64,000 nucleotides of DNA from Natrinema marinum (GTDB lineage Archaea; Halobacteriota; Halobacteria; Halobacteriales; Natrialbaceae), in contig NZ_CP100763.1 in the NCBI RefSeq assembly GCF_024296685.1, positions 2,356,001 to 2,420,000 of the forward strand, given 5' to 3'. Position numbers and translations under genes: made by a program. Under the pieces are notes generated by a model that ran no database searches, was not told the DNA's origin, and was given only the letters and a program-made list of their open reading frames with translations. Positions 1-64,000 of this stretch are shown one piece after another; position 1 is the first letter of the stretch, and every line of letters begins with the position of its first letter.

Positions 1-440
1 GTGGAGTCTTCGATCGTCGAGAGGACCGGGATCGCACCGCCGACGGTCGCCTCGAATCGGATCGAGCCCGCGCTCTCGTCCTCGAGCGCGCGGAGTTCCT
101 CGTAGCGCTCTGCGACCGGTCCTTTGTTGGCCAGCACGACGTGGCGGTCGGCCTCGAGCGCGCGCTGGACGTGTGAAAAGCCGGGTTCGGCGTCGCCGAG
201 CGTCGTCGGCGTGGCCTCCACGAGCACGTCGTAGTCGGTCTCGAAGACATCCGCGGGAGCGGCGGCGCCGAGCGGTTCGTCGCCAGCCTTGCGCTCGAGG
301 GCGTCGGCGACGGCGATGCCGTCGGAGTCGACGACGGCGCTGCTCGAGTCGGCGAGCGCGACGACCTCGTGGCCGTACTCGCCGGCGAGGTCGGCGACCG
401 AGCGACCGACGTCGCCCGCGCCGAGGATTGCGAGATCCAT
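1..440 (-). CDS. hom: homoserine dehydrogenase, 5' part (cut by window edge)
   Basis: Catalyses NAD(P)H-dependent interconversion of aspartate semialdehyde and homoserine, the branch point to threonine and methionine. About 146 N-terminal residues are visible. They start with a Rossmann fold (GAGDVG at 7-12), followed by EATPTT and the ANKGP segment typical of homoserine dehydrogenases, then FEATVGGAIP. The reading frame is open at the left edge, so the catalytic and C-terminal parts lie outside the window. Its ATG overlaps the stop of the upstream ACT-domain gene as TAATG, so the two are translationally coupled and probably form one operon. The family call is firm; cofactor preference cannot be judged. 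Confidence 0.93.
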   Translation of the reverse strand, partial: MDLAILGAGDVGRSVADLAGEYGHEVVALADSSSAVVDSDGIAVADALERKAGDEPLGAAAPADVFETDYDVLVEATPTTLGDAEPGFSHVQRALEADRHVVLANKGPVAERYEELRALEDESAGSIRFEATVGGAIPVLSTIEDS

Positions 441-1006
441 TAGGCTTCACCTCCAAGCAGGGGTTCGACGACGGTCAGGTCCTTGTCGGAGCCGATCGAG
501 CGGATGGCCGCGAGCGCCTCCTCGGATCGCCCGGAATCGATCGCGAGGCGGGCGCGGGCGCTCGCGACGCCCTCGGTGCCCTCGGGCGCGGCGAGCGAGA
601 GGTCCTGGACGACGGCGTCGGCCTCGTTTTCAATCCGCGAGAGGGTGTTCGAGAGGTCCGTCTCGACGAGGTGGCCGACCAGCACGACGTTTACTTCCTC
701 GCCGTAGTGCTCTTGGCCGGCCTGAATGACGTTGACGCCGGCGTCGCGCAGCGCCTGGACGATGTCGTCGAATCGGTCGGGGGGACACTCGAGGTCGACC
801 TCGACGGGGATGTGCCCGCGAGGCGTGATGTTGCCGCGTTCGTGGTGGATGCTCAGCAGATTGCCGCCGCTGTCGGCGATCGGGGCGAGCGCGCGGAGCA
901 ACTCGCCGGGTTCGTCGACGAGCTCGAGCCGGACGGTGTAGGCCCGGACGCCGCCGTCGGTCTCGGCGTCGGGGTCGTCCTCGTCGGGCTCGGGTGTGTC
1001 ACCCAT
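440..1006 (-). CDS. ACT-domain amino acid-binding regulatory protein
   Basis: A 188-residue protein with an acidic N-terminal tail and an ACT domain at about 20-95 (RLELVDEPGELLRALAPI, SGGNLLSIHHE), followed by a second alpha/beta half. ACT domains bind amino acids and regulate metabolic enzymes. Coupling to hom by a TAATG overlap suggests that it senses an end product such as threonine for homoserine dehydrogenase; that is inference. I chose the ATG at 1006 because a strong Shine-Dalgarno sequence (AGGAGGTG, 1013-1020) lies at the right spacing. The in-frame GTG at 1015 lies within that Shine-Dalgarno sequence and is a poor start. Confidence 0.88.
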   Translation of the reverse strand: MGDTPEPDEDDPDAETDGGVRAYTVRLELVDEPGELLRALAPIADSGGNLLSIHHERGNITPRGHIPVEVDLECPPDRFDDIVQALRDAGVNVIQAGQEHYGEEVNVVLVGHLVETDLSNTLSRIENEADAVVQDLSLAAPEGTEGVASARARLAIDSGRSEEALAAIRSIGSDKDLTVVEPLLGGEA

Positions 1007-1043
1007 CGCCGACACCTCCTGTCTGCGGGCAGCTACACGTCAT
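999..1043 (-). other. candidate 14-codon leader ORF ahead of the ACT/hom operon
   Basis: An ATG at 1043 opens a 14-codon frame (MTCSCPQTGGVGDG) that ends in TGA at 999-1001 and overlaps the ACT start by 8 nt. A TATA-like box lies about 27 nt upstream, so a leaderless transcript would begin at about this ATG. The peptide contains two cysteines. It is too short to call as a protein and may be chance. Confidence 0.3.
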
Positions 1044-1066
1044 GATGTACGGTTGCGTAATGGGCG

Positions 1067-1074
1067 CGTAAAAG
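1067..1074 (-). promoter_or_regulatory. TATA-like box for the ACT/hom operon
   Basis: On the minus strand this reads CTTTTACG. Its distance of about 27 nt from the leader ATG at 1043 fits haloarchaeal promoters. It would give the ACT gene a leader of about 37 nt, consistent with that gene carrying a Shine-Dalgarno sequence. Confidence 0.4.
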
Positions 1075-1159
1075 GATATAGGACTTCCCAAAACTCTCCG
1101 TCCCTGGCAACGGTAGACACGGATTCTATCGCCGACGAGGATATCACGTCGTTCGGCGC

Positions 1160-1525
1160 TCAGAGGTGGTCTTTCCCCGGATTCGACGATCCCCAGTCGC
1201 CGCGGCCCCCCTCGGTCCGGTCGACGCCCATGATCGACTCGGGCTGGTCGGGGCCGCCAAGACTGTCTCGCGCGTCGGGCACGCGCACGGTGACCTCGTC
1301 GACCTCGGGCCAGGAGAGAAGTTCGGCCTCGATGTTGCCCGTCGTCACGTCGCTGACCGAACAGCCCTTGCAGCCGCCGCCGAGTTCGATGACGACCTCG
1401 CCGGTCTCGGGGTCGGCCGACCGCACCGCGCTGGTCCCCCCGTGCATCTGGATGATGGGCATCTCGCGGGCCAACCACGCCTCGACGCGCTCTCGCAGCG
1501 ACGGGTCGTCGTCGGAGTCAGTCAT
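1160..1525 (-). CDS. NifU-like C-terminal domain Fe-S scaffold protein
   Basis: A 121-residue cytoplasmic protein consisting of a NifU C-terminal domain: MHGG at about 27-30, then an ELGGGCKGC motif with C52 and C55, the pair that binds a transient Fe-S cluster. The family assembles and delivers 4Fe-4S clusters to apoproteins. A tail of about 35 residues after the domain (rich in G, D and R) is not part of the family core. It is a single gene on the same strand as the hom operon, with about 150 nt between them. Function beyond scaffolding is not visible. Confidence 0.92.
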   Translation of the reverse strand: MTDSDDDPSLRERVEAWLAREMPIIQMHGGTSAVRSADPETGEVVIELGGGCKGCSVSDVTTGNIEAELLSWPEVDEVTVRVPDARDSLGGPDQPESIMGVDRTEGGRGDWGSSNPGKDHL

Positions 1526-1585
1526 TGGTACCCATAGACGCTCGAGCGGGGTATACCTTGGGTCGCACGGCCGAAATCCGTCGAA

Positions 1586-3064
1586 TTAATCCTGAACGTT
1601 TCCGCCGCGTCGGCGCAGCCACTCGAGCGCGAGCGCGCCGCCCGCGAGCCCAGCACTGGCGGTGAAGCCAGGGATCGAATCGCCGCCCGCGTCGCTGCCG
1701 CCGCCCCCGTCGCTGCCGTCCCCAGCTCCGTCTCCGGAATCGCCGCCGGTTCCGTTCGTCGCGTTCGTTCCCTCGTCGGCCGCGAGCCAGTCGGGGTCGC
1801 GAAGCGACGGCGGATCGGCCTGCTCGCCGGCCTCGGCCGGGAAGGTGTAGAGCGCGCCCTCGAGGTCCGTGCCCGGAATCGCTTCCGTACTAGGGGCGAC
1901 GAAATACTCGCCACGCGCTGCAACGCGGGCCGTCCAGAACCCGGTTTCGGCAGGGTCGCGCCACCACGCGAGTCGGTCGGGGTTCGCCGGATCGGACACG
2001 TCGTGGATTTGGACGCCCGCGCGGTACCACGCCGAGTAGAGCCGGCCGCCGTGGAGTTCGAAGTTGTGCGCGGTCGTCCACAGCCCGCTCTGATACGTCT
2101 CGTCGACCGTCCGCGGAGCGTGGATCGACCCGCGGTGGATCGGCTCAGTGGGGTCGCTCACGTCGTAGAGGTCGATCCCGCCCGGCCGGTTGGGCGCGGC
2201 TCCGCCGGTTGTCCAGGCCTCCCGACCGACCGCCATGAGATCGCCCGTCTCGTCGACCGCCGCGTAGTGGTCGTTGCCCGGCAGGCCGTAGGCGGCCTCG
2301 CGCCAGTCGGCGATCGACCGCTGTTCCTCGAGCGTCGTGTCGCGAACGTGCGAGACGTAGGTCGGCTCGGTCGGGTCGCTGACATCGATCAGGTAGGTGC
2401 CGGGATTCCAGTGGGCCAGGTAGGCGATATCGTCCTGCACGTAGACGTCGTGGAGGTAGCGCGCGAGCATCCCGACCTCGCCCCAGCCGGGTTCGCGCTC
2501 TAACAGCGACCAGTACCCCAGTTGCGTGATCTCGCCGCCGCCGACGTCGAAGATCACGAGCGGGTTCGCCCCCTGTTCGTTCGCGACGACGAACAGCAGG
2601 TCACCCTCGAGATAGCAGTTGTGGATGTGGTAGCTCGTTTCGAACTCGCCGGTCGGCACGGGGTTCGCGGGGTCGCTCACGTCGTACAGCCGAAAGCCGT
2701 TGACCGCGAAATTCGGGTTCGCCGGGCCGACGACGGCCAGTCGGTCGCCGTCGACGGCCACGTCGAGGATCTGCGTCAGGGACTCGCCGGCGAGCTCGAG
2801 GTCGCGTTTCTCGGCCAGTAGCGTCGGCTCGGCGGGATCGCTCACGTCGACGGTCGCGAAGCCCGTCGTGGCGGCGACGTACGCGGTCTCGCTGCCGTCG
2901 CCGACGACGGCCTCCGCAGCGCCGGTAATGGGAAGTCGGCCGAGCGGTTCGTACCCCCGCTGGTGGCCGGTAGCGGCGCCACGCGATCGGGAGGCAACAG
3001 TCGGACCGGAGACGGCCGCGAAGCCGGCAGCGCCGCCCGTCCGGAGGAACGCTCTCCGCTTCAT
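1586..3064 (-). CDS. Tat-exported LVIVD-repeat beta-propeller protein with PGF-CTERM-like tail
   Basis: A 492-residue predicted surface protein. The start at 3064 places a twin-arginine signal at the N-terminus (MKRRAFLRTGG, then a hydrophobic stretch to about residue 27); an upstream ATG at 3088 would only add 8 residues. At least five copies of the LVIVD-type core (VSDPAEPT, VSDPANPV, VSDPTEPT, VSDPTEPI, VSDPANPD) indicate a propeller. A Gly/Asp/Ser-rich linker leads to a C-terminal PGF, a hydrophobic helix and RRR, the pattern of PGF-CTERM proteins processed by archaeosortase A. Family members often bind choice-of-anchor or phytase-like partners, but no catalytic site is evident. Confidence 0.85.
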   Translation of the reverse strand: MKRRAFLRTGGAAGFAAVSGPTVASRSRGAATGHQRGYEPLGRLPITGAAEAVVGDGSETAYVAATTGFATVDVSDPAEPTLLAEKRDLELAGESLTQILDVAVDGDRLAVVGPANPNFAVNGFRLYDVSDPANPVPTGEFETSYHIHNCYLEGDLLFVVANEQGANPLVIFDVGGGEITQLGYWSLLEREPGWGEVGMLARYLHDVYVQDDIAYLAHWNPGTYLIDVSDPTEPTYVSHVRDTTLEEQRSIADWREAAYGLPGNDHYAAVDETGDLMAVGREAWTTGGAAPNRPGGIDLYDVSDPTEPIHRGSIHAPRTVDETYQSGLWTTAHNFELHGGRLYSAWYRAGVQIHDVSDPANPDRLAWWRDPAETGFWTARVAARGEYFVAPSTEAIPGTDLEGALYTFPAEAGEQADPPSLRDPDWLAADEGTNATNGTGGDSGDGAGDGSDGGGGSDAGGDSIPGFTASAGLAGGALALEWLRRRGGNVQD

Positions 3065-3148
3065 AGTGGGTGCAACGAGCGCAGACACATAGACGTGATT
3101 ACTCGAATCACCGGACTCGCGAGCGGCGGGGCAGCCGAGCGTCGCGAG

Positions 3149-4126
3149 TTACCTGCGCAGCCGTCGCCGGTCGCCGGTTCCGCCGGTCATAGCGCTGGCG
3201 AGTGCCCCCTCGAGGACGACGTCGTCGCCGAGGTCGGTGACGTGGATCTCGGGGACGTTGGTCATCACCATCTCGGAGACGCGCTCGCGGACCGGATCGA
3301 CGACCAGTTCCTCGTTGTGCAACGCGACCGCGCCGCCGAAGGAGACGACGATCGGCGCGAACGCGTGGATCACGTTCGTCACGCCGATCGCGTTCCAGTG
3401 GGCGAGCTGGTCGATGACGTAATCGGCCAACTCGTCCTCGCCCGCGAGGTCGAAGACGTCCTTCGCGGTGAAGTCGGGCCCCTCGAGCGGGAGGTCGGTC
3501 GCGATCGTCGGGTCGTCCTCGGCGAGCAGTCGGGCGAAATCGGGAATGGCGTTGCCGGAGCAGTAGGCCTCCCAGTGGCCGTCGTGGCCGCAGCCACAGG
3601 TCAGCCGCCCCTGCGGGTCGACGACGTAGTGGCCGACCTCGCCGGCGTTGCCGTCCCAGCCGCCCATGATCTCGCCGTCGCAGCAGACGCCGGCGCCGAT
3701 CCCCGAAGAGATCGTGATGTAGACCATGTCGTCGGGGTTGCTCGCGGCGTGGAAGCGCTCGCCGATGACGCCCGCCGTGGTGTCGTTGTGGAGGTGGACT
3801 TCGTCGCTGTCGATGAGCTTCGCGATGGGGCCGGTCAGGGGAATCCTGTCGATCGAATCGGGCAGGTTGGCAGGATCGATCACGGCCCCTTCGGCGAGAT
3901 CGAACGGACCGATCGAGCCGATTCCGGCGGCCACGATCCGCTCGGGGTCGACCCCGGCCTGACCGCAGGCGTCGCGCAGCGTTCGGAGCACCCCTTCCGT
4001 CACGTCGATACCCGTCGGCCCGCGCGGCGTGGATCGACGACTCGAGCCGATCGTCGTCCCGTCGGCCTCGGCGACGACGGCCCGAACGTTGGTCGCGCCG
4101 AGGTCGACGCCCGCATAGTAGACCAT
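3149..4126 (-). CDS. ROK-family sugar kinase (glucokinase-like)
   Basis: A 325-residue cytoplasmic kinase that likely phosphorylates glucose or a related hexose. The ATP phosphate motif DLGATN is at 8-13, the catalytic base is D115 in HND, GIGAGV is at 142-147, and GEVGH at 162-166 supplies zinc/substrate residues. The ROK cysteine cluster is CGCG (177-180) followed by HWEAYCSG (184-191). In the usual motif a cysteine stands where H184 is here; family members tolerate this change, but it alters the zinc ligand set. The gene stands alone, downstream in orientation of a divergent hypothetical gene. Substrate is inferred from the family. Confidence 0.87.
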   Translation of the reverse strand: MVYYAGVDLGATNVRAVVAEADGTTIGSSRRSTPRGPTGIDVTEGVLRTLRDACGQAGVDPERIVAAGIGSIGPFDLAEGAVIDPANLPDSIDRIPLTGPIAKLIDSDEVHLHNDTTAGVIGERFHAASNPDDMVYITISSGIGAGVCCDGEIMGGWDGNAGEVGHYVVDPQGRLTCGCGHDGHWEAYCSGNAIPDFARLLAEDDPTIATDLPLEGPDFTAKDVFDLAGEDELADYVIDQLAHWNAIGVTNVIHAFAPIVVSFGGAVALHNEELVVDPVRERVSEMVMTNVPEIHVTDLGDDVVLEGALASAMTGGTGDRRRLRR

Positions 4127-4269
4127 GCTGTCCTAGTGGACGACCGCGGCCGTACTTAACTACCCAGATTGTACTCGGCGACGAGTAGCGATTTCGATAC
4201 GTTGTGGCGGCGGGCGGGTGCCGGCGAACCGACGACACACGTATGCCACACCATACCATAGTTTGAGAT

Positions 4270-4704
4270 ATGGCCACCGACGATTCATCGACCGATCCGG
4301 ACGCGGGATCCGAGGCGGTATCGGTGTCCGACGGAGAGTGCGAGGCGCTCCACGAAGTCGAACTGGGCCTCGAGTGGGTCCAGCGCGCCCAGGGAAGCCT
4401 GCTCGAGTTCCACCACGCGACGGGCCACGGGATGGACCACCTCTACCGGGCCGAGGAACTGCTCCGAGCGACCGGCCACGACGAGCTCGCCGACGCGATC
4501 CGGGGCGAGCTGCTCCCCCACGGCGTCGTCGACGAGGACCGCTGGTCGTACGACGTTCTCGAGAACTTCCAAGAGACGCTGCTTGCCAAGACGCGGGCGC
4601 TCGAGCGACGAGTTCGCCGCGAGGTCGCCGACGGGGAGCGCCACGTCCGCGAGCGCAGACAGGAACGAGAGTGGAAGAAACGGGCGGGCGACCGGTCACG
4701 GTGA
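4270..4704 (+). CDS. hypothetical haloarchaeal helical protein
   Basis: A 144-residue acidic protein with no motif I recognise. It has a disordered acidic N-terminus (1-25), a helical core with several histidines (EFHHATGHGMDHLY, about 48-61), and a basic, Arg/Glu-rich C-terminal helix (EVADGERHVRERRQEREWKK). Codon use and GC match its neighbours. It stands alone between a divergent ROK kinase and a convergent Usp gene. The clustered His residues could bind metal, but this is only a composition remark. Confidence 0.7.
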   Translation: MATDDSSTDPDAGSEAVSVSDGECEALHEVELGLEWVQRAQGSLLEFHHATGHGMDHLYRAEELLRATGHDELADAIRGELLPHGVVDEDRWSYDVLENFQETLLAKTRALERRVRREVADGERHVRERRQEREWKKRAGDRSR

Positions 4705-4783
4705 CGCGGCCGATCGAAAGCGGAGACGAACGAAAGGGCGGGAGGGCTCGAGAGCGGGATCGATGCGACCGACGGCCTCGTCG

Positions 4784-5248
4784 CTACTCCATTACGTCGA
4801 GGTCCCGGAAGTAGGTGACCGGACAGGGTGCCTGAAGGATGATTTCCTGGGAGACGGAGCCGAGGACAGCCTTCTCCGCCGGGGAGCGGCGGCGCCCGCC
4901 GACGACCATGCGGTCGGCGTCGACGTCGATCGCCATGTCGACGACCTTGGTACTGACCTCGCCGAGTGCGCCCTTGATCTCGTACTCGACGCCGGCTTCC
5001 TCGAAGCGCTCGGCGAGTTCGGGAACCGGTGCTCGGTTGGCCGCGACCTCGTCGGGGTCGACATCCTCGACGCGAGCATCGAAGCCGAGGTCGTCGTGAA
5101 CGTCTTCGTACTCGTCTTCGGTGAAGGCGTGGCCGATCACGACCTTCGCGCCGAGGGGTTCGGCGACCTCGAGCACCGTTTCGGCGAGTTCCGGTGCGCG
5201 TACTGAGTCCATCGGTCCGACCGCGAGGAGTACCGTATCGATTGCCAT
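4784..5248 (-). CDS. universal stress protein (UspA family)
   Basis: A 154-residue single Usp domain. It begins IDTVLLAVGP and ends with a nucleotide-binding segment VVGGRRRSPAEKAVLGSVSQ, a haloarchaeal variant of the G-2x-G-9x-G(S/T) loop. Members bind ATP or AMP and respond to stress; the partner is unknown. The ATG at 5248 was chosen because it begins the Usp fold and a TATA-like box sits 25-34 nt upstream; the frame is open 37 codons further up but that part has no Usp homology. A close paralog lies directly upstream on the same strand (5375-5839), suggesting a tandem duplication. Confidence 0.93.
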   Translation of the reverse strand: MAIDTVLLAVGPMDSVRAPELAETVLEVAEPLGAKVVIGHAFTEDEYEDVHDDLGFDARVEDVDPDEVAANRAPVPELAERFEEAGVEYEIKGALGEVSTKVVDMAIDVDADRMVVGGRRRSPAEKAVLGSVSQEIILQAPCPVTYFRDLDVME

Positions 5249-5272
5249 ATCGGCACAGTGGTCGGGCCACCC

Positions 5273-5282
5273 GCTTAAGTAT
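5273..5282 (-). promoter_or_regulatory. TATA-like box for the Usp gene at 4784-5248
   Basis: The minus strand reads ATACTTAAGC, centred about 30 nt before the ATG at 5248. This spacing predicts a leaderless or nearly leaderless transcript and supports the chosen start. Confidence 0.5.
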
Positions 5283-5374
5283 TCTCGTCGTTGCAGTATT
5301 CCAGAACCATCGCGCGGTCGGCGCAGGCGCGACCCGGTCGATGCGACGACGCCTGACACCCGCTGGGGGACGAC

Positions 5375-5839
5375 TTAGTCTTCGAACTCGTCGTCGCTGC
5401 GAACGAAGGTGACGGGACAGGGTGCCGACAGCAGGACCTCCTGAGCCGTCGAGCCGAAGACGGCTTTCCCGGTCGGCGACCGCCGCCGGCCGCCGACGAC
5501 GACCATATCGGCACCGGTCTCGGTCGACAGATCGACGATCGACGGTCCGTGCTCTCCGACGGCACCCCGGATCTCGTAATCGACGTCGTGCTCGTCGAAG
5601 ATATCTTTCAGGTCGTGGATCGTCGAGTGGCGCGCCGCGACCGCATCGGGGTCGATTTCGTCGACTGTTCGGTCGAACTCGAGGCGGTCGAGGACCTGAT
5701 CGTACTCTCGTTCTGTGAAAACGTGTGCGAGGATGACGGTTGCACCGGCCGGCTTCGCGATGTCGAGGACGGTTTCGGCGAGCTGGCCGCTCCGTTCGGC
5801 GTCGCTCGGACCGACTGCAAGCAATACTGTCTCTAGCAT
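5375..5839 (-). CDS. universal stress protein (UspA family), paralog of its neighbour
   Basis: A 154-residue Usp domain protein, the same length as the gene at 4784-5248 and clearly paralogous: LETVLLAVGPSD at the start, FTEREYDQVLD in the middle, and VVGGRRRSPTGKAVFGSTAQ near the end as nucleotide loop. The two genes lie in tandem, separated by about 125 nt that contain the downstream gene's own promoter, so they are probably transcribed separately. Role in stress response is inferred from the family. Confidence 0.93.
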   Translation of the reverse strand: MLETVLLAVGPSDAERSGQLAETVLDIAKPAGATVILAHVFTEREYDQVLDRLEFDRTVDEIDPDAVAARHSTIHDLKDIFDEHDVDYEIRGAVGEHGPSIVDLSTETGADMVVVGGRRRSPTGKAVFGSTAQEVLLSAPCPVTFVRSDDEFED

Positions 5840-5950
5840 GGATGACGGGTTGATCGCACACCACCGTAAATCCGCGGGTCACGGAACCGCGTGTGAGCGC
5901 AGAGGGCGGGTTCCGGGCGATTTTTCCATCCCGTCGTCGACAGCGGAGGC

Positions 5951-6691
5951 ATGGACGGACCAGACCTCGCGGGGCAGACGGTGCTCGTCACGGGCAGCGC
6001 GAAAGGCGTCGGCCGCGAACTGCTGCTCTCGACGGCCGACTGCGGTGCGCGGACGGCCGTACACTACCACACGAGCGCCGACGCCGCTCGCGAGGTCGCC
6101 GAAAGCGCCCGCGACCGCGGTGCGTCGGACGCGATGACGGTGCAGGGGGACGTGACCGATCCCGACAGCGTCGACGGCCTCTTCGCGGCCGTCGAGTCCG
6201 AACTCGGACCCGTCGACGTGTTGGTCAACAACGTCGGCGACTTCGCGCCGGCCCACTGGGCCGACCTCGAGTTCGAGACCTGGAACCGCGTCCTCGAGAC
6301 CAACTTCAATGGCACCTACCTCTGCTCGAAGCGCGCCCTGCCGGGAATGCGCGAGAACGGGTACGGACGGATCGTTAACATCGGGTACGCCTCGAGCGAG
6401 CGGGGACTCGTTAGTCCGAAGAACTTCCCCTACTTCGTCGCGAAAGCGGGCGTATTGCTGTTCACGCGCATGCTCGCGGCGGACACGCAAGACAACGGGA
6501 TCACGGTCAACGCGATCTCGCCGTACGTCGTGGAGAACTCCGACGAGTTCCCCGACGACCTGCCCCGCGGTCGGCCCGCGAGTTTCGAGGACCTGGCACA
6601 GCCGCTGTACTTCTTCCTCGACCCGGACACCGAGTACGTCAGCGGAGAGAACATCGAGGTCGACGGTGGGTGGCTCCCCGAGACGGTGTAA
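5951..6691 (+). CDS. short-chain dehydrogenase/reductase (SDR)
   Basis: A 246-residue classical SDR. The cofactor loop TGSAKGVG is at 14-21, NNVG at 93-96, serines S148/S149 after NIGYA, and the catalytic YxxxK is Y161-K165. The C-terminus (SGENIEVDGGW) matches 3-oxoacyl-ACP reductase-like members. The residues after the Gly loop do not allow a firm choice between NAD and NADP. It is a single gene with no partner nearby, so the substrate is unknown; annotation as FabG would be over-specific because archaea lack a canonical fatty acid synthase. Confidence 0.9.
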   Translation: MDGPDLAGQTVLVTGSAKGVGRELLLSTADCGARTAVHYHTSADAAREVAESARDRGASDAMTVQGDVTDPDSVDGLFAAVESELGPVDVLVNNVGDFAPAHWADLEFETWNRVLETNFNGTYLCSKRALPGMRENGYGRIVNIGYASSERGLVSPKNFPYFVAKAGVLLFTRMLAADTQDNGITVNAISPYVVENSDEFPDDLPRGRPASFEDLAQPLYFFLDPDTEYVSGENIEVDGGWLPETV

Positions 6692-6782
6692 GCGGTCCCG
6701 TCTCGCTCCGCGTTCAGGCGGTCCGTCTACCGATCGCTCACCGACACAATAGCTTAACCCGAGCCGCGCCGTCTGTCCCGGT

Positions 6783-7241
6783 ATGGCGGGCCGAGTCCGC
6801 GTGATTCACGTCGCGTCCGAACAGGGAGCGCCGATGGAACGCCTCGAGCGAGCGAGCGCGGTCGCGGGTCGGGGCCTCGAGGGCGACCGCTACTTCGACA
6901 CCGAAGGAACGTTCGCCGACCGCGACGGCAGCGATATCACGTTCATCGAGCAGGAAGCCCTCGAGGCGGTCGAACGGAACTACGACATCAGCCTCGAGCC
7001 CGGCGCCCACCGCCGGAACCTGACGACCGACGGGATCGCACTGAACCACCTCGTCGACCGCCGGTTCCGGGTCGGCGACGCCGTCTGCGAGGGGATCGAA
7101 CTCTGCGAGCCGTGTTCGTACCTCGAGTCCCACCTCGAGGAGCGGGGGATCCGCGAGGCGCTCGTCCACCGCGGCGGGCTCCGGGCGCGGATCCTCGAGG
7201 ACGGGACCCTGACGCCGGGCGACGGCATCGAACCGCTCTGA
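6783..7241 (+). CDS. MOSC domain-containing protein
   Basis: A 152-residue stand-alone MOSC domain. Landmarks are GRGLEGDRY (about 30-38), [12 protein letters not shown], a histidine/arginine segment ([12 protein letters not shown]) and the conserved cysteine region CEPCSYLE near 107-114. MOSC domains bind molybdenum cofactor or carry sulfur to it, as in molybdenum cofactor sulfurase C-termini. The partner enzyme is not in the window. The start at 6783 follows a short upstream region containing AATAGCTTAACC, a plausible TATA region. Confidence 0.9.
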
Positions 7242-7328
7242 GGGGGCCGCCGAGCGGGCACGGTCGTCGTTCGACACCCCGCTCGAGCGGAGCGCAAACT
7301 ACATTTTCGCGAGCGCCAAGGGACGCGT

Positions 7329-8126
7329 ATGAACGAGCCGGGGATCCAGTCGCTGATGGACCAGGAGACGCTCGATCAGCGGGTCCGCGCCGGCGACGTA
7401 CCGGCGTGGGTCGCCGATCACTGGGAGACGTTTCAGGAGGGACTGCTCGGCGAGCGAAGCGGATCGCCGTTCCCGTGTTTCTTCGGCGTCGAGTCCGTCC
7501 AGCAGGGCGAACCGCTCTACACCGCGGTGCCCTCGATGAGCGATGCCGACGCGCTCCTGACGCTTCGGGATCGGATCCTCGAGTATCTCGAGGTCTACGA
7601 GGATCACTCCGGCCGAGCCTCGCTGGTCACCTTCTTCGAGCCGCCCGCGGAGCCCCTCTCGGAGCGGGAGTACCACGACGCGCTCTGGCACGTCCTGCAG
7701 ACGTTACACCTCCACGACCCCGAGCCGTGGCCCGAGGAGATTCCCACCGATCCCGACGACCCCCGCTGGGAGTTCTGTCTGGGCGGCGAGCCGATGTTTC
7801 CGACCTGCCGAGCACCGTTCTACGAGACGCGCAAGAGCCGATACTGTCCCGTCGGCCTCGAGATCACGTTCCAGCCGCGCGCGCTGTTCGAGGGTCTCGA
7901 CGTGACGGCCGACACTGCGGCCGGCCAGCGCGCTCGAGAAGTGATTCAGGATCGGCTCGAGGAGTACGACGGGGTCTGCCCGCACGCCGACCTCGGCGAC
8001 TGGGGCGTCGAGGGCGACCGCGAGTGGCCCCAGTACATGTTCTCCGAAGACGAGTCCCAGGCGCCGTCGACGTGTCCGATCACGGTCACCCGGACGCACC
8101 CGAAACCCGCGGCGCGGCTCCCATGA
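7329..8126 (+). CDS. YqcI/YcgG family protein
   Basis: A 265-residue protein with the YqcI/YcgG signature: a FPCFFG segment near 48-53, a conserved [17 protein letters not shown] region and repeated short motifs with Trp, Phe and Cys. The biochemical role of this family is unsettled. Its last codons overlap the start of the next gene as ATGA, so it is cotranscribed with a cysteine hydrolase. Acidic composition and codon use match the host. Family assignment is fairly firm; function is unknown. Confidence 0.82.
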
Positions 8127-8713
8127 CGGTCGCCGACGGCGATAGCGCAGTGACTCAGTCGCGACTCGAGGACGCCGCGCTCGTCCTGATCGACTTCCAG
8201 CGGGGGTTTGACGATTCCTCGTGGGGCGAGCGGAACAACCCCGACGCCGAGGCGAACGCGGCGCGACTGCTCGAGCGCTGGCGCGAGCGGGGCCGGCCGA
8301 TCGTCCACGTTCGCCACGATTCGACGGAGCCGGACTCGCCGCTCCGGGGCGACGAACCGGGCTTCGCGTTCAAACCGGAGACGGCCCCGCTCGCCGACGA
8401 GCCGACGATGGAGAAGTCGGTCAACAGCGCGTTCATCGGGACCGACCTCGAGGGCTGGCTCCGCGAGCGCGGTCTCGAGACGGTCGTCGTCGCCGGTCTG
8501 ACGACGGACCACTGCGTCTCGACGAGCGCGCGAATGGCGGAGAACCTCGGCTTCGAGCCGATCGTGGTGAGCGACGCCACCGCCACCTTCGAACGGACCT
8601 TCGACGGCGAGACCTTCGATGCGGCGACGGTCCACCGAACCGCGCTGGCCCACCTCGCGGGCGAGTTCGCGACGGTGGCCACCGTCGACGAGGTGCTCGC
8701 GGCCGATTCTTGA
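8123..8713 (+). CDS. isochorismatase-like cysteine hydrolase
   Basis: A 196-residue cysteine hydrolase. The catalytic triad can be placed: D24 in LIDFQ, K98 in MEKSV, and C131 in [11 protein letters not shown]. These enzymes hydrolyse amides or vinyl ethers such as nicotinamide, N-carbamoyl compounds or isochorismate. The FERTFDG stretch near 155 is typical of the general isochorismatase-like group rather than PncA nicotinamidase, which has additional zinc ligands. The ATG at 8123 overlaps the upstream YqcI stop (ATGA), implying an operon. Substrate is unknown. Confidence 0.9.
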
Positions 8714-8821
8714 ACCCCGATACGCGAGGGCGGGTCCCGCGCCGACGACGACCCGACTGACGCCAGCGTCCGGCGAGGCTGTCGCACCACAGTTATGAAC
8801 GCTCTCGTTCTCGAGTCGTGT

Positions 8822-9289
8822 ATGCGAGTCGCAGTCGCCGGCACGTTCGGGCCGCTCCACGACGGCCACCGAAACCTGTTCGAGCACGCGCTCCGGTTCG
8901 GTTCGGACGGCGTCGTCGTCGCCCTGACCAGCGATGAACTGGCGGTCGAGACGCGCCACGAACCCCGGCCCATCCCGTCGCTCGAGGAGCGAGCGCGGAT
9001 CGTGACGGACGCGCTCAACGAGAGTGATGAGTGGGACCGCGATATCGAACTCCGGACGCTCGAGACCGAAGACGGGATCGCGACCGACGAGCCGTCGATC
9101 GACGCGCTGGTGGTCTCCCCGGAGACGGCCCCCGAACTCGAGGGAATCAACGAGCAGCGCCACGAGCAGGGGTTCGAGCCGCTGTCCGGTATCGTCGCGC
9201 CCTACGTCTACGCCGACGACGGCGAGCGGATCTCCTCGACGCGGATCGTCAACGGGGAGATCGACGAGCACGGGCGCGTCCTCGAGTAG
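8822..9289 (+). CDS. coaD: phosphopantetheine adenylyltransferase (archaeal type)
   Basis: A 155-residue nucleotidyltransferase that makes dephospho-CoA from 4'-phosphopantetheine and ATP. The HxGH-type motif is GTFGPLHDGH at 7-16 and the second signature is ISSTRI near 138. Length and motifs match archaeal PPAT. The frame is open 9 codons upstream to an ATG at 8795, but the start at 8822 places the Rossmann strand (RVAVAGTF) at the normal distance. A single gene with about 100 nt on each side. Confidence 0.9.
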   Translation: MRVAVAGTFGPLHDGHRNLFEHALRFGSDGVVVALTSDELAVETRHEPRPIPSLEERARIVTDALNESDEWDRDIELRTLETEDGIATDEPSIDALVVSPETAPELEGINEQRHEQGFEPLSGIVAPYVYADDGERISSTRIVNGEIDEHGRVLE

Positions 9290-9393
9290 CGAGCGGGCGA
9301 CAGCGGGCGGCGGGCGGTCGACAGGCGAGGCCGGAGGCACCCGATCCGTCGGTGACGCAACAGTAATACGAGGGGAGACAGTCAGCTTGTCCT

Positions 9394-9804
9394 ATGAACG
9401 GTGATCGACGGCCCCTGTTGCTCGTTTTGCTGGGGTGTGCGTTGCTCGTGACGGCCATCTTGCATCTGGTGTTCGTTCCGCGCTACCTGCCCGAGGACGT
9501 GCTGTTGACCGTGCTGACGCTCGGGGCCGGCTGGGTGACGTACGCGATCGCGTTCTACGCGCTCGGTCGAGCGGGAGCCGACCCTCGGAGTCAGGAGTTT
9601 CCGAACATGCGATTCGCGGATGTCGGTATCGCGCTCTTGCTCGTCTCGTTGCTGCTCCTACTCGCGCTCGACGCCCTCGGGGTCCCGCTCGAGGGGATCG
9701 TAGGAGTCTACGCCCTGCCCGCGGCGGGCATCTACGCCGGCCTCGCACTGCTGGGCTGGTCGATCGGCCGCCGGACCGAAGCGATCAACGAGATGGTCCG
9801 GTGA
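9394..9804 (+). CDS. four-helix membrane protein, function unknown
   Basis: A 136-residue integral membrane protein with hydrophobic segments at about 7-28, 36-56, 74-94 and 99-121. The loop between helices 2 and 3 (GRAGADPRSQEFPNMR) is hydrophilic. No catalytic or transport motif is visible. It is convergent with the Usp gene that follows and follows coaD on the same strand. Confidence 0.75.
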   Translation: MNGDRRPLLLVLLGCALLVTAILHLVFVPRYLPEDVLLTVLTLGAGWVTYAIAFYALGRAGADPRSQEFPNMRFADVGIALLLVSLLLLLALDALGVPLEGIVGVYALPAAGIYAGLALLGWSIGRRTEAINEMVR

Positions 9805-9844
9805 GCGCGGTCTCCGGCGGATCGACGGCGACCCCGGCGAAAGC

Positions 9845-10288
9845 TCACTCCGACTGCGGTCCCGAGTTCGCGACGAACACCGGGATGTCGCCGAAGCGAA
9901 TGACGTGATCGGTGACGCTTCCCAGCGCCATCCGGTGGACGCCGCCGCGACCGCGGGTCCCCATGACGACGAGGTCGGCGTCGATCTCGCCGGCGTACTC
10001 GAGCAGCGCCTCCTCCGGCGGCCCCTCGAGCACCGTCCCGGCGACCTCGAGGCCGGCGGCCTCCGCCCGGTCGACGATGGCATCGACGTACTCCTGCGCG
10101 CGACCGCGCATCGCGTCTTCGGCGCTCGCCGCGTCGCCCGGCAGACGGAGGTCGGCCAGCGGGCCGGTGTCGGCGACGCAGGCGACGTGCACTGCCGCGT
10201 CGTGAACGGTCGCGAGTTCGATGGCAGTCTCGGCGGCGGCCTCGGCGTGGTCGCTCCCGTCGGTCGGGACGAGGATCGTGTCGAACAT
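9845..10288 (-). CDS. universal stress protein (UspA family), canonical ATP-binding type
   Basis: A 147-residue Usp with the canonical start FDTILVPTDGSDHA and the loop MGTRGRGGVHRMALGSVT, which satisfies G-2x-G-9x-G(S/T) and predicts ATP binding. This differs from the RRRSP-type loop of the paralogs at 4784 and 5375, so it belongs to another Usp subgroup. The ATG at 10288 was chosen over longer frames because it begins the Usp fold. It lies convergent to the membrane protein gene before it. Confidence 0.93.
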   Translation of the reverse strand: MFDTILVPTDGSDHAEAAAETAIELATVHDAAVHVACVADTGPLADLRLPGDAASAEDAMRGRAQEYVDAIVDRAEAAGLEVAGTVLEGPPEEALLEYAGEIDADLVVMGTRGRGGVHRMALGSVTDHVIRFGDIPVFVANSGPQSE

Positions 10289-10365
10289 AGATCGACGGTT
10301 CGGCGGGAACCGTGAAATTCCTGCCGGAACGACAGGTGCGGTCGTCGGCCGCGGGACGGAACCGC

Positions 10366-11163
10366 TCACACGAACGCCAGCGGCACCATGACGAGGACGC
10401 CAACGAGGATGCCGCCCGCGAGTTCGGGCTTGCCGCCGCGAGGCAGCCCGTCTCCGATGTCGAGCGCCTCCGGGACGAACTCCGTCAGGACGAGATAGAT
10501 CATCGCGCCGGCGGCGAAGCCGAAGCCGTAAGGGAGGAATTCCCGCGCGTAGCGGACGAATCCGAACGCGATGACCGCTCCGATCGGCTGGGGAAGACTC
10601 GAGAAGACGGCCCACCAGACCAGTTTCCACTTCGCGACGCCCATCGAGGTCAGCGGGATCGAGATCGCGGTCCCCTCGGGGATGTTGTGGATCGAGATCG
10701 CGACCGTCATGAAGACCGCCAGCAGCGGGATGGTAAAGCCGAGGAACTCGGCGCCCCCTTCGAGCCCGAGATCAGCAAAGGAGACGCCGATAGCGACGCC
10801 CTCGGGGAAGCTGTGGACGGTGAGGATCCCGAGGATGAGGACGAGCTTCTTGAAGTCGGCCTCCTCGTACTGCTGGGGATCGATCTCGGCGTCCATCAGC
10901 ACGTCGTGGGCGACGACGACGAGGCCGACGCCGGCCAACAGCCCGATCGCGATCTCGAGGGGGGTTCCCTCGGCCAGCCCCTCCTCGACGAGGCCGAAGG
11001 TCGATGCCGAGAGCATGATTCCCGACGCGAGTCCCCAGAGAATTACGTTTCGGCGGTCGCTGATCCCCTCGAAGAAGAAAAACGGGAGCGCACCGATCCC
11101 GGTCGCCAGCGCCGTAATCAGCCCGGCGACGAACACCAACACGAGGTTCTCGAACAGCGCCAT
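10366..11163 (-). CDS. ZIP family divalent metal transporter
   Basis: A 265-residue membrane protein with about eight helices. The two signature helices carry HSFPEG (TM4) and HNIPEG (TM5), the intramembrane metal site of ZIP transporters. An acidic cytoplasmic loop (DAEIDPQQYEEADFKK) lies between helices 3 and 4. The GufA-like subfamily usually imports zinc or other divalent cations. Single gene, same strand as the Usp downstream of it; no metalloregulator nearby. Confidence 0.92.
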   Translation of the reverse strand: MALFENLVLVFVAGLITALATGIGALPFFFFEGISDRRNVILWGLASGIMLSASTFGLVEEGLAEGTPLEIAIGLLAGVGLVVVAHDVLMDAEIDPQQYEEADFKKLVLILGILTVHSFPEGVAIGVSFADLGLEGGAEFLGFTIPLLAVFMTVAISIHNIPEGTAISIPLTSMGVAKWKLVWWAVFSSLPQPIGAVIAFGFVRYAREFLPYGFGFAAGAMIYLVLTEFVPEALDIGDGLPRGGKPELAGGILVGVLVMVPLAFV

Positions 11164-11285
11164 CTGTCGGAGTATCGAACCAGGGGTATAAATCGACGGC
11201 GAAAGCGCCGGCTCCGGGCCTCGAGCGGGACCGCACCTCGAAGACGGGGCAATCGACCGATACCGTCAACAGCCGCCCGTCTGAT

Positions 11286-12935
11286 ATGTATCGTATGTCA
11301 CTGTGGAGATCCCGCCGCACTCGCCACTACTTCGTCCTCGTGGCCGTGACGACCGTCGGCTCGACGTTGCTGTACAACTACGGGATGGCGGCGTGGGAGA
11401 ACGATCCGCAGCCGCTGTTCCGGTCGCTCGGAATCGTCTTTCAGTCGTTCACGACGACCGGCTACGGCGAGGACGCGGCGTGGTCGACGCCGCAGATGTA
11501 CGTGTTGACGATCGGATTGCAACTCATGGGAATCGGCCTGATCCTCACCGCGGTGGATGTCTTCGCGGTCCCCTGGCTGCGGGACACGCTCGCGGTGACG
11601 CCGCCGACGGCGGCGACCGATCTCGAGGATCACGTCATCATCTGCGAGTACACGCCCCGCGGCGAGGCGTTCATCGAGGAACTCGAGTCTCGCGGGCAGC
11701 CGTACGTCGTCGTCTCGTCCGACGAAGAGACGGCGACGACGCTCCACGAGACCGACTACCGGGTCGTCCACGGCGATCCGGAGTCGACGGCGGTGCTCGA
11801 GAAGGCGGGTATCGGACGGGCGACGGCGGTCGTAGCCGATTCCGCGGACGATACGAACGCGAGCATCGTCCTCTCGGCCAGGGAGGCGAACCCGGACGTG
11901 CGTATCGTGACGCTGGTCGAGGACCAGCGCCTCGGGGAGTACCACCGGATCGCGGGGGCCGACGAGGTACTCTCGCCGCGCCAGTTGCTCGGCGAGAGCC
12001 TCGCGCGTCGAGTGCCGACGGCAGTGACGACCGCGGTCGACGACGGGATCGAGATCGGGAGCGACCTCGAGCTGGTCGAGGTCTCGATCACGGAGGGGAG
12101 CGACCTCTGTGAGCGGACCGCGGGCGAGGTCGGACTCCGAGAGCGGTTCGGCGTGGACGGCATCGGCGCGTGGTTCGACGGGACGTTCGAGAGTCCGATC
12201 CCGCGGGACCGAGACCTCCGCGCTGGGACGCGGTTACTCGTCGCAGGCGAACCCGACCGGATCGAGGCATTCCAGGCGGAAGCGGCGTCGACGGTCCGGT
12301 CGTTCGCTGCTCGAGACGTGGTGATCGCCGGCTACGGCGAGTCGGGCGTGGCGGCCGGCGAGGCGTTAGCCGGGACGAACGCCCGGGTAACCGTCCTCGA
12401 TATCGCCGAGAAGGAGGGCGTCGACGTCGTCGGCGACGCTCGAGATCCGGCGGTGGTCCGCGAAGCCGGCGTCGAGGACGCGGCTGCGGTGATCGTTACC
12501 CTCGACGACGATACGACGGCCGTCTTCGCGGCTCTCGTCGCGCGGGATCTGAATCCGTCGGCCGACGTGGTCGTTCGGGCGAACGACGCGGAGGACGTAC
12601 GGAAGCTGTACCGAGCGGGGGCGGACTACGTCCAGTCGTTGGCGACGGTCAGCGGCCGAATGATGGCGTCGACCGTCTTCGAGGACGAGGAGGTGCTGGC
12701 AGTCGACCGGGGGATCAACGTCGTCAGGCTCCCCGCGGGCCGGCTGGCCGGCCGGACGGTCGTCGACGCCGCGGTGCGCTCGCGAACGGGCTGTACCGTC
12801 GTCGCGGCCGTCAGGGACGGCGAGACGATCACGGCGTTCGATCCGTCGGCGTTCGTCCTCGAGGGCGACGACGAGGTGATCCTCGCGGGCACCGACGAGA
12901 GCGTCCAGTCGTTCGAAGCGCGATTTCTCGCCTGA
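11286..12935 (+). CDS. potassium channel with two RCK (TrkA-N/TrkA-C) modules
   Basis: A 549-residue two-helix K+ channel. The first helix spans about 14-31, the selectivity filter TTTGYGED is at 56-63 and the second helix runs to about 92. Two RCK units follow: the first starts with HVIICEYTPRGEAF (near 119) and the second with VVIAGYGESGVA (near 345), each followed by a TrkA-C-like segment. RCK domains gate the pore in response to NAD(H), ions or nucleotides. The first domain has CEYTPRG instead of a GxGxxG loop, so its nucleotide binding may be altered; the second keeps GYGESG. An alternative ATG at 11295 would shorten it by 3 residues. Confidence 0.92.
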   Translation: MYRMSLWRSRRTRHYFVLVAVTTVGSTLLYNYGMAAWENDPQPLFRSLGIVFQSFTTTGYGEDAAWSTPQMYVLTIGLQLMGIGLILTAVDVFAVPWLRDTLAVTPPTAATDLEDHVIICEYTPRGEAFIEELESRGQPYVVVSSDEETATTLHETDYRVVHGDPESTAVLEKAGIGRATAVVADSADDTNASIVLSAREANPDVRIVTLVEDQRLGEYHRIAGADEVLSPRQLLGESLARRVPTAVTTAVDDGIEIGSDLELVEVSITEGSDLCERTAGEVGLRERFGVDGIGAWFDGTFESPIPRDRDLRAGTRLLVAGEPDRIEAFQAEAASTVRSFAARDVVIAGYGESGVAAGEALAGTNARVTVLDIAEKEGVDVVGDARDPAVVREAGVEDAAAVIVTLDDDTTAVFAALVARDLNPSADVVVRANDAEDVRKLYRAGADYVQSLATVSGRMMASTVFEDEEVLAVDRGINVVRLPAGRLAGRTVVDAAVRSRTGCTVVAAVRDGETITAFDPSAFVLEGDDEVILAGTDESVQSFEARFLA

Positions 12936-12971
12936 GAAGCGGGGAAGAGAACGGGTCGATCGGCGGTAGGC

Positions 12972-14225
12972 CTACGACAGCAGCGACCGGACGCTGGGAA
13001 CCACCTGTTGTTTCGCGAGTTCGAGGAGCAGCGGTGCGTCCTCGAGGTCGAGTAGCCGGGCGATGGCGAGCGGGTCCCCGTTGTTCGCGTCGGCCAGCGT
13101 ATCGTTGCCGAGGCGCTTCAGGTCCCGCATGAGGTCGTCGTAGCGCTCGTTGGGCGCGAGATAGAGGAGGTGGGTCATCAACAGTCGCTTGTCGACGTTG
13201 GGGGCGACGTCGCGATGCCAGAGGGTGTCGTAGACGGCGAGGTTCTCGGCGGTCGGCTCGAGGTCGGCGTGCTTGAGACAGCCGTCGGCGGCGACGGCGG
13301 CCACCCGGCCGGACTGCATACATTTGTTGATCCCCTCGCCCCAGAGCGGGTCGACGGTCGGGACGGTGTCACCGATGGCCATGAACCGGTCCGTGTGGAG
13401 GTCGCCGGGTTTCTGGATGTGGGCGGATCCGCGGTGTTGTTTGCCCGCGATTTTCTCGGCGTCCCGGAACCGTGGATCGGTCTCGAGCCAGTGCTCGAGG
13501 TAGCCATCGATGGTGTAGCCGTCCTTGGCGTAGCGGCTGTGGTGGTCGTTCTGGATGTAACAGAGGCCGACCTTGGCGGTGTCCTCGCCGGTGTGGAAGA
13601 TCCAGGAGTAGCCGCCGGGGGCGATCTCGTGGTCCAGTCGGAGCATCATGGCGTCGTGGAGATCGGCGAAGCCGGGTCGATCGATGTCGATCCCTTCGAA
13701 CTCGTACTCGATGCCGATCGCGTGGTTCTCGCGTTTCAGGTCGACGACGCCGAGTTTCTTCGCGAGCGGGGCGGCCGGCCCCGTCGCGTCGATAACGATC
13801 TCGCCGTAGACCTCCTCGTCGCCGTTGTAGGTGACGCCGACGATCTCGCCGCCTTCCATGATCGGCCCCGTGACCCGAGCGTCGAAGCGATACTCCGCGC
13901 CCTCGTCGCGGCTGTCCGCGACGAGGAAGCGCTTGAAGTCGGCGAACTCGAGGACCGCACCGGGCTGTTCGCGGACGTAGTGTTCCGTCGGCGACTCGAG
14001 GACGACGCTGTCGGTGAACTGCATCACGACGTCGTCGGGGATGCCGAAGGAGGCCATCATCGAGGGGAACGTCCCCGCGGTGGACTTGTTGCTCTGGCGT
14101 GGGAACTCGTCCTCGGCTTCTGTCTCGAGGACGACGACGTCGTACCCTCTCGCCGCGAGATCCCGGGCACACTGTGCGCCGGCGGGTCCGGCGCCGGCGA
14201 TGACTACGTCGTAGCGGTCGTTCAT
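12972..14225 (-). CDS. geranylgeranyl reductase family FAD-dependent oxidoreductase
   Basis: A 417-residue flavoprotein. The FAD-binding loop GAGPAGAQCARDL is at about 8-20 and the second FAD motif GDTVPTVDPLWGEGI is near 290-304. The family reduces geranylgeranyl chains of archaeal lipids, menaquinone or chlorophyll precursors; lipid or quinone side-chain saturation is the likely role here. The start at 14225 puts the Rossmann loop at the N-terminus; the frame stays open another 37 codons upstream without homology. Divergent from the acyl-CoA ligase at 14414. Confidence 0.88.
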   Translation of the reverse strand: MNDRYDVVIAGAGPAGAQCARDLAARGYDVVVLETEAEDEFPRQSNKSTAGTFPSMMASFGIPDDVVMQFTDSVVLESPTEHYVREQPGAVLEFADFKRFLVADSRDEGAEYRFDARVTGPIMEGGEIVGVTYNGDEEVYGEIVIDATGPAAPLAKKLGVVDLKRENHAIGIEYEFEGIDIDRPGFADLHDAMMLRLDHEIAPGGYSWIFHTGEDTAKVGLCYIQNDHHSRYAKDGYTIDGYLEHWLETDPRFRDAEKIAGKQHRGSAHIQKPGDLHTDRFMAIGDTVPTVDPLWGEGINKCMQSGRVAAVAADGCLKHADLEPTAENLAVYDTLWHRDVAPNVDKRLLMTHLLYLAPNERYDDLMRDLKRLGNDTLADANNGDPLAIARLLDLEDAPLLLELAKQQVVPSVRSLLS

Positions 14226-14413
14226 GTAATCGGGACTGTAGTGGACCGTAATTAGTTTGTCCGGTTTCGGTCGATATGACGGGATCGAGTCCCTTGAGTC
14301 TCTCCGTCGGCACCAGCAGGGGCGACTCGGCCGCAAACCGGTCGACGCAACGGTTGCGGCAGTGCTGTCGGTCGAACAGAACGAATTTACACGTCCGTCA
14401 TAACGGAGTGTAC

Positions 14414-16084
14414 ATGGTTACCACATCTCCCGGCGAGTTCCCCAACGGCATCCCGAGCGAACCCGCGTTTCCGCTCGGGCAACGGCCGCTGCACGAGTAC
14501 GTCGCCCACTACGCCGACGAGCGGCCGAACAACGTGGCGATCAACTACTACGGGACCGACATCACCTACGGGGAACTCGGTGATTCGATCGACCGATTCG
14601 CGACGTATCTCGACGAGCAGGGGTACGGTCGTGGAGATACCATCCTTCTCTTGCTCCAGAACTGTCCGCAGTACGTCATCGCCTACTACGCCGCCCAGAA
14701 ACTGGGAATGCGGGTCAGCCCCTGTAGTCCGATGTCGAAAGAACACCGCCTCTCCTACCAGCTTTCCGACGGCGATGCCCGGATCGTCGTCGCGGGCGAT
14801 ACCCACGCCCCGCTGCTCGAGGCCGTTCGCGACGAGACGCCACTCGAGGAGATCGTCTACGCCCGCTTCGAGACGTATCTTCCCGACGAGCCGGTGCCCG
14901 CGATCCACGACGACATGGCCGATGCGGTCGAGGCGGCCCGACAGCCCGAGTCCGAAGCCGTGAGCTACCTCGAGACGATCCTCGCGGAGACGCCGGCCGA
15001 GCCGCCGGCCGTCGAAGTTGCGATGGACGATATCTGCCTGCTGCAGTACACCTCGGGGACGACCGGTCTCCCGAAAGGCTGCATGCACAGCTACGAGAAC
15101 GTCCTCTTCGCCGCGGCCACCTCCTCGGCGCTGACCGGTCGCGACGAGACCACTCGTCACCTCGCGGTGATGCCCCTCTTCCACGTCGCCGGGAAGCTCA
15201 ACGCCGCCGACTCACCGATGATCCAGGGCGGGACCACCGTCCTCCTGACCCGCTACGAACCGGAAGCCTACGTCGACGCGCTCGCGGCCCACGAGCCAAC
15301 CAACGGCTGGATCACCACCCCGATGGTCCGCGAACTCCTGCCGCTGCTCGAGGCCGACGAGCGCGAGATCGATTCGCTCGAGTCGATGCCGACGACGAGT
15401 TTCGGCCAGGCGCTGACCGAGAGCCTCTGCGAGCGGTGGGCGGACGCGACCGACTCCACGATGTACGAGGCGTCCTACGGCCTGACCGAGACCCACACGC
15501 GAGACACGTTCACGCAGGGGCTGGGCGTGGTCGAGGAGGGGTTCGTCGGCAAACCGGCCTACGACACCGACATCGTGATCCGCGACTGGGAGACCCACGA
15601 GGAGGTCCCCCGCGGCGAGACCGGCGAGATCACCGTCGACTCGCCGTCGCTGTTCGAGGGCTACCTCGGCAAACCGGAGGAGACAGAGACCGCCTTCCAC
15701 GACGGCTACGTGCTCACCGGCGACATCGGTCGCGTGACCGAGGACGGCGCGCTCTACTTCCTCGGCCGGCGCAAGTACATGATCAAGTCCAGCGGCTACT
15801 CGATCGCCCCCGCCGAGGTCGAGGAGGTCCTGAAGACCCACGGCGAGATCGCCAACGCCGCCGTCGTCGGTCGCGACCACGAGACCAAAGGTTCGGAAGT
15901 CGTCGCCGCCGTGACGCTCACGAACGGCTCGCTGGCCGAAGACGAGTTCCTCGAGTGGGCCGAAACCCAACTCGCCGCGTACAAGCGGCCCCGCGACGTC
16001 GTCGTGCTCGACGAACTCCCGGTGACGGACATGGGGAAACTCGATCGAGAGGCGCTCGAGGACGTGATCGCCGACGAGTCCTAG
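14414..16084 (+). CDS. AMP-forming acyl-CoA ligase (class I adenylate-forming enzyme)
   Basis: A 556-residue enzyme that activates a carboxylic acid as acyl-AMP and then acyl-CoA. Motifs in order: LLQYTSGTTGLPKG (about 213-226), SYGLTET (about 354-360), the TGDIGRV hinge region with GRRKYMIKSSG (about 455-465), and the C-terminal catalytic lysine in MGKLDRE. The substrate could be a medium- or long-chain fatty acid, but the binding pocket cannot be read. The ATG at 14414 was chosen because the fold starts there; upstream codons in frame look non-coding. Divergent from the geranylgeranyl reductase. Confidence 0.88.
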   Translation: MVTTSPGEFPNGIPSEPAFPLGQRPLHEYVAHYADERPNNVAINYYGTDITYGELGDSIDRFATYLDEQGYGRGDTILLLLQNCPQYVIAYYAAQKLGMRVSPCSPMSKEHRLSYQLSDGDARIVVAGDTHAPLLEAVRDETPLEEIVYARFETYLPDEPVPAIHDDMADAVEAARQPESEAVSYLETILAETPAEPPAVEVAMDDICLLQYTSGTTGLPKGCMHSYENVLFAAATSSALTGRDETTRHLAVMPLFHVAGKLNAADSPMIQGGTTVLLTRYEPEAYVDALAAHEPTNGWITTPMVRELLPLLEADEREIDSLESMPTTSFGQALTESLCERWADATDSTMYEASYGLTETHTRDTFTQGLGVVEEGFVGKPAYDTDIVIRDWETHEEVPRGETGEITVDSPSLFEGYLGKPEETETAFHDGYVLTGDIGRVTEDGALYFLGRRKYMIKSSGYSIAPAEVEEVLKTHGEIANAAVVGRDHETKGSEVVAAVTLTNGSLAEDEFLEWAETQLAAYKRPRDVVVLDELPVTDMGKLDREALEDVIADES

Positions 16085-16205
16085 CGGCGACAGTCGTGGA
16101 CGACGACGACCGAAGAGCCGCTAGGGGTGCTTCCGGCCCGTCCCGTCTGCGACGAGCGACGCCGAGTGAGCCAGAGGCGACGCGCCACCGGCTCGAGCGC
16201 GGGGG

Positions 16206-16340
16206 CTATTTCTCCGTGAAAAACCGGAGCGCGCCCCCGGTGAGAATCAAGAGCCCGCCGAGGACGATCCCCAGCGGCGGCGGGAGCGGCGTGAAACGCA
16301 CGATCCCGACGAGGATGACGATGGTGGAGAGTCGAGCCAT
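16206..16340 (-). CDS. small membrane protein, 44 residues
   Basis: A 44-residue protein, MARLSTIVILVGIV at the start, with two hydrophobic stretches (4-15 and 22-38) separated by a Pro-rich turn (TPLPPPLG) and ending in RFFTEK. It looks like a two-helix hairpin. Haloarchaea encode many such short membrane proteins of unknown function. The frame extends upstream to 16493 but only this part has membrane-protein codon pattern, so the internal ATG at 16340 is preferred. Confidence 0.6.
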   Translation of the reverse strand: MARLSTIVILVGIVRFTPLPPPLGIVLGGLLILTGGALRFFTEK

Positions 16341-16452
16341 GCACGCCCGTAGCCGAGGGACGCGGAAAAGATCGCTGCGTGATTTACCAACCGATCCGCG
16401 GCGATCCGTCGAGGCAGAAGATCGATAAGGTGCTCGCGGAACACGACCGCTC

Positions 16453-16683
16453 ATGCAAGAGGAGCCGGTCGGCCAACTCGAGCGCTCGAGCAATCTCCGG
16501 GATCATCCGGAGCTAACCGCCGTAAGCGTGCTTGTCGCCGCCGTCGCCGTCGTCGCGGTCCAGTACGTCGTCGCCGAACTGCTCGCGGTCGGCGCGTCGA
16601 ACGCGTTTCTGGTCGGGACGGTCGTCGGGCTGGTGATCGCCCAATCGGTGCGCTCGCTCTGTCGGTGGTACGGCGTCGAGTGA
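16453..16683 (+). CDS. small membrane protein, 76 residues
   Basis: A 76-residue protein with a polar N-terminus of about 20 residues and two hydrophobic helices (about 22-45 and 50-66). No motif is recognised. It is divergent from the 44-residue membrane protein and convergent with the following Usp gene. Composition supports a real coding sequence; function unknown. Confidence 0.65.
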   Translation: MQEEPVGQLERSSNLRDHPELTAVSVLVAAVAVVAVQYVVAELLAVGASNAFLVGTVVGLVIAQSVRSLCRWYGVE

Positions 16684-16721
16684 ACCGCTGCGAGCGCGGG
16701 CGGAACGCGAGGCGACCGCGG

Positions 16722-17138
16722 CTACCGGACGATCGTCACCGGGACGGGTGCCTGTCGCGCGACCCGTTCGGCGACGCTGCCCAGGAGAACCCTCGAGAAG
16801 CCGGTGCGGCCGTGGCTGCCGACGACGATGAGGTCGAGATCGTTCGCCGCGGCGTAGTCGACGATCTCGTCGGCGGGCTGGCCGACGGCGACCGCCGTTT
16901 CGACCGACCGGCCGTACTCCGCCGCGCGATCTTCGGCCGCCGCGAGCAGGTCGCGGGCTTCCTCGCGCCGGCGCTCGAGCAGTTCTTCCGCGCCGAGGTG
17001 TGCGATCTCACCGTAGCTGCTGTTCGTCGGATCGACGGCGTGGAGAACGGTAATCTCGTCGTCGGCGTGTTCTCGGCACGCGAACTCGAAGGCCGCCCAC
17101 CCCGGGTCTGAGTCCTCGAGGGCGACTAGCAGGTGCAT
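16722..17138 (-). CDS. universal stress protein (UspA family)
   Basis: A 138-residue Usp domain. It starts HLLVALEDSDPG and carries the loop VVGSHGRTGFSRVLLGSVAE, matching G-2x-G-9x-G(S/T), so ATP binding is likely. It is shorter than the tandem Usp pair at 4784 and 5375. Single gene, convergent with a small membrane protein gene. Confidence 0.93.
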   Translation of the reverse strand: MHLLVALEDSDPGWAAFEFACREHADDEITVLHAVDPTNSSYGEIAHLGAEELLERRREEARDLLAAAEDRAAEYGRSVETAVAVGQPADEIVDYAAANDLDLIVVGSHGRTGFSRVLLGSVAERVARQAPVPVTIVR

Positions 17139-17239
17139 ACTGACCTGTACGTGGACGAACTACTTGAGTGTCATCCATTACCACAGTCAGCGGACTCTCG
17201 CTGCCGTTCGGTCGAGGCGCTCGGCCGCCGTCGGCCGCC

Positions 17240-17389
17240 TCACTCGGAGTAGCCTTCCTGCAGGAACGCCCCCTCGGTCTCGTACATCGAGACCAGTTCC
17301 GCGATGAGTTCCTCGTGCGACTGGCCCTCCTCGCGGTGGTTGTCGAGTCGCTCCTTCAGGTTGTCACTGATCTCGAGCGTGTGTGTCAT
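17240..17389 (-). CDS. small antitoxin-like protein, 49 residues
   Basis: A 49-residue acidic protein beginning MTHTLEISDNLKERLDNHRE and ending EGAFLQEGYSE. A short strand (THTLEIS) followed by two helices resembles the ribbon-helix-helix layout of VapB/RelB-type antitoxins, and similar short proteins occur widely in haloarchaea. No toxin gene is adjacent; the neighbours are a Usp and a PRC-barrel-like gene. The gene is well formed, with host-like codon use. Function is not established. Confidence 0.7.
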   Translation of the reverse strand: MTHTLEISDNLKERLDNHREEGQSHEELIAELVSMYETEGAFLQEGYSE

Positions 17390-17611
17390 GATACGTAATA
17401 ACGCGGTCGGCGCGCGTCGGCCGTACTATCGCCGTCCGCAGTGATATAATGGGGGACGTACGGACAGTCGACGCGCCGGCACTCGCAAGCACCCGATCGG
17501 GAACCGGTTCGATCGGGGCCGAGTTCGATCCGATACCGCTTGAGCCACCTCGAGTGCCCGCCGGCACGGGTCGACCGCCCACTCACTCGAGCGGTCGTCG
17601 TAGCCGGCGAC

Positions 17612-17851
17612 ATGACAGCACCGCTGGCCGACGACGACGTGGGAAAGACCATCGTCGACGTCGACGGCAAGGAACTGGGTATCGTCGCGAAAGTCGAAAA
17701 CGGGCGGGCCGCCGTCGACCCCAACCCGAGCCTGGCGGAGCAGGCGATGGCCTCGTTCGGCTGGGAAGGCGAGGACGACGGGGACTACATCGTGACGGTG
17801 GACATGCTCGAGCGGGTCGACAACGAGGCCATCCTGCGCGGCGAACGCTGA
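17612..17851 (+). CDS. PRC-barrel-like small protein
   Basis: A 79-residue protein with a PRC-barrel-like pattern: VGKTIVDVDGKELGIVAKVENGRAA-type alternating strands (about 10-33), then a segment ending in IVTVDMLERVD. PRC-barrel domains occur in ribosome maturation factors and photosystem subunits, and stand-alone copies are common in haloarchaea. The ATG at 17612 begins the domain; upstream codons in frame are not conserved-looking. It is convergent with the membrane protein gene at 17867. Confidence 0.75.
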   Translation: MTAPLADDDVGKTIVDVDGKELGIVAKVENGRAAVDPNPSLAEQAMASFGWEGEDDGDYIVTVDMLERVDNEAILRGER

Positions 17852-17866
17852 CTCGAGCGGCGCGGC

Positions 17867-18658
17867 TCACTCGACGGAGCGGTCGTCGAACGACTGCTCG
17901 CGCCAGGTCGTCCAGTCGTAGAGCCGCTGGAGTTCACCGCCCTGCTGGCGGATCGCGACGGCGGTGTTGAACAGGAAGGCGGCGACCAACGTCGTCCCGA
18001 CGAGCCAGGCGGCGTCGGCGAGCGCGCCGTAGCCGTCGAGGTAGCTCGTCAGCAGATCGACGAAGACGACCGCGGCGACGCAGACGATCGCCGGCAGCAG
18101 GTGCCGCGTCAGCGCGGCGAAAGTCGTCCCCTCGTGGACCTGCACCGCGCGGACGCCGTAGAACACCGCCCACGCCGAGGTGACGATCCAGCCCACCGCG
18201 ACGACCAGCCCCGTTGCGGAGCTCTCGACGAGGAAGGCCCCCCACCACGCGGCGATGAAGCCGACGACGACGACGTAATCGACCCACGCGGGCAGCAGCC
18301 GCGAGCGGTCGCCCGCCGTCGGCTGATCGTGGTACATCGCGCGGATCGCCAGCGCGAGAAAGAGGATGAAAAACAGGACCGCGCCGTCGACGAACCGGCC
18401 GATCCAGTCGGGCTCGAGCAGGATCGAGCCGACGCCGGCGACCGCGTAGACGATCGCCGCGCCGACCCCGATCGTGAGATACCACTGCTCGGTCGTGGCG
18501 TCGACCGCGAGGACCTCGCGGACGTAGACGATCGTGTAGTACAGGAGAATCACCGCAGCGATACCGATCGCGAGGTACGCGAACAGCCGGCCGATCGCGA
18601 CCGTCGTCGCCGGGTCGCCGGCGTCGAACGCGATCGATGGACTCGAGGGAAACGTCAT
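17867..18658 (-). CDS. seven-helix membrane protein, function unknown
   Basis: A 263-residue membrane protein with about seven hydrophobic helices starting near residue 22. It has a soluble acidic tail (TTWREQSFDDRSVE). The spacing is reminiscent of 7TM sensor or rhodopsin-like folds, but I see no retinal-type lysine motif or other signature, so no function is claimed. The ATG at 18658 was chosen over a start 9 codons upstream, since it leaves a normal N-terminus. It is transcribed in the same direction as nirK upstream (18893-19981), with a gap of about 235 nt. Confidence 0.7.
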   Translation of the reverse strand: MTFPSSPSIAFDAGDPATTVAIGRLFAYLAIGIAAVILLYYTIVYVREVLAVDATTEQWYLTIGVGAAIVYAVAGVGSILLEPDWIGRFVDGAVLFFILFLALAIRAMYHDQPTAGDRSRLLPAWVDYVVVVGFIAAWWGAFLVESSATGLVVAVGWIVTSAWAVFYGVRAVQVHEGTTFAALTRHLLPAIVCVAAVVFVDLLTSYLDGYGALADAAWLVGTTLVAAFLFNTAVAIRQQGGELQRLYDWTTWREQSFDDRSVE

Positions 18659-18892
18659 GCGTGTATCTGGCGGCCGAACTGGCATAAGAATACACCTCTC
18701 TTACCGACGGTCGAGAAGCCGACGCGACCGCTCGTACTCCGATCTCGAGAGACCCGCCGACGCAGGTCGACCCACACCTGAACGATGGCTCGAGCCGGCA
18801 CAGATCGGATAGAACACGTCAGCGACGGCCGCCGCTCCCGTCAGGGGCGAGAACGGAGAAAGGATGGTCAGCTCGCGGTGAGCCGGTCCCGA

Positions 18893-19981
18893 TCACGGAT
18901 CGGGGTTGTAGATGTCGGGGTTTTCGGGCCCGTCGACGTCGATGATGCCGAGTGCGCCGCGGTGGACGACCCGCGAGAGCGCGTGATCGACGATTTTGAC
19001 GGGTCCTGGCACCGGGAACTCCATTTCCCCGGCGGTGGTGGTGCCCGGCGGGACGGGCGTGGTTTCGACGTTGTTCGCCGGTTCGCTCAGCAGGTCGCCG
19101 CTGCGGTAGAGGTTGCTCCAGACGTTGCCGATCGGGTGCCACGAGCTCAGCAGGTTGGGGCCACCGTTGGCGAAGTAGACCCGGGCGGTTTCGCCCGTGT
19201 TGGCTGTCATCGGGCCGGCGGCGTCTTCGGTGAAGCCGTAGGCCTGGCCGTTGAAGACGACGTAGGTGGGCTCTTCGCGCTTCATCGCGTCGTGGTCGAA
19301 GCCGTGGTGGCCCTGCTGGCCGACCTCGCCGGTGGTGTAGATCTCGTGTTGGCCGAGGTAGAACTCGTTGTCGACCTCGGGCAGCCCCTCCTCGGGTTCG
19401 ACGAGGATCGAGCCGAACATCCCCGAACTGATGTGCATGTCCATCGCCGGGACCGCACAGTGGTAGATGAACACGCCAGGGTACTCCGCGCGGAACTGGA
19501 TCTGGGTCGGGTCGTCGTCGGGCGCGATCGTCGTCGCGTCCGCGCCCCCACCGGGCCCGTAGACCGCGTGGAAGTCCATGTTGTGCATCGCCACGTTCAT
19601 GTCCTCGGGGACGTCGAACGTGAGGTTGACCGTGTCACCCCGGCGCACGCGGAGCATCGGGCCGGGGACCTGCCCCTCGAAGGTCATGTAGTCGAACGTG
19701 ACTCCCGGCTCGATCTCCGCGGTGACCTTCTGAGTCTGGATCGTCACGTCGTGGGTCCGGGGTTCGTTCCAGTCGACCGGGTCGGGAATGTCCGTGGGGT
19801 CCCGTGCGATCTGGTCGACATCGACCGATTTCGCCGCCGGCAGTCCCTCCTCCTCCGCCGGCGTCTTGCTGTTCGAGCTGTTCTCCTCCGCGTCGCTGCT
19901 GAGACAGCCGGCCACGGCCAGGGCACCGGTCGCCCCGATCGCCTGTAGCATGTGCCGTCGGTTGAGTTGGGTCGAAGTCAT
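18893..19981 (-). CDS. nirK: copper-containing nitrite reductase, Tat lipoprotein
   Basis: A 362-residue enzyme reducing nitrite to nitric oxide outside the cell membrane. The twin-arginine signal (NRRHML, 7-12) and lipobox with C26 in VAGC predict a membrane-anchored lipoprotein. Two cupredoxin domains carry a full ligand set: type 1 copper H133, C175, H183, M188; type 2 copper H138, H174, H333; catalytic D136 and H282. The NGGPNLLSSWHPIG segment (272-285) resembles AniA-type NirK. No nor, nos or halocyanin gene is adjacent. The start at 19981 has a Shine-Dalgarno-like GAGGAG upstream; a longer open frame continues but lacks homology. Confidence 0.95.
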   Translation of the reverse strand: MTSTQLNRRHMLQAIGATGALAVAGCLSSDAEENSSNSKTPAEEEGLPAAKSVDVDQIARDPTDIPDPVDWNEPRTHDVTIQTQKVTAEIEPGVTFDYMTFEGQVPGPMLRVRRGDTVNLTFDVPEDMNVAMHNMDFHAVYGPGGGADATTIAPDDDPTQIQFRAEYPGVFIYHCAVPAMDMHISSGMFGSILVEPEEGLPEVDNEFYLGQHEIYTTGEVGQQGHHGFDHDAMKREEPTYVVFNGQAYGFTEDAAGPMTANTGETARVYFANGGPNLLSSWHPIGNVWSNLYRSGDLLSEPANNVETTPVPPGTTTAGEMEFPVPGPVKIVDHALSRVVHRGALGIIDVDGPENPDIYNPDP

Positions 19982-20010
19982 TGGTCTTCTCCTCACTCGG
20001 ATAGAGGAGG

Positions 20011-20020
20011 GATATACATT
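20011..20020 (-). promoter_or_regulatory. TATA-like box for nirK
   Basis: The minus strand reads AATGTATATC, about 33 nt before the nirK ATG. A second, stronger TATATAAAC box lies at 20086-20094 and would give a leader of about 80 nt. Two promoters, for example basal and anaerobic, are possible. Confidence 0.4.
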
Positions 20021-20266
20021 CAGTAGTATCGACGATTCTCGAGGTATGGTAACAGAGTTGATGTTTCCCGCTATATCGTGGGTGTTTATATACTCGATTT
20101 CGATGGGAACCCGGCACACCGATACCGAGCGCTCTTCGGGGCGTTCTCCGAGGGTCGAGACCGGAGCTGAATCGACGAGCCGGCCGAGGTCATCGTCGAA
20201 TTGAGCGATCGCTGACAGAGTGAGGCGACCGTCAGAACGAACACGGTCGCGGCCGAACGACCGACA

Positions 20267-21379
20267 ATGAATCCGACCGCGCTCCGCGAGACGATGCCCG
20301 CCCTCGAGTCGACCGTCTACTGCAACTGGGGGGCCGGCGGGCCGAGTCCGCGCCGCGTCGTCGAGGCCGCCGAGTCGGCGCTCGAGTACCACGAGTACGA
20401 GGCCCCCGCGGCGGAGGGCATGTATCCTGCGGCGTTCGACGCCTACGACGAGGCGCGCACGGCGGTCGCGGACTTGCTCGGCGCGACGCCGGACGAGGTC
20501 GCGTTGACCCAAAGTACGACAGACGGGATCAACCGCGTCGCGGGCGCGTTCGACTGGGGCGAAGACGACGTCGTCGTTCGGACCGACCTCGAGCACTCCG
20601 CCGGGATCCTGCCGTGGCGGCGCCTCGAGCGCGAGCGCGGGATCGAGGTGCGGGTGCTCGAAACCGAGGGGGGTCGGCTCGACCTCGAGGCCGCGAAATC
20701 GGCGCTCGCGGACGCGACGCTGTGTTGTGTGAGTTCGCTGACGTGGACCCACGGGACGCGGCTGCCCATCGCCCACCTCGTCGACATCGCTCACGACGCC
20801 GGGACGTTGGTGCTGGTCGACGCCGTCCAGTCGCCGGGGCAGGTCCCCGTCGACATCCGGGAGTGGGGTGCCGACTTCGTCGTCGCGGCGGGTCACAAGT
20901 GGCTGCTCGGCCCGTTCGGTGCCGGCTTTCTGTACGTGCGCGACGGCGTCGAGCGGGACCGCTCGCCCGCCGCGATCGGCTACCGGAGCGTCGTGGACGA
21001 GAACGCCGACGAGTACCGCTACGCGGCCGGTGCGCGACGGTTCGAGGTCGGTACCGCCAGCCCTGCGCCCTACGCTGGGCTGACCGAGGCGATCAGCGTG
21101 CTCGAGGAGGTCGGCATCGACGCGGTTCAGCGGCGGATCGAGACGCTGACCGATCGGCTCAAGAACGGTGTGTCGGACGAGCACCTGCTGAGCCCCAGAT
21201 CCTACGAGTCGGGACTGGTGACGATCGCCGACGACGACCCCGAGGGGACCGTCGAGCGACTCGCCGAGCGGGGAATCGTCGTCCGTTCCCTCCCGAAACC
21301 GGACGCAATCCGTGCGTCGATTCACGCGTACAATACCCGTGAGGACGTAAACACGCTGCTCGAGGCGCTGGAGGACTGA
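20267..21379 (+). CDS. class V aminotransferase (cysteine desulfurase-like fold)
   Basis: A 370-residue PLP enzyme. The PLP lysine is in AGHKWLLGPFG (near 209), preceded by VDAVQSPGQ with the PLP-ring Asp and Gln (about 185-193), and the phosphate-binding region TQSTTDGIN is near 84-92. The GPF loop after the lysine and the absence of a clear mobile-loop catalytic cysteine argue against a true cysteine desulfurase; a selenocysteine lyase-like or isopenicillin epimerase-like member is likelier. It is divergent from nirK and convergent with the R2lox gene. Substrate unknown. Confidence 0.85.
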   Translation: MNPTALRETMPALESTVYCNWGAGGPSPRRVVEAAESALEYHEYEAPAAEGMYPAAFDAYDEARTAVADLLGATPDEVALTQSTTDGINRVAGAFDWGEDDVVVRTDLEHSAGILPWRRLERERGIEVRVLETEGGRLDLEAAKSALADATLCCVSSLTWTHGTRLPIAHLVDIAHDAGTLVLVDAVQSPGQVPVDIREWGADFVVAAGHKWLLGPFGAGFLYVRDGVERDRSPAAIGYRSVVDENADEYRYAAGARRFEVGTASPAPYAGLTEAISVLEEVGIDAVQRRIETLTDRLKNGVSDEHLLSPRSYESGLVTIADDDPEGTVERLAERGIVVRSLPKPDAIRASIHAYNTREDVNTLLEALED

Positions 21380-21403
21380 GAACGACGACCGCTCGGACGC
21401 GTT

Positions 21404-22333
21404 TCAGTCGGCGGTCTGGCGCTCCTCCATGGCGGCTCGAACGTCGCCGTAGCGCTCGAACCGGTCGGCACCGATGTAGTCGACGGTGTCCTGGAGGTAC
21501 TGGACGACCTGTTTGCCGATCTTGCGCTGGTCGTAGCCCTCGAAGGGCTGCTCATCGTAGAGGGGGTCGGCGAGCAGCCGGTTCTCGACGTACTCTTCGA
21601 TGCGGGGCTCGTAAACGTCCGCGACGATATCCGGTTCGGCCTTGGCCAACTGTTGCAGGATCCAACGGCCGTTCTCGATGTGGCGCGTCTCGTCTTGCCG
21701 GACCTTGCCGATGGCCTCCTGGAACGACTCGAGGACGACGTCGCGGCCCATCTGCTCGGCTTTCAGTTCGATCATCTGGTCGAAGCTGAGGTAGCCGCCG
21801 CGGGCGAGCTGGGCCTCGACGATGCCCATGTAGTTCAGATAGGCCTCGCCGAGCGCGTAGACGAGATCGGTCCGGTCGCCGCTCTCGACGGCCGCCAGCA
21901 GGTCGTCGGCGGTGTCGTAGAGGTCGTCCGTGCTGTACCCCTGCTCTTGATAGCCGCCCTCGCGATACGGTGCTGTCTCCTGGGTCCCGAAGACCTCCTC
22001 GAAGTAGCGGCTGAACAGGTCGGTGTGTTTGGCCTCCTCGTACACCTGCTGGGCCAGATATATCTCCTCCTGAACGGTGTCGAACGGCATCTCCTCGTTC
22101 GGCAAGGCGTCGAGCGCCATCATGTACGGCGCGAGCGTCCGCGTCACGTCTTCCTCGCCGTCGTAGAACCCCGAACACGTCGCGAGGAACCGCTGCTGTT
22201 CGTCCTCGGAGAACTGCTGCCAGTCTTCCCGATCCCCTTCGAGATCGTAGTCGTCCGGATCCCACGTCCCCTCTCGTTTCCCCTTCCGATACAGTTCGTA
22301 GGATTTCTCGCGCTGGCTGTAGTCGATTGGCAT
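21404..22333 (-). CDS. R2-like ligand-binding oxidase (R2lox)
   Basis: A 309-residue ferritin-fold protein with the metal ligand pattern of R2-type proteins: E60 in DGEEDV, E100 and H103 in EEAKH, E173 in YMGIVE, E215 and H218 in DETRH. V63 and Y168 stand at E60+3 and E173-5, the same offsets as the valine-tyrosine pair that forms the ether crosslink in the Mn/Fe R2lox proteins. This separates it from ribonucleotide reductase beta subunits, which lack that pair. The physiological substrate of R2lox is not known. An upstream in-frame GTG at 22339 adds two residues. No class I alpha subunit is nearby. Confidence 0.86.
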   Translation of the reverse strand: MPIDYSQREKSYELYRKGKREGTWDPDDYDLEGDREDWQQFSEDEQQRFLATCSGFYDGEEDVTRTLAPYMMALDALPNEEMPFDTVQEEIYLAQQVYEEAKHTDLFSRYFEEVFGTQETAPYREGGYQEQGYSTDDLYDTADDLLAAVESGDRTDLVYALGEAYLNYMGIVEAQLARGGYLSFDQMIELKAEQMGRDVVLESFQEAIGKVRQDETRHIENGRWILQQLAKAEPDIVADVYEPRIEEYVENRLLADPLYDEQPFEGYDQRKIGKQVVQYLQDTVDYIGADRFERYGDVRAAMEERQTAD

Positions 22334-22436
22334 GCCCACACATGACGATGAAGGTGTAGATCAATATTCGGCTGAGTATCACGTCGAAGCGGGAGAAACA
22401 AAGGTGTCAACACGGGGTCAGTACGGTCGAGTTCGT

Positions 22437-22940
22437 TCACTCGCCGTCGGCGTCGCGCGATGCGGCGGCGGCCTCGACCATCGTCTGGCGCTCGTCGAAG
22501 TACGCCGGCGCGTCGGCGTCGGCCTCGAACTCGAGGATCCGGGTCAGGGCCTCTTGCCCGTCGTCGGCCTCCGCAGTCAGTTCGTCGGCGAGATCGGTGT
22601 AACCCGCGGCCAGGTCCTGAAACGCCTGCATCCGGGCCTGTTTGGCCTCGACGAGTAGCTGTTTCTCCTCGAGTTCCGCCTGCAACTCCTCGATCGCCGC
22701 GACGTCGACCTCGCCCGCGTCGGGCACGTCGGCGGTCGACGGCGACTCGGTGCCCTCGATCTCGTCCGGGAGCACCTCGAGACGCGATCGGATCTCGGCC
22801 ATCTCCCGGTCGATCTCGTCTAAGAGTTCGTCGGCCTCCTCGCCCATCGTCTCGACGTGCCCCGAGAGCAGGCCGGCCTGCGTGCGGCAGTACTCGACGA
22901 ACTCGTCGACCGCGAGTGCGTCCGCGGCGTCGTCGCTCAT
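22437..22940 (-). CDS. coiled-coil haloarchaeal protein
   Basis: A 167-residue acidic, helical protein. Heptad-like segments are seen at about 22-58 and 84-130 (EELQAELEEKQLLVEAKQ). There are no catalytic motifs. The ATG at 22940 is preceded by GGAG in the minus-strand leader. It lies upstream of the R2lox gene on the same strand with a gap of about 100 nt and may be cotranscribed. Function unknown. Confidence 0.75.
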   Translation of the reverse strand: MSDDAADALAVDEFVEYCRTQAGLLSGHVETMGEEADELLDEIDREMAEIRSRLEVLPDEIEGTESPSTADVPDAGEVDVAAIEELQAELEEKQLLVEAKQARMQAFQDLAAGYTDLADELTAEADDGQEALTRILEFEADADAPAYFDERQTMVEAAAASRDADGE

Positions 22941-23369
22941 GAGGCTCCCTTGGGGCTTCCGGGCGAAGGTACTTTGGGATCGAATCGGTGCGCGACCGAA
23001 TCGAGAGGGATTAATAGCGAGGGGTGACAGCGAACGGAAACGATGTAAACCGATATCGTGAGCGCACACACGGGTAGCGGGTTCCTACCGCGTAGAACCC
23101 GTCGGAATTCACTGATCCGCGTCCGGCCACCCGGTCGCGGCGATCGTCCCAGCGAGCGGGTCTCGAGGCGTCTATCGGGACGGTGTGCACGCAGTATCAC
23201 GTTCCTACGCTGGTTTTCGATTTCGAAACGGTCGATGTCCAGTAGTATCCGGTAGGGTCCGTGTTGAGCAGCCGATCAATAATGAAATCGTGGCTATACG
23301 TCGTGGAACCAAGCGTTGAAAGGCGGTAACCGCGGTATTACAAGGGGTCACTCTCCCGTCGACGGCGTC
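22941..23369. other. 429-nt intergenic region, divergent promoters
   Basis: Lies between the coiled-coil gene (minus) and the exopolysaccharide module (plus). It holds a strong hairpin (annotated separately) and presumably promoters for both sides. No supported gene; TTAATAG at about 23011-23017 is a possible TATA region for the minus-strand gene. Confidence 0.6.
23078..23101. repeat. hairpin, 10-bp stem with one bulge
   Basis: CGGGTTC at 23078-23084 pairs with GAACCCG at 23095-23101. After a one-base bulge, TAC pairs with GTA, closing a CGC loop. It is not part of a tRNA, since no acceptor or anticodon arm can be placed around it. It may act in the leader of either divergent transcript or as a protein-binding dyad. 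Confidence 0.45.
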
Positions 23370-24878
23370 ATGGCAGTGGGGAAAGACGAGGCAGGGGATC
23401 GGACGTGTCCGCGCTGTGGATCGGCTGCCGTGACACGCCAGCGAGTGATCGAACACGAGCCGTGCGGGGCAATCAAACCGGAACCGGTGTTCTGTACGGC
23501 CGACGGCATCGTCTGCCCGGACTGCGGCGAGCGGTGTCGCGAGGTCGCGTTCATCGACGGCGACCGTCCGTGGACGTGTGGGGACTGCGGGCACACCTTC
23601 GGCACGAGCCGAGCGGAGACGGCGGACGGCGAGACGGCGTGGCAACGAGACGCCACGGTCGTCCTCGAGCGCGCGCGGTCACGGATCGCAGCGACGCCGT
23701 CGCCCGTAAACGGGGCCGGCCGGGGTCGGCGGATGCTGGTCGTGGTCGTCGCCGTCTTGCTCGTCTCCGCGGCGGCCATCGCGGCGATCGGGCCCGCGAC
23801 GTTCCGACCGGAACCCGTCGCGACCGAGACCGTGCCCGCGTCGAATCCGGTCGCGGACGGTTCCGAAACGGACGACGCGGTAGAAGACGGCGAGCGGGGA
23901 CGGTCGGAAGAGACGGCCTGGCAGTCGTACAGATCGATCGTCATCTTCCGAAACGACGACGTACAGACGGGCTATCGAGCCGACGCGATGCACGCCGTCG
24001 ATCGAGTATTCATCGAGGAGAACGTTCCCGTGACCCAGGGCGTGATTCCCCCGCTCGAGGACGACCGCTCGAGCCGCGAGCTTTGCAGCTACCTCCGCGA
24101 GCAGGCGGACGCACATCCAGAGACATTCGAGTACGCGCTTCACGGGTACACACACGACCGACGGACCGGGTTCCACGGCGGTAGCGAGTTCGGCGGCCTG
24201 CCGCCAGAGCGCCAGCAGGAGTTGCTTCAGGAGGGGACGGCGGCACTCGAGTCCTGCGTCGGGCAACCGCCGACGACGTTCGTCCCGCCGTTTAACACCT
24301 ACGACGAGGCGACTGCGAGCACGCTCGCCGAGCACGGATACGCGGCCGTCTCCGGCGGCGAATGGTTCACGCGCGCGTATTTCAACGAAACCGGCCCGTT
24401 CGCGGCGAACGGGATCCTCCACCTTCCGAACACCCACTCGTTCGTCCGAAACTGGACGACCAACGAGTTCTACTCGCAGCGCACCCTCGAGCGGCGGTTC
24501 GACGACGCGTACCGGGACGGCGACCTCTACGTGCAGATGCTCCACTACCCGACGTTCACGTCCGAAGAGAAACTGCGTCGGCTCCGCGGACTCATCGACC
24601 ACGCGAAATCGAAAGGCGACGTGGCGTTCATGACGGTCGGCGAGTTCGCCCGCAAGTACGAACGCGGGCGACTCGAGCGGACCGAAACCGGCTGGCGAGT
24701 CGAGGAGTCGGTCGACAGCGGCGAACCGATCTCGGACGAGGCGTCGGTCACGGAGAACGGGACGAGCGCCGGCGGGCACGCGCATCCGCCCGGCGGAACC
24801 GATTCGACGGACCGAAGTCGCGATGTCGTGAGCGAGGGCGGCCCGCAGGTTACCATCCGCGCACGCGGAGAACCATGA
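23370..24878 (+). CDS. membrane-anchored polysaccharide deacetylase with N-terminal zinc ribbons
   Basis: A 502-residue protein. Residues 1-80 hold cysteine pairs in zinc-ribbon spacing (C13/C16, C32, C42, C49/C52/C56, C70/C73), then a single membrane helix at 122-141 places the rest outside. The C-terminal half is a NodB-like deacetylase: NDD at 195-197 (catalytic and metal Asp), HGYTH at 258-262 (metal His pair), PPFNTYDE near 306 and MLHYP near 390. This enzyme group removes N-acetyl groups from polysaccharide. The gene overlaps the following GT2 synthase as ATGA, like the pgaB-pgaC and icaB-icaA pairs. The N-terminal zinc ribbons are unusual. The start at 23370 is favoured over an ATG 18 codons upstream. 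Confidence 0.82.
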   Translation: MAVGKDEAGDRTCPRCGSAAVTRQRVIEHEPCGAIKPEPVFCTADGIVCPDCGERCREVAFIDGDRPWTCGDCGHTFGTSRAETADGETAWQRDATVVLERARSRIAATPSPVNGAGRGRRMLVVVVAVLLVSAAAIAAIGPATFRPEPVATETVPASNPVADGSETDDAVEDGERGRSEETAWQSYRSIVIFRNDDVQTGYRADAMHAVDRVFIEENVPVTQGVIPPLEDDRSSRELCSYLREQADAHPETFEYALHGYTHDRRTGFHGGSEFGGLPPERQQELLQEGTAALESCVGQPPTTFVPPFNTYDEATASTLAEHGYAAVSGGEWFTRAYFNETGPFAANGILHLPNTHSFVRNWTTNEFYSQRTLERRFDDAYRDGDLYVQMLHYPTFTSEEKLRRLRGLIDHAKSKGDVAFMTVGEFARKYERGRLERTETGWRVEESVDSGEPISDEASVTENGTSAGGHAHPPGGTDSTDRSRDVVSEGGPQVTIRARGEP

Positions 24879-26401
24879 CTGAGCGCGTTACCGCCCGGAC
24901 CTTCGGCCTGCTCTTGCTCTGTCTCGCGACCGCCGTCCCGTACGGGCTGCTCGTCCGCTTGCTATCGACCGAGACAGTCTTCGCGATCGCGCTGTACGTC
25001 GCCGTGTTCGCGGCGTATCTCGCCTGGTCGTGGTACGTCGTGGAGCGCCGGCCCGCGTATCGTCACCGCTTCTCGCCGACGGCGCTCGGGCTGGCCCTCG
25101 GCTGTTGTACCGTCGCGGTCGTCCTGCTCGGCTGGGTGGCGCCGACCGCCGTCGCGCTCGTCCATCTCGGCGCGCTCGTCGTCGTCTTCGGCTGCTGGGC
25201 GATCCCGTTTGCGGCCCTCGCTCACGCGCTGACCGGCAGCGAGTACGACGACGTTGCCGAGTTCCCATCGATCACGATCCTCGTCCCGGCGTACAACGAG
25301 GAGGGGTACGTCGGCCGGACGGTGGCGAGCCTGCTCGAGGCGAACTATCCGGCCGAAAAGGAGATCATCGTCGTCGACGACGGCAGCACGGACGGGACTC
25401 ACGAGGAGGCCGGCCGCTACGGGGCCGAAAACGTGACCGTCGTCTCGAAGGACAACGGCGGGAAGTACTCCGCGCTCAACTACGGCCTCCTCTTCGCCGA
25501 GGGGGAGGTCGTCGTGACCGTCGACGCCGACAGCATCGTCGAGACGAACGCGCTCCGCGAGATCGTCGCGCCGCTCGCCGCGGACCCTGCGGTCGGTGCG
25601 GTCGCGGGCAACGTCCGCGCGTTCAATCGGGACTCGTTCGTGACCAGATGCCAGGCGATCGAGTACGTCCTCAGCATCAACCTCTTCCGGCGGGTGTACG
25701 ACCAGTTCGGCGCCGTTCCCATCGTGCCGGGCTGTCTGGGCGCGTACCGCCGGGCCGCACTCGAGGAGGTCGAGGCGTACGACCCCCACACCCTGACCGA
25801 GGACTTCGATACGACGATGAAAGTGCTGGCGAGGGGCTACGAGGTCCGCTTCAGCGAGGCGGTCGTGTACACCGAAGCGCCCGACACGTGGCGCGACCTC
25901 TACCGGCAGCGTCTCCGGTGGTACCGCGGCAACGTGATGACGCTGCGAAAGCACCTGTTCGGCAGCACGCCGCCGGGGAACCGGTACGTCGATCGAATCC
26001 ACGTCCCGCTTGCGGTGATCACGATGCTCTTTACGCCCGTCGCGAGCTGGCTCGTGCTCGGCGTCATCGCGTACATCGTGGTGACTGGCGGCCACACGGC
26101 GATCCTTCCGATACTCGTGACGTACACGGTCCTCGTCGTGCTCCTGACGGCGCTCGCGCTCGGGATCGAGGGCGAGAGCTACTGGTATCTCGGCTACGCG
26201 CCGCTGTTCGTCCTGGGCTACAAGCACGTCAACGACCTCGTCATGGTCAAGAGCATCGTCGACGTCGTCGGCGGGACGGACCTGGACTGGACGAACGTGT
26301 CGCGGATCGACCAGCGAGAGTCGACATCGACCGAACTCCCCAGCGAACCGGCATCGGCTGACCTTTCCAGCGAACCGTCGTCGAACCGGCAGGGCGATTG
26401 A
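24875..26401 (+). CDS. processive membrane glycosyltransferase family 2 (PgaC/IcaA-like)
   Basis: A 508-residue synthase. Four hydrophobic segments precede the GT-A domain (about 12-30, 35-55, 70-90, 95-118), and more follow it (about 370-460). GT2 motifs: VPAYNEEGY at 138-146, DDGS at 168-171, DADS at 217-220, TED at 308-310 and the processive QRLRW at 345-349. These predict polymerisation of a beta-linked aminosugar such as poly-N-acetylglucosamine, with export through its own helices. Coupling to the deacetylase gene supports this. The sugar is inferred; hyaluronan or cellulose-type products share the motifs. Confidence 0.88.
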
Positions 26402-26477
26402 GGACGGCCAGCCGGGGTACTCGATCGCCCCATTACGATTGTCACGCGACGAGCGGCCCGATCCGGCGGCCCCACAC

Positions 26478-26515
26478 CCAATGTCGTCGAATGCTAGCAT
26501 AGCCCACGACATTGG
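26478..26515. repeat. nested palindrome upstream of uvrA
   Basis: CCAATGTCGT (26478-26487) is repeated as perfect inverted ACGACATTGG (26506-26515). The 18-nt spacer contains a second perfect palindrome, ATGCTAGCAT (26491-26500), whose centre is 1 nt from the outer centre. It lies 76 nt after the GT2 stop and about 13 nt upstream of a TATA-like box for uvrA. It could be a regulator binding site or the terminator hairpin of the exopolysaccharide operon. Confidence 0.75.
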
Positions 26516-26527
26516 CCTTTCAGACTC

Positions 26528-26534
26528 GTTAAGT
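26528..26534 (+). promoter_or_regulatory. TATA-like box for uvrA
   Basis: GTTAAGT centred near 26531. The usual 27-nt spacing puts the transcript start near 26558-26560, at the ATG of a short leader ORF rather than at uvrA itself. Confidence 0.4.
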
Positions 26535-26559
26535 CCTTCCGGCCACTGATACAGATACA

Positions 26560-26616
26560 ATGAATCTGGCATCGCGTCGACAACCGAGACAGTCCGTAGT
26601 CGCGACCGAACGATGA
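26560..26616 (+). other. candidate 18-codon leader ORF overlapping uvrA
   Basis: An ATG at 26560 opens an 18-codon frame ([18 protein letters not shown]) whose TGA at 26614-26616 overlaps the uvrA ATG as ATGA. The predicted transcript start coincides with this ATG. It is basic and lacks the acidic bias of host proteins, so the peptide itself may not matter; the overlap could couple translation. Confidence 0.35.
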
Positions 26617-29576
26617 GCAAGGACACCATCGAAGTTCGAGGTGCCGAGGAACACAACCTCAAGGACCTCGACGTCACGATTCCCCGCGAGGCGTTCACCG
26701 TCGTCACCGGTCTTTCGGGCTCGGGCAAGTCCTCGCTGGCGTTCGAGACGGTCTACGCCGAAGGCCAGCGCCGATACATCGAGAGCCTCTCGGCGTACGC
26801 CCGGAACTTTCTGGGCCAGATGGACAAGCCTCAGGTCGAGACCGTCGAGGGCCTGTCCCCGGCGATCTCGATCGACCAGAAGAACGCCGCGAACAACCCC
26901 CGATCGACCGTCGGGACCGTCACCGAACTCCACGACTACCTGCGGCTGCTCTACGCCCGCGTCGGCACGCCACACTGTCCCGACTGTGGCCGCGAGGTCG
27001 GCGAGCAGTCGGCCCAGAACATGGTCGAGCGCATCCTCGAGCTCCCCGACGGGACGAAAGCCAAACTCGCGGCACCCGTGGTCCGCGACCAGAAGGGTGC
27101 GTTCGAGGACCTCTTCGAGGAACTCGTCTCCGAGGGGTACGCCCGCGTCGAGATCGACGGCGAGGAACACGACCTCACGATGGACGACCCCGATCTGGAC
27201 GAGAACTTCGATCACACGATCGACGTGATCGTCGACCGCGTGAAGGTCAGCGTCGAGGACCGGCCGCGAATCATCGACAGCGTCGAGACGGCGCTCGAGG
27301 AAGCCGACGGCGTCCTCAAGGTCATCCTGCCGGACGCCTCCGAGGAAGTCGCCGCGGACCTCGGGGAGGAGGCCCGCCGGACGGGCGCGCTGGGCGAGGA
27401 GACCGAAGACGACGACCGGTTCGTCGTCGAGTTCTCGAAAGACCTCGCCTGTACGCACTGCGGGATCGACGTGCCGGAGATCGAGACCCGCTCGTTCTCC
27501 TTTAATTCGCCCCACGGTGCCTGTCCCGAGTGCGAAGGGCTGGGCGAGACCAAGGAGATCGACGAAGAGCTGGTCCTGCAAGACGAGTCCAAACCGCTGA
27601 AACACGTCTTCGAGCCCTGGAGCTACAACCGCTCGTACTACCAGACGCGGCTGGACGCCGTCGCCGAGCACTTCGGCGTCGCGCTGTCGACCCCGTTCGA
27701 GGACCTCGACGAAGACGTTCAGCAGGCGTTCCTCTACGGCACCAACGAGCAGGTGCTGTTCAAGCGGAACACGAAGAACGGCACCCGCCGGAAGAAAAAG
27801 CGCTTCGAGGGCGTCATCCCGAACTTGGAACGCCGGTACATCGAGACCGACTCCGACTCGACCCGCGAGCACATCGAGGACTACATGTCGGTCACCGAGT
27901 GTCCGGCCTGTGACGGCACCCGGCTCAAACCCGCGAGCCGGGCGGTGCTGGTCGACGAGACCGCCATCACCGAGATCAACGGAATGAGCATCGGCGACGC
28001 CCTCGCACACTTCGAGTCGATGGAGGCGGACCTCACCGAGCGCGAGAAGGTGATCGCCGAGGAGATCTTAAAGGAGATCCGCGCCCGCCTCGGCTTCATG
28101 TGTGAGGTCGGCCTCGAGTACCTCACCCTGGACCGCGAGGCCTCGACGCTGTCGGGCGGGGAAAGCCAGCGCATCCGGCTCGCGACCCAGATCGGCTCCG
28201 GCCTCGTCGGCGTGTTGTACGTGCTCGACGAGCCCTCGATCGGACTCCACCAGCGGGACAACGACCGGCTGCTGGACACGCTCTGTGAACTGCGCGATCT
28301 GGGCAACACCTTACTCGTCGTCGAACACGACGAGGAGACGATGCGCCGCGCGGACAACGTTATCGACATGGGTCCGGGTCCGGGCAAGCGCGGCGGCGAG
28401 GTCGTCGCCAACGGTCCCGTCGAGGAGGTCAAGGCGACCGAGGAGTCGATCACCGGCGACTACCTCTCGGGTCGCAAGCAGATCCCGGTCCCTGATGACC
28501 GGCGCGACCCCGACGGCGCGCTGACGATCCGCGGGGCGCGCCAGCACAACCTGAAAGACCTCGACGTGGACCTCCCGCTGGGTTGCTTTACCGCCATCAC
28601 GGGCGTCTCGGGCTCCGGGAAGTCCACGCTGATGCACGAGGTGCTCTACAAGGGCCTCGCGCGCGAGATGAACGACAACACGAGCGTGATTCCAGGCGAC
28701 CACGATGCCCTCGAGGGCCTCGAGGAGATCGAGACCGTCCGGCTGATCGACCAGTCGCCGATCGGCCGCACGCCCCGGTCGAACCCCGCGACGTACACCA
28801 ACGTCTTCGATTACGTCCGGGAGCTGTTCGCCCAGACGAAGCTCTCGAAACAGCGCGGCTACGAGAAGGGGCGGTTCTCCTTCAACGTCAAGGGCGGCCG
28901 CTGCGAGGAATGTGGCGGTCAGGGCACGGTGAAGATCGAGATGAACTTCCTCTCGGACGTGTACGTCCCCTGTGAGGAGTGCGACGGTGCCCGCTACAAC
29001 GACGCCACGCTCGACGTGACCTACAAGGGCAAGACCATCGCCGACGTCCTCGAGATGAGCGTCGAGGAAGCCTACGACTTCTTCGAATCCTCGAGCCAGA
29101 TCCGCCGCCGGCTGAAGCTGCTGAAAGACGTCGGGCTCGACTACATGAAGCTCGGCCAGCCCTCGACGACGCTCTCGGGCGGGGAGGCCCAGCGGATCAA
29201 GCTGGCGGAGGAACTCGGCAAGAAGGACTCCGGCGAGACGCTGTACCTGCTCGACGAACCCACGACGGGACTGCACTCGGCCGACGAGCGCAAGCTCATC
29301 GACGTGCTTCACCGGCTAACCGACAACGGCAACACCGTCGTCGTCATCGAACACGAACTCGACCTCGTGAAAAACGCCGACCACGTCATCGACCTCGGCC
29401 CCGAAGGAGGTGAGAACGGCGGGCAGATCGTCGCCACCGGGACGCCGGAGGACGTGGCCCGACTCGAGGACTCCCACACCGGTCGCTACCTGCGTGATCT
29501 GTTGCCGAAGGTGGATCTCGAGGGGCCACGCGGCGAGCGCGTCGAGTCCGTGAGCGCGCCGATGGACGACGATTGA
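26613..29576 (+). CDS. uvrA: excinuclease ABC subunit A
   Basis: A 987-residue DNA damage sensor of nucleotide excision repair. It has two ABC ATPase halves: Walker A GLSGSGKS at 33-40 and GVSGSGKST near 664-672; signature loops [10 protein letters not shown] (about 512) and [10 protein letters not shown] (about 855). Zinc modules are present: CTHC with CPEC near 280-310, and CEEC with CEEC near 763-790. Length and order are as in bacterial UvrA. Haloarchaea are known to carry bacterial-type UvrABC; uvrB and uvrC are not in this window. The ATG at 26613 matches the usual N-terminus ([12 protein letters not shown]). Confidence 0.97.
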
Positions 29577-29615
29577 GACTGGGTCCCGTCGACGGGGCTG
29601 ACCCCCAGCACGGCG

Positions 29616-29744
29616 TCAGAACGGCTTGACGACGGCCGGCACGCAGCCGACGACGGGTTGGAAGTACTCGCCGTGGGCGTCGATGTCGTCGGTGACATCG
29701 TATTCGGTGAAGTTCGTCGGCGTCGATCCCGGCAAGAAGATCAT
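29616..29744 (-). CDS. small protein, 42 residues
   Basis: A 42-residue open frame, MIFLPGSTPTNFTEYDVTDD at the start and VVGCVPAVVKPF at the end. It is acidic, host-like in codon use, and lies alone between uvrA and a plus-strand gene. No domain is recognised. A TATA-like AATATA stretch lies just upstream at about 29752-29757, rather close to the ATG. Moderate support only. Confidence 0.45.
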   Translation of the reverse strand: MIFLPGSTPTNFTEYDVTDDIDAHGEYFQPVVGCVPAVVKPF

Positions 29745-29857
29745 GTATAGAATATAGCGGCGAGTTCACTAACCGATCGACAGACTACTCGAGAAGACTG
29801 GGCGGTCGGAACCGACTCGGGAGTACAGCCAAGAGGGCGGCCGACCAACTGTTCGAT

Positions 29858-30241
29858 ATGGCAGAGAACCCCACGCACTCCGAAGGGCCGCCGCTCACGG
29901 AGGACCCGACTGATTCGTTCGACCTCGAGTGTCCCGAACGGGTCCAGATCGGCGTTACGCGCGGTGAAACGGATCTCGAGACGGGGCCGCCGCGGGACTA
30001 TCCAGACAGAGCCGAACTATCGGTCCGCCCGGAGTCGGCCGAGGGCCACCGCGTGATCGTCAGCGTCGACGCGATGGCCGGCGACCACGCGACGGGCCAT
30101 GCCGATGTGGCACTGACGCCGGCGGAGGCGCGGACGCTCCGGGATCGGCTGGACGACATCGTCCGGTGGATGACCGAATCGGACGAGCGGCCGAGCCCCG
30201 AACCGGGAGCGGGCGACGAACCCGACTCGAGTCCGAACTAG
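29858..30241 (+). CDS. hypothetical acidic haloarchaeal protein
   Basis: A 127-residue acidic protein with a disordered N-terminus, a central strand-rich part (RVIVSVDAMAGDHATGHADV, about 67-86) and a helix (LTPAEARTLRDRLDDIVRWM). The tail is rich in Pro, Asp and Ser. No domain recognised. It is convergent with the CBS-domain gene. Confidence 0.68.
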   Translation: MAENPTHSEGPPLTEDPTDSFDLECPERVQIGVTRGETDLETGPPRDYPDRAELSVRPESAEGHRVIVSVDAMAGDHATGHADVALTPAEARTLRDRLDDIVRWMTESDERPSPEPGAGDEPDSSPN

Positions 30242-30375
30242 CGCCTTTGTATCGCGGTCGTACTGCTGAACGTCCTCCACCAGCGCTTCGCGACGAGTAT
30301 CGAACGCGAGCGAAACCGGACTGCCTCGATCGGAGGCGGTGATTTCTCGCAGTATTCGACCGCGCCTGTACGCGG

Positions 30376-30780
30376 TCACTCGGGACTCGGCGACTGCACG
30401 CGCGAGATGTAGCCAGCCAGATCCGAGGTCGTCACCATCCCGATGACGCCCTCGTCATCGTCGATGACGGGGATGTGGTGGAAATCGCGCTCGACCATAA
30501 CGTCTGCAGCGTCGCGGATGCTGTCCTGTGCCGACGCCGTGACGACATCCGTGCTCATGTACGTCGACACCGGTGTCTGATCTTTCGGCTGGCGTTCGGC
30601 GACGATCCGGACGAAATCCGTCGTCGTCAGGATCCCCTCGAGTCGGTTCTCGTCGTCGACGACGACGACCGAGCCGATTCCGTTCTCGAGCATGAGTTGG
30701 GCGGCCTGCTCGACGAGCGTGTCCGTCGATACCGTGTGTACCGACGTGGACATGACTCGAGCGACGAAAATATCCTCCAT
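30376..30780 (-). CDS. CBS-domain pair protein
   Basis: A 134-residue protein made of two CBS motifs (about 8-62 and 73-128), seen in VMSTSVHTVSTDT, GIGSVVVVDD, GILTTTDFVRI, then YMSTDVVTASAQDS and GMVTTSDLAGYI. CBS pairs bind adenosine nucleotides and regulate partner proteins. The ATG at 30780 fits a TATA box about 25 nt upstream; the frame is open 20 codons further. No partner domain is fused and none is adjacent. Confidence 0.92.
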   Translation of the reverse strand: MEDIFVARVMSTSVHTVSTDTLVEQAAQLMLENGIGSVVVVDDENRLEGILTTTDFVRIVAERQPKDQTPVSTYMSTDVVTASAQDSIRDAADVMVERDFHHIPVIDDDEGVIGMVTTSDLAGYISRVQSPSPE

Positions 30781-30800
30781 ACGAGACAGTACTCGGTAAC

Positions 30801-30810
30801 CACTATAAGG
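30801..30810 (-). promoter_or_regulatory. TATA-like box for the CBS-domain gene
   Basis: The minus strand reads CCTTATAGTG, 21-30 nt before the ATG at 30780, giving a leaderless transcript and supporting that start. Confidence 0.5.
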
Positions 30811-31056
30811 GTTGTTGGCTCGGACCGCTGCCGGCGGCACTCGGCCGCCGCCCGATCGATCGGGGCTGCTCGAAATCGCCCGGATCGAACCGGGGATGCC
30901 ATCGAGAGCGAACCGTCCCTCGATCCGACGATCGCTGCCGCCGAGTCACTCGTCGAACGACCGCGAGTAAGTACCAAGTTACATAAACGAGTCGAAAACA
31001 ATAGTAAATCTGTTAGGAGAGAGCAACCGATGGGATTCAGCTCTTGAGAAAGCCGA

Positions 31057-31070
31057 CGATATCAATATCG
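31057..31070. repeat. inverted repeat CGATAT-CA-ATATCG
   Basis: Perfect 6-bp arms with a 2-nt spacer inside the AT-rich intergenic region. Confidence 0.4.
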
Positions 31071-31182
31071 CCTCTCCAAGCATTTTATGTCCGAGTAAGC
31101 CGATAATCACTCTCAGATATCGGCAGAGGGACGATCCCCCATTAATTCGAACCTAGGCAAGAGAAAGATCGCTACAAATAGC

Positions 31183-31199
31183 CATATGGCGCCCATATG
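31183..31199. repeat. inverted repeat CATATGG-CGC-CCATATG
   Basis: Perfect 7-bp arms around a 3-nt spacer, in the AT-rich intergenic region. The compact shape suits a dimeric DNA-binding protein. Confidence 0.5.
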
Positions 31200-31263
31200 C
31201 GAAATTTGGGCGGTTTCACGATTGGCATTCCGCTGTTACTCGGCAGACAGAACCATACAATTT

Positions 31264-31283
31264 CATAGTATTATTATACTATG
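31264..31283. repeat. inverted repeat CATAGTAT-TATT-ATACTATG
   Basis: Perfect 8-bp arms around a 4-nt loop, 60 nt after the IclR stop on the minus strand. As RNA it would form a weak AU-rich hairpin, so a terminator role is possible but not shown. Confidence 0.5.
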
Positions 31284-31342
31284 TTATGAACTCGCCCCGA
31301 AGTCGAGAGGCCGAACGTCAATCACCGCGTCGGGGGAGTGGC

Positions 31343-32134
31343 TCACGAGTGCGCGAGGTTCAACTCGAGTTCGTTGACCACGCTTCGAATCATGTCCGGG
31401 ATCTCGTCGGTGAACCGTTCGCCGCGCATCCGGTGGCTCGGGCCGGCGACGGCGAACGCGCCGAAGATGTCGCCGTCGGGACCCATCAGCGGGGCCGCGA
31501 CGGCGTGAAGGCCCTGCGTGCTCTCGTCGATGTTGAAGGCGTACCCTCGCTCGCGGACCGTCTCGAGTTCCGCGAACAGGTCCGCTTCGCTGGTGATCGT
31601 TTCGTCGGTCGCGGCCGGCAGCCCGTGGCGGGCGACGATCTCACGGACTCGCTCGTCGGGCAGGTTCGACAGGATCACCTTCCCGCCGGCGACCTGATGC
31701 ATGTAGAACCGCCTGCCGATTCGAGCGCGACTGAACACGCCCTTCTGGCCCGCCTTTCGCTCGAGGACGACGCATCGACCGCGCTGTTCGACGGAAAACT
31801 GAACCGTCTCCCCGGTGAGATCGGCCAGTTCACGGATCTTCGGTTCGATGTACTGTAACCCCTCGATCTGATGGAGCGCGTAGCCGCCGACGTCGAGGAA
31901 CCGGAGCCCGACCCGGTACTCGTCGCCCTCTTTGACGACGTAGTCGTGTTTGAGGAGCGTAATCAGGTGTTTGTGGACGGTTCCCTTCGACTTCCCGGTC
32001 GCCGCCGCCAACTCCGATACCCTGGCCCCGTCTCGAGCCTGTAGTTCGTCGACGATTCCAAGCGAGGTCTCGACGCTCTTGATCGTCGGTGATCGCGGTC
32101 CGTGATCCCCGTTTTCGGCATCGTTTCGGGACAT
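31343..32134 (-). CDS. IclR-family transcriptional regulator
   Basis: A 263-residue regulator. An N-terminal winged helix (about 15-75, with AAATGKSKGTVHKHL as recognition region) is followed by the IclR effector domain (GETVQFSVEQRGRCVVLE through HAVAAPLMGPDGDIFGAFAVAGP). Members sense small metabolites, often aromatic or short-chain acids. It is divergent from the CoA-transferase genes with 179 nt between starts, so it likely controls that cluster. The start at 32134 gives the usual N-terminal length. Confidence 0.93.
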   Translation of the reverse strand: MSRNDAENGDHGPRSPTIKSVETSLGIVDELQARDGARVSELAAATGKSKGTVHKHLITLLKHDYVVKEGDEYRVGLRFLDVGGYALHQIEGLQYIEPKIRELADLTGETVQFSVEQRGRCVVLERKAGQKGVFSRARIGRRFYMHQVAGGKVILSNLPDERVREIVARHGLPAATDETITSEADLFAELETVRERGYAFNIDESTQGLHAVAAPLMGPDGDIFGAFAVAGPSHRMRGERFTDEIPDMIRSVVNELELNLAHS

Positions 32135-32275
32135 ACCATCCCATCTAGGCGCTAGTTCGCAAAAAGGGTCACGCACGGAAACGGATCGGCGACCGCGTTT
32201 CGTTATTCGACAGCGTTGCCGACCGATGCCGACTATCCGGCCGGAAGAGCGGACCGAGCGGCCGAAAAGAGATGG

Positions 32276-32283
32276 CCTTATAC
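32276..32283 (+). promoter_or_regulatory. TATA-like box for the CoA-transferase operon
   Basis: CCTTATAC lies 31-38 nt upstream of the ATG at 32314. The position supports that start and lies in the intergenic space shared with the IclR regulator. Confidence 0.45.
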
Positions 32284-32313
32284 GAGTGCCCGCTGTGGTC
32301 GGTGCTGTACCCG

Positions 32314-33225
32314 ATGTCAAAAGTGACGACGATGGCGTCCGCGATTAGCGACGCCGTTAACGACGGTGATAGCCTGTATCTCGCGGGGTTCACGCATCTG
32401 ATCCCCTTCGCCGCCGGGCACGAGATCATCCGCGCCGGCTACAGCGATCTCGAGCTCGTCCGCGCGACCCCCGATCTGGTGTACGACCAGCTGATCGCCG
32501 CGGGCTGCGTCTCGAAGGTGACGTTCTCGTGGGCCGGCAACCCCGGCGTCGGCAGCCTCCGGGCGTTCCGGCGAGCGGTCGAAGCGGGCGTTCCGAACCC
32601 GATCGAGACCGAAGAGTACACCCACTACGGGATGGTCGCGGCGCTGCACGCCGGCGCGGCGAACTTGCCGTTCATGCCGGTTCGGACGTTCGCCGGCTCC
32701 GACCTCGTCGACCACAACGACGCGATCCGGACGGTCTCGAGCCCGTACGGCGACGACGAGATCCCGGTCGTCCCGCCGATCGAGCCCGACGTGGCGATCG
32801 TCTCCGCACAGCGAGGCGACGAGGACGGTAACGCCCACCTCTGGGGAATTCCCGGAGAGCAGAAAGAAGCCGCGCTGGCGGCCGACACCGTCGTCTGCTG
32901 CGTCGAGGAGCTCTGTTCGACGGAAACGATTCGGAGCGATCCCAACCGGACGTTGTTCACCGCCGACGCCGTCGACCACGTCGTCGAGGTCCCCTACGGC
33001 GCACACCCGTCGTACGCGCAGGGGTACTACGACCGGGACAACGAGGCCTACCTCGAGTGGGAAGAGGTCTCGAAGAGCCACGAGGACGTACAGGCGTGGC
33101 TCGACGAGTGGGTCTACGGCGTCGAAAACCGACGCGAGTACCTCGAGAAACTCGGTGCAAAGCGGCTGCTGGACCTCGAAGTCGACTCGCGGTACGCGAC
33201 GGCGATCGATATGGGTGACTACTGA
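32314..33225 (+). CDS. class I CoA-transferase, alpha subunit (GctA/IpdA-like)
   Basis: A 303-residue alpha subunit. Family landmarks are an N-terminal LAGFTHLIPFAAGHEI glycine-rich region and SAQRGDEDGNAHLWG near 172-186, the (A/S)QxxDxxGN motif of CoA-transferases. It resembles glutaconate CoA-transferase and IpdA more than acetoacetate transferases. The downstream beta-subunit gene overlaps it as TGATG. The pair would move CoA between carboxylates. The ATG at 32314 is preferred to one 14 codons upstream because of promoter spacing. Confidence 0.88.
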   Translation: MSKVTTMASAISDAVNDGDSLYLAGFTHLIPFAAGHEIIRAGYSDLELVRATPDLVYDQLIAAGCVSKVTFSWAGNPGVGSLRAFRRAVEAGVPNPIETEEYTHYGMVAALHAGAANLPFMPVRTFAGSDLVDHNDAIRTVSSPYGDDEIPVVPPIEPDVAIVSAQRGDEDGNAHLWGIPGEQKEAALAADTVVCCVEELCSTETIRSDPNRTLFTADAVDHVVEVPYGAHPSYAQGYYDRDNEAYLEWEEVSKSHEDVQAWLDEWVYGVENRREYLEKLGAKRLLDLEVDSRYATAIDMGDY

Positions 33226-33980
33226 TGGAGTACACTGACACGGAGCTCATGGTGACGGCGGCGGCGGAACAGCTCGAGGACGACGACTCGGTGCTGGTCG
33301 GGATCGGCGTCCCGAACCTGGCTTGCAACCTCGCAAAGCGCAACCACGCGCCGAACCTCGAGATGATCTACGAGTCCGGGACGATCGGCTCGAACCCGAG
33401 TTCGCTCCCGCTGTCGGTCGGCGACCCGGTGCTCGCCTCGGGCGCGGTCGGCGTCGAATCGATGCTCAACGGCTTCTCGTACTACCTGCAGGGCGGGCGG
33501 ATCGACGTGGGCTTCCTCGGCGGCGCGCAGGTCGACAAGTACGGCAACATCAACTCGACCGTGATCGGCGACTACGACGATCCGGCGGTCCGGCTGCCCG
33601 GCAGCGGCGGGGCCTGCGAGATCGCAAGCAACGCCCATCGGACGATCATCATCTCGCCGCTCGAGCAGCGGCGGTTCCCCGAGGAGGTCGACTTCGTCAC
33701 GAGCCCGGGCTACCTCGACGCCGAGACCGATCGGGCCGACCTGGGGCTTCGGGGCGGGCCGGACGCCGTCATCACCGACAAGGCGATCATGGGGTTCGAC
33801 GACGACGGCGAGATGATCGTCGAGCGACTCCACCCCGGCGTCACCGAAGCCGACGTGCGGGCGGCGACCGGCTGGGAGATTCAGTTCGCCGACGATGTCG
33901 AGCGGACGCGAGCACCGACCGACGACGAGCTCCGATTGATCCGCGAGGAGCTCGACCCCGACGGCGTCTACCTCGACTGA
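33225..33980 (+). CDS. class I CoA-transferase, beta subunit (GctB/IpdB-like)
   Basis: A 251-residue beta subunit. E50 in MIYESGTIG matches the active-site glutamate that forms the glutamyl-CoA thioester in GctB, so it is probably an active transferase and not a hydrolase-type IpdB; the latter cannot be excluded. GFLGGAQVDKYGNINS near 97-112 is the second family signature. It is translationally coupled to the alpha subunit. The IclR regulator and the TRAP transporter genes flank it. Confidence 0.88.
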   Translation: MEYTDTELMVTAAAEQLEDDDSVLVGIGVPNLACNLAKRNHAPNLEMIYESGTIGSNPSSLPLSVGDPVLASGAVGVESMLNGFSYYLQGGRIDVGFLGGAQVDKYGNINSTVIGDYDDPAVRLPGSGGACEIASNAHRTIIISPLEQRRFPEEVDFVTSPGYLDAETDRADLGLRGGPDAVITDKAIMGFDDDGEMIVERLHPGVTEADVRAATGWEIQFADDVERTRAPTDDELRLIREELDPDGVYLD

Positions 33981-34210
33981 ACGGCCCGGCTCGAGCGGAG
34001 ACGCGACGTAACTTCCGTCTTTTCTCGCGAAGGGGGCGATAGCGCCGCACCAGCGGTATCGAACGGCCGCGCCGGCGAGCCGGTCGAATCACCGAGGGCA
34101 CGTTCGTCCGGCACGGAGACGCCTCACCTCGAGCGTCGCCACTGGCTGGTCGCCGAAGGAAACGACCGCCGGTCGATCCGGAGTCGTTCGAAAAACGCGC
34201 CGCGAACGGG

Positions 34211-36214
34211 TCAGTCGCCGCCAGGGACGGCACCGACGCCGGTATCGCGCGTCACCTGCGTCTGGAGCGCGATGAGGACGAGCGCAACGGCGACGACGCC
34301 GAGGCGTGGCAGCAGCGACGGCCACACCATCGCGACGACGCCCAGGGCGACGTAGACCGCGCGCACGCCGTAGCTCAGCGGCGACGAGATCCCGAAGGGG
34401 TCGGGCGCGCAGTTGAGTCCGTGGGTGATCGCGACCGCGCCCAGCAGGACGATCAGTCCCGAGCCGGCGGTCGCGAGTCCCAAGCCGCCGGTCACGATCT
34501 CGGGGTTGTAGATGAACGTGAACGGGAGCACGAACAGCGGCAGGCCGAGCTTCAGCGCCTCGAGCGCCGTCTTCCAGAAGTTCGACTCGGCGATGCCGGT
34601 CGTCACCACGACCGCGATAGCGATCGGCGGCGTGATCCCCGAGAGGATCGCCGCGTAGAACACGAAGAAGTGCGCGGCGACCGGCTCGAGGGCGAACTCG
34701 CCGGTCAGCGTCGGCGCGATGAGCAAGGCGACGATCGTGTACGCCGCCACGGTCGGCATCCCCAGTCCCAGGATGAGACAGACGACCATCGAGAGGATGG
34801 CCGTAAACAGCAGGATGCCGCCGGCGACGCCGACGATGGCGAGCGAGAGCTTGCCGGGGAGGCCGGTCGCGTTCAGCAGATCGACGATTCCGTTGACCGC
34901 CGCGATGATGATCGCGATCGGCGCGATGGCGACGGCACCGAACTTGAACCCGGAGACGGTGTCGTTCGCGGCGTCACGGACCGTTCCGATCGGGTCCGCG
35001 TCGCCGACGATGCTCAGGATGATCGGCAGGCCGGCACCGGTCACCACCATCGCCCCACAGGTGTACAGCGCGGAGGAGATGACCGTCCACTGAGCGATCC
35101 CCAGCGTGTACAGCAACACGGCGAAGGGGACGCCGAAGCGGATCGCCTCGATTACGGGGTGGTACCCCTCCTCGAGGTCGTCGAGCCGGCTATCCAGATC
35201 GATCCCACCCTCGGGGAGCTGTTTGATCGACATGTAGTGGACGCCGATCGCGACGGAGATGTAGAACACCAGCGCTGGGATGATCCCGGCGATGAGCACG
35301 TCGACGTAGCCGATCCCCGGAATGAGCGAGGCCATGACGAACGCGGCCGCGCCCATCACCGGCGGCATGATCTGCCCACCGGAGGAGGCGACGGCCTCGA
35401 TCCCGCCGGCCGAGTCCGCCTTCATCCCGCTTTCCTTCATCAGCGGAATCGTGAACGAACCCGTCATCGCCGCGTTCGCCGTCTGGGCGCCGTTGATCGA
35501 CCCCACGATCAGACTCGAGATCACCGCCGACTGGGCGACTCCCGACCGGAGGTACTTCGCCGTTCGGAAGGAAAGCCGCATGATCAGGTCGAACGCGCCA
35601 TACCCCTGCATCAGTCCCGCGTAGAGTAAGAACAGCGCGACCTTGACGGCGACGACCTGCGTGATCGAGCCGAAGAAGCCGTCGAACTCCATCGTCAGGA
35701 CGTTGATGATCTGTTCGGCGGCGATCCCGCCGTGGCTCAATAGTCCGGTGATGAGGTTCCCGAAGTAGGCGTAGAGGACGGACGCGATCACGACGCCCGC
35801 GAAGGCCGCCCCGAACGCCCGGTAGGTCAGATAGAGGACGACGAGCCCGAACAGGCCGCCGATGGCGTACTCGTAGCCCAACGCGTAGCCGATCCGCTGG
35901 GTCTCGAGCACCTCGTAGTGCAGCCAGACGTAGGCCGGCACGGCGACGCCGACGAGCGCACACGCCCACAGCCCGAGACGCTCGAGGCGATCGGTTCCCT
36001 CGAGGTCGCGGAGTTCGTCGAGAACGTAGATCAGGACGCCACCCGCGAGGAAGACGGCACCGTACTTCGCCCGCGGTACCTCCTGATTGAGCCCGTACAG
36101 CAGGACCCGGCCCCAGAAGAGCAGGGCCACGACCGTGACAAGATTGTTCAGCAGGTGCTCCCGTCGGAGATCCAGCGGCGACCAGACGGGCGGTTCGCTC
36201 TGGGTCTCGCTCAT
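34211..36214 (-). CDS. TRAP transporter, fused permease (DctQM-type)
   Basis: A 667-residue membrane protein of about 16-18 helices, with the small (DctQ-like) and large (DctM-like) permease parts joined. The large part holds typical TRAP segments (SSGGQIMPPVMGAAAFVMA near 275-293; GLGMPTVAAYTIVALLIAP near 480-498). It works with a TAXI binding protein; the upstream gene encodes one, only 7 nt away in the same operon. TAXI-TRAP systems import organic acids or amino acids with Na+ or H+ symport. Convergent with the CoA-transferase pair. Confidence 0.93.
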   Translation of the reverse strand: MSETQSEPPVWSPLDLRREHLLNNLVTVVALLFWGRVLLYGLNQEVPRAKYGAVFLAGGVLIYVLDELRDLEGTDRLERLGLWACALVGVAVPAYVWLHYEVLETQRIGYALGYEYAIGGLFGLVVLYLTYRAFGAAFAGVVIASVLYAYFGNLITGLLSHGGIAAEQIINVLTMEFDGFFGSITQVVAVKVALFLLYAGLMQGYGAFDLIMRLSFRTAKYLRSGVAQSAVISSLIVGSINGAQTANAAMTGSFTIPLMKESGMKADSAGGIEAVASSGGQIMPPVMGAAAFVMASLIPGIGYVDVLIAGIIPALVFYISVAIGVHYMSIKQLPEGGIDLDSRLDDLEEGYHPVIEAIRFGVPFAVLLYTLGIAQWTVISSALYTCGAMVVTGAGLPIILSIVGDADPIGTVRDAANDTVSGFKFGAVAIAPIAIIIAAVNGIVDLLNATGLPGKLSLAIVGVAGGILLFTAILSMVVCLILGLGMPTVAAYTIVALLIAPTLTGEFALEPVAAHFFVFYAAILSGITPPIAIAVVVTTGIAESNFWKTALEALKLGLPLFVLPFTFIYNPEIVTGGLGLATAGSGLIVLLGAVAITHGLNCAPDPFGISSPLSYGVRAVYVALGVVAMVWPSLLPRLGVVAVALVLIALQTQVTRDTGVGAVPGGD

Positions 36215-36221
36215 GGGCGTT

Positions 36222-37277
36222 CTATTCGCCGCCGCGGGTGTACGCGCTCATGTCGACGCCCTGCTCCTCGAGGTAGTCGTACGGCCCCGGATGGACCGGG
36301 ATGTCCTCGAGGTAGAGGCTGGCCATGTTCTCGGGGTCGCTGTGGTCGAGATACGCCGGCTGGCCTTCCTGAATCGACTCGGTGTTTTCGTTGCTGATCC
36401 GCGCGAGTTCGTAGCCGACGTCGCGGGAGACGTCGCTGCCGAGCCAGAACTGGAAGTCCGCGCCGTAGACGTCCATCGTGTCGGCGTCGAAGCTCTGCTG
36501 TTCCCAGCCGTAGGTGTCGATCTCACTGTGGCTCGTCCCGCGGGTGTTGTTCGCGGCCTCGACGAAGCCGTCGGAGAACTCGACGAGTTGGAGGTCGGCA
36601 CGGGCGTCGACTTCGGTCGCCCAGCCGGCGAGATTCTGGAACCCGGCACCGTAGGCGACGAGAGCGTCGACGCTGCCTTCCTCGATGAGACCGGCCACGT
36701 CGCCCGTGTCGGCGTTGACGATCGAGTCGGCGTCCTGGAGTTCGCTCCAGAGCCCGGCGTTCGAGAAGACGGTCTCGGCCTGCTGGCGCAGTCCCCACGC
36801 GGGCGGTAGCGGCCAGAAGTTGCTGCCGACGAGGTCGTCGGTCGTCTGGATCCCCGATCCCGACACCGAGAGGACGTGCATGTGCAGCGGCGTGATCGAG
36901 AACATCTGGTTGGGGAGCGTGTCCAGGGGCCGTTCCGCGAAGGGTGCCATGTCCTCCTGGGCCGACGCGACGATGAAGTTCCCCCCGGTCAGCGCCTGCA
37001 AGTTCCCCTGGGCGAACTGACGGAGGCTGGGTGGGTCTCCACCGGTCTCCTGGTTCTGCCAGCGGATCTCACCGGCCGGCTCGGTATCACCGGACTGCTC
37101 TTTGACGACTCGCTGGAAGGAGTTACTCGCCGCGCCAGTCGTCGTACTAGCGCTCGGAATGCCGACACTTATCGACGTCGCGCCGCCGCCGCTGTTGCCG
37201 CCGAGGCAGCCGGCTAGCGCCGCAGCACCTACACCACTCGCTACTGTCAAGACTTCCCGCCTACTGGTGGGATTCAT
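36222..37277 (-). CDS. TAXI-family TRAP solute-binding lipoprotein
   Basis: A 351-residue extracytoplasmic binding protein. The Tat-type SRREVL signal and a lipobox with the anchoring cysteine in LAGC (near 24) fit a haloarchaeal membrane lipoprotein. The TAXI domain includes EIRWQNQETGG, LTGGNFIVASAQ and, near the end, IPVHPGPYDYLEE, equivalent to the family's conserved C-terminal PxHPG. It delivers the ligand to the fused permease encoded next. The start at 37277 fits a TATA box 25-32 nt upstream. The ligand is unknown. Confidence 0.92.
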   Translation of the reverse strand: MNPTSRREVLTVASGVGAAALAGCLGGNSGGGATSISVGIPSASTTTGAASNSFQRVVKEQSGDTEPAGEIRWQNQETGGDPPSLRQFAQGNLQALTGGNFIVASAQEDMAPFAERPLDTLPNQMFSITPLHMHVLSVSGSGIQTTDDLVGSNFWPLPPAWGLRQQAETVFSNAGLWSELQDADSIVNADTGDVAGLIEEGSVDALVAYGAGFQNLAGWATEVDARADLQLVEFSDGFVEAANNTRGTSHSEIDTYGWEQQSFDADTMDVYGADFQFWLGSDVSRDVGYELARISNENTESIQEGQPAYLDHSDPENMASLYLEDIPVHPGPYDYLEEQGVDMSAYTRGGE

Positions 37278-37301
37278 ACACCCTATCCGGTGCATCCTTC
37301 C

Positions 37302-37309
37302 TAATTAAA
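37302..37309 (-). promoter_or_regulatory. TATA-like box for the TAXI-TRAP operon
   Basis: The minus strand reads TTTAATTA, 25-32 nt before the ATG at 37277. The 192-nt intergenic space is shared with the divergent class III CoA-transferase gene. Confidence 0.5.
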
Positions 37310-37437
37310 CCTTTGGGAACGGCCCAAGGGAACAATAAGTAATAAAACATATATTATGTGTATACATTCCATCGACATCGGACGAGGACGGCGGTCCGAC
37401 GGCTGCGGTTGGCGACTCTCGACCGCAGCGAGCGGAA

Positions 37438-37447
37438 CGTATAAACC
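37438..37447 (+). promoter_or_regulatory. TATA-like box for the class III CoA-transferase gene
   Basis: CGTATAAACC lies 23-32 nt before the ATG at 37470, giving a leaderless transcript. Confidence 0.5.
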
Positions 37448-37469
37448 GAGGTGTATCCATCAGCGAGAC

Positions 37470-38648
37470 ATGCGGCCCCTAGAGGACGTAACCGTTATTG
37501 ACGCGACACAGGCGCTCGTCGGTCCGATGGCAACCCAGACGTTCGGCGACCTCGGAGCGGACGTAATCAAGATCGAACGGCCGGGACACGGCGATCTCAC
37601 CCGTGCGTACAGCCCCGAATACGAGGGGCTATCGGCGTACTTCGTGAGTCTGAATCGCAACAAGCGAAGTCTCACGCTCGATCTGACGAGCGAGGAGGGC
37701 CAGACCGTCCTCCACGATCTGATCGAGGACGCCGACGTCTTCATGCAGAACTTCAGCCCCGGCAACGCCGAGGCGTTCGGCGCGGACTACGAGACCCTCT
37801 CGAGTCTGAACGACGACCTGATCTACTGCGACGTCTCCGGCTACGGCTCCAACAGCCCGTACAGCGGGGAGAAGTCGTTCGACATCATCCTGCAGGGCGA
37901 AGCCGGAATGATGAGCATCACCGGCGCCGAAGAGCAGCCGGCCCGCGTCGGCATCTCCATCTGTGACGTCTCCGGCGCGATGACGGCGACGTACGCCATC
38001 CTGACCTCGCTGTACCACCGCCAGCAGACGGGCGAGGGACAGCACATCGAGCTCTCGCTGTTCGATACGAGCTTCCAGTGGCTGCTCTATCACGTGACCA
38101 ACTACTTCGCCTCCGGCGAGGTGCCCCGTCGGATGGGGACGAAACACCCCAACCTCGCCCCGTATCAGGCGATCGAGACGGCCGACTCGCACGTCGTCGT
38201 CGGCGTGATCAGCGAGGGAATCTGGCCCGATCTCTGTCGCGCCCTCGACCGCGAGGAGTGGATCGACGACGAGCGATTCGCCACGTTCACCGATCGGACC
38301 GAGCACCGAGACGAACTCGACAGCCGCCTCGACGCCATCTTCGCCGAGCGGACGACCGAGGAGTGGGTCGAACATCTCGACGAGTACGACGTCCCCTGTA
38401 CGCCCGTCAACGACGTCGAGGACGTGGTGAACGACCCCCACATCGAAGCCCACGACATGATCGCCGAAATGGACCACCCCGAGCACGGGACGGTGAAAGC
38501 GCCCGCGAACCCGGTCAACTTCTCCTCGCTCGAGACGACCCACGAGCGCGCACCGCCGGACCTCGGCGAACACTCGGTCGAGATCCTCGGCGATCTCGGC
38601 TACTCACCGGAGGAGATCGCGGCTCTCGAGTCCGAGAACGTGATCTGA
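37470..38648 (+). CDS. CaiB/BaiF class III CoA-transferase
   Basis: A 392-residue family III CoA-transferase. The N-terminal signature DLGADVIKIERPGHGD (28-42) and NRNKRSLTLDL (62-72) are present. The catalytic aspartate is D166 in GISICDVSG. Members transfer CoA between acids such as oxalate, carnitine, mesaconate or itaconate. It is divergent from the TAXI-TRAP operon, and the next gene downstream encodes a ThDP enzyme, which recalls the frc-oxc pairing of oxalate catabolism but is not enough to assign it. The start at 37470 is set by promoter spacing. Confidence 0.92.
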   Translation: MRPLEDVTVIDATQALVGPMATQTFGDLGADVIKIERPGHGDLTRAYSPEYEGLSAYFVSLNRNKRSLTLDLTSEEGQTVLHDLIEDADVFMQNFSPGNAEAFGADYETLSSLNDDLIYCDVSGYGSNSPYSGEKSFDIILQGEAGMMSITGAEEQPARVGISICDVSGAMTATYAILTSLYHRQQTGEGQHIELSLFDTSFQWLLYHVTNYFASGEVPRRMGTKHPNLAPYQAIETADSHVVVGVISEGIWPDLCRALDREEWIDDERFATFTDRTEHRDELDSRLDAIFAERTTEEWVEHLDEYDVPCTPVNDVEDVVNDPHIEAHDMIAEMDHPEHGTVKAPANPVNFSSLETTHERAPPDLGEHSVEILGDLGYSPEEIAALESENVI

Positions 38649-39494
38649 CCGGCGAAGAGGGGAAGAGGGTACTTGAGCGACGACTTACCTGTTCGACGCG
38701 ATTGTTCTGGCTGCCGTTTCAGTTCGCGGACGGGACCATCCATCGAGCGCGGCGAGCGAAAGCGCCACTCGCGGGGCCAGCGTCCGTCTCGGACGACCGA
38801 TCGTGCCCACGAGGAGGATTTCGTCAGGTGACTGAATATGCGATTTTGTTTCACATTCCGAAACGAGATCGAGGACCAGAGCCCGAACGGCGGAAGATAG
38901 CCCTAGACAACGGGTACCACGCATTCTTCTCGTTCACCGGGTGTGCATCCAACGTCGATCGCGACTCGATTGATACTGCGGGGCGAGTCGAACGAACAAC
39001 TGTAATCAACGCCCCACCAGTTGTCGGTTTGAACGGGTGAGAGTTCGTGACACACTCGAGAACCCGGTTCCAGACGGGGACTAGCGGATCTGATGAGGTC
39101 AGTAAGGGTTTACAGACATAAGATTGTAATTTTAGTCGGATCGAGCGGATCGCGAGCGAGGAACCGAACCGCAGCAACTATCGAATAACGGCCGAGAGCG
39201 GCGCGTTTCGAACAGCGAAAAGATGAGTCTATGTGCGGTCAGACGGTCGATATCGCCCTCGTCAGTGGCGGCTCGATCGGCGAAACCGCGAACGATCGAA
39301 AAACGACGGTAGGGGCCGAGTGCGCAAAAATTGCCACTGGTAGAAACGGTCACGATGAGACGGTGTAAACGGATGTCGCCCGGCCGAAGGTCCGACATCG
39401 TTTCTCGAGTCGAAACGCCGTGGCGAGGCGACCGAACCGGTGAGACGGTCGCGCCGCCGGGGAAGCCAAAGCGCGGGCCTGAGGGGAAGGGAGA
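38649..39494. other. 846-nt intergenic region without a supported gene
   Basis: Between the class III CoA-transferase and the ThDP enzyme. The stretch around 38840-39130 is less GC-rich than the genes. Frames on both strands lack host codon bias and known motifs. I see no transposon ends or tRNA. It may be the remnant of a deleted gene or a long regulatory region. Confidence 0.55.
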
Positions 39495-39502
39495 TCATAA
39501 GT
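39495..39502 (+). promoter_or_regulatory. TATA-like box for the ThDP enzyme gene
   Basis: TCATAAGT lies 23-30 nt before the ATG at 39525, so this gene has its own leaderless transcript. Confidence 0.5.
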
Positions 39503-39524
39503 AGCTGCTGTACGAGGGTCGCGT

Positions 39525-41168
39525 ATGGACGTAAGCCGAGCAGTCATCCAGCGACTGACAGCGAACGGGATCGATACGGTGTTCGGAATCCCCGGCAAGC
39601 AGACGCTGCCGCTGAACGAGACGATCGGAACGCGAGACGACATCCGGTTCGTCGTGGCCCGCCACGAGACCGCCGTCACACATCAGGCGTGGGGGTACGC
39701 CGAAACCAGCGGCCGCATGGCGGCCACAGCCGTCATCCCAGGACCGGGCGACATGAACGCGATGAACGGCCTGAAGAACGCGCTCAACGACTGCACGCCG
39801 ATGGTCCACATCGCCGTCGAGACCGAGCCCGAGATCCGCGGCGGTGACGGCATCCACGAGACGCCGCCGGACACCTACGACAACGTCGTCAAGGAGAACC
39901 TGCTGGTCGACCACCCCGAGAGCACGATCGCCGTCCTCGAGGAGGCGATCGCGGTCGCGGAGACGCCGCCGAAAGGGCCCGTCCGGGTCGGCATCCCGAA
40001 GAACTTTCTCGCGATGGACGTCCCGCTCGCGTCGCCGGCCGAGTACAGCCGGGAATCGGTGACCGGCGTCGCCGACCGCGATATCGAGGCGGCGGCCGAC
40101 TCGCTGGCCGCGGCCGACGAACCGGTGATCGTCGCCGGCGGCGGCGTCCGCTGGGCGGAGGCGAGCGACGACCTCCGACGGGTAGCCGACCGACTCGGCG
40201 CGCCCGTCGTCACCACGTACAAGGGGAAAGGCATCCTGCCCGACGGGGACGATGGATACGTCGCCGGAAGCCTGTCGGGAAGCGCGTCGCCCGAGCTGCT
40301 CGAGTTGCTCGCGGACGCCGACGCGGCGCTGGCCGTCGGGACGGACTTCGACGCGGTCGCGACCCGCGCGTGGGACGTCGAGGTGCCAGAGACGCTCGTT
40401 CACGTGACGCTCGAGCCCGACGACCTCGGGACGGGCTACGAGCCGACCGTCGGGATCGTCGCCGACGCGGGCGCGGCGCTGGCGGCGCTCGAGGACGCGC
40501 TCGCGGACCGTGAGGTCGCAGCCGACGACGCCGTCGACCGGGCAGCCGCGGTTCGGGAGGCCACCGGCGACCGACTCGAAGAGCTACGCGGCTCGTCGCC
40601 GCCGATCACGTCGGTCAGCGCGCTCGAGACCGCGCGCGACGCGATCCCCGAGGAGGCGACCGTCGCAGTCGACGCCGGCGGCTTCCGCGTCTGGGGACTG
40701 AACGTCTTCGAGGCCACAGGGCCGCGGTCGTACGTCAATCCCGGCTCGTGGGCGACGATGGGGACCGGCCTGCCGTCGGGGATCGGCGCGCAACTCGCGA
40801 ATCCCGACGACGACGTAGTCGTCCTGACCGGCGACGGCGGGCTCATGATGTGCGTCCACGAGCTCCACACCGCCGTCTCCGAGGACCTCCCGCTGACAGT
40901 TGTCGTCTTCACGAACGAGGACTACGCGATCATCAGCGACGACGCCGGTCGGAACTACGACCTTTCGGAGGGCGAGTACGAGTGGGCGAACGCGCCGATC
41001 GACTTCGAGCGCCTCGCGACGAGTCTCGGCATGCGGGCCGAACACGCTGAGACGCCCGACGAGATCCAGTCGACGCTCGCGTCCGCGATCGACGCGGACG
41101 AGCCGGTGTTGCTCGAGGTGCCGACGGATCCGCGCGAACCCCAGGCGAGCGACTGGATGAGCGAGTAG
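39525..41168 (+). CDS. thiamine diphosphate-dependent enzyme (acetolactate synthase/decarboxylase superfamily)
   Basis: A 547-residue ThDP enzyme with the three-domain layout of AHAS, benzoylformate and oxalyl-CoA decarboxylases. The catalytic glutamate is E48 in ARHETAV. The ThDP/Mg2+ motif starts at GDGGLM (about 434) and ends with the Asn in FTNED (about 463). The middle domain (about 185-330) is short. No ilvN-type regulatory subunit or other ilv gene is near, so acetolactate synthase is unlikely; a catabolic decarboxylase or lyase fits the cluster. Candidate substrates such as oxalyl-CoA, sulfopyruvate or 2-oxoacids cannot be separated here. Confidence 0.86.
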   Translation: MDVSRAVIQRLTANGIDTVFGIPGKQTLPLNETIGTRDDIRFVVARHETAVTHQAWGYAETSGRMAATAVIPGPGDMNAMNGLKNALNDCTPMVHIAVETEPEIRGGDGIHETPPDTYDNVVKENLLVDHPESTIAVLEEAIAVAETPPKGPVRVGIPKNFLAMDVPLASPAEYSRESVTGVADRDIEAAADSLAAADEPVIVAGGGVRWAEASDDLRRVADRLGAPVVTTYKGKGILPDGDDGYVAGSLSGSASPELLELLADADAALAVGTDFDAVATRAWDVEVPETLVHVTLEPDDLGTGYEPTVGIVADAGAALAALEDALADREVAADDAVDRAAAVREATGDRLEELRGSSPPITSVSALETARDAIPEEATVAVDAGGFRVWGLNVFEATGPRSYVNPGSWATMGTGLPSGIGAQLANPDDDVVVLTGDGGLMMCVHELHTAVSEDLPLTVVVFTNEDYAIISDDAGRNYDLSEGEYEWANAPIDFERLATSLGMRAEHAETPDEIQSTLASAIDADEPVLLEVPTDPREPQASDWMSE

Positions 41169-41195
41169 GACGGTGCTCGGGACGAGCGGTTCTCG

Positions 41196-42368
41196 TCAGT
41201 AACCGAGCGAGAGGACGTTGTTCGCGGCGAGTACCGCCAGCGCGGTCGCCATGACGCCGGCGAGCAGGCCAAAGGCGGCCGTCCAGCCGACCAGGTCCGC
41301 GGCGGCCCCGACGGCGACGCTGCCCGTCGCGCCGAGGGTCATGTAGACGGTCCGAACGAGTCCGAAGCCGAGGCCGCGTTCGTCCGACGAGAGGACGTCC
41401 ATGAACCGTGACTGGAGCGGCGCGCCCCAGGTCATCGCGACGCCCACGAAGGCGACCCCGACGACCGCCGTCGCCAGCCCGTCGCCAGTGACGAGCACGG
41501 CGAACCCGGTCGCGCCCGACGACATGGTGACGGCGGCGGCGGCGTCGCGCGAGTAGCGATCGGAAAACGCGCCGATCACCGGCTGAACGCCGCCGTTGAC
41601 GAGGAAGTACAGCGAGAACAGGAGGCCCGCCGTCGTCCCGGAGAGCCCGTAGCCGACCTCGAGAAAGGCGGGGAGAAACGAGGCGGTCGCCTGCCAGGTG
41701 AACGCGCCCATCGCACACAGGACGGTCGTGTACGCGACGGTGGGCCGGGTCAACATCTCGGCGAGGAGTTCGCCGTCGACCTGGTCTCGAATCCGTCGGT
41801 CGGGATACCGGGGCTCCGTCGGGCGGATTCGAAGCGCGAGGACGACGACGATCGGGATCGCGACGGCCGACCCGACGGCGACGGCCGCCCGCCAGCCGTA
41901 CCGGTCGGCAGCCAGCGCCGCGAGCACCGGCGCGGTGAGCCCGGCCAGCGGCGCGCCGGAGACGTGGATCCCGATCGCGCGGCCCGTCCGATCGAACAGG
42001 CGGGTGAGCAGCGTCGTCGCGACGCTGTAGTGGAGCCCCGCCGCAGCGCCGAGGACGACGGTAAACAGCAGGAAGGTGACGTACGTCGGCGACAGCGCCA
42101 GTAACGCGCTCGCGACCGCGGTGCCGCCGATCGCGGTGACGATGATCGCGCGTTCGCCAAAGCGGTCGCCGAGCAGCCCGCTGGGGAACTGCGAGAGCGC
42201 GTAGGCGGCCCACATGCCCGACAGCGCCAGCCCGACCGCGCCGGTGGAGACCGAAAAGCCCGCGACGATGTCGGGGACGACCGGGCTGATGACCAGCCGG
42301 GCGGTGACCGTGGCGAAGAACGCGAACGTACACAGCACCAGAACCGTATTTCGATACGACCAGTTCAC
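41196..42368 (-). CDS. major facilitator superfamily transporter
   Basis: A 390-residue, 12-helix MFS protein. The loop 2-3 motif GLLGDRFGERAII (about 63-75) is the MFS signature. The start is a GTG at 42368; a TTTTC element in the minus-strand leader about 30 nt upstream fits. It is convergent with the ThDP enzyme and may move a substrate or product of the catabolic cluster, but drug or metabolite export is equally possible. The substrate cannot be predicted. Confidence 0.88.
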   Translation of the reverse strand: MNWSYRNTVLVLCTFAFFATVTARLVISPVVPDIVAGFSVSTGAVGLALSGMWAAYALSQFPSGLLGDRFGERAIIVTAIGGTAVASALLALSPTYVTFLLFTVVLGAAAGLHYSVATTLLTRLFDRTGRAIGIHVSGAPLAGLTAPVLAALAADRYGWRAAVAVGSAVAIPIVVVLALRIRPTEPRYPDRRIRDQVDGELLAEMLTRPTVAYTTVLCAMGAFTWQATASFLPAFLEVGYGLSGTTAGLLFSLYFLVNGGVQPVIGAFSDRYSRDAAAAVTMSSGATGFAVLVTGDGLATAVVGVAFVGVAMTWGAPLQSRFMDVLSSDERGLGFGLVRTVYMTLGATGSVAVGAAADLVGWTAAFGLLAGVMATALAVLAANNVLSLGY

Positions 42369-42444
42369 TGAGTGTGCGTTTCCGTACCGCCTGAAAAGGC
42401 GTTTCGATCCGAATCACTCGCGTCCGTCTCTCACCGGGCACGTA

Positions 42445-42455
42445 CTACTAAGTAG
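42445..42455 (+). promoter_or_regulatory. TATA-like element CTACTAAGTAG before a Usp gene
   Basis: CTACTAAGTAG centres 27 nt upstream of the ATG at 42477. A very similar CTACTAAGTA occurs at 57809-57818 upstream of the CDP-alcohol phosphatidyltransferase gene. Confidence 0.45.
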
Positions 42456-42476
42456 GCGTCAGGACGTATATCACGT

Positions 42477-42914
42477 ATGTACCGGATAGTCATCCCCATC
42501 GACACGGACGAAGAACGGGCGCTGCACGCCGTCGACTACGTGATGGACTTCGTCGCCGCCGACGGACCGGTCGACGACCCCGACGAACTCGCCGTGACGG
42601 TAGTCAACGTCTTCGAGAAGTTCACGGCCGTCGACGAGGGCAGCCGCGTCACCTCCGACGAACTGTACGACCCCGACAGCATCCCGGACGCGGTCGCGAC
42701 CGTCCGCGACGAACTCGAGGCCGCCGGGATCGACGTCGAGGTCGTCCGCCGCCACGGCGATCCAGCCGACGAGATCGTCAACTGCGCCGATTCGGTGGAC
42801 GCGGACGTGCTCGTCGTCCCCACCCGCAAGCGCTCGCCCGTCGGGAAAGCGGTGTTCGGCAGCGTCACGCAGGAAGTGATCCTCGAGACCGACCGGCCCG
42901 TGACGGTGGTGTAA
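42477..42914 (+). CDS. universal stress protein (UspA family)
   Basis: A 145-residue Usp. It begins YRIVIPIDTDEERAL and ends with VVPTRKRSPVGKAVFGSVTQ, the same RxRSPxGKA loop type as the genes at 4784 and 5375 but with VPT instead of VGG. It is therefore the third member of that subgroup in the window. Divergent from the MFS gene. Confidence 0.93.
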   Translation: MYRIVIPIDTDEERALHAVDYVMDFVAADGPVDDPDELAVTVVNVFEKFTAVDEGSRVTSDELYDPDSIPDAVATVRDELEAAGIDVEVVRRHGDPADEIVNCADSVDADVLVVPTRKRSPVGKAVFGSVTQEVILETDRPVTVV

Positions 42915-43388
42915 CCGCCGTCGACCGACACGGTCGACGACAGACGGTCGGAAGCGGGTGCGCTATCGGACCCAGCCAGCAGAGAAGGGTAGGTGATATT
43001 TCAAACATAATTCCGGAACCCTATGTCACCATATACTTCTACGACCACTCGAGTTGAAGACCACAATTACGGCGAATCAAACCACGTTCAACCGGTTTTT
43101 GGGGGTTTCTGTTCGATATACGTTCTTTCGACCGGGAACCCGATCTCGAAGAGACAGAACAAGCGATTTTGCGCGGCTTCCGCCTCGAAACCCGGCCTGA
43201 TGATGAGAGTTCCCTACCTCACCCCGTTCATGTATGTATAATATTCCGAGTAGTGATCTATTTTCGATCATTCCGTCTCTCAGTACGGGCGGTACCGTCC
43301 GCCGCGAGCGAGTTACGTCCGGTTCCCGGTGCCGTGCTGACGGTCGTTCGAGCGTCGTTCGGGGACGAAAGGACACGTCGTGCGCACA
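42915..43388. other. 474-nt intergenic region, partly AT-rich
   Basis: Between a Usp gene and the AddAB-like module. It contains a T-run (GGTTTTTGGGGG, about 43099-43110) that could end the Usp transcript, an AT-rich stretch near 43230-43270, and the 8-bp palindrome CGGTACCG near 43290. A 72-codon frame at 43023 has no host codon bias. No supported gene. Confidence 0.55.
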
Positions 43389-43396
43389 TTTAAATA
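43389..43396 (+). promoter_or_regulatory. TATA box for the AddAB-like operon
   Basis: TTTAAATA is a good haloarchaeal TATA box. It predicts a start near 43419, giving a leader of about 10 nt to the ATG at 43430 and ruling against the in-frame GTG at 43415. Confidence 0.6.
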
Positions 43397-43429
43397 CCAA
43401 CTCCGCAATACTCGGTGACGTATCAACCG

Positions 43430-45673
43430 ATGTCCGCACGGCCGCCGACTCTCGAGGGAACCTGTAGACTCCTCCCGGGTCCAGTCCCGAGCAGCGACCT
43501 GTTCGCGGCGGTGACCGACGCCTACGCCGACCTCGCCAACGAGCACGGACCGCGCAACGTCCTCGTCCTGAAACGCCACCCGACGGGCCTCGAGTCGCTG
43601 ATGGCGGCGCTTTCCGAGACGGCGCTCGAACGATCCGACGGCGGTCCCCGCTCGCCGCGCGTCGAGTCGCTCCCGGAACACGCCTCCAAGACCGTCGAGG
43701 AACACGACCCGACGCTCGACCGCCTCGAGTACGAGGAGCGGATCGAGCTCATCTCGCTGGTGATCGACGGGGCCAGTCGAGCGGTACCGGACTACCTCGA
43801 GCGCGCGGCCGCCCACGAGAGCTTCGCCCGCGACGTGGGGCAACTACTGCTCGAGGCGACCCGCCAGCGCCTGCGCCTCGACGACCTCGAGGACCCCCAC
43901 GACTGTCTGGCGTACCTCTACGCGATGAACGACCGGTTTCATGCGGAACTCGACGAACGGGGCTACGTCGAGCGGGCGGACGTGATCCCGAAGGCCGTCG
44001 ACCTGCTCGAGACCGACGCGGACGGGCTGCGGACCCGCGTCACCGCCTCCTTCGACGCCGTCCTCGCCGTCGAGTTCGAGGAGTACCGCCGGCTCGACCG
44101 ACGCTATCTCGCGGCACTTTCCGGCGACGCCGACCTCGTCTGTCTCGGCGAGCGTCACGCCAGCGTCGAGCGAACGCGCGTCGAACCGGGCCGTGTCGCG
44201 GACGTAGCGCGCGAGGCGGGCCTCGCGGTCGAGTCGCTCGAGGCCCCGCCCGAATCCGCCGACCGCGAGACGCCGCCACACCGAGCGATCGCGCGCTTTC
44301 TCGCGACGGGCGACACGCCGGAGGAGACAGGACGGACCGCGGACGCAGGCGGCGAGGCCCACGGACGCGCGCGCCGCATCCGCACCGGCACCGCCCGCGA
44401 ACAGGTCCGAGCGGTCGCGACCGAAATTCAGTCGCTTCGCGACCGCCACGGCTGGTCCTCCGACGCGTTCGCCGTCGCCGTCCCGCGGATCGAACGAGTC
44501 CCCGAGACCAGACGGCGGCTCCGCGACGCAGGTATCCCGACCGCAACGATCGGCACGCCCTCGCTGGCGGAAGACCCCGCGGTGAACGAGCTCTACGCGG
44601 TCGTCGCGTGCCAGTGCGAGCGAGCGCGCGACGGCGACAGCCTCGAGCGAGTCGACCACGGCGATCGCACGCGCGACTCGAGTCAGCCGCTCGACGTATC
44701 GCTGAATCGGCTCCGAGCGCGCGTCGCCGACTTCTCGACCGACCTGCTCGCGGAGACCGACGGGGCGAGCGTGCGCCGGTCGCTCGAGCGCTGGATCCGA
44801 CGGACGAACCTGAAAGGGCGGATCGCGCGCGAGGAGACGTGGGTCGACGCCCGCGAGCAGTACGCGGGGATCCGTCGGGTGCTCGAGATCGCCGCCTTCG
44901 TCGAAGAGACGGATCTCGTGGGCCCGGACTGGCAGGGACTGCGCCGGATGCTCCGGCGGACGATCCGGTACGACGCGCCGTACGTCCACGCGGTCGAGAC
45001 GCAGCCGCCGACCGGCGGCGTCACCGTCTGCGCGGTCGACGACTTGAAGTACGACTCGCGAAGGGCCGTCTTCTTGCTCGACCTGATCGACGAGACCTAT
45101 CCGGGCGAGCAGTTCCTGACGCAGTTGTTCCCGACGGCGTGGCTCCGGGAGATGTCGGCCTATCCCGCTGTTACCGACCCCTCGCACGAAGCGATCGCCG
45201 ACACGTTCGCGACGGCCGACGCAGGCGGCGTCGGCGACCCGTTCGAAACCTACCACGCCCAGCGGTCCCGCCGACGGCTCGCACTCGGTGCCCGCACGGC
45301 CGAGCGCGTCCTCTACTGTTGCTCGTACGAACGCGGTGCGAGCGGCCTGCGGCGAACCCACGACGAGTCGCGCTACCTGACCCTGATCGACTCGACCCCC
45401 GGTCTCGCGCTCGAGTCCGTCGACGCCCACGCCGAGGCGGCGATCCACGGCGAGACCAACGCCGTCGAGGCGCTGCTCGACCAGCCCCGCGGCGAACTCG
45501 AGCGCGTGCTCCGCGAGGCCAGCACCGGCGGGGACGCCGATCTGGGCGAGACGGAGGCGCTGTTCGAAGAGATCGCCGTCGTCCTCGAGGACGGGGATAT
45601 CGACGACGACCTCGTCGAAGCGGTTCGCTCGCAGTTCGAGTTCGCCGCGGGGGAGGTGGTCCGCGATGAGTGA
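43430..45673 (+). CDS. AddB/RecC-like inactivated UvrD-fold protein
   Basis: A 747-residue protein that follows the layout of a superfamily 1A helicase but lacks its catalytic residues. No Walker A (GxGKT/S) is present in the N-terminal 60 residues. The Walker B region reads VLAVEFEEY (211-219) where an active enzyme has hhhDExQ; the motif III position reads GERHASVE (240-247); the motif V region reads VTVCAVDDLKYDS then AVFLLDLIDETYPG (531-559); motif VI reads LALGARTAERVLY (617-629). This pattern matches AddB/RecC-type structural subunits that scan DNA without hydrolysing ATP. Its stop overlaps the next gene, and an active helicase-nuclease is the third gene. The assignment rests on motif order, not on a database search. 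Confidence 0.72.
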   Translation: MSARPPTLEGTCRLLPGPVPSSDLFAAVTDAYADLANEHGPRNVLVLKRHPTGLESLMAALSETALERSDGGPRSPRVESLPEHASKTVEEHDPTLDRLEYEERIELISLVIDGASRAVPDYLERAAAHESFARDVGQLLLEATRQRLRLDDLEDPHDCLAYLYAMNDRFHAELDERGYVERADVIPKAVDLLETDADGLRTRVTASFDAVLAVEFEEYRRLDRRYLAALSGDADLVCLGERHASVERTRVEPGRVADVAREAGLAVESLEAPPESADRETPPHRAIARFLATGDTPEETGRTADAGGEAHGRARRIRTGTAREQVRAVATEIQSLRDRHGWSSDAFAVAVPRIERVPETRRRLRDAGIPTATIGTPSLAEDPAVNELYAVVACQCERARDGDSLERVDHGDRTRDSSQPLDVSLNRLRARVADFSTDLLAETDGASVRRSLERWIRRTNLKGRIAREETWVDAREQYAGIRRVLEIAAFVEETDLVGPDWQGLRRMLRRTIRYDAPYVHAVETQPPTGGVTVCAVDDLKYDSRRAVFLLDLIDETYPGEQFLTQLFPTAWLREMSAYPAVTDPSHEAIADTFATADAGGVGDPFETYHAQRSRRRLALGARTAERVLYCCSYERGASGLRRTHDESRYLTLIDSTPGLALESVDAHAEAAIHGETNAVEALLDQPRGELERVLREASTGGDADLGETEALFEEIAVVLEDGDIDDDLVEAVRSQFEFAAGEVVRDE

Positions 45674-46748
45674 CGGATGCGACGCCGACTCGAGCGCCCC
45701 GTCACTCTCCGTCGACGGCATCAAGACCGCGCTGCACTGCCCTCGCCGATACGAGTTCGCCCACGTCGACGGCCTCGAGGGAGACGAGGACGACGGCGCG
45801 CTCGAGGCCCGCGTCGACCTGCTGCGGACCGCGATCTGCGACGCGCTCCGGAGCGGCGAGACCGACCGCGAGAAACTCGAGGCCGTCGCCGAGGACCGGC
45901 TCTCGAGGCTGTGGCGCGACCACGACGAGGGGTTTCACTCCGCCGCCCAGCGCCGCCACGAACGGCGGGTGCTCGAGGCGACGCTGGCCGCCTACGTCGA
46001 ACGCGTCGGGACCGACCACGCCGCGGGGATCGCACGATTGGACGCCGAGGCGGGCCGTGGCGAACTGATCGGGCCGGCGCTGCCGCTCTCGAGTACGATC
46101 GAACTCCCCGAAACGGTACCGGGAGACGGCGAGCGCTCGAGCGCGTCGTCCGCGCTCGAGGCGGACACGGCGACGATCGACGCGACGGTCGACTACGTTT
46201 ACGGCGACGGCTCGTCGATCGTTGGCGTCCGGTTCGTGCCGACGCTCGCGCCGCTGGGTCGGCTGCGGTATCGCTCCGACTGGGAGGGCGACGTGGCCGA
46301 TCTCTTCACCGATCACTTCGCCGAGGATGCCGCCGCGTTCGAGCCGGCTCCGATCGGCGCGCTCTTCGAGACCGCGGTCGCCCTCGACGGGCTCCGCGGG
46401 CTGCGCGATCGACTCGCGCTCGGCGACCGGACCTGTCGGTACGTCCAAATTCCGCTGGCCGATCGGTCGACGCTGTCGGTCAACTGGGTTCGGGACGCGG
46501 TCGAGACGAGCCTCGAGGTCGTCGACCTGACCGACGTCTACGTCGACCACCACACCTTCGGGATGACCCACGATCACCGGAACGAGACCGTCGACGGGCA
46601 ACTCGAGACGGTCGCCGCCGACCTCGTCGCGGGGTCGTTCGATCCCGCCGCTCGATGGGCGCAGATCGAGGCGAACTCCTGTCCGGACTGTGGCTACACG
46701 GTTTGCTGTCAGGAGTACATCGGCCGGGAGGTGCGATTCGATGGCTGA
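45666..46748 (+). CDS. Fe-S nuclease-like protein with degraded PD-(D/E)XK site
   Basis: A 360-residue protein. C25 in LHCPRRYEF and the terminal cluster C339, C342, C347/C348 (SCPDCGYTVCC) match the split four-cysteine Fe-S frame of AddB/Cas4-like nucleases. The nuclease core should read G-x-D then D-x-K; here IDATVD (171-176) is followed by IVGVRFV (185-191), so the D-x-K residues appear replaced by G-V-R. It may therefore be a structural DNA-binding subunit. It overlaps both neighbours (8 nt each), so the three are one operon. It looks like the C-terminal domain of an AddB-type subunit encoded separately. Confidence 0.65.
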   Translation: MSDGCDADSSAPSLSVDGIKTALHCPRRYEFAHVDGLEGDEDDGALEARVDLLRTAICDALRSGETDREKLEAVAEDRLSRLWRDHDEGFHSAAQRRHERRVLEATLAAYVERVGTDHAAGIARLDAEAGRGELIGPALPLSSTIELPETVPGDGERSSASSALEADTATIDATVDYVYGDGSSIVGVRFVPTLAPLGRLRYRSDWEGDVADLFTDHFAEDAAAFEPAPIGALFETAVALDGLRGLRDRLALGDRTCRYVQIPLADRSTLSVNWVRDAVETSLEVVDLTDVYVDHHTFGMTHDHRNETVDGQLETVAADLVAGSFDPAARWAQIEANSCPDCGYTVCCQEYIGREVRFDG

Positions 46749-49700
46749 GGAGCCCCAGCGAGGCAACGGGGACGGTCTCGCAGCGGCGGCCGATGTCGAC
46801 CCCAAAGGAAACCAACACGCCGTCATCGACAGCGCGGCGGCCTGTACCTCGGTCGACGCGGGTGCCGGCACCGGGAAGACGACGACCATGCTCGTCCGCC
46901 TCGAGCGTGCCATCGAGCGGGGCGCGGTCGACCCCGACGACGTGCTCGTGTTGACCTTCGCGAACGAGGCCGCCGCGAGCATTCGCACGGCGGTCGCCGA
47001 GCGCCTCGAGTCCGACAACGCGGCCGCGATCGATGTCTATACCTACCACTCCTTTTGCTACCGGCTCGTCCGCGAGTACGCCTACTACCTCGGCTACTCC
47101 CCGGAGTTCGATGTCGTCACCGAGCGAACCCGGCGGCGGATCGTCGGCCGCTTGCTCGCCGAGCGGGACTACGACTTCGCCGACGCGTCGGCCCGCACCG
47201 ACGGCTCGTCAACCGATCTGACCGCTTCGGTCGACCGGTTCATCCAGTCGATGAGCCAGGAGAACATCACGCCCGACGAACTCCAGTCGGGGCTGCCGCC
47301 GGTCCGCACGCTCGAGCTCTGTAGCGAGTTCGTCCTCTGGCTCGAGCGGACCGCCGGCGACGAGCTCTCGTTCGACAACGAGGCGCTCCGGTTCTTCAAC
47401 CGGGACGAACACCTCGAGACCGCCCGCGAATCGCTGATCGACTACGGCAAACTCCTCGAGTACTGCCGGGAGAAGATCGCGGAGGCGCCGGCGGCCTTCC
47501 GCGAGGACGACGTAGTCCGGGACGTCGACCGTTATCTGCGGGCGCTTCAGGGCTGCGTGACGAACGCGATCGAGACGCTCTCGCTGGACGAGCCGACCAC
47601 GAAACACCTGCCACGGGCGCTGTTCGGCAACGAGATCTGGGGCCGGGCGACGGACCGTATCGAACAGACCCCGTTCGGCCGGCTGAAGCGTTACATCGAG
47701 TTCCTCCGGCTGGCTCGCCACTACGCCGACGTCTACGCGGACTACCACGCACACCTCGAGAGCGAGCGGGCGCTTGACTTCGACGAGCTGGTGCGGACGG
47801 CGACCGGCCTGTTGACCGATGAGACGATCGCGGACGAGATCACGGGTCAGTGGACGCAGGTCTACTGTGACGAGTTCCAGGACACCGACGGGACCCAGTT
47901 CGAACTCCTGACCGAACTCACGGACGGCCCCGATCGGCCCGACCTGCTCGCGATCGGCGACAAAGACCAGGCGATCTACGGCTGGCGCGGCACCGACCGC
48001 GAAGGACTCGATCGGCTGGCCGACGCCTACGACGATCACGAGGCGATCGAACTCGAGTTGAACTTCCGGTCGCGACAGGAGATTCTGGACCTGACCAACG
48101 CCTGTGACTACGGCCCCCAGTCCTCGAAGACGCTGCGGGAGGACGGCCGGACGGCCGGGACCTACGACGGAGACGACCCGCCGGACCGCGTGGTCAAGAT
48201 CGAGAGCGACGCGGTGGCCCGGACGACGCCCGAGCAGGTCGCGACGACGGTCTCGCGGCTGTTGAACGGCGCGGCTGCGAACGTCCCACAGCGGTCGCTC
48301 GGCGACATCGCGGTCATCGTCCGGACCAACCGCCACGCGCAGGCGGTCGCGGACGAACTCCGGGAGCGACAGATTCCCCACGAGATTTCGGGCTCGCCGC
48401 GCGGCGAGGTCTCGCCCGGAATGGAGACCGTGCTGTCGTATCTGCGCGTCCTCGTCGACCCGGACGCGGACGCCCACCTCCGTCGCGTCCTGCTCTACCG
48501 CTACCGGTTCACCGAGGGAGATCTGGCGACGCTCCAGCGACGCGACGGATCGCTGCGCGACGCGGTCGCGACCGTCGATCCGACGACGCTCGAGCGACCC
48601 GACCGGCTCGAGCAGGTCCGGGGCCACCTCGAGACGCTCGAGCGCTTTCGCGACATCTACCCGCTCACGGGGTTCGTCCGCCGGTTCCGCGAGCTGACGC
48701 GGATCGAGTGGTTCTGTACTGACGAAGAGCGCGCCGCGTTCGACCGACTCGAGCGCTTCGTCGAAACCTACGACACCGACGGCGTCGTGCAGGGGCTCTC
48801 GTCCGAGTTCGTCGACGCGCTCGCCCAGACGCTGCAAAGCGGCGGCAGCGGCCGGACCCGCGGCACGCGTTCCGACGACAGCGTCGACGTGATGACGGTC
48901 CACCAGGCGAAGGGCCTCGAGTTCGACACCGTCCTCGTCCCGTACCTCTCGGACGAGGAGTGGTGCGTCGACGGCGACTACGCCGAACGGGCGCGCTACC
49001 GGCTGCTCGCCGCGGCGCTCGACGGGGACGTGGAGTCGCCGCTGCTGGCCGATCTGGCGACTGAGACGGTCGCCGAGGAGTGGCGGGTGCTCCACGTCGC
49101 GCTCACGCGCGCCGAGAACCACCTGTTCCTCTTCGGCTCGGAGTACGCGTACGACGCCGACGACAAACTCGCGGCGTCGACCGCCGACGCCTGCCTGGCA
49201 AGCGAGATCGAGTGGTCGGTCGCCGGCCGGCGGATGGACCTCTGGTCGTCGCTGACCGAGAGCTTCCAGCGAGTGCGGGAAACCTACCCCGAGACGGTCG
49301 TCGACCGAACCGACGAACTCGCCGCCTCGGCCGGCGAACGCCCGGGGACCATCACCTATTACGCCGGCTACGAAGACCGAACGGTCGAACCGCTCGAGAC
49401 CCGCGAAGCGATCGAGACCGTGCATCGACTGGGCCGGTTGCTCCGCGACGGGACGCTGCTGCCGGCAGCCGACGCGGCGAGTTACGGCGGCGAACTCGGC
49501 GGGGCCGATACCGAGTCGACGCTTCGAATTCCCGGCGGCCGCCACCCGTCCGCGCTGACGACCGACACCGTTCGTTTCCCGGTCGATGCGCTCGCAGACG
49601 CGGCCGAGCTTCCGGTCGCGATGCGCCACAGCTACTCCGCGATGGACACTCACGAGACCTGTCCGCGGAAACACTACCTCGATCACGTCGTCCGGGCGCT

Positions 49701-50481
49701 CGACGATCCGCTCGAGGCGACAGCGACGAACGGGGGCGCGACGCCGCCGACCGAGGCGAACGGCGGGACGGCCGAGAGAGGCAGCAATCCGACGGCGGCC
49801 GACGGCGAGCCCGTCGACTCGTCGTCCCGACTCGTCGGCACCGTCTTCCACGACGTCGCTGAGGAGGCCTTCCACCGCGAGTACCGCACTCGAGACGCGT
49901 GGCGCGAGGCCGCCGTCCGACAGCTCACCGCGCGCGATCTGCTCGAGCACCGTGATCCCGTCCTCGCCTGCGTCGACCGCTACTTCGAGGCGACCGCAGC
50001 CGCCTTCGACCCGCCGGTCGCCGACTGGGAGCCGCTGGCTGCAGAGTTACCGTTCTCGCTCGATGATGTCGCTGGCGTGACGGGTGACGTGGTCGGCTAC
50101 GTCGATTCGATCCGGCGGCTTCCAGACGGTGGGCTCGCCGTCCTCGACTACAAGGCCACCGCCGAGCGGATCGAGCCCGACGACGCCGTTCAACTGTCGC
50201 TGTATCTGCGGGCCTGCGAGGACCGCTTCGACGAGCCGGTCGCGGCCGCCGGCTACGTCTACGTTGGCGCTGTCAATGGGGGCGACGGCCATCGAGTCGA
50301 CCTGTTCGATCCCGCGGCCCTGCCGTCGTGGGAATCGGTCCTCGAGACGCTCGAGGCGGTCGACGAGCCGTCGTTTTCGGAGACGACGACGGGCGAGCAC
50401 TGTCGGCACTGTCCCCACCGGTCGCTGGGCTGTGGGCCGGACGCGCACGCGCCCAAGGACGGCTTGTCAACTGACAGCTGA
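46741..50481 (+). CDS. UvrD/AddA-type helicase fused to Fe-S PD-(D/E)XK nuclease
   Basis: A 1246-residue ATP-dependent helicase-nuclease. Helicase motifs are intact: GAGTGKTT at 41-48, VYCDEFQD at 374-381, GDKDQAIYGWRG at 406-417, NFRS at 441-444, HQAKGLEF near 721 and HVALTRAENH near 785. The C-terminal third starts with SYSAMDTHETCPRK (about 964-977), contains GYVDSIRR and VLDYKAT (about 1119-1139), the nuclease G-x-D and D-x-K residues, and ends with C1221, C1224 and C1231. With the earlier Cys these make an Fe-S nuclease. In bacterial AddAB the Fe-S cluster is in AddB; here it sits on the helicase. A role in double-strand break end processing is inferred. Confidence 0.9.
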   Translation: MAEEPQRGNGDGLAAAADVDPKGNQHAVIDSAAACTSVDAGAGTGKTTTMLVRLERAIERGAVDPDDVLVLTFANEAAASIRTAVAERLESDNAAAIDVYTYHSFCYRLVREYAYYLGYSPEFDVVTERTRRRIVGRLLAERDYDFADASARTDGSSTDLTASVDRFIQSMSQENITPDELQSGLPPVRTLELCSEFVLWLERTAGDELSFDNEALRFFNRDEHLETARESLIDYGKLLEYCREKIAEAPAAFREDDVVRDVDRYLRALQGCVTNAIETLSLDEPTTKHLPRALFGNEIWGRATDRIEQTPFGRLKRYIEFLRLARHYADVYADYHAHLESERALDFDELVRTATGLLTDETIADEITGQWTQVYCDEFQDTDGTQFELLTELTDGPDRPDLLAIGDKDQAIYGWRGTDREGLDRLADAYDDHEAIELELNFRSRQEILDLTNACDYGPQSSKTLREDGRTAGTYDGDDPPDRVVKIESDAVARTTPEQVATTVSRLLNGAAANVPQRSLGDIAVIVRTNRHAQAVADELRERQIPHEISGSPRGEVSPGMETVLSYLRVLVDPDADAHLRRVLLYRYRFTEGDLATLQRRDGSLRDAVATVDPTTLERPDRLEQVRGHLETLERFRDIYPLTGFVRRFRELTRIEWFCTDEERAAFDRLERFVETYDTDGVVQGLSSEFVDALAQTLQSGGSGRTRGTRSDDSVDVMTVHQAKGLEFDTVLVPYLSDEEWCVDGDYAERARYRLLAAALDGDVESPLLADLATETVAEEWRVLHVALTRAENHLFLFGSEYAYDADDKLAASTADACLASEIEWSVAGRRMDLWSSLTESFQRVRETYPETVVDRTDELAASAGERPGTITYYAGYEDRTVEPLETREAIETVHRLGRLLRDGTLLPAADAASYGGELGGADTESTLRIPGGRHPSALTTDTVRFPVDALADAAELPVAMRHSYSAMDTHETCPRKHYLDHVVRALDDPLEATATNGGATPPTEANGGTAERGSNPTAADGEPVDSSSRLVGTVFHDVAEEAFHREYRTRDAWREAAVRQLTARDLLEHRDPVLACVDRYFEATAAAFDPPVADWEPLAAELPFSLDDVAGVTGDVVGYVDSIRRLPDGGLAVLDYKATAERIEPDDAVQLSLYLRACEDRFDEPVAAAGYVYVGAVNGGDGHRVDLFDPAALPSWESVLETLEAVDEPSFSETTTGEHCRHCPHRSLGCGPDAHAPKDGLSTDS

Positions 50482-50542
50482 GTAGAAGAGGGCGACCCTC
50501 GGTGGGAGTTGCGCGACCGGTGGCGGTCGCCAGGACGGGCGA

Positions 50543-53116
50543 TCACCGGCTCCAGTCGAACCGCTCCGGGTCGCGCGCCGCGAGCGCCGTCCGGACCGCG
50601 GCGACGTTCTCGGCCGCATCGTGGACACGAACGATGTCGGCCCCGCGGTCGGCCGCCAGCGCGGTGGCCGCGACGGTCGCCTCGAGTCGGTCGCCGGCCT
50701 CGCGACCGATCTTCGCGAACATGGACTTGTGGGAGTGCCCGAAGAGGACGGGACAGCCCAGCGCGTGGAACTCGTCGATCCGATCGAGGATCTCGAAGTT
50801 CTCGCTCGCCGATTTGCCGAAGCCGATGCCTGGGTCGACGACGATCTGCTCGCGGTCGAGGCCGGCCTTCTCGGCCAGCAACACTCGTTCGGAGAGTTGA
50901 TCGATCACGTCCGCGACGACGTCGTCGTACTCGATCTCGCGGTCGGGGACGACCGGCGCGTCGATGCTGTGCATCACGACCAGCCCCGCGTCGTGGTCGG
51001 CGGCGACGAAGCGCATTTCGGGGTCCTCGAGCCCCGAGACATCGTTGACGATGTCCGCGCCGGCCGCGAGCGCCGCGTCGGCGACGGCGGCCCGGCGGGT
51101 GTCGACCGAGAGCAGCGCGTCCAGGTCGGCGAGCCGTTCGATCACGGGGACGACCCGCTCGAGTTCCTCCTCGACCGAGACGGGGTCCGCACCCGGCCGC
51201 GTGGATTCCCCGCCGACGTCGATCACGTCCGCGCCGGCCGCGACCATCTCCTCGGCGCGGGCGACGGCGTCCTCGAGGGCGTCGTACTGACCGCCGTCGT
51301 GGAAGCTGTCGGGCGTGACGTTCAGGATACCCATCACGGCCGTCCCGTCGGTCCACGGGTAGCCGTTCGCGGCCGACGGGCTGGACGAGCGAGCCGCGGC
51401 ACTGCCGCCCGCCGCTGAGGCTCCGCTGTCGGTCGCCGGCTCGTCGCCGATGCCGGCCTCGAGTTCGAGCGTGTCGCGCAACTCGCGAGCCACGTCCGTC
51501 AGCCCGTGTGGTCGGGAACGGGTCTCGAGGGCCTCGACGAGGGCCTCGAACTGCGCGAGCGTCCCCATCAGGACGGCGTCGACGGCCTCGTCGTCGCGCT
51601 CGAGGCCGGAGAGGGCGCACTCCCCGCCAAGTCGTAGCAGTTCCTCCTTCAGGACGGTCGCCTGTCGATCCCGGAGCGCCGTCCGGACGACGCGGTGGAC
51701 GGCGTCGCCGTCGAGTCGTTCGACGTCGCCGGGGGTGACGTTCGCCTCCGCGAGCGCGTCGCGGGCGTCGGCCAGATCGCGGACGCGCTTGGGTACGTCG
51801 GTGCGGGTCCACCGTGAGCGGGCTTCCGCGACCGCGAACAGCGAGCCGGTGACGAGGACGCAGTCGTCGTCTCCGGCGGCCTCGAGGGCCGTTGCGAGGG
51901 CGTCCTGCACTGCGGCCTCGGTTTGGACCGTCCCGGCCCCGGCGTCGGCGAACGCCTCGGCGAGGACGGCTCGGTCCTCGGCGCGGTCGAGCGTCGGTTC
52001 GGTGGTCACGACCGTGTCCGCCGTCGGCAGCGCGGCGGCCATCGCGCGGTGAGCCTTGTCGTGCATCGCGCCGAAGACGAGGTGGAGGTCGTCGTACTCG
52101 TACGTCTCGAGCGTCTCGGCGAGTCCCTCGCAGGCCCCCGGGTTGTGCGCGCCGTCCAAGACGACCAGCGGCTCGGTGTCCATCACCTCGAACCGGCCCG
52201 GCCAGTGGGCGCTTCGCAGCCCGCGCTCGAGGTCGGCATCGGAGACGCCGCCGACCTGCCGGGCGAGCGCTGCGGCGATACCGGCGTTCGTGGCCTGATG
52301 CTCGCCGAGCAACGGAATCCGCGTCTCGAGGGACCAGTCGTCGGCCGCGATCTCGACCGCGGCCTCGGTGTGGTTCGTCCGCCCGCGGTAGGCGACGCGG
52401 ACGTCCGGCCGTGACCGTGTGTCGTCGGTTCCGTCGGCCTCGCTCGCCTCGGCCGTGTCCGTCGCCGTCCCGACCGTTATCGCGTCGCCGGCCACCTCGC
52501 GGACCGACGCGAGCGCGTCGCCGGTCGCGCCGGTCACCAGCGGTGCGCCATCGGGAGCGACATGGGCCTTATCGCGGGCGATCTCTTCGACGGTGTCGCC
52601 GAGGATGCCCGTGTGCTCCAGGGTGACGCTCGTCACCGCGCTCGCTACGGGGTCGACGACGCTCGTGGCGTCGTACTTCCCGCCGATACCGACCTCGAGA
52701 ACGGCGATATCGACATCCTCGCGGCCGAACTGCCACAGCGCCATCGCGGTCATCGTCTCGAAGAAGGTCGGGGATTCGCCGTCGGCTGCCCGTTCCGTGA
52801 TATACTCGCGAACGGCATCGACGTACTCGCGGACGGCCCCGCGGGGGATCTTCCGCCCGTCGACCCGAACCCGCTCGCGGAGATCTTCGAGGTGGGGCGA
52901 GGTGTAGAGGCCGACGGAGTAGCCGGCTTCCCGCAGGGTCCGCTCGAGCATGCGCGCCGTGCTCCCCTTCCCGTTGGAGCCGGCGATCTGAACGAAATCG
53001 ACGCCGGCGTGTGGGTTCTCGAGGTGGGCCAGCAGCCGGGCCGTCGACTCGGTGCCCGGCTTCGGGCGGAACCGCCGGAGATCGAATAAAAAGTCCGCCG
53101 CCTCGTGATACTCCAT
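50543..53116 (-). CDS. folCP: fused folylpolyglutamate synthase / dihydropteroate synthase
   Basis: An 857-residue bifunctional folate enzyme. The N-terminal FolC part (1 to about 430) has the P-loop GSNGKGST at 46-53, followed by YTSPHLEDLRERV. The C-terminal FolP part (from about 590) has ILNVTPDSFHDGG, DVGGESTRPGAD and DPGIGFGKS. Between them lies an additional helical segment (about 440-570, TVLKEELLRLGGE) of the kind seen ahead of some DHPS domains. FolC-FolP fusion is known in haloarchaea. It is convergent with the AddAB-like operon, with 61 nt between stops. Confidence 0.95.
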   Translation of the reverse strand: MEYHEAADFLFDLRRFRPKPGTESTARLLAHLENPHAGVDFVQIAGSNGKGSTARMLERTLREAGYSVGLYTSPHLEDLRERVRVDGRKIPRGAVREYVDAVREYITERAADGESPTFFETMTAMALWQFGREDVDIAVLEVGIGGKYDATSVVDPVASAVTSVTLEHTGILGDTVEEIARDKAHVAPDGAPLVTGATGDALASVREVAGDAITVGTATDTAEASEADGTDDTRSRPDVRVAYRGRTNHTEAAVEIAADDWSLETRIPLLGEHQATNAGIAAALARQVGGVSDADLERGLRSAHWPGRFEVMDTEPLVVLDGAHNPGACEGLAETLETYEYDDLHLVFGAMHDKAHRAMAAALPTADTVVTTEPTLDRAEDRAVLAEAFADAGAGTVQTEAAVQDALATALEAAGDDDCVLVTGSLFAVAEARSRWTRTDVPKRVRDLADARDALAEANVTPGDVERLDGDAVHRVVRTALRDRQATVLKEELLRLGGECALSGLERDDEAVDAVLMGTLAQFEALVEALETRSRPHGLTDVARELRDTLELEAGIGDEPATDSGASAAGGSAAARSSSPSAANGYPWTDGTAVMGILNVTPDSFHDGGQYDALEDAVARAEEMVAAGADVIDVGGESTRPGADPVSVEEELERVVPVIERLADLDALLSVDTRRAAVADAALAAGADIVNDVSGLEDPEMRFVAADHDAGLVVMHSIDAPVVPDREIEYDDVVADVIDQLSERVLLAEKAGLDREQIVVDPGIGFGKSASENFEILDRIDEFHALGCPVLFGHSHKSMFAKIGREAGDRLEATVAATALAADRGADIVRVHDAAENVAAVRTALAARDPERFDWSR

Positions 53117-53179
53117 ACGAACCCAACCGTGCTCGATCGTTTTAGAGTATTCCGTTCGCAGTCGTCGCCAAAACGACGC

Positions 53180-53959
53180 TCACTCCGCGGGCCGTTCTCG
53201 GAGCCCTTCCTCGTCGGGGTCGCGGGTGATGTCGAGGAAGGCTTCCTCTAGGCTGCGGGCTTCGCCGGTCTCGGCGCGAGACTTGAGGCGTGCGGGATCG
53301 TCCTCGGCGACGAGTTTCCCGTCGTGGAGAACGCCGATTTCGTCGGCCAGTTCGTCCACCACCGGGAGGATGTGCGTCGAGAGGAAGATCGTCATCTCCC
53401 GGTCGGCCAACTCGGCGATGGTGTTCCGCATCGTCCGGGCGGCGCGGGGATCGAGCCCGCTCGTGGGTTCGTCGAGGAAGGCCACGTCAGGTTCGTGCAG
53501 GACCGCCTGAATGACGCCGATCTTCTGGCGCATCCCCTTCGAGTAGTCCTCGATGCGCTTGTTGGCGTCGGAGCGCAGGTCGAATCGCTCGAGCAGCGAC
53601 TCGATGCGTTCGGTCGCCTCGTCCTCGGGGATGTTTCGGAGGCCGGCGGCGTACTCGAGTTGTTCCCGGCCGGTGAGTTCGTCGTAGACCGGCGGATCCT
53701 CGGGGAGGTAACCGATGTGGGGCGTTACCGACTCGCGGTCGGTGATCGAGTGCCCCGCGACGCGGGCCCTTCCCGAAGTCGGCCGCGTCAGCGTGGTCAG
53801 CATCTGCATCGTGGTCGTCTTTCCCGCGCCGTTGGGGCCGAGGAAGCCGTAGACCGTCCCGCGTTCGACGTCCATCGTCAGGTCCGACACGGCGGTCGTC
53901 TCGCCGTAGCGTTTCGTCAGCCCGTCGGTCTCGATAGCGGGGCCGTCGGCAGGGCTCAT
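53180..53959 (-). CDS. ABC transporter ATP-binding protein
   Basis: A 259-residue ATPase: Walker A GPNGAGKT at 41-48, a YSKGMRQK signature near 137-144 (variant of LSGGQ) and FLDEPTSGLD for Walker B. The YSKGMRQK type is found in ABC-2-like export and drug or lipid systems. A permease gene lies divergently with 165 nt between starts, so the two are likely partners expressed from facing promoters. Confidence 0.93.
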   Translation of the reverse strand: MSPADGPAIETDGLTKRYGETTAVSDLTMDVERGTVYGFLGPNGAGKTTTMQMLTTLTRPTSGRARVAGHSITDRESVTPHIGYLPEDPPVYDELTGREQLEYAAGLRNIPEDEATERIESLLERFDLRSDANKRIEDYSKGMRQKIGVIQAVLHEPDVAFLDEPTSGLDPRAARTMRNTIAELADREMTIFLSTHILPVVDELADEIGVLHDGKLVAEDDPARLKSRAETGEARSLEEAFLDITRDPDEEGLRERPAE

Positions 53960-54124
53960 AGGAGTCCCTTCGACCCGGTGAAGTTAAAGGTATGTCATGT
54001 CTGGTACGAGTCCGCGCTCGGAAGTGGTGACAGAAAACCAAACAGTTTACTGGCCACACGACGCGAGTCCGATTATGGACCCCGCACAGCGAGGAAGCCG
54101 ACGATCTGCTCGAGGAGATCGTTG

Positions 54125-55783
54125 ATGAGATACGCGTTCGCCTCGGTCGCCAGGACGGAGCTCCGCCGAACGGTCCGGTCGGTCGCCGGCGACCCGAAGA
54201 AACTGCTCACGATGGTCGCGGTCGGCCTGCTCGTGTTCGGGCCGATCACGGGCATCTCGTTTCTCATCCTCCCGGAGCTAGGGGCAGAGGCCGCCGGGGG
54301 ACTCCTCGCGGCCAACGCCGAGCTGGTGACCGACTACGTGACCGGTGGCGTTGCCGTCGTCTGGCTCTTTCTGCTCCTCATGGTAGTGATGCGGACGGTC
54401 ACGTCGGCCGCCAACATCGACGAACCCGCGTTCCTCCTGCTATCGACGACGGTCCGGAACACTGTCGTCGGTGTTATCACGATGGAGATCGCACTCTTCG
54501 TGATCTGGCTGCTCCCGGTGTCGATCATCATCGCGTCCGGGTTCGCGTACGGTGCGGGAACGGTCCTCCCGGCGATCGCCGCGCCGGCGTTGATCGCGGT
54601 CATGCTCGTGTCGGCCGTTCCCGTCGGCTTCGTCCTCGGCGTCTGGATCCGCCATCTGCTCACCGTCTACGAGCCGATCGCCCAGTACCGAACGCTGGTG
54701 TTCGTTCTGTTCTGGATCGCCTACATCGGCGTGTTCGCGACCGGCGGGTTCGAGACGATCGTGGGGCCGTTGTTCTCCGCGTTGCAGTCGAGCCCGCTGG
54801 GCTGGCCCGGCCACGTGCTGCTCTTCGGACTCCCCGGCCTCGAGCCGTCGGTGACCGGCCTCGTCGGCGCGGTCCTCGGCTCGGCGCTCGTGGCGAGTCT
54901 CGCCGTCGCGGCCGCGGTCCCCTCCGCGCGCCGCCACTGGTTTTCGGACCCGGCACGCACCGACGACGAGGTCATCGAAGCGGAAACATCGTCGGATCGG
55001 CTCGCCGGACTGCTTTCCGGGAGGGTCTCGCTGCCCGTTCGAACGGTGACGATGACCGCGATCCGCCGAACGAAGCGCGCGCCGATCCGGCTCGCCTACG
55101 CCGCCTATCCGCTGTTCGGCGTGATCGGGTTCGTCCAGCAGATCATCGAGAGCTGGACGGTGCCGACGTTCATGGCCGTGCTGTTCTCCCTGTACATCGT
55201 CTGGGCGGCCGGCGTGTTGTTCACGCTCAACCCGCTGGGCGATCTCGGGCCGGCCCTCCCGGCCGTGCTGACCTCGACGCTCACCGGCCGGCAGGCGATC
55301 CGCGGTCGCATCCTCGCCGGCGCGCTGGTCGGCGTCCCGCTCGCGCTCGTCGTCTCGCTGGCGTTCGGTCTCGTGAGCCCGCTCTCGCTCGAGCGAACCG
55401 CTGCGCTGGTCGCGGCTACCACCGTCGGCGCCGTTATCACGCCAGCGCTGGCGACCGGCATCGGCACGGCGTTTCCCCGCTTTGGCAGCGTCAACGTCAC
55501 GAACAACCGCGAGGCGGTGATGCCGAGCAAGACGTCGTTCGCCGTCTACACGCTCGCGATCGTGCTCCCCGCCGTCGCCGCGGTCGTCCTCTACCTCGAG
55601 GCCCCCGAACTGATCGCGAGTGTCATCTCGTCGCTCTCGAGTTGGACGCCGCTGCCCGCGGTGACGGTCTCCGCTCGCGCGATCACGATCGGTTCCTGGG
55701 TCGTCCTGATCGGCGGATTGCTCGCGCCGGCGGTTTCCTACCGCTACGCGGTCGAGCGGTTCGACTGGTACGCCCTCGAGTGA
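54125..55783 (+). CDS. ABC-2-type exporter permease (membrane subunit)
   Basis: A 552-residue membrane protein of about 12 helices, in two halves separated by a hydrophilic stretch (about 270-320). No substrate-binding motif is seen. It faces the ATPase gene and is its probable partner; the substrate is unknown. The ATG at 54125 is chosen because the protein fold starts with a short basic segment and the first helix follows at about residue 30. The same frame stays open far upstream across the antisense of the ATPase gene, which is not coding. Confidence 0.83.
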   Translation: MRYAFASVARTELRRTVRSVAGDPKKLLTMVAVGLLVFGPITGISFLILPELGAEAAGGLLAANAELVTDYVTGGVAVVWLFLLLMVVMRTVTSAANIDEPAFLLLSTTVRNTVVGVITMEIALFVIWLLPVSIIIASGFAYGAGTVLPAIAAPALIAVMLVSAVPVGFVLGVWIRHLLTVYEPIAQYRTLVFVLFWIAYIGVFATGGFETIVGPLFSALQSSPLGWPGHVLLFGLPGLEPSVTGLVGAVLGSALVASLAVAAAVPSARRHWFSDPARTDDEVIEAETSSDRLAGLLSGRVSLPVRTVTMTAIRRTKRAPIRLAYAAYPLFGVIGFVQQIIESWTVPTFMAVLFSLYIVWAAGVLFTLNPLGDLGPALPAVLTSTLTGRQAIRGRILAGALVGVPLALVVSLAFGLVSPLSLERTAALVAATTVGAVITPALATGIGTAFPRFGSVNVTNNREAVMPSKTSFAVYTLAIVLPAVAAVVLYLEAPELIASVISSLSSWTPLPAVTVSARAITIGSWVVLIGGLLAPAVSYRYAVERFDWYALE

Positions 55784-55816
55784 GGGCGGGCCGGTCGCCC
55801 CTCGAGGACTGAGACG

Positions 55817-56983
55817 TTAGCGCTCTCGGCCGTCGATCCACGTCCCCTGAACGTAGTTGTCGACCGAGAGCGGGTCGGCGGTGGGCGCATCCATCGAAAG
55901 GGACGCAGTCGTGTTGGTCGTGTTCGCCGTCGAATTCGTACTAGTTCCGTCGACGGTCTCGGTCGTGTTCCTGTCGCCGGTCCCGGTGTCGGCCCCGTCG
56001 GCCGGCCGTTCGACGATCGTCCCGCCGTCGCCGACCGCGACATCGTACGCCGTGCCCGTCGACACGCCGCGAAGCTTCGATTTGACGACGGGCTGGTACT
56101 GTCGCCACTGGCCCGCGGACTGGCGTTCGAACAGCGTGCCGCCGTCGCCGGCCGCGAGTCCGTCGGCTCCGTCGCGGTCGACGGCGCGGACGGCCCGTCG
56201 CCTATCGTCGACGACGTGGGGCGTCCACCGGAAGCCGTCGTACCGGTAGATGACCCCGGAGCCGGCGGCGACGTTGACGTCCTTCGGTCCGCGGCTGGCG
56301 ATGTCGAAGAAGGCACCGCCCGCGAAGTCGATACCGATCTGCTCCCACGTGCTCCCGCTGTCGATCGTCTCAGCGACGAACTGGCTCGTCGAACAGGCGT
56401 GGCCGGCTTTGCGGGAGTGAAAGTCGATGCCGGGAATCGTCGAGCCGCCGCCCGGCTTGATCACTTCCTTGTACTTCATCGCGCCGCTGTCCTGTCGAAC
56501 GCCGACGAGCAACTCGCCGGAACCGTTGACGAAGTAGAGGCGCTCGTTCTCACCAGCGGTTCCCCTGACGGCGCAGTCCTCCCAGGTGCTCGTTTTCCCG
56601 CGCGGCGCGGAGTAGTTCGTCAGCGTCTGCGTCTCGACGTTGTACTCGCCGATGACACCGCTGCCGCCGACGAACCAGACCGCCCTCCCGTCGTCGGTGG
56701 CGTCGATTCCGGTCAACCGGCGGCTCCGCGCCTGCGGACCGTAGGAGACGACTTTCTGCCAGCCGTCGTCTCGCCGCGCGACGACGTTCCCGTCCGCACC
56801 GGCCGCGAACGGCCCCGCGGCGGTGTCGACGGCGTCGTTGAGCGCCTTCCCGGTCGGGGATTCGGCCTGTTTCCATCCCCCATCGTTCGTCTGTGCGGAG
56901 ACCGCCGAGCCGATCGCGAGCACGCCGGCAGCGGTCGATGCGGTCGCGAGCCGAAGGACGTCGCGTCTGGTCTGTTCGGACAT
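55817..56983 (-). CDS. Tat-exported BNR-type beta-propeller protein
   Basis: A 388-residue exported protein. A twin-arginine signal (TRRDVLRLATAS) is followed by a hydrophobic stretch and SAVSAQ at the cleavage site (about residue 31). Repeated GDGGT-type blades (AAGADGNVVARR, VGGSGVIGEY, AAGSGVIYRYDG, AAGDGGTLFERQ, AVGDGGTIVERP) indicate a propeller. A Thr/Asn-rich linker precedes the C-terminus (STANTTNTTASL). Several copies of N-x-S/T could be glycosylated. No PGF tail is present. Function is unknown; family members are often photosystem-assembly or sialidase-like propellers. Confidence 0.8.
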   Translation of the reverse strand: MSEQTRRDVLRLATASTAAGVLAIGSAVSAQTNDGGWKQAESPTGKALNDAVDTAAGPFAAGADGNVVARRDDGWQKVVSYGPQARSRRLTGIDATDDGRAVWFVGGSGVIGEYNVETQTLTNYSAPRGKTSTWEDCAVRGTAGENERLYFVNGSGELLVGVRQDSGAMKYKEVIKPGGGSTIPGIDFHSRKAGHACSTSQFVAETIDSGSTWEQIGIDFAGGAFFDIASRGPKDVNVAAGSGVIYRYDGFRWTPHVVDDRRRAVRAVDRDGADGLAAGDGGTLFERQSAGQWRQYQPVVKSKLRGVSTGTAYDVAVGDGGTIVERPADGADTGTGDRNTTETVDGTSTNSTANTTNTTASLSMDAPTADPLSVDNYVQGTWIDGRER

Positions 56984-57013
56984 GGGTCGCAGTCCGGGGT
57001 AGCGCTCGAGCCC

Positions 57014-57020
57014 CTATAAG
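57014..57020 (-). promoter_or_regulatory. TATA-like box for the exported propeller gene
   Basis: The minus strand reads CTTATAG, 31-37 nt upstream of the ATG at 56983. A perfect 10-bp palindrome TATAGCTATA follows at 57037-57046 and may be an operator. Confidence 0.4.
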
Positions 57021-57103
57021 ATGCCGCAGTATTCTATATAGCTATAACGAGAAGCGCGCAGATCGAGTACCAAACTCGGCCGTAGGCTCGGATTCTACAC
57101 CAA

Positions 57104-57112
57104 CTATTTATT
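57104..57112 (+). promoter_or_regulatory. TATA-like box for the GNAT gene
   Basis: CTATTTATT lies 24-32 nt before the ATG at 57136 and supports that start. Confidence 0.5.
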
Positions 57113-57135
57113 CCAGGGGCGGTGAAAGACGATCG

Positions 57136-57702
57136 ATGCCACAGCTCTGGCGGCTGACCCGAAACCGGTACGGTCGCACCGCCTACGACGCGCTCGCGCG
57201 AGTGGGACTCACCGCGACGGTGATGATCGAGTACGTCGCGACGCTCGAGGGTGCCGCCTTCGACACCGACGACGGGTCGTACTCGGTCGAGGTCTGCGAG
57301 CCGGCACGAGTCGCGCCGCTCGACGCACCCGTCGACGAACTCCGCCCCGACGAGCGAGTGATCGCCGCGCTCGAGGACGGCCAGCCTCGGGGCTACTGCT
57401 TCTGTTCGGTCGATACGGCCCACGAGATCCATCCGCTGGAGCGGACGATTTCGTTCGACGGGGCCTACATCAGGCGCGTCTTCGTCGATCCCGACCACCG
57501 GAACCAGGGGCTCGCGACGGCAGTCGTCGCCGAGGCCTGTCGACGGGCCCGTGAGCAGGGAGCGCGGCGGGCCACAGCGCTTGTCGCACTCGACAACAGT
57601 CCCTCTCGACGTCTGTTCGAGCGCCACGGCTTCGACCCCTGGCGGCGGCGGCGCTACGTCAGAGCCGGCCCGTTCTCACATCGATCGACGCGAGCGGTGT
57701 GA
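57136..57702 (+). CDS. GNAT-family N-acetyltransferase
   Basis: A 188-residue GNAT protein. The acetyl-CoA loop is in VDPDHRNQGLATAVV (about 118-132) and the C-terminal SRRLFERHGFDPW (about 156-168) is the usual closing segment. The N-terminal 40 residues are not clearly part of the fold. The start is supported by the TATA box and by the lack of homology upstream. Acceptor substrate unknown. Confidence 0.88.
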   Translation: MPQLWRLTRNRYGRTAYDALARVGLTATVMIEYVATLEGAAFDTDDGSYSVEVCEPARVAPLDAPVDELRPDERVIAALEDGQPRGYCFCSVDTAHEIHPLERTISFDGAYIRRVFVDPDHRNQGLATAVVAEACRRAREQGARRATALVALDNSPSRRLFERHGFDPWRRRRYVRAGPFSHRSTRAV

Positions 57703-57872
57703 CGGACCGATCGAACGGCACCCGGCACTCGAGCGCCGGTCGTCGTGAGTCACGACGACCGGTTATCGCTATCGAGGAGATCGGAGTCGTCAATAGATAT
57801 ATAGAATGCTACTAAGTAAATAGTTCTCGGAGCAGACTTATGACGACCCCTGTCGATGCTCCACTCGAGTGA

Positions 57873-58571
57873 ATGACGGGAGAACTGCGAGAGGCGATCC
57901 GAGGGGCCAGGAACCGGTTCGATACTATCGATCGGCGGGTCGCGAAGACGGCCGATCGGACGAACGTGTTCGAACAACTCACCGGCGCGGACTACATTAG
58001 CCTCGGCGCGCTGTTCGTCGGTTGGGCCAGCGCGCTCCTGTTCGTCGGTGGAGAGCCGAACTGGGCGCTGTTGGCGATGTTCGGCGCGTTCGGTCTCGAC
58101 AAGGCCGACGGCTGGTACGCCCGCCGGACGGGCACCTCCTCGCCGTTCGGACGGCAGATCGACTCGTTCATCGACATCTTCGCATATCTGGTGCCGGCGG
58201 TGCTCCTGTATCACTTCGTCCTCGCGCCGGGCGTGTTCGCCAGCCTCGTCGTCGGGTTCCTCGTCCTCGCGTTCGGCGGGCTCCGACTGGTCCGGCACAA
58301 CAGCGAGGGCTTTGGCTCCGACGACGGGGCCAGCTTCTACCACGGTACGACCGTCGTCCACACGAACCTCGTCGTCGTCACGAACTACTTCCTCGCCGCC
58401 TTCGTCGGGCTCTGGAACGGCTGGCTGGCCGGACTCGCCATCTGTATCGCCTGCCCGCTGATGGTCTCGGACTACAAAGCCTACAAGACCGACACCAGCC
58501 ACGTGCTGGCCGGCCTCGCCGCGGTGGCCGCCGTCGGACTCGCACTCGCCCTCGAGTTCGGCTACCTATGA
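57873..58571 (+). CDS. CDP-alcohol phosphatidyltransferase
   Basis: A 232-residue membrane enzyme that joins a CDP-activated archaeal lipid to an alcohol head group. The full signature D-x2-D-G-x2-A-R-x8-G-x3-D-x3-D is present as D76, D79, G80, A83, R84, G93, D97, D101. About six helices surround it. Head-group specificity (serine, inositol or glycerol) cannot be read; a PssA-like serine transferase is plausible. Its stop overlaps the next gene as ATGA. Confidence 0.9.
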   Translation: MTGELREAIRGARNRFDTIDRRVAKTADRTNVFEQLTGADYISLGALFVGWASALLFVGGEPNWALLAMFGAFGLDKADGWYARRTGTSSPFGRQIDSFIDIFAYLVPAVLLYHFVLAPGVFASLVVGFLVLAFGGLRLVRHNSEGFGSDDGASFYHGTTVVHTNLVVVTNYFLAAFVGLWNGWLAGLAICIACPLMVSDYKAYKTDTSHVLAGLAAVAAVGLALALEFGYL

Positions 58572-59272
58572 CCGGCCGCGCCGGGAGCGGCGGCCGGCCG
58601 CGGACGCTCCGTATCGACCCCCACGTCCACACCAGCGCGTCCTACGACGGCGTGACGCCTCCCGCGAAGCTGGTTGGACGGGCGCGAAACGTCGGCCTCG
58701 ACGGGATCGTCGTCACCGACCACGACACCGTCGACGGCGCGCTGCAGGCCGCAAAGCGCGCGACCGACGGCGACCTCGTCGTGATCGTCGGCTGTGAAGT
58801 CTCGACCGCCGACGGCCACCTTCTCGCGATGGGCGTCGAGTCCGCCCCCGAGCCCGGTCGGCCGCTGGCTGACACCGCGCGAGACGTGCGAGCTGCCGGC
58901 GGCGTCGCGGTCGTTCCCCACCCCTTCCAGCGATCCCGACACGGCGCTCGAGCCGACGCGATCGAGGCGGTCGACGGGATCGAAGTCTACAACGCGCATA
59001 CGATCACGAACGTCCGCAACCGACAGGCCGAGCGGTTCGCGACGCGCGGCGACTATCCGAAACTCGGCGGTAGCGACGCCCACCGGCCCGGCAACGTCGG
59101 CCGCGCCGCCACCGAGGTTCGGCTCCCTGCGGACGCGGCCCCGACGGCCGACGCCGTCCTCGAGTCGATGCGGACGGGCCGGACCGCCGCCGTCGGCCGG
59201 CGGACGACGACCTGGCAGTATCTGACGAAACTGGCGGGCAACGCGAGACTGAAGACGCCCTCGCTGCTCTGA
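58568..59272 (+). CDS. PHP-domain metal-dependent phosphoesterase
   Basis: A 234-residue PHP protein. Metal ligands are H19 and H21 in DPHVH, DHDTVDG near 53-59, the Glu in GCEVS (about 77), PHPF near 118 and GSDAH near 172-176. PHP enzymes hydrolyse phosphate esters such as nucleoside 3',5'-bisphosphate or histidinol phosphate. Translational overlap with the CDP-alcohol transferase suggests a lipid-linked or phosphate-recycling role, which is inference. Confidence 0.9.
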   Translation: MTGRAGSGGRPRTLRIDPHVHTSASYDGVTPPAKLVGRARNVGLDGIVVTDHDTVDGALQAAKRATDGDLVVIVGCEVSTADGHLLAMGVESAPEPGRPLADTARDVRAAGGVAVVPHPFQRSRHGARADAIEAVDGIEVYNAHTITNVRNRQAERFATRGDYPKLGGSDAHRPGNVGRAATEVRLPADAAPTADAVLESMRTGRTAAVGRRTTTWQYLTKLAGNARLKTPSLL

Positions 59273-59408
59273 GCGTCGCCGCGGACGCGGTCGGCGGCGC
59301 GCGCTGTTATTCGACGCGGCGTTCGTCCGTCGCTACGAAGACGGGAGACCTGTCGTCGAAGCCTCACTCTTTATCGGGATCGAGGACTACGTAGTGAACA
59401 ATACCGCT

Positions 59409-60068
59409 ATGATGGCGCTTACCCACGGATTCGCAGCGCTCGCCCTCGCCGTCGTAGCGCTGCCGGTCCTCGGCGACCACGTCGGCGGCCCGCTTCTGCT
59501 GGCGGCCGCCTTCGTCGGTGGCCTCGCGCCGGACGCGGATCTGCTGGCGAGCCATCGGAAGACGCTGCACTACCCGGTCGGCTTCTCGGTCGCCGCGCTC
59601 GGTCTGCTCGGTGCGTTCGCGCTGACGGAGTGGACGGCGCTCGTGCTCCCGATCGTCGTCGCGGGAGCCGCGGCCTTGCACGCCGTCTCCGACGTGCTCG
59701 GCGGGAGCGCCGAACGCGAGCCCTGGAACCCCGTGACCGACAACGGCGTCTACAACCACGTTCTCGGACGTTGGCACCGACCGCGACGGTACGTCCGCTA
59801 CTCGGGCGCGCCGGAAGACTTCCTCGTCTGTCTGACGCTGGGAGTCGTCACGATTTCGTCGGCGCTAACGTCGCCGGCCGCCGACCGCGTGCTAGTCGGC
59901 TTGCTCGCGTTCGCCGGCAGCTACGCACTGTGTCGAAAGCGCCTCGCCGCGATCGGGGCGGGGATCGGTGGCCTCGTCCCGACGAGACTCCGCGCGCTCC
60001 TGCCGACGGTGCAGGTCGTCGAAACGGAGACCGACGGCACGACCGTCGACATTCGGCTCGGCCGCTGA
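59409..60068 (+). CDS. membrane-bound metal-dependent hydrolase (YdjM/DUF457-like)
   Basis: A 219-residue membrane protein. THGFAALALA at the start, GGLAPDADLL near 40 and HYPVGFS near 55 follow the YdjM pattern, in which His and Asp residues bind metal. Five or six helices are predicted, with a soluble strand-rich tail. The ATG at 59409 is chosen over the GTG at 59394 because a TATA-like TTTATC near 59370 would place the transcript start near 59400. Physiological substrate unknown. Confidence 0.8.
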   Translation: MMALTHGFAALALAVVALPVLGDHVGGPLLLAAAFVGGLAPDADLLASHRKTLHYPVGFSVAALGLLGAFALTEWTALVLPIVVAGAAALHAVSDVLGGSAEREPWNPVTDNGVYNHVLGRWHRPRRYVRYSGAPEDFLVCLTLGVVTISSALTSPAADRVLVGLLAFAGSYALCRKRLAAIGAGIGGLVPTRLRALLPTVQVVETETDGTTVDIRLGR

Positions 60069-60180
60069 GCACCGGGATGGCAGGGGCGGGTGGGGTACCG
60101 CGTCGTAGTCTGACTGAAGCGCGCAGAACACCTGTCTCAAAGCCAACGTCTTTTGTACGAGCCTATCGTTGGCGATACCG

Positions 60181-60465
60181 ATGGAAATTCGTCCGATGGA
60201 ACTCTTTTCGGAGCCAAGCGGGTGGGAGACAGCCCGAGTCTCCCTCCTCTCCGCGGTCGCGTTCTTCGGAATCTACGCGTACTTCGAGGTCCTGTACAAC
60301 AGCGGTCTCGCCAGCACGCTCGTTATCGGAGCCGCAGCCGCGCTTTCCGGAATCGCGGAGTTCGTACCAAAGGACAGACGACGCGTTGCGGGCGCGTTGC
60401 GAGTGACGGCGATCGGAATACTCGTGGCCCTCATGCTTCGATCGATGTGGCGTATCGCCGCATAG
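60181..60465 (+). CDS. small membrane protein, 94 residues
   Basis: A 94-residue protein with hydrophobic segments at about 19-38, 41-57 and 70-86 (VTAIGILVALMLRSMW). There is no known motif. It begins MEIRPMELF and is convergent with carB. A start at a TTG 4 codons upstream is less likely. Confidence 0.68.
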   Translation: MEIRPMELFSEPSGWETARVSLLSAVAFFGIYAYFEVLYNSGLASTLVIGAAAALSGIAEFVPKDRRRVAGALRVTAIGILVALMLRSMWRIAA

Positions 60466-60536
60466 AGCCATATCCGAGAGCTGCGCCCGACCGGGTGCGG
60501 AAAAAGAGACGAACCGACGCGATCGGCGCGACCGCG

Positions 60537-63500
60537 TTACTCCGACCGGCCCCACTTAGCCGCCTGCTGCGGGCGGTCGGTGACGGCGGCGACCTCGAGG
60601 TCGCCGTCGAAGCTGTCGAGCGCTTCGACGTAGGCCTCGGCGCTGGCGACCGTCGACAGGTAGGGGATCTCCTCCTCGACGGCCATCTCCAGCGAGTCGC
60701 GGTCGCGACTGACGACGAAGTCGACCTTGCCCTCGCGGACGGCCTGTGGCACGTCGTCGAACTCGGCCACGTCGAAGTGCTCCTCGAAGCCGTCGACGTC
60801 TAAGTCGACGACGGCGGTGCCCTCGCTGACGGCGTTGCCGGCGGCCTGCTGGGCCTTCCAGTAGGCCGTGCCGAACTCGCTTGCCGTCCCCATGACCTCG
60901 CCCGTGGACTTCATCTCCGGACCGAGACGCGGGTCCGAGCCCGGCAGGCGGTCGAAGGGCAGGACGACCTCTTTGATCGAGGTGTGGTCCGGGATCTGCT
61001 CCTGAGCGTCGAGACTTTCCAGGGTTTCGCCGGCCATGACCTGCGCGGCGAGTTTGGCGATCGGAACGCCCGTCGCCTTCGAGACGAACGGGACGGTGCG
61101 CGAGGAGCGGGGGTTGGCCTCGAGGACGTACACTTCGCCGTCACGAACGGCCAACTGGACGTTCAACAGCCCCTTCGTTTTGAGCGCCTCGGCGATGTCC
61201 TCGGTGACCTCACGGACGCGCTGTAGCGTCTCCGCGTCTAACGAGCGCGGCGGGATCATGCAGGCGGAGTCGCCGGAGTGGACGCCGGCGGTCTCGACGT
61301 GTTCCATGATGCCGCCGATAATCGCGTTGCGGCCGTCGGAGACCGCGTCCACGTCGAGTTCGATCGCGTCCGCGAGGAAGTCGTCGACGAGGATCGGCTT
61401 CTCGGGACTGACGCGGACCGCTTCCTCGATGTAGGTCTCGAGTTCCTCGTCGTCGTAGACGACGTCCATCGCGCGGCCGCCCAGCACGTAGCTCGGGCGG
61501 ACGAGGACGGGATAGCCGATGTCGTGGGCCAGCTCGAGGGCCTCCTCCTTCGAGAAGGCGGTGCCACCCTGCGGCTGAGCGATGTCCAGTTCGTCCATCA
61601 GGGCGTTGAAGCGGTCGCGGTCCTCCGCTAAGTCCATCGCCTCGACGCTCGTCCCCATGATCTCGCAGTCCAGCCCGCGGCGCTGTAGTTCGTCCTCGAG
61701 CGGTTCGCCGATGTTGACCGACGTCTGCCCGCCGAACTGGACCATCACGCCGTCGGCGCCGGTGGCCTCGGCCACGTCGGCGACCTCCTCGGCGGTGATC
61801 GGCTCGAAGAACAGCCCGTCGGAGGTGTCGTAGTCCGTCGAGACCGTCTCGGGGTTGTTGTTGACGACGTAGGCGTCGATCCCGAGGTCGCGCAGGGCGC
61901 GGACCGCGTGAACCGAACAGTAGTCGAACTCGACGCCCTGGCCGATGCGGATCGGACCGCCGCCGACGACGATCACGCTCTCGATGTCGCGGTCGACCTC
62001 GAGCTCGCCCGAGGCGGCGTCGCCGATGAGCGGTCCTTTCTCGAACTCGTTTTTACGCGAGGAGTAGTAATAGGGCGTCTCGGCTTTGAACTCGCCCGCG
62101 CAGGTGTCGACCTGCTTGTAGGTGCGACCCGGCACCTCGGTCTCGACCGTGTCGACGTCCGCGCCGGCGGCCGCGGCGATCGTCGCGTTCGTGTGGCCGG
62201 CGATCGCGGCCTCCGTGAAGTCGCCTTCCTGGGCCGCGAGCGTCGAGTCGGCGATGTTCTCGTAGCGCTCGGTGTACCACTCGAAGATGCCCGTCAGCGC
62301 CACGATCTCGTCGACGGTGTAGCCGCGGTCGAAGGCCTCGAACATCGCGTAGGGGCGGTCCGGCGACGGACGCTCTAGGTACGCTTCCTCGAGTTCGGCG
62401 TCGCTTACCTCGGCCCAGTCGACATCGGGCTCGTACTCGGAAGAGCGAAGCGCCTTCAGCAGGCTCTCCTCGAAGGTGCGGCCGATGGCCATCGCCTCGC
62501 CGGTCGACTTCATCGCCGTCGTCAGCTCGAAGTCGACGTCGTCGAACTTGTCTTTGGGCCAGCGCGGAACCTTCGTGACCACGTAGTCGATCGCGGGCTC
62601 GAAGGCGGCGGTGGTCTGGCCGGTGATCTCGTTTTCGATCTCGTGGAGGCGCTTGCCGAGCGCGACCTTCGCGGTGACGCGGGCGATCGGGTAGCCGGTC
62701 GCCTTCGACGCGAGTGCAGAAGAGCGCGAGACACGGGGGTTGACCTCGACGACGCGGTACTCGCCGCCGGGGGTACCGTCGTCGTGCCACGCGAACTGGA
62801 TGTTACAGCCGCCCTGAATGCCGAGTTCGCGGATGACGTCGAGCGCCGCGGTGCGCATCTCCTGGTGGCCCTCGTCGGGGACGATCTGGGAGGGCGTGAC
62901 GACGGTCGACTCGCCCGTGTGGATCCCCATCGGGTCGATGTTTTCCATGTTACAGATGATGATACACGAGTCGTCGGCGTCGCGCATCACCTCGTACTCG
63001 TACTCGACCCAGCCAGCGATCGATTCGGTGATGAGGACTTCGCTGTTCCGGGAGAGGCGCAGCCCCTTGCGGACGCGACGGAGGAGTTCGTCGAACTCGT
63101 GGACGACCCCCGAGCCGGAGCCACCCAGCGTGTAGGTCGTCCGGGCGATGACCGGGAGCCCGCCGACCTCGTCGACGGCGGCCTGCACGCGCTCTTTCAG
63201 GTCCTCCTCGGTCAGCTCCGAGACCGCTTCGTCCTCCTCGAGCGAGATCGTGGTCGAGGCGGGAACCGGTTGCCCGATCTTCTCCATGCGCTGGCGGAAG
63301 AGATCGCGGTCCTCCGTCGCGTAGATCGTGTCCAGCGGCGTCCCCATAATCTCGACGTCGTACTCCTCCAAGACGCCTTCCTCGGCCAGTTCGGCGGTGA
63401 CGTTCAGCCCGGTCTGGCCGCCAAGGCCGGCGATGACGCCGTCGGGGTTCTCCTTGCGGATGATCTCGGCGATGGCGTCGGTCGTGATCGGCTCGATGTA

Positions 63501-63713
63501 GACCCGGTCTGCCATCTCCGGATCGGTCATGATCGTCGCGGGGTTCGAGTTCACGAGGACGACGCGGGCACCTTCCTCCTGAAGCGCCCGACAGGCCTGC
63601 GCGCCCGAATAGTCGAATTCGGCGGCCTGTCCGATCTGGATCGGGCCGCTCCCGATCAAGAGGATCGTGCGTCCGTCCCCTGTCTCGCCGTCTGCGGCGG
63701 TGTCCGTACTCAT
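60537..63713 (-). CDS. carB: carbamoyl-phosphate synthase large subunit
   Basis: A 1058-residue enzyme making carbamoyl phosphate for arginine and pyrimidines from bicarbonate, ammonia and two ATP. Two ATP-grasp halves are present, starting with ILLIGSGPIQIGQAAEFDY (about 17-35) and VIVVGGGPIRIGQGVEFDY (about 570-588), each followed by PLDTIYATEDR-like and SVEAMDLAEDR-like segments. The C-terminal allosteric region (LEVAAVTDRPQQAAKWGRSE) ends the protein. Length is as in bacterial and archaeal CarB. The small subunit carA is not in the window. The start at 63713 gives the usual N-terminus; 53 upstream codons in the same frame lack homology. Confidence 0.97.
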   Translation of the reverse strand: MSTDTAADGETGDGRTILLIGSGPIQIGQAAEFDYSGAQACRALQEEGARVVLVNSNPATIMTDPEMADRVYIEPITTDAIAEIIRKENPDGVIAGLGGQTGLNVTAELAEEGVLEEYDVEIMGTPLDTIYATEDRDLFRQRMEKIGQPVPASTTISLEEDEAVSELTEEDLKERVQAAVDEVGGLPVIARTTYTLGGSGSGVVHEFDELLRRVRKGLRLSRNSEVLITESIAGWVEYEYEVMRDADDSCIIICNMENIDPMGIHTGESTVVTPSQIVPDEGHQEMRTAALDVIRELGIQGGCNIQFAWHDDGTPGGEYRVVEVNPRVSRSSALASKATGYPIARVTAKVALGKRLHEIENEITGQTTAAFEPAIDYVVTKVPRWPKDKFDDVDFELTTAMKSTGEAMAIGRTFEESLLKALRSSEYEPDVDWAEVSDAELEEAYLERPSPDRPYAMFEAFDRGYTVDEIVALTGIFEWYTERYENIADSTLAAQEGDFTEAAIAGHTNATIAAAAGADVDTVETEVPGRTYKQVDTCAGEFKAETPYYYSSRKNEFEKGPLIGDAASGELEVDRDIESVIVVGGGPIRIGQGVEFDYCSVHAVRALRDLGIDAYVVNNNPETVSTDYDTSDGLFFEPITAEEVADVAEATGADGVMVQFGGQTSVNIGEPLEDELQRRGLDCEIMGTSVEAMDLAEDRDRFNALMDELDIAQPQGGTAFSKEEALELAHDIGYPVLVRPSYVLGGRAMDVVYDDEELETYIEEAVRVSPEKPILVDDFLADAIELDVDAVSDGRNAIIGGIMEHVETAGVHSGDSACMIPPRSLDAETLQRVREVTEDIAEALKTKGLLNVQLAVRDGEVYVLEANPRSSRTVPFVSKATGVPIAKLAAQVMAGETLESLDAQEQIPDHTSIKEVVLPFDRLPGSDPRLGPEMKSTGEVMGTASEFGTAYWKAQQAAGNAVSEGTAVVDLDVDGFEEHFDVAEFDDVPQAVREGKVDFVVSRDRDSLEMAVEEEIPYLSTVASAEAYVEALDSFDGDLEVAAVTDRPQQAAKWGRSE

Positions 63714-64000
63714 CTGTCTTGTCGAATCGGAGTTCGCACATCGTAATAAGCCCCACGATACAGTACGAATCTCGAAACGCGTTTTCGAAATTCGAACCCA
63801 GGGGCCGAGATTCGGGGGATGCTGGTTTCCCGCCAGCGCGGCCGGTCTCTCCGGGGTGAGTGTGAACCTCACCCGCCCGATCGGTCGTCAGCTACGACCC
63901 GCGTGTGCGGTTTCGAACAGTCACAGCCGCTTCGGGCGGCCATATCTCTTATAGCACACCGGACCCTCCCTTCGAGTCGATCAGATGGCTGCGTTCGGCA
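63714..64000. other. 287-nt region upstream of carB to the window edge
   Basis: Contains the carB promoter region; AATAAG at about 63744-63749 fits a TATA box about 33 nt upstream of the carB ATG. An ATG at 63985 near the right edge may open a plus-strand gene, but only five codons are visible and it cannot be supported. Confidence 0.45.

Follow-up and report, generated by a model that had tools for sequence, protein, structure and literature searches.

The evidence gathered here partly supports the view that three overlapping genes of Natrinema marinum, found within a stretch of 64,000 nucleotides (the window), represent a split-AddB, three-gene variant of the AddAB/RecBCD-like machines that is distinct in its design. 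Their products, ORF1 to ORF3, probably work together as one three-subunit DNA-end helicase-nuclease of the AddAB/RecBC kind, in which the class that includes the window copy (class I) converged on a RecBC-like state with a single nuclease. As originally predicted, the three genes lie on one strand and overlap, by 8 nt at each junction, and their features are as follows.

43430..45673, + strand: ORF1, 747 aa; UvrD-fold protein without Walker A/B, counterpart of the helicase-like (scanner) N-terminal portion of AddB/RecC; an alternative in-frame GTG start lies at 43415
45666..46748, + strand: ORF2, 360 aa; AddB/AdnA/Cas4-type Fe-S nuclease fold with the catalytic His and D-x-K lost and the Fe-S cysteines kept
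45738..45740, + strand: codon of ORF2 C25, the first Fe-S ligand, invariant in the family alignment
46680, 46689 and 46707: codons of the further ORF2 Fe-S ligands C339, C342 and C348
46741..50481, + strand: ORF3, 1246 aa; active SF1A motor of the UvrD type fused to an intact Fe-S PD-(D/E)XK nuclease, by Pfam and invariant motifs
46741..49290, + strand: motor region of ORF3, approximately residues 1-850; UvrD-helicase and UvrD_C matches span residues 25-797
49588..50436, + strand: nuclease region of ORF3, approximately residues 950-1232; PDDEXK_1 at residues 1026-1228; D1122, D1136-Y-K1138, C974, C1221, C1224 and C1231 are invariant columns

Sequence comparison supports the identification of ORF1 and ORF2 together as a split AddB, since the two align end to end on it: in profile alignments ORF1 and then ORF2 match canonical AddB collinearly, at residues ~4-670 and then ~690-987, and the two halves are encoded by two genes at every locus. 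ORF1 had been described as a UvrD fold devoid of ATPase motifs, and this holds across the family, with Walker A in none of the 79 homologues and DE[FYA]QD likewise in none. The degenerate motifs II, III, V, and VI nevertheless align to their ORF3 counterparts, EFEEY standing where ORF3 has DEFQD and GERHASVERTR where ORF3 has GDKDQAIYGWR, and no nuclease is found in ORF1 by Pfam. The profile-profile comparison with AddB (probability 98.2, E 2.9e-14), the best PDB sequence match (AddB, E 2.6e-7) and the ranking of the profile scores (AddB 125, UvrD-Cas4 114, ORF3 82, AddA 70) all point to AddB. The AF2 model of ORF1, which resembles the UvrD, AddB, AdnA, and RecB folds, is weak (pLDDT 61.6, pTM 0.40), so that the structure supports a UvrD fold in general and the assignment to AddB comes from the sequence profiles.

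ORF2 is matched by PF12705 (E 2.6e-6) and by the profile of the AddB C-terminal domain (probability 96.6, E 5.6e-10); Pfam finds no motor in it, and it folds as a nuclease domain alone. As its profile gave chance matches only against PDB sequences, structure comparison was used instead. The AF2 model (pLDDT 84) has AddB 782-1138 and AdnA 787-1039 as its top folds, the VIA ranges fall within the AddB/AdnA nuclease domains, and just two Foldseek matches lie below 1e-3, both of them AddB. The fold fits AdnA of the mycobacterial AdnAB as well as it fits the AddB nuclease domain (Z 14.8 vs 14.6), although AdnAB is built from two large chains that both combine a motor with a nuclease, where the present module has three genes. 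Thus, collinear profiles, the PDB sequence match of ORF1, and the fold matches of ORF2 bear out the original prediction of an AddB divided in two, and neither protein proved to be unrelated to AddB. The nuclease-like character of ORF2 without the nuclease motif was likewise seen in the window protein, which lacks the His and D-x-K that are present in about half of the ORF2 family. C25, C339, C342, and C348 are invariant, and CxxCx5C occurs in 79/79 members. The Fe-S cluster has therefore not “moved” to an AddA-like subunit, as had been suggested, because all four ligand cysteines are kept in ORF2 while ORF3 has its own set; with each protein holding its own set, the two probably carry two Fe-S clusters in all.

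ORF3 is, as proposed, a UvrD helicase joined to an intact Fe-S nuclease, with Pfam matches to UvrD-helicase (E 9.9e-52), UvrD_C (2.3e-26), and PDDEXK_1 (4.2e-20). The family alignment conserves GTGKT, DEFQDTD, and QAIxxWRG in the motor, and H1037, D1122, D1136-Y-K1138, and the cysteines C974, C1221, C1224, and C1231 (CxxCx6C) in the nuclease. Descent from AddA was not borne out, as ORF3 forms a separate clade (99/99) outside AddA/RecB in a tree that holds no AdnB reference, the Nonomuraea candidate having turned out to be PcrA. ORF3 scores 142 bits against addA_Gpos, for which the cut-off is 708, but the NCBIfam cut-offs do not discriminate here, canonical archaeal AddB also falling far below its own (72.8 vs 903.7 bits).

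The family falls into two classes, and the loss of the ORF2 nuclease, which is true of the window, is limited to class I: the His and D-x-K are absent in all class I members and intact in class II. Class I is present in the majority of the genomes sampled from its family, as a rule at a chromosomal locus, next to housekeeping genes such as folP/folC, uvrA (near 19 of 38 loci), and a gene for a CBS protein. In the window, the adjoining genes encode, by Pfam, Usp, MFS, TPP enzyme, FolC-FolP, and ABC transporter proteins, with no Argonaute/PLD partner among them. Class II is mobile, the members examined being carried by plasmids or located in islands of defence genes, where the module adjoins pAgo-PLD (APAP), type III RM, and SIR2-HerA systems. 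APAP was defined as a haloarchaeal long-A Argonaute with the PLD protein AgaP, and a neighbouring helicase gene was mentioned (PMC11442185); the ago-PLD pair lies directly upstream of some class II copies, although the module does not belong to APAP in that definition and no Argonaute adjoins the window copy. At one locus (L033), an SMC-like gene precedes ORF1. This prompted a comparison with PbeABCD (an SMC-like gene plus three), which was rejected because the published compositions differ; nor does the composition of the window match the PbeABCD/Dnd set (PLD-SF2 helicase, small proteins, CxC ABC-ATPase, and dnd genes). A viral origin of the module was also rejected, a scan of viral contigs with ORF1 having found no relatives.

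Most probably, class I is a chromosomal core enzyme of end processing, and class II, in which neither nuclease is lost, is most probably a mobile module against DNA invaders which degrades the ends that Argonaute or similar partners produce. It could be argued instead that class I too serves defence, as a class II copy domesticated long ago, which breaks down viral or plasmid DNA on entry and has no normal role in repair. The setting of the class II members examined, on plasmids or among defence genes, speaks for this, as does the report that UvrD-Cas4 fusions mostly lie in restriction-modification contexts (PMC5704561). However, the near-universal presence of the module in the window's family (ORF1 of either class in 89 of 101 sampled genomes, vs 50 of 290 elsewhere), the housekeeping neighbours of the chromosomal class I site, and the loss of one nuclease, unlike in all class II members, make a purely defensive class I unlikely. 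The module is absent from 12 of the 101 members of this family and hence not essential to them.

In the model proposed here, the three proteins would assemble into one complex in which ORF3 is the motor, loading at a DNA end, travelling 3'-5' on one strand and unwinding the duplex, while its tethered Fe-S nuclease would cut the strand fed to it. ORF1, a dead helicase, would guide the strand as a scaffold or scanner, like the N-terminal domains of AddB and RecC, and ORF2, as a detached AddB nuclease domain, would hold the fork by means of its Fe-S cluster. With ORF2 catalytically dead in class I, ORF3 would there be the sole nuclease, a state at which RecC/RecB arrived independently in bacteria. 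The module shares with AddAB of B. subtilis the dead UvrD-fold scaffold, the Fe-S nuclease domain, the active SF1A motor-nuclease, and the overlapping genes; it differs in that AddB is one chain there and two genes here, in that the nuclease of the motor subunit has an Fe-S cysteine cluster which the AddA/RecB references lack, and in that the AddB-type nuclease is dead in class I. Judged by its motifs, class I resembles E. coli RecBCD in having one active nuclease on the motor subunit and a partner half that is dead as motor and as nuclease, yet this RecC-like half comprises two proteins and has retained its Fe-S cysteines, and Pfam finds no RecD gene among the genes adjoining the window module. 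Because class II keeps its second nuclease, that of class I was lost independently of RecBC.

The three genes also behave as a unit. All 72 named relatives are haloarchaeal and, as far as their contigs extend, show the gene order 1-2-3; dN/dS is 0.2-0.3 for each gene in most comparisons; and the mirror-tree correlation between their distance matrices is 0.97-0.99. It is equally high inside the mobile class II, for which shared species descent offers no explanation. This conserved order, low dN/dS, and high correlation argue that the set is not due to chance. Such cohesion bears on a rather improbable alternative, in which ORF3 is the sole enzyme, a fusion of the UvrD-Cas4 type already described in 2017 (Hudaiberdiev et al., PMC5704561), with ORF1 and ORF2 as separate accessories and no AddB-like half. 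ORF3 indeed has this architecture, a UvrD motor with a Cas4-like Fe-S nuclease, and a clade uniting it with UvrD-Cas4 proteins is not rejected by the AU test (p-AU 0.173, from no more than three reference fusions), although it is absent from the best tree, where ORF3 forms its own clade. Against it stand the three-gene correlation even in the mobile class, the match of ORF1 and ORF2 to consecutive parts of AddB, and the genome counts: among 391 genomes of the taxonomic class, 139 carry ORF1, 142 carry ORF3, and 136 carry both, so that only 6 of 142 genomes with ORF3 lack ORF1 (3 have ORF1 alone). The text of PMC5704561, as far as available, describes neither ORF1/ORF2 companions nor a relationship to AddB. 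That ORF1 and ORF2 are an ordinary AddB with a broken frame, or joined by programmed frameshifting, as their adjacency and few-base overlap might indicate, is very improbable, and a frameshift fusion was rejected, because their relative frame varies by locus (one frame in 49, the other in 30), the overlaps (4-8 nt at most loci of the family) are typical start/stop couplings, and both frames are under purifying selection.

The original prediction of a distinct archaeal design stands for the design and not for the pathway, as canonical two-gene AddAB-like pairs also occur in archaea, L123 and L125 in methanogens and L134 and L143 on plasmids of haloarchaea; the ORF1 matches in other orders are these methanogen pairs and two UvrD-Cas4 fusions (L122, L124). 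Tentatively, a broader scenario is possible in which the haloarchaea independently evolved a RecBC-like heterotrimeric end-resection machine: a mobile, two-nuclease split-AddAB defence module would have been domesticated in one family, losing its second nuclease, keeping the Fe-S fork-holding subunit and becoming a core chromosomal repair enzyme, which may recognise a Chi-like sequence of its own. A RecBC helicase aids Argonaute in cutting double-stranded DNA, a laboratory finding cited in PMC11442185, and the position of class II beside Argonaute-PLD suggests a natural counterpart of such assisted cleavage.

In haloarchaea, the resection of DNA breaks is commonly attributed to Mre11-Rad50 (PMC7776575). 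A search for the Rad50 zinc-hook family gave no match in this genome but carries no information, H. volcanii being missed as well; the genome also encodes a NurA-domain protein and a Dna2-like protein, so that resection may have other owners. The division of AddB into scanner and Fe-S nuclease provides naturally separate subunits for dissecting the role of each part, and with its two classes nature has itself run the experiment of removing one nuclease, as also happened in RecC. If an AddAB-like complex is nearly universal in one large family, it would fill the place of a missing enzyme, and simple deletions would suffice to put end processing in haloarchaea to the test.

The three overlapping genes predicted from the sequence were found in place, on the + strand of a single-contig haloarchaeal genome of 3.77 Mb, with an 8-nt overlap at each junction (ORF1/ORF2 and ORF2/ORF3):

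43430-45673, + strand: ORF1, no significant Pfam match
45666-46748, + strand: ORF2, Pfam PDDEXK_1 (E 2.6e-6)
46741-50481, + strand: ORF3, Pfam UvrD-helicase, UvrD_C and PDDEXK_1

The proposal that the first two genes represent an AddB split in two is borne out by profile-profile comparison against five canonical AddB proteins, in which columns 13-606 of the ORF1 profile align with AddB 4-670 (prob 98.2, E 2.9e-14), while ORF2 aligns with the C-terminal part, 690-987 (prob 96.6, E 5.6e-10), which starts directly after the stretch matched by ORF1. The scores of the ORF1 profile for UvrD-Cas4, ORF3 and AddA lie below that for AddB, the N-terminus falling outside these alignments. Searched against PDB sequences, the ORF1 profile (30 homologues) has AddB of B. 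subtilis as its top match (3u44_B, E 2.6e-7), followed by UvrD1 and PcrA. The AF2 model of ORF1 is weak (pLDDT 61.6), with structural matches to UvrD, AddB, AdnA and RecB. ORF1 had been described as a UvrD fold without ATPase motifs and, consistent with that, Walker A is absent from all 79 homologues examined, as is the DE[FYA]QD motif, and the profile alignments show only degenerate forms of motifs II, III, V and VI. The ORF2 model is good (pLDDT 84, pTM 0.85): Foldseek returned two matches below 1e-3, both AddB, and the VIA structure matches are led by AdnA 787-1039 (Z 14.8) and AddB 782-1138 (Z 14.6), followed by the Argonaute-associated Cas4 protein ACE1 (13.7), with Dna2 and Cas4 lower.

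A frameshift fusion of ORF1 and ORF2 is disfavoured, since among the loci compared the overlaps are mostly 4-8 nt with varying relative frame, which favours separate coupled proteins. The order 1-2-3 is constant in 72/72 named loci, all haloarchaeal, as far as the contigs extend. Among 391 genomes of the class, ORF1 occurs in 139 and ORF3 in 142; 136 carry both, three ORF1 alone and six ORF3 alone, and ORF2 follows ORF1 in 41 relatives, one marginal match excepted. Pairwise distances correlate between the genes at 0.97-0.99, within mobile class II as well, and most comparisons give a dN/dS of 0.2-0.3.

ORF3 was correctly identified as a UvrD helicase with an intact Fe-S nuclease, the SF1A motor motifs, nuclease residues and four Fe-S cysteines being conserved throughout the aligned members. 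In maximum-likelihood trees it forms its own clade (99/99) beside, not within, AddA/RecB; a rerun without the longest branch joined the two weakly (SH-aLRT 85), and the AU test does not reject grouping ORF3 with UvrD-Cas4 (p-AU 0.173). Given this separate clade, and a CxxC cluster that is absent from the AddA and RecB reference sequences, ORF3 takes the AddA/RecB role, and the name AddA is not warranted.

Contrary to what had been supposed, the Fe-S cluster has not moved to the AddA-like subunit, because ORF2 and ORF3 each keep four cysteines. In ORF2 these are invariant (C25, C339, C342, C348), with CxxCx5C in 79/79 members. The window's ORF2 lacks the nuclease residues, as predicted; they are missing in 43 members and intact in 36/79, and the two clades of the ORF3 tree divide along the same line. 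AddB and UvrD-Cas4 proteins have intact active sites, which makes a single loss in the class I lineage the simplest reading of this unrooted tree. The original interpretation is right at its core, with three details corrected.

Class I comprises the window and other Natrialbaceae, and is 33% identical to class II in ORF1 and ORF3. ORF1 of either class occurs in 89/101 sampled Natrialbaceae genomes versus 50/290 in other families. The neighbours of class I are ordinary: folC-folP occurs in Natrinema, 29/38 loci have a CBS protein and 19/38 have uvrA within 10 kb. In the window, a single protein of 857 aa adjoins the module on the opposite strand (50543-53116); it carries both a FolC-like Mur-ligase domain and a FolP-like pterin-binding domain, and recurs in this position in most Natrinema loci. 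Class II is scattered across many families and frequently plasmid-borne, with a long Argonaute and a PLD protein directly upstream in nine loci and type III restriction-modification, SIR2-HerA and further PADLOC families as other neighbours. The Argonaute and PLD-family genes precede ORF1-2-3 in locus L031 (1094-12376), and likewise in L085, L091, L094, L095, L096, L103, L104, L108 and L110, which suggests that an AddAB-like module frequently extends the published APAP system. On Natrinema zhouii plasmid unnamed3 (L033, 202-16875) the class II module shares the plasmid with a SIR2-HerA pair; an SMC-like protein is present too, a weak LmuB match that occurs with the module in L080 and L081 as well. 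In its make-up the Argonaute-PLD pair is similar to APAP, and the paper describing that system remarks on an adjoining helicase gene (PMC11442185).

UvrD-Cas4 fusions tied to defence have been known since 2017 in bacteria and mesophilic archaea (PMC5704561), and a 2018 list of Argonaute-operon proteins includes UvrD proteins with PD-(D/E)XK motifs (PMC6299218). No description of the three-gene unit, the AddB kinship of ORF1-ORF2 or the two classes was found in the literature searched, most subscription papers lying outside its reach. The distinct three-gene design stands, and archaea also have canonical two-gene AddAB-like pairs, in methanogens (L123, L125) and on haloarchaeal plasmids (L134, 1626-8445; L143, 1775-8579); the plasmid pairs combine a PD-(D/E)XK protein of ~1060 aa with a UvrD of ~1210 aa, and one adjoins a BREX gene (BrxA-family). 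For a bacterial AddAB-like pair on Deinococcus deserti plasmid 2 (L140, 2131-8105), the annotation gives three CDS in a row (UvrD, UvrD, PD-(D/E)XK) for the AddA-like part, which is possibly broken or split.

In AddB and AdnA, the nuclease cleaves the 5' strand and needs its Fe-S cluster for binding to DNA ends. The helicase-like domains of AddB and RecC search for Chi in single-stranded DNA; the nuclease domain of AddA sits where it can cut the 3'-terminated strand (PMC4824097). By analogy, ORF3 would be the unwinding motor and cutter, ORF1 a strand guide or scanner and ORF2 a fork holder; complex formation, polarity and end-dependence we infer. The same genome also encodes a NurA-domain protein as well as a Dna2-like one, so that redundancy is likely; at ~2090831-2092582 of its contig, a PDDEXK_1 domain precedes an SF1 helicase match, in Dna2-like order, in an open frame of 921 aa. 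In class I, cutting would fall to ORF3 alone, like RecB in RecBC, and in class II both strands could be cut.
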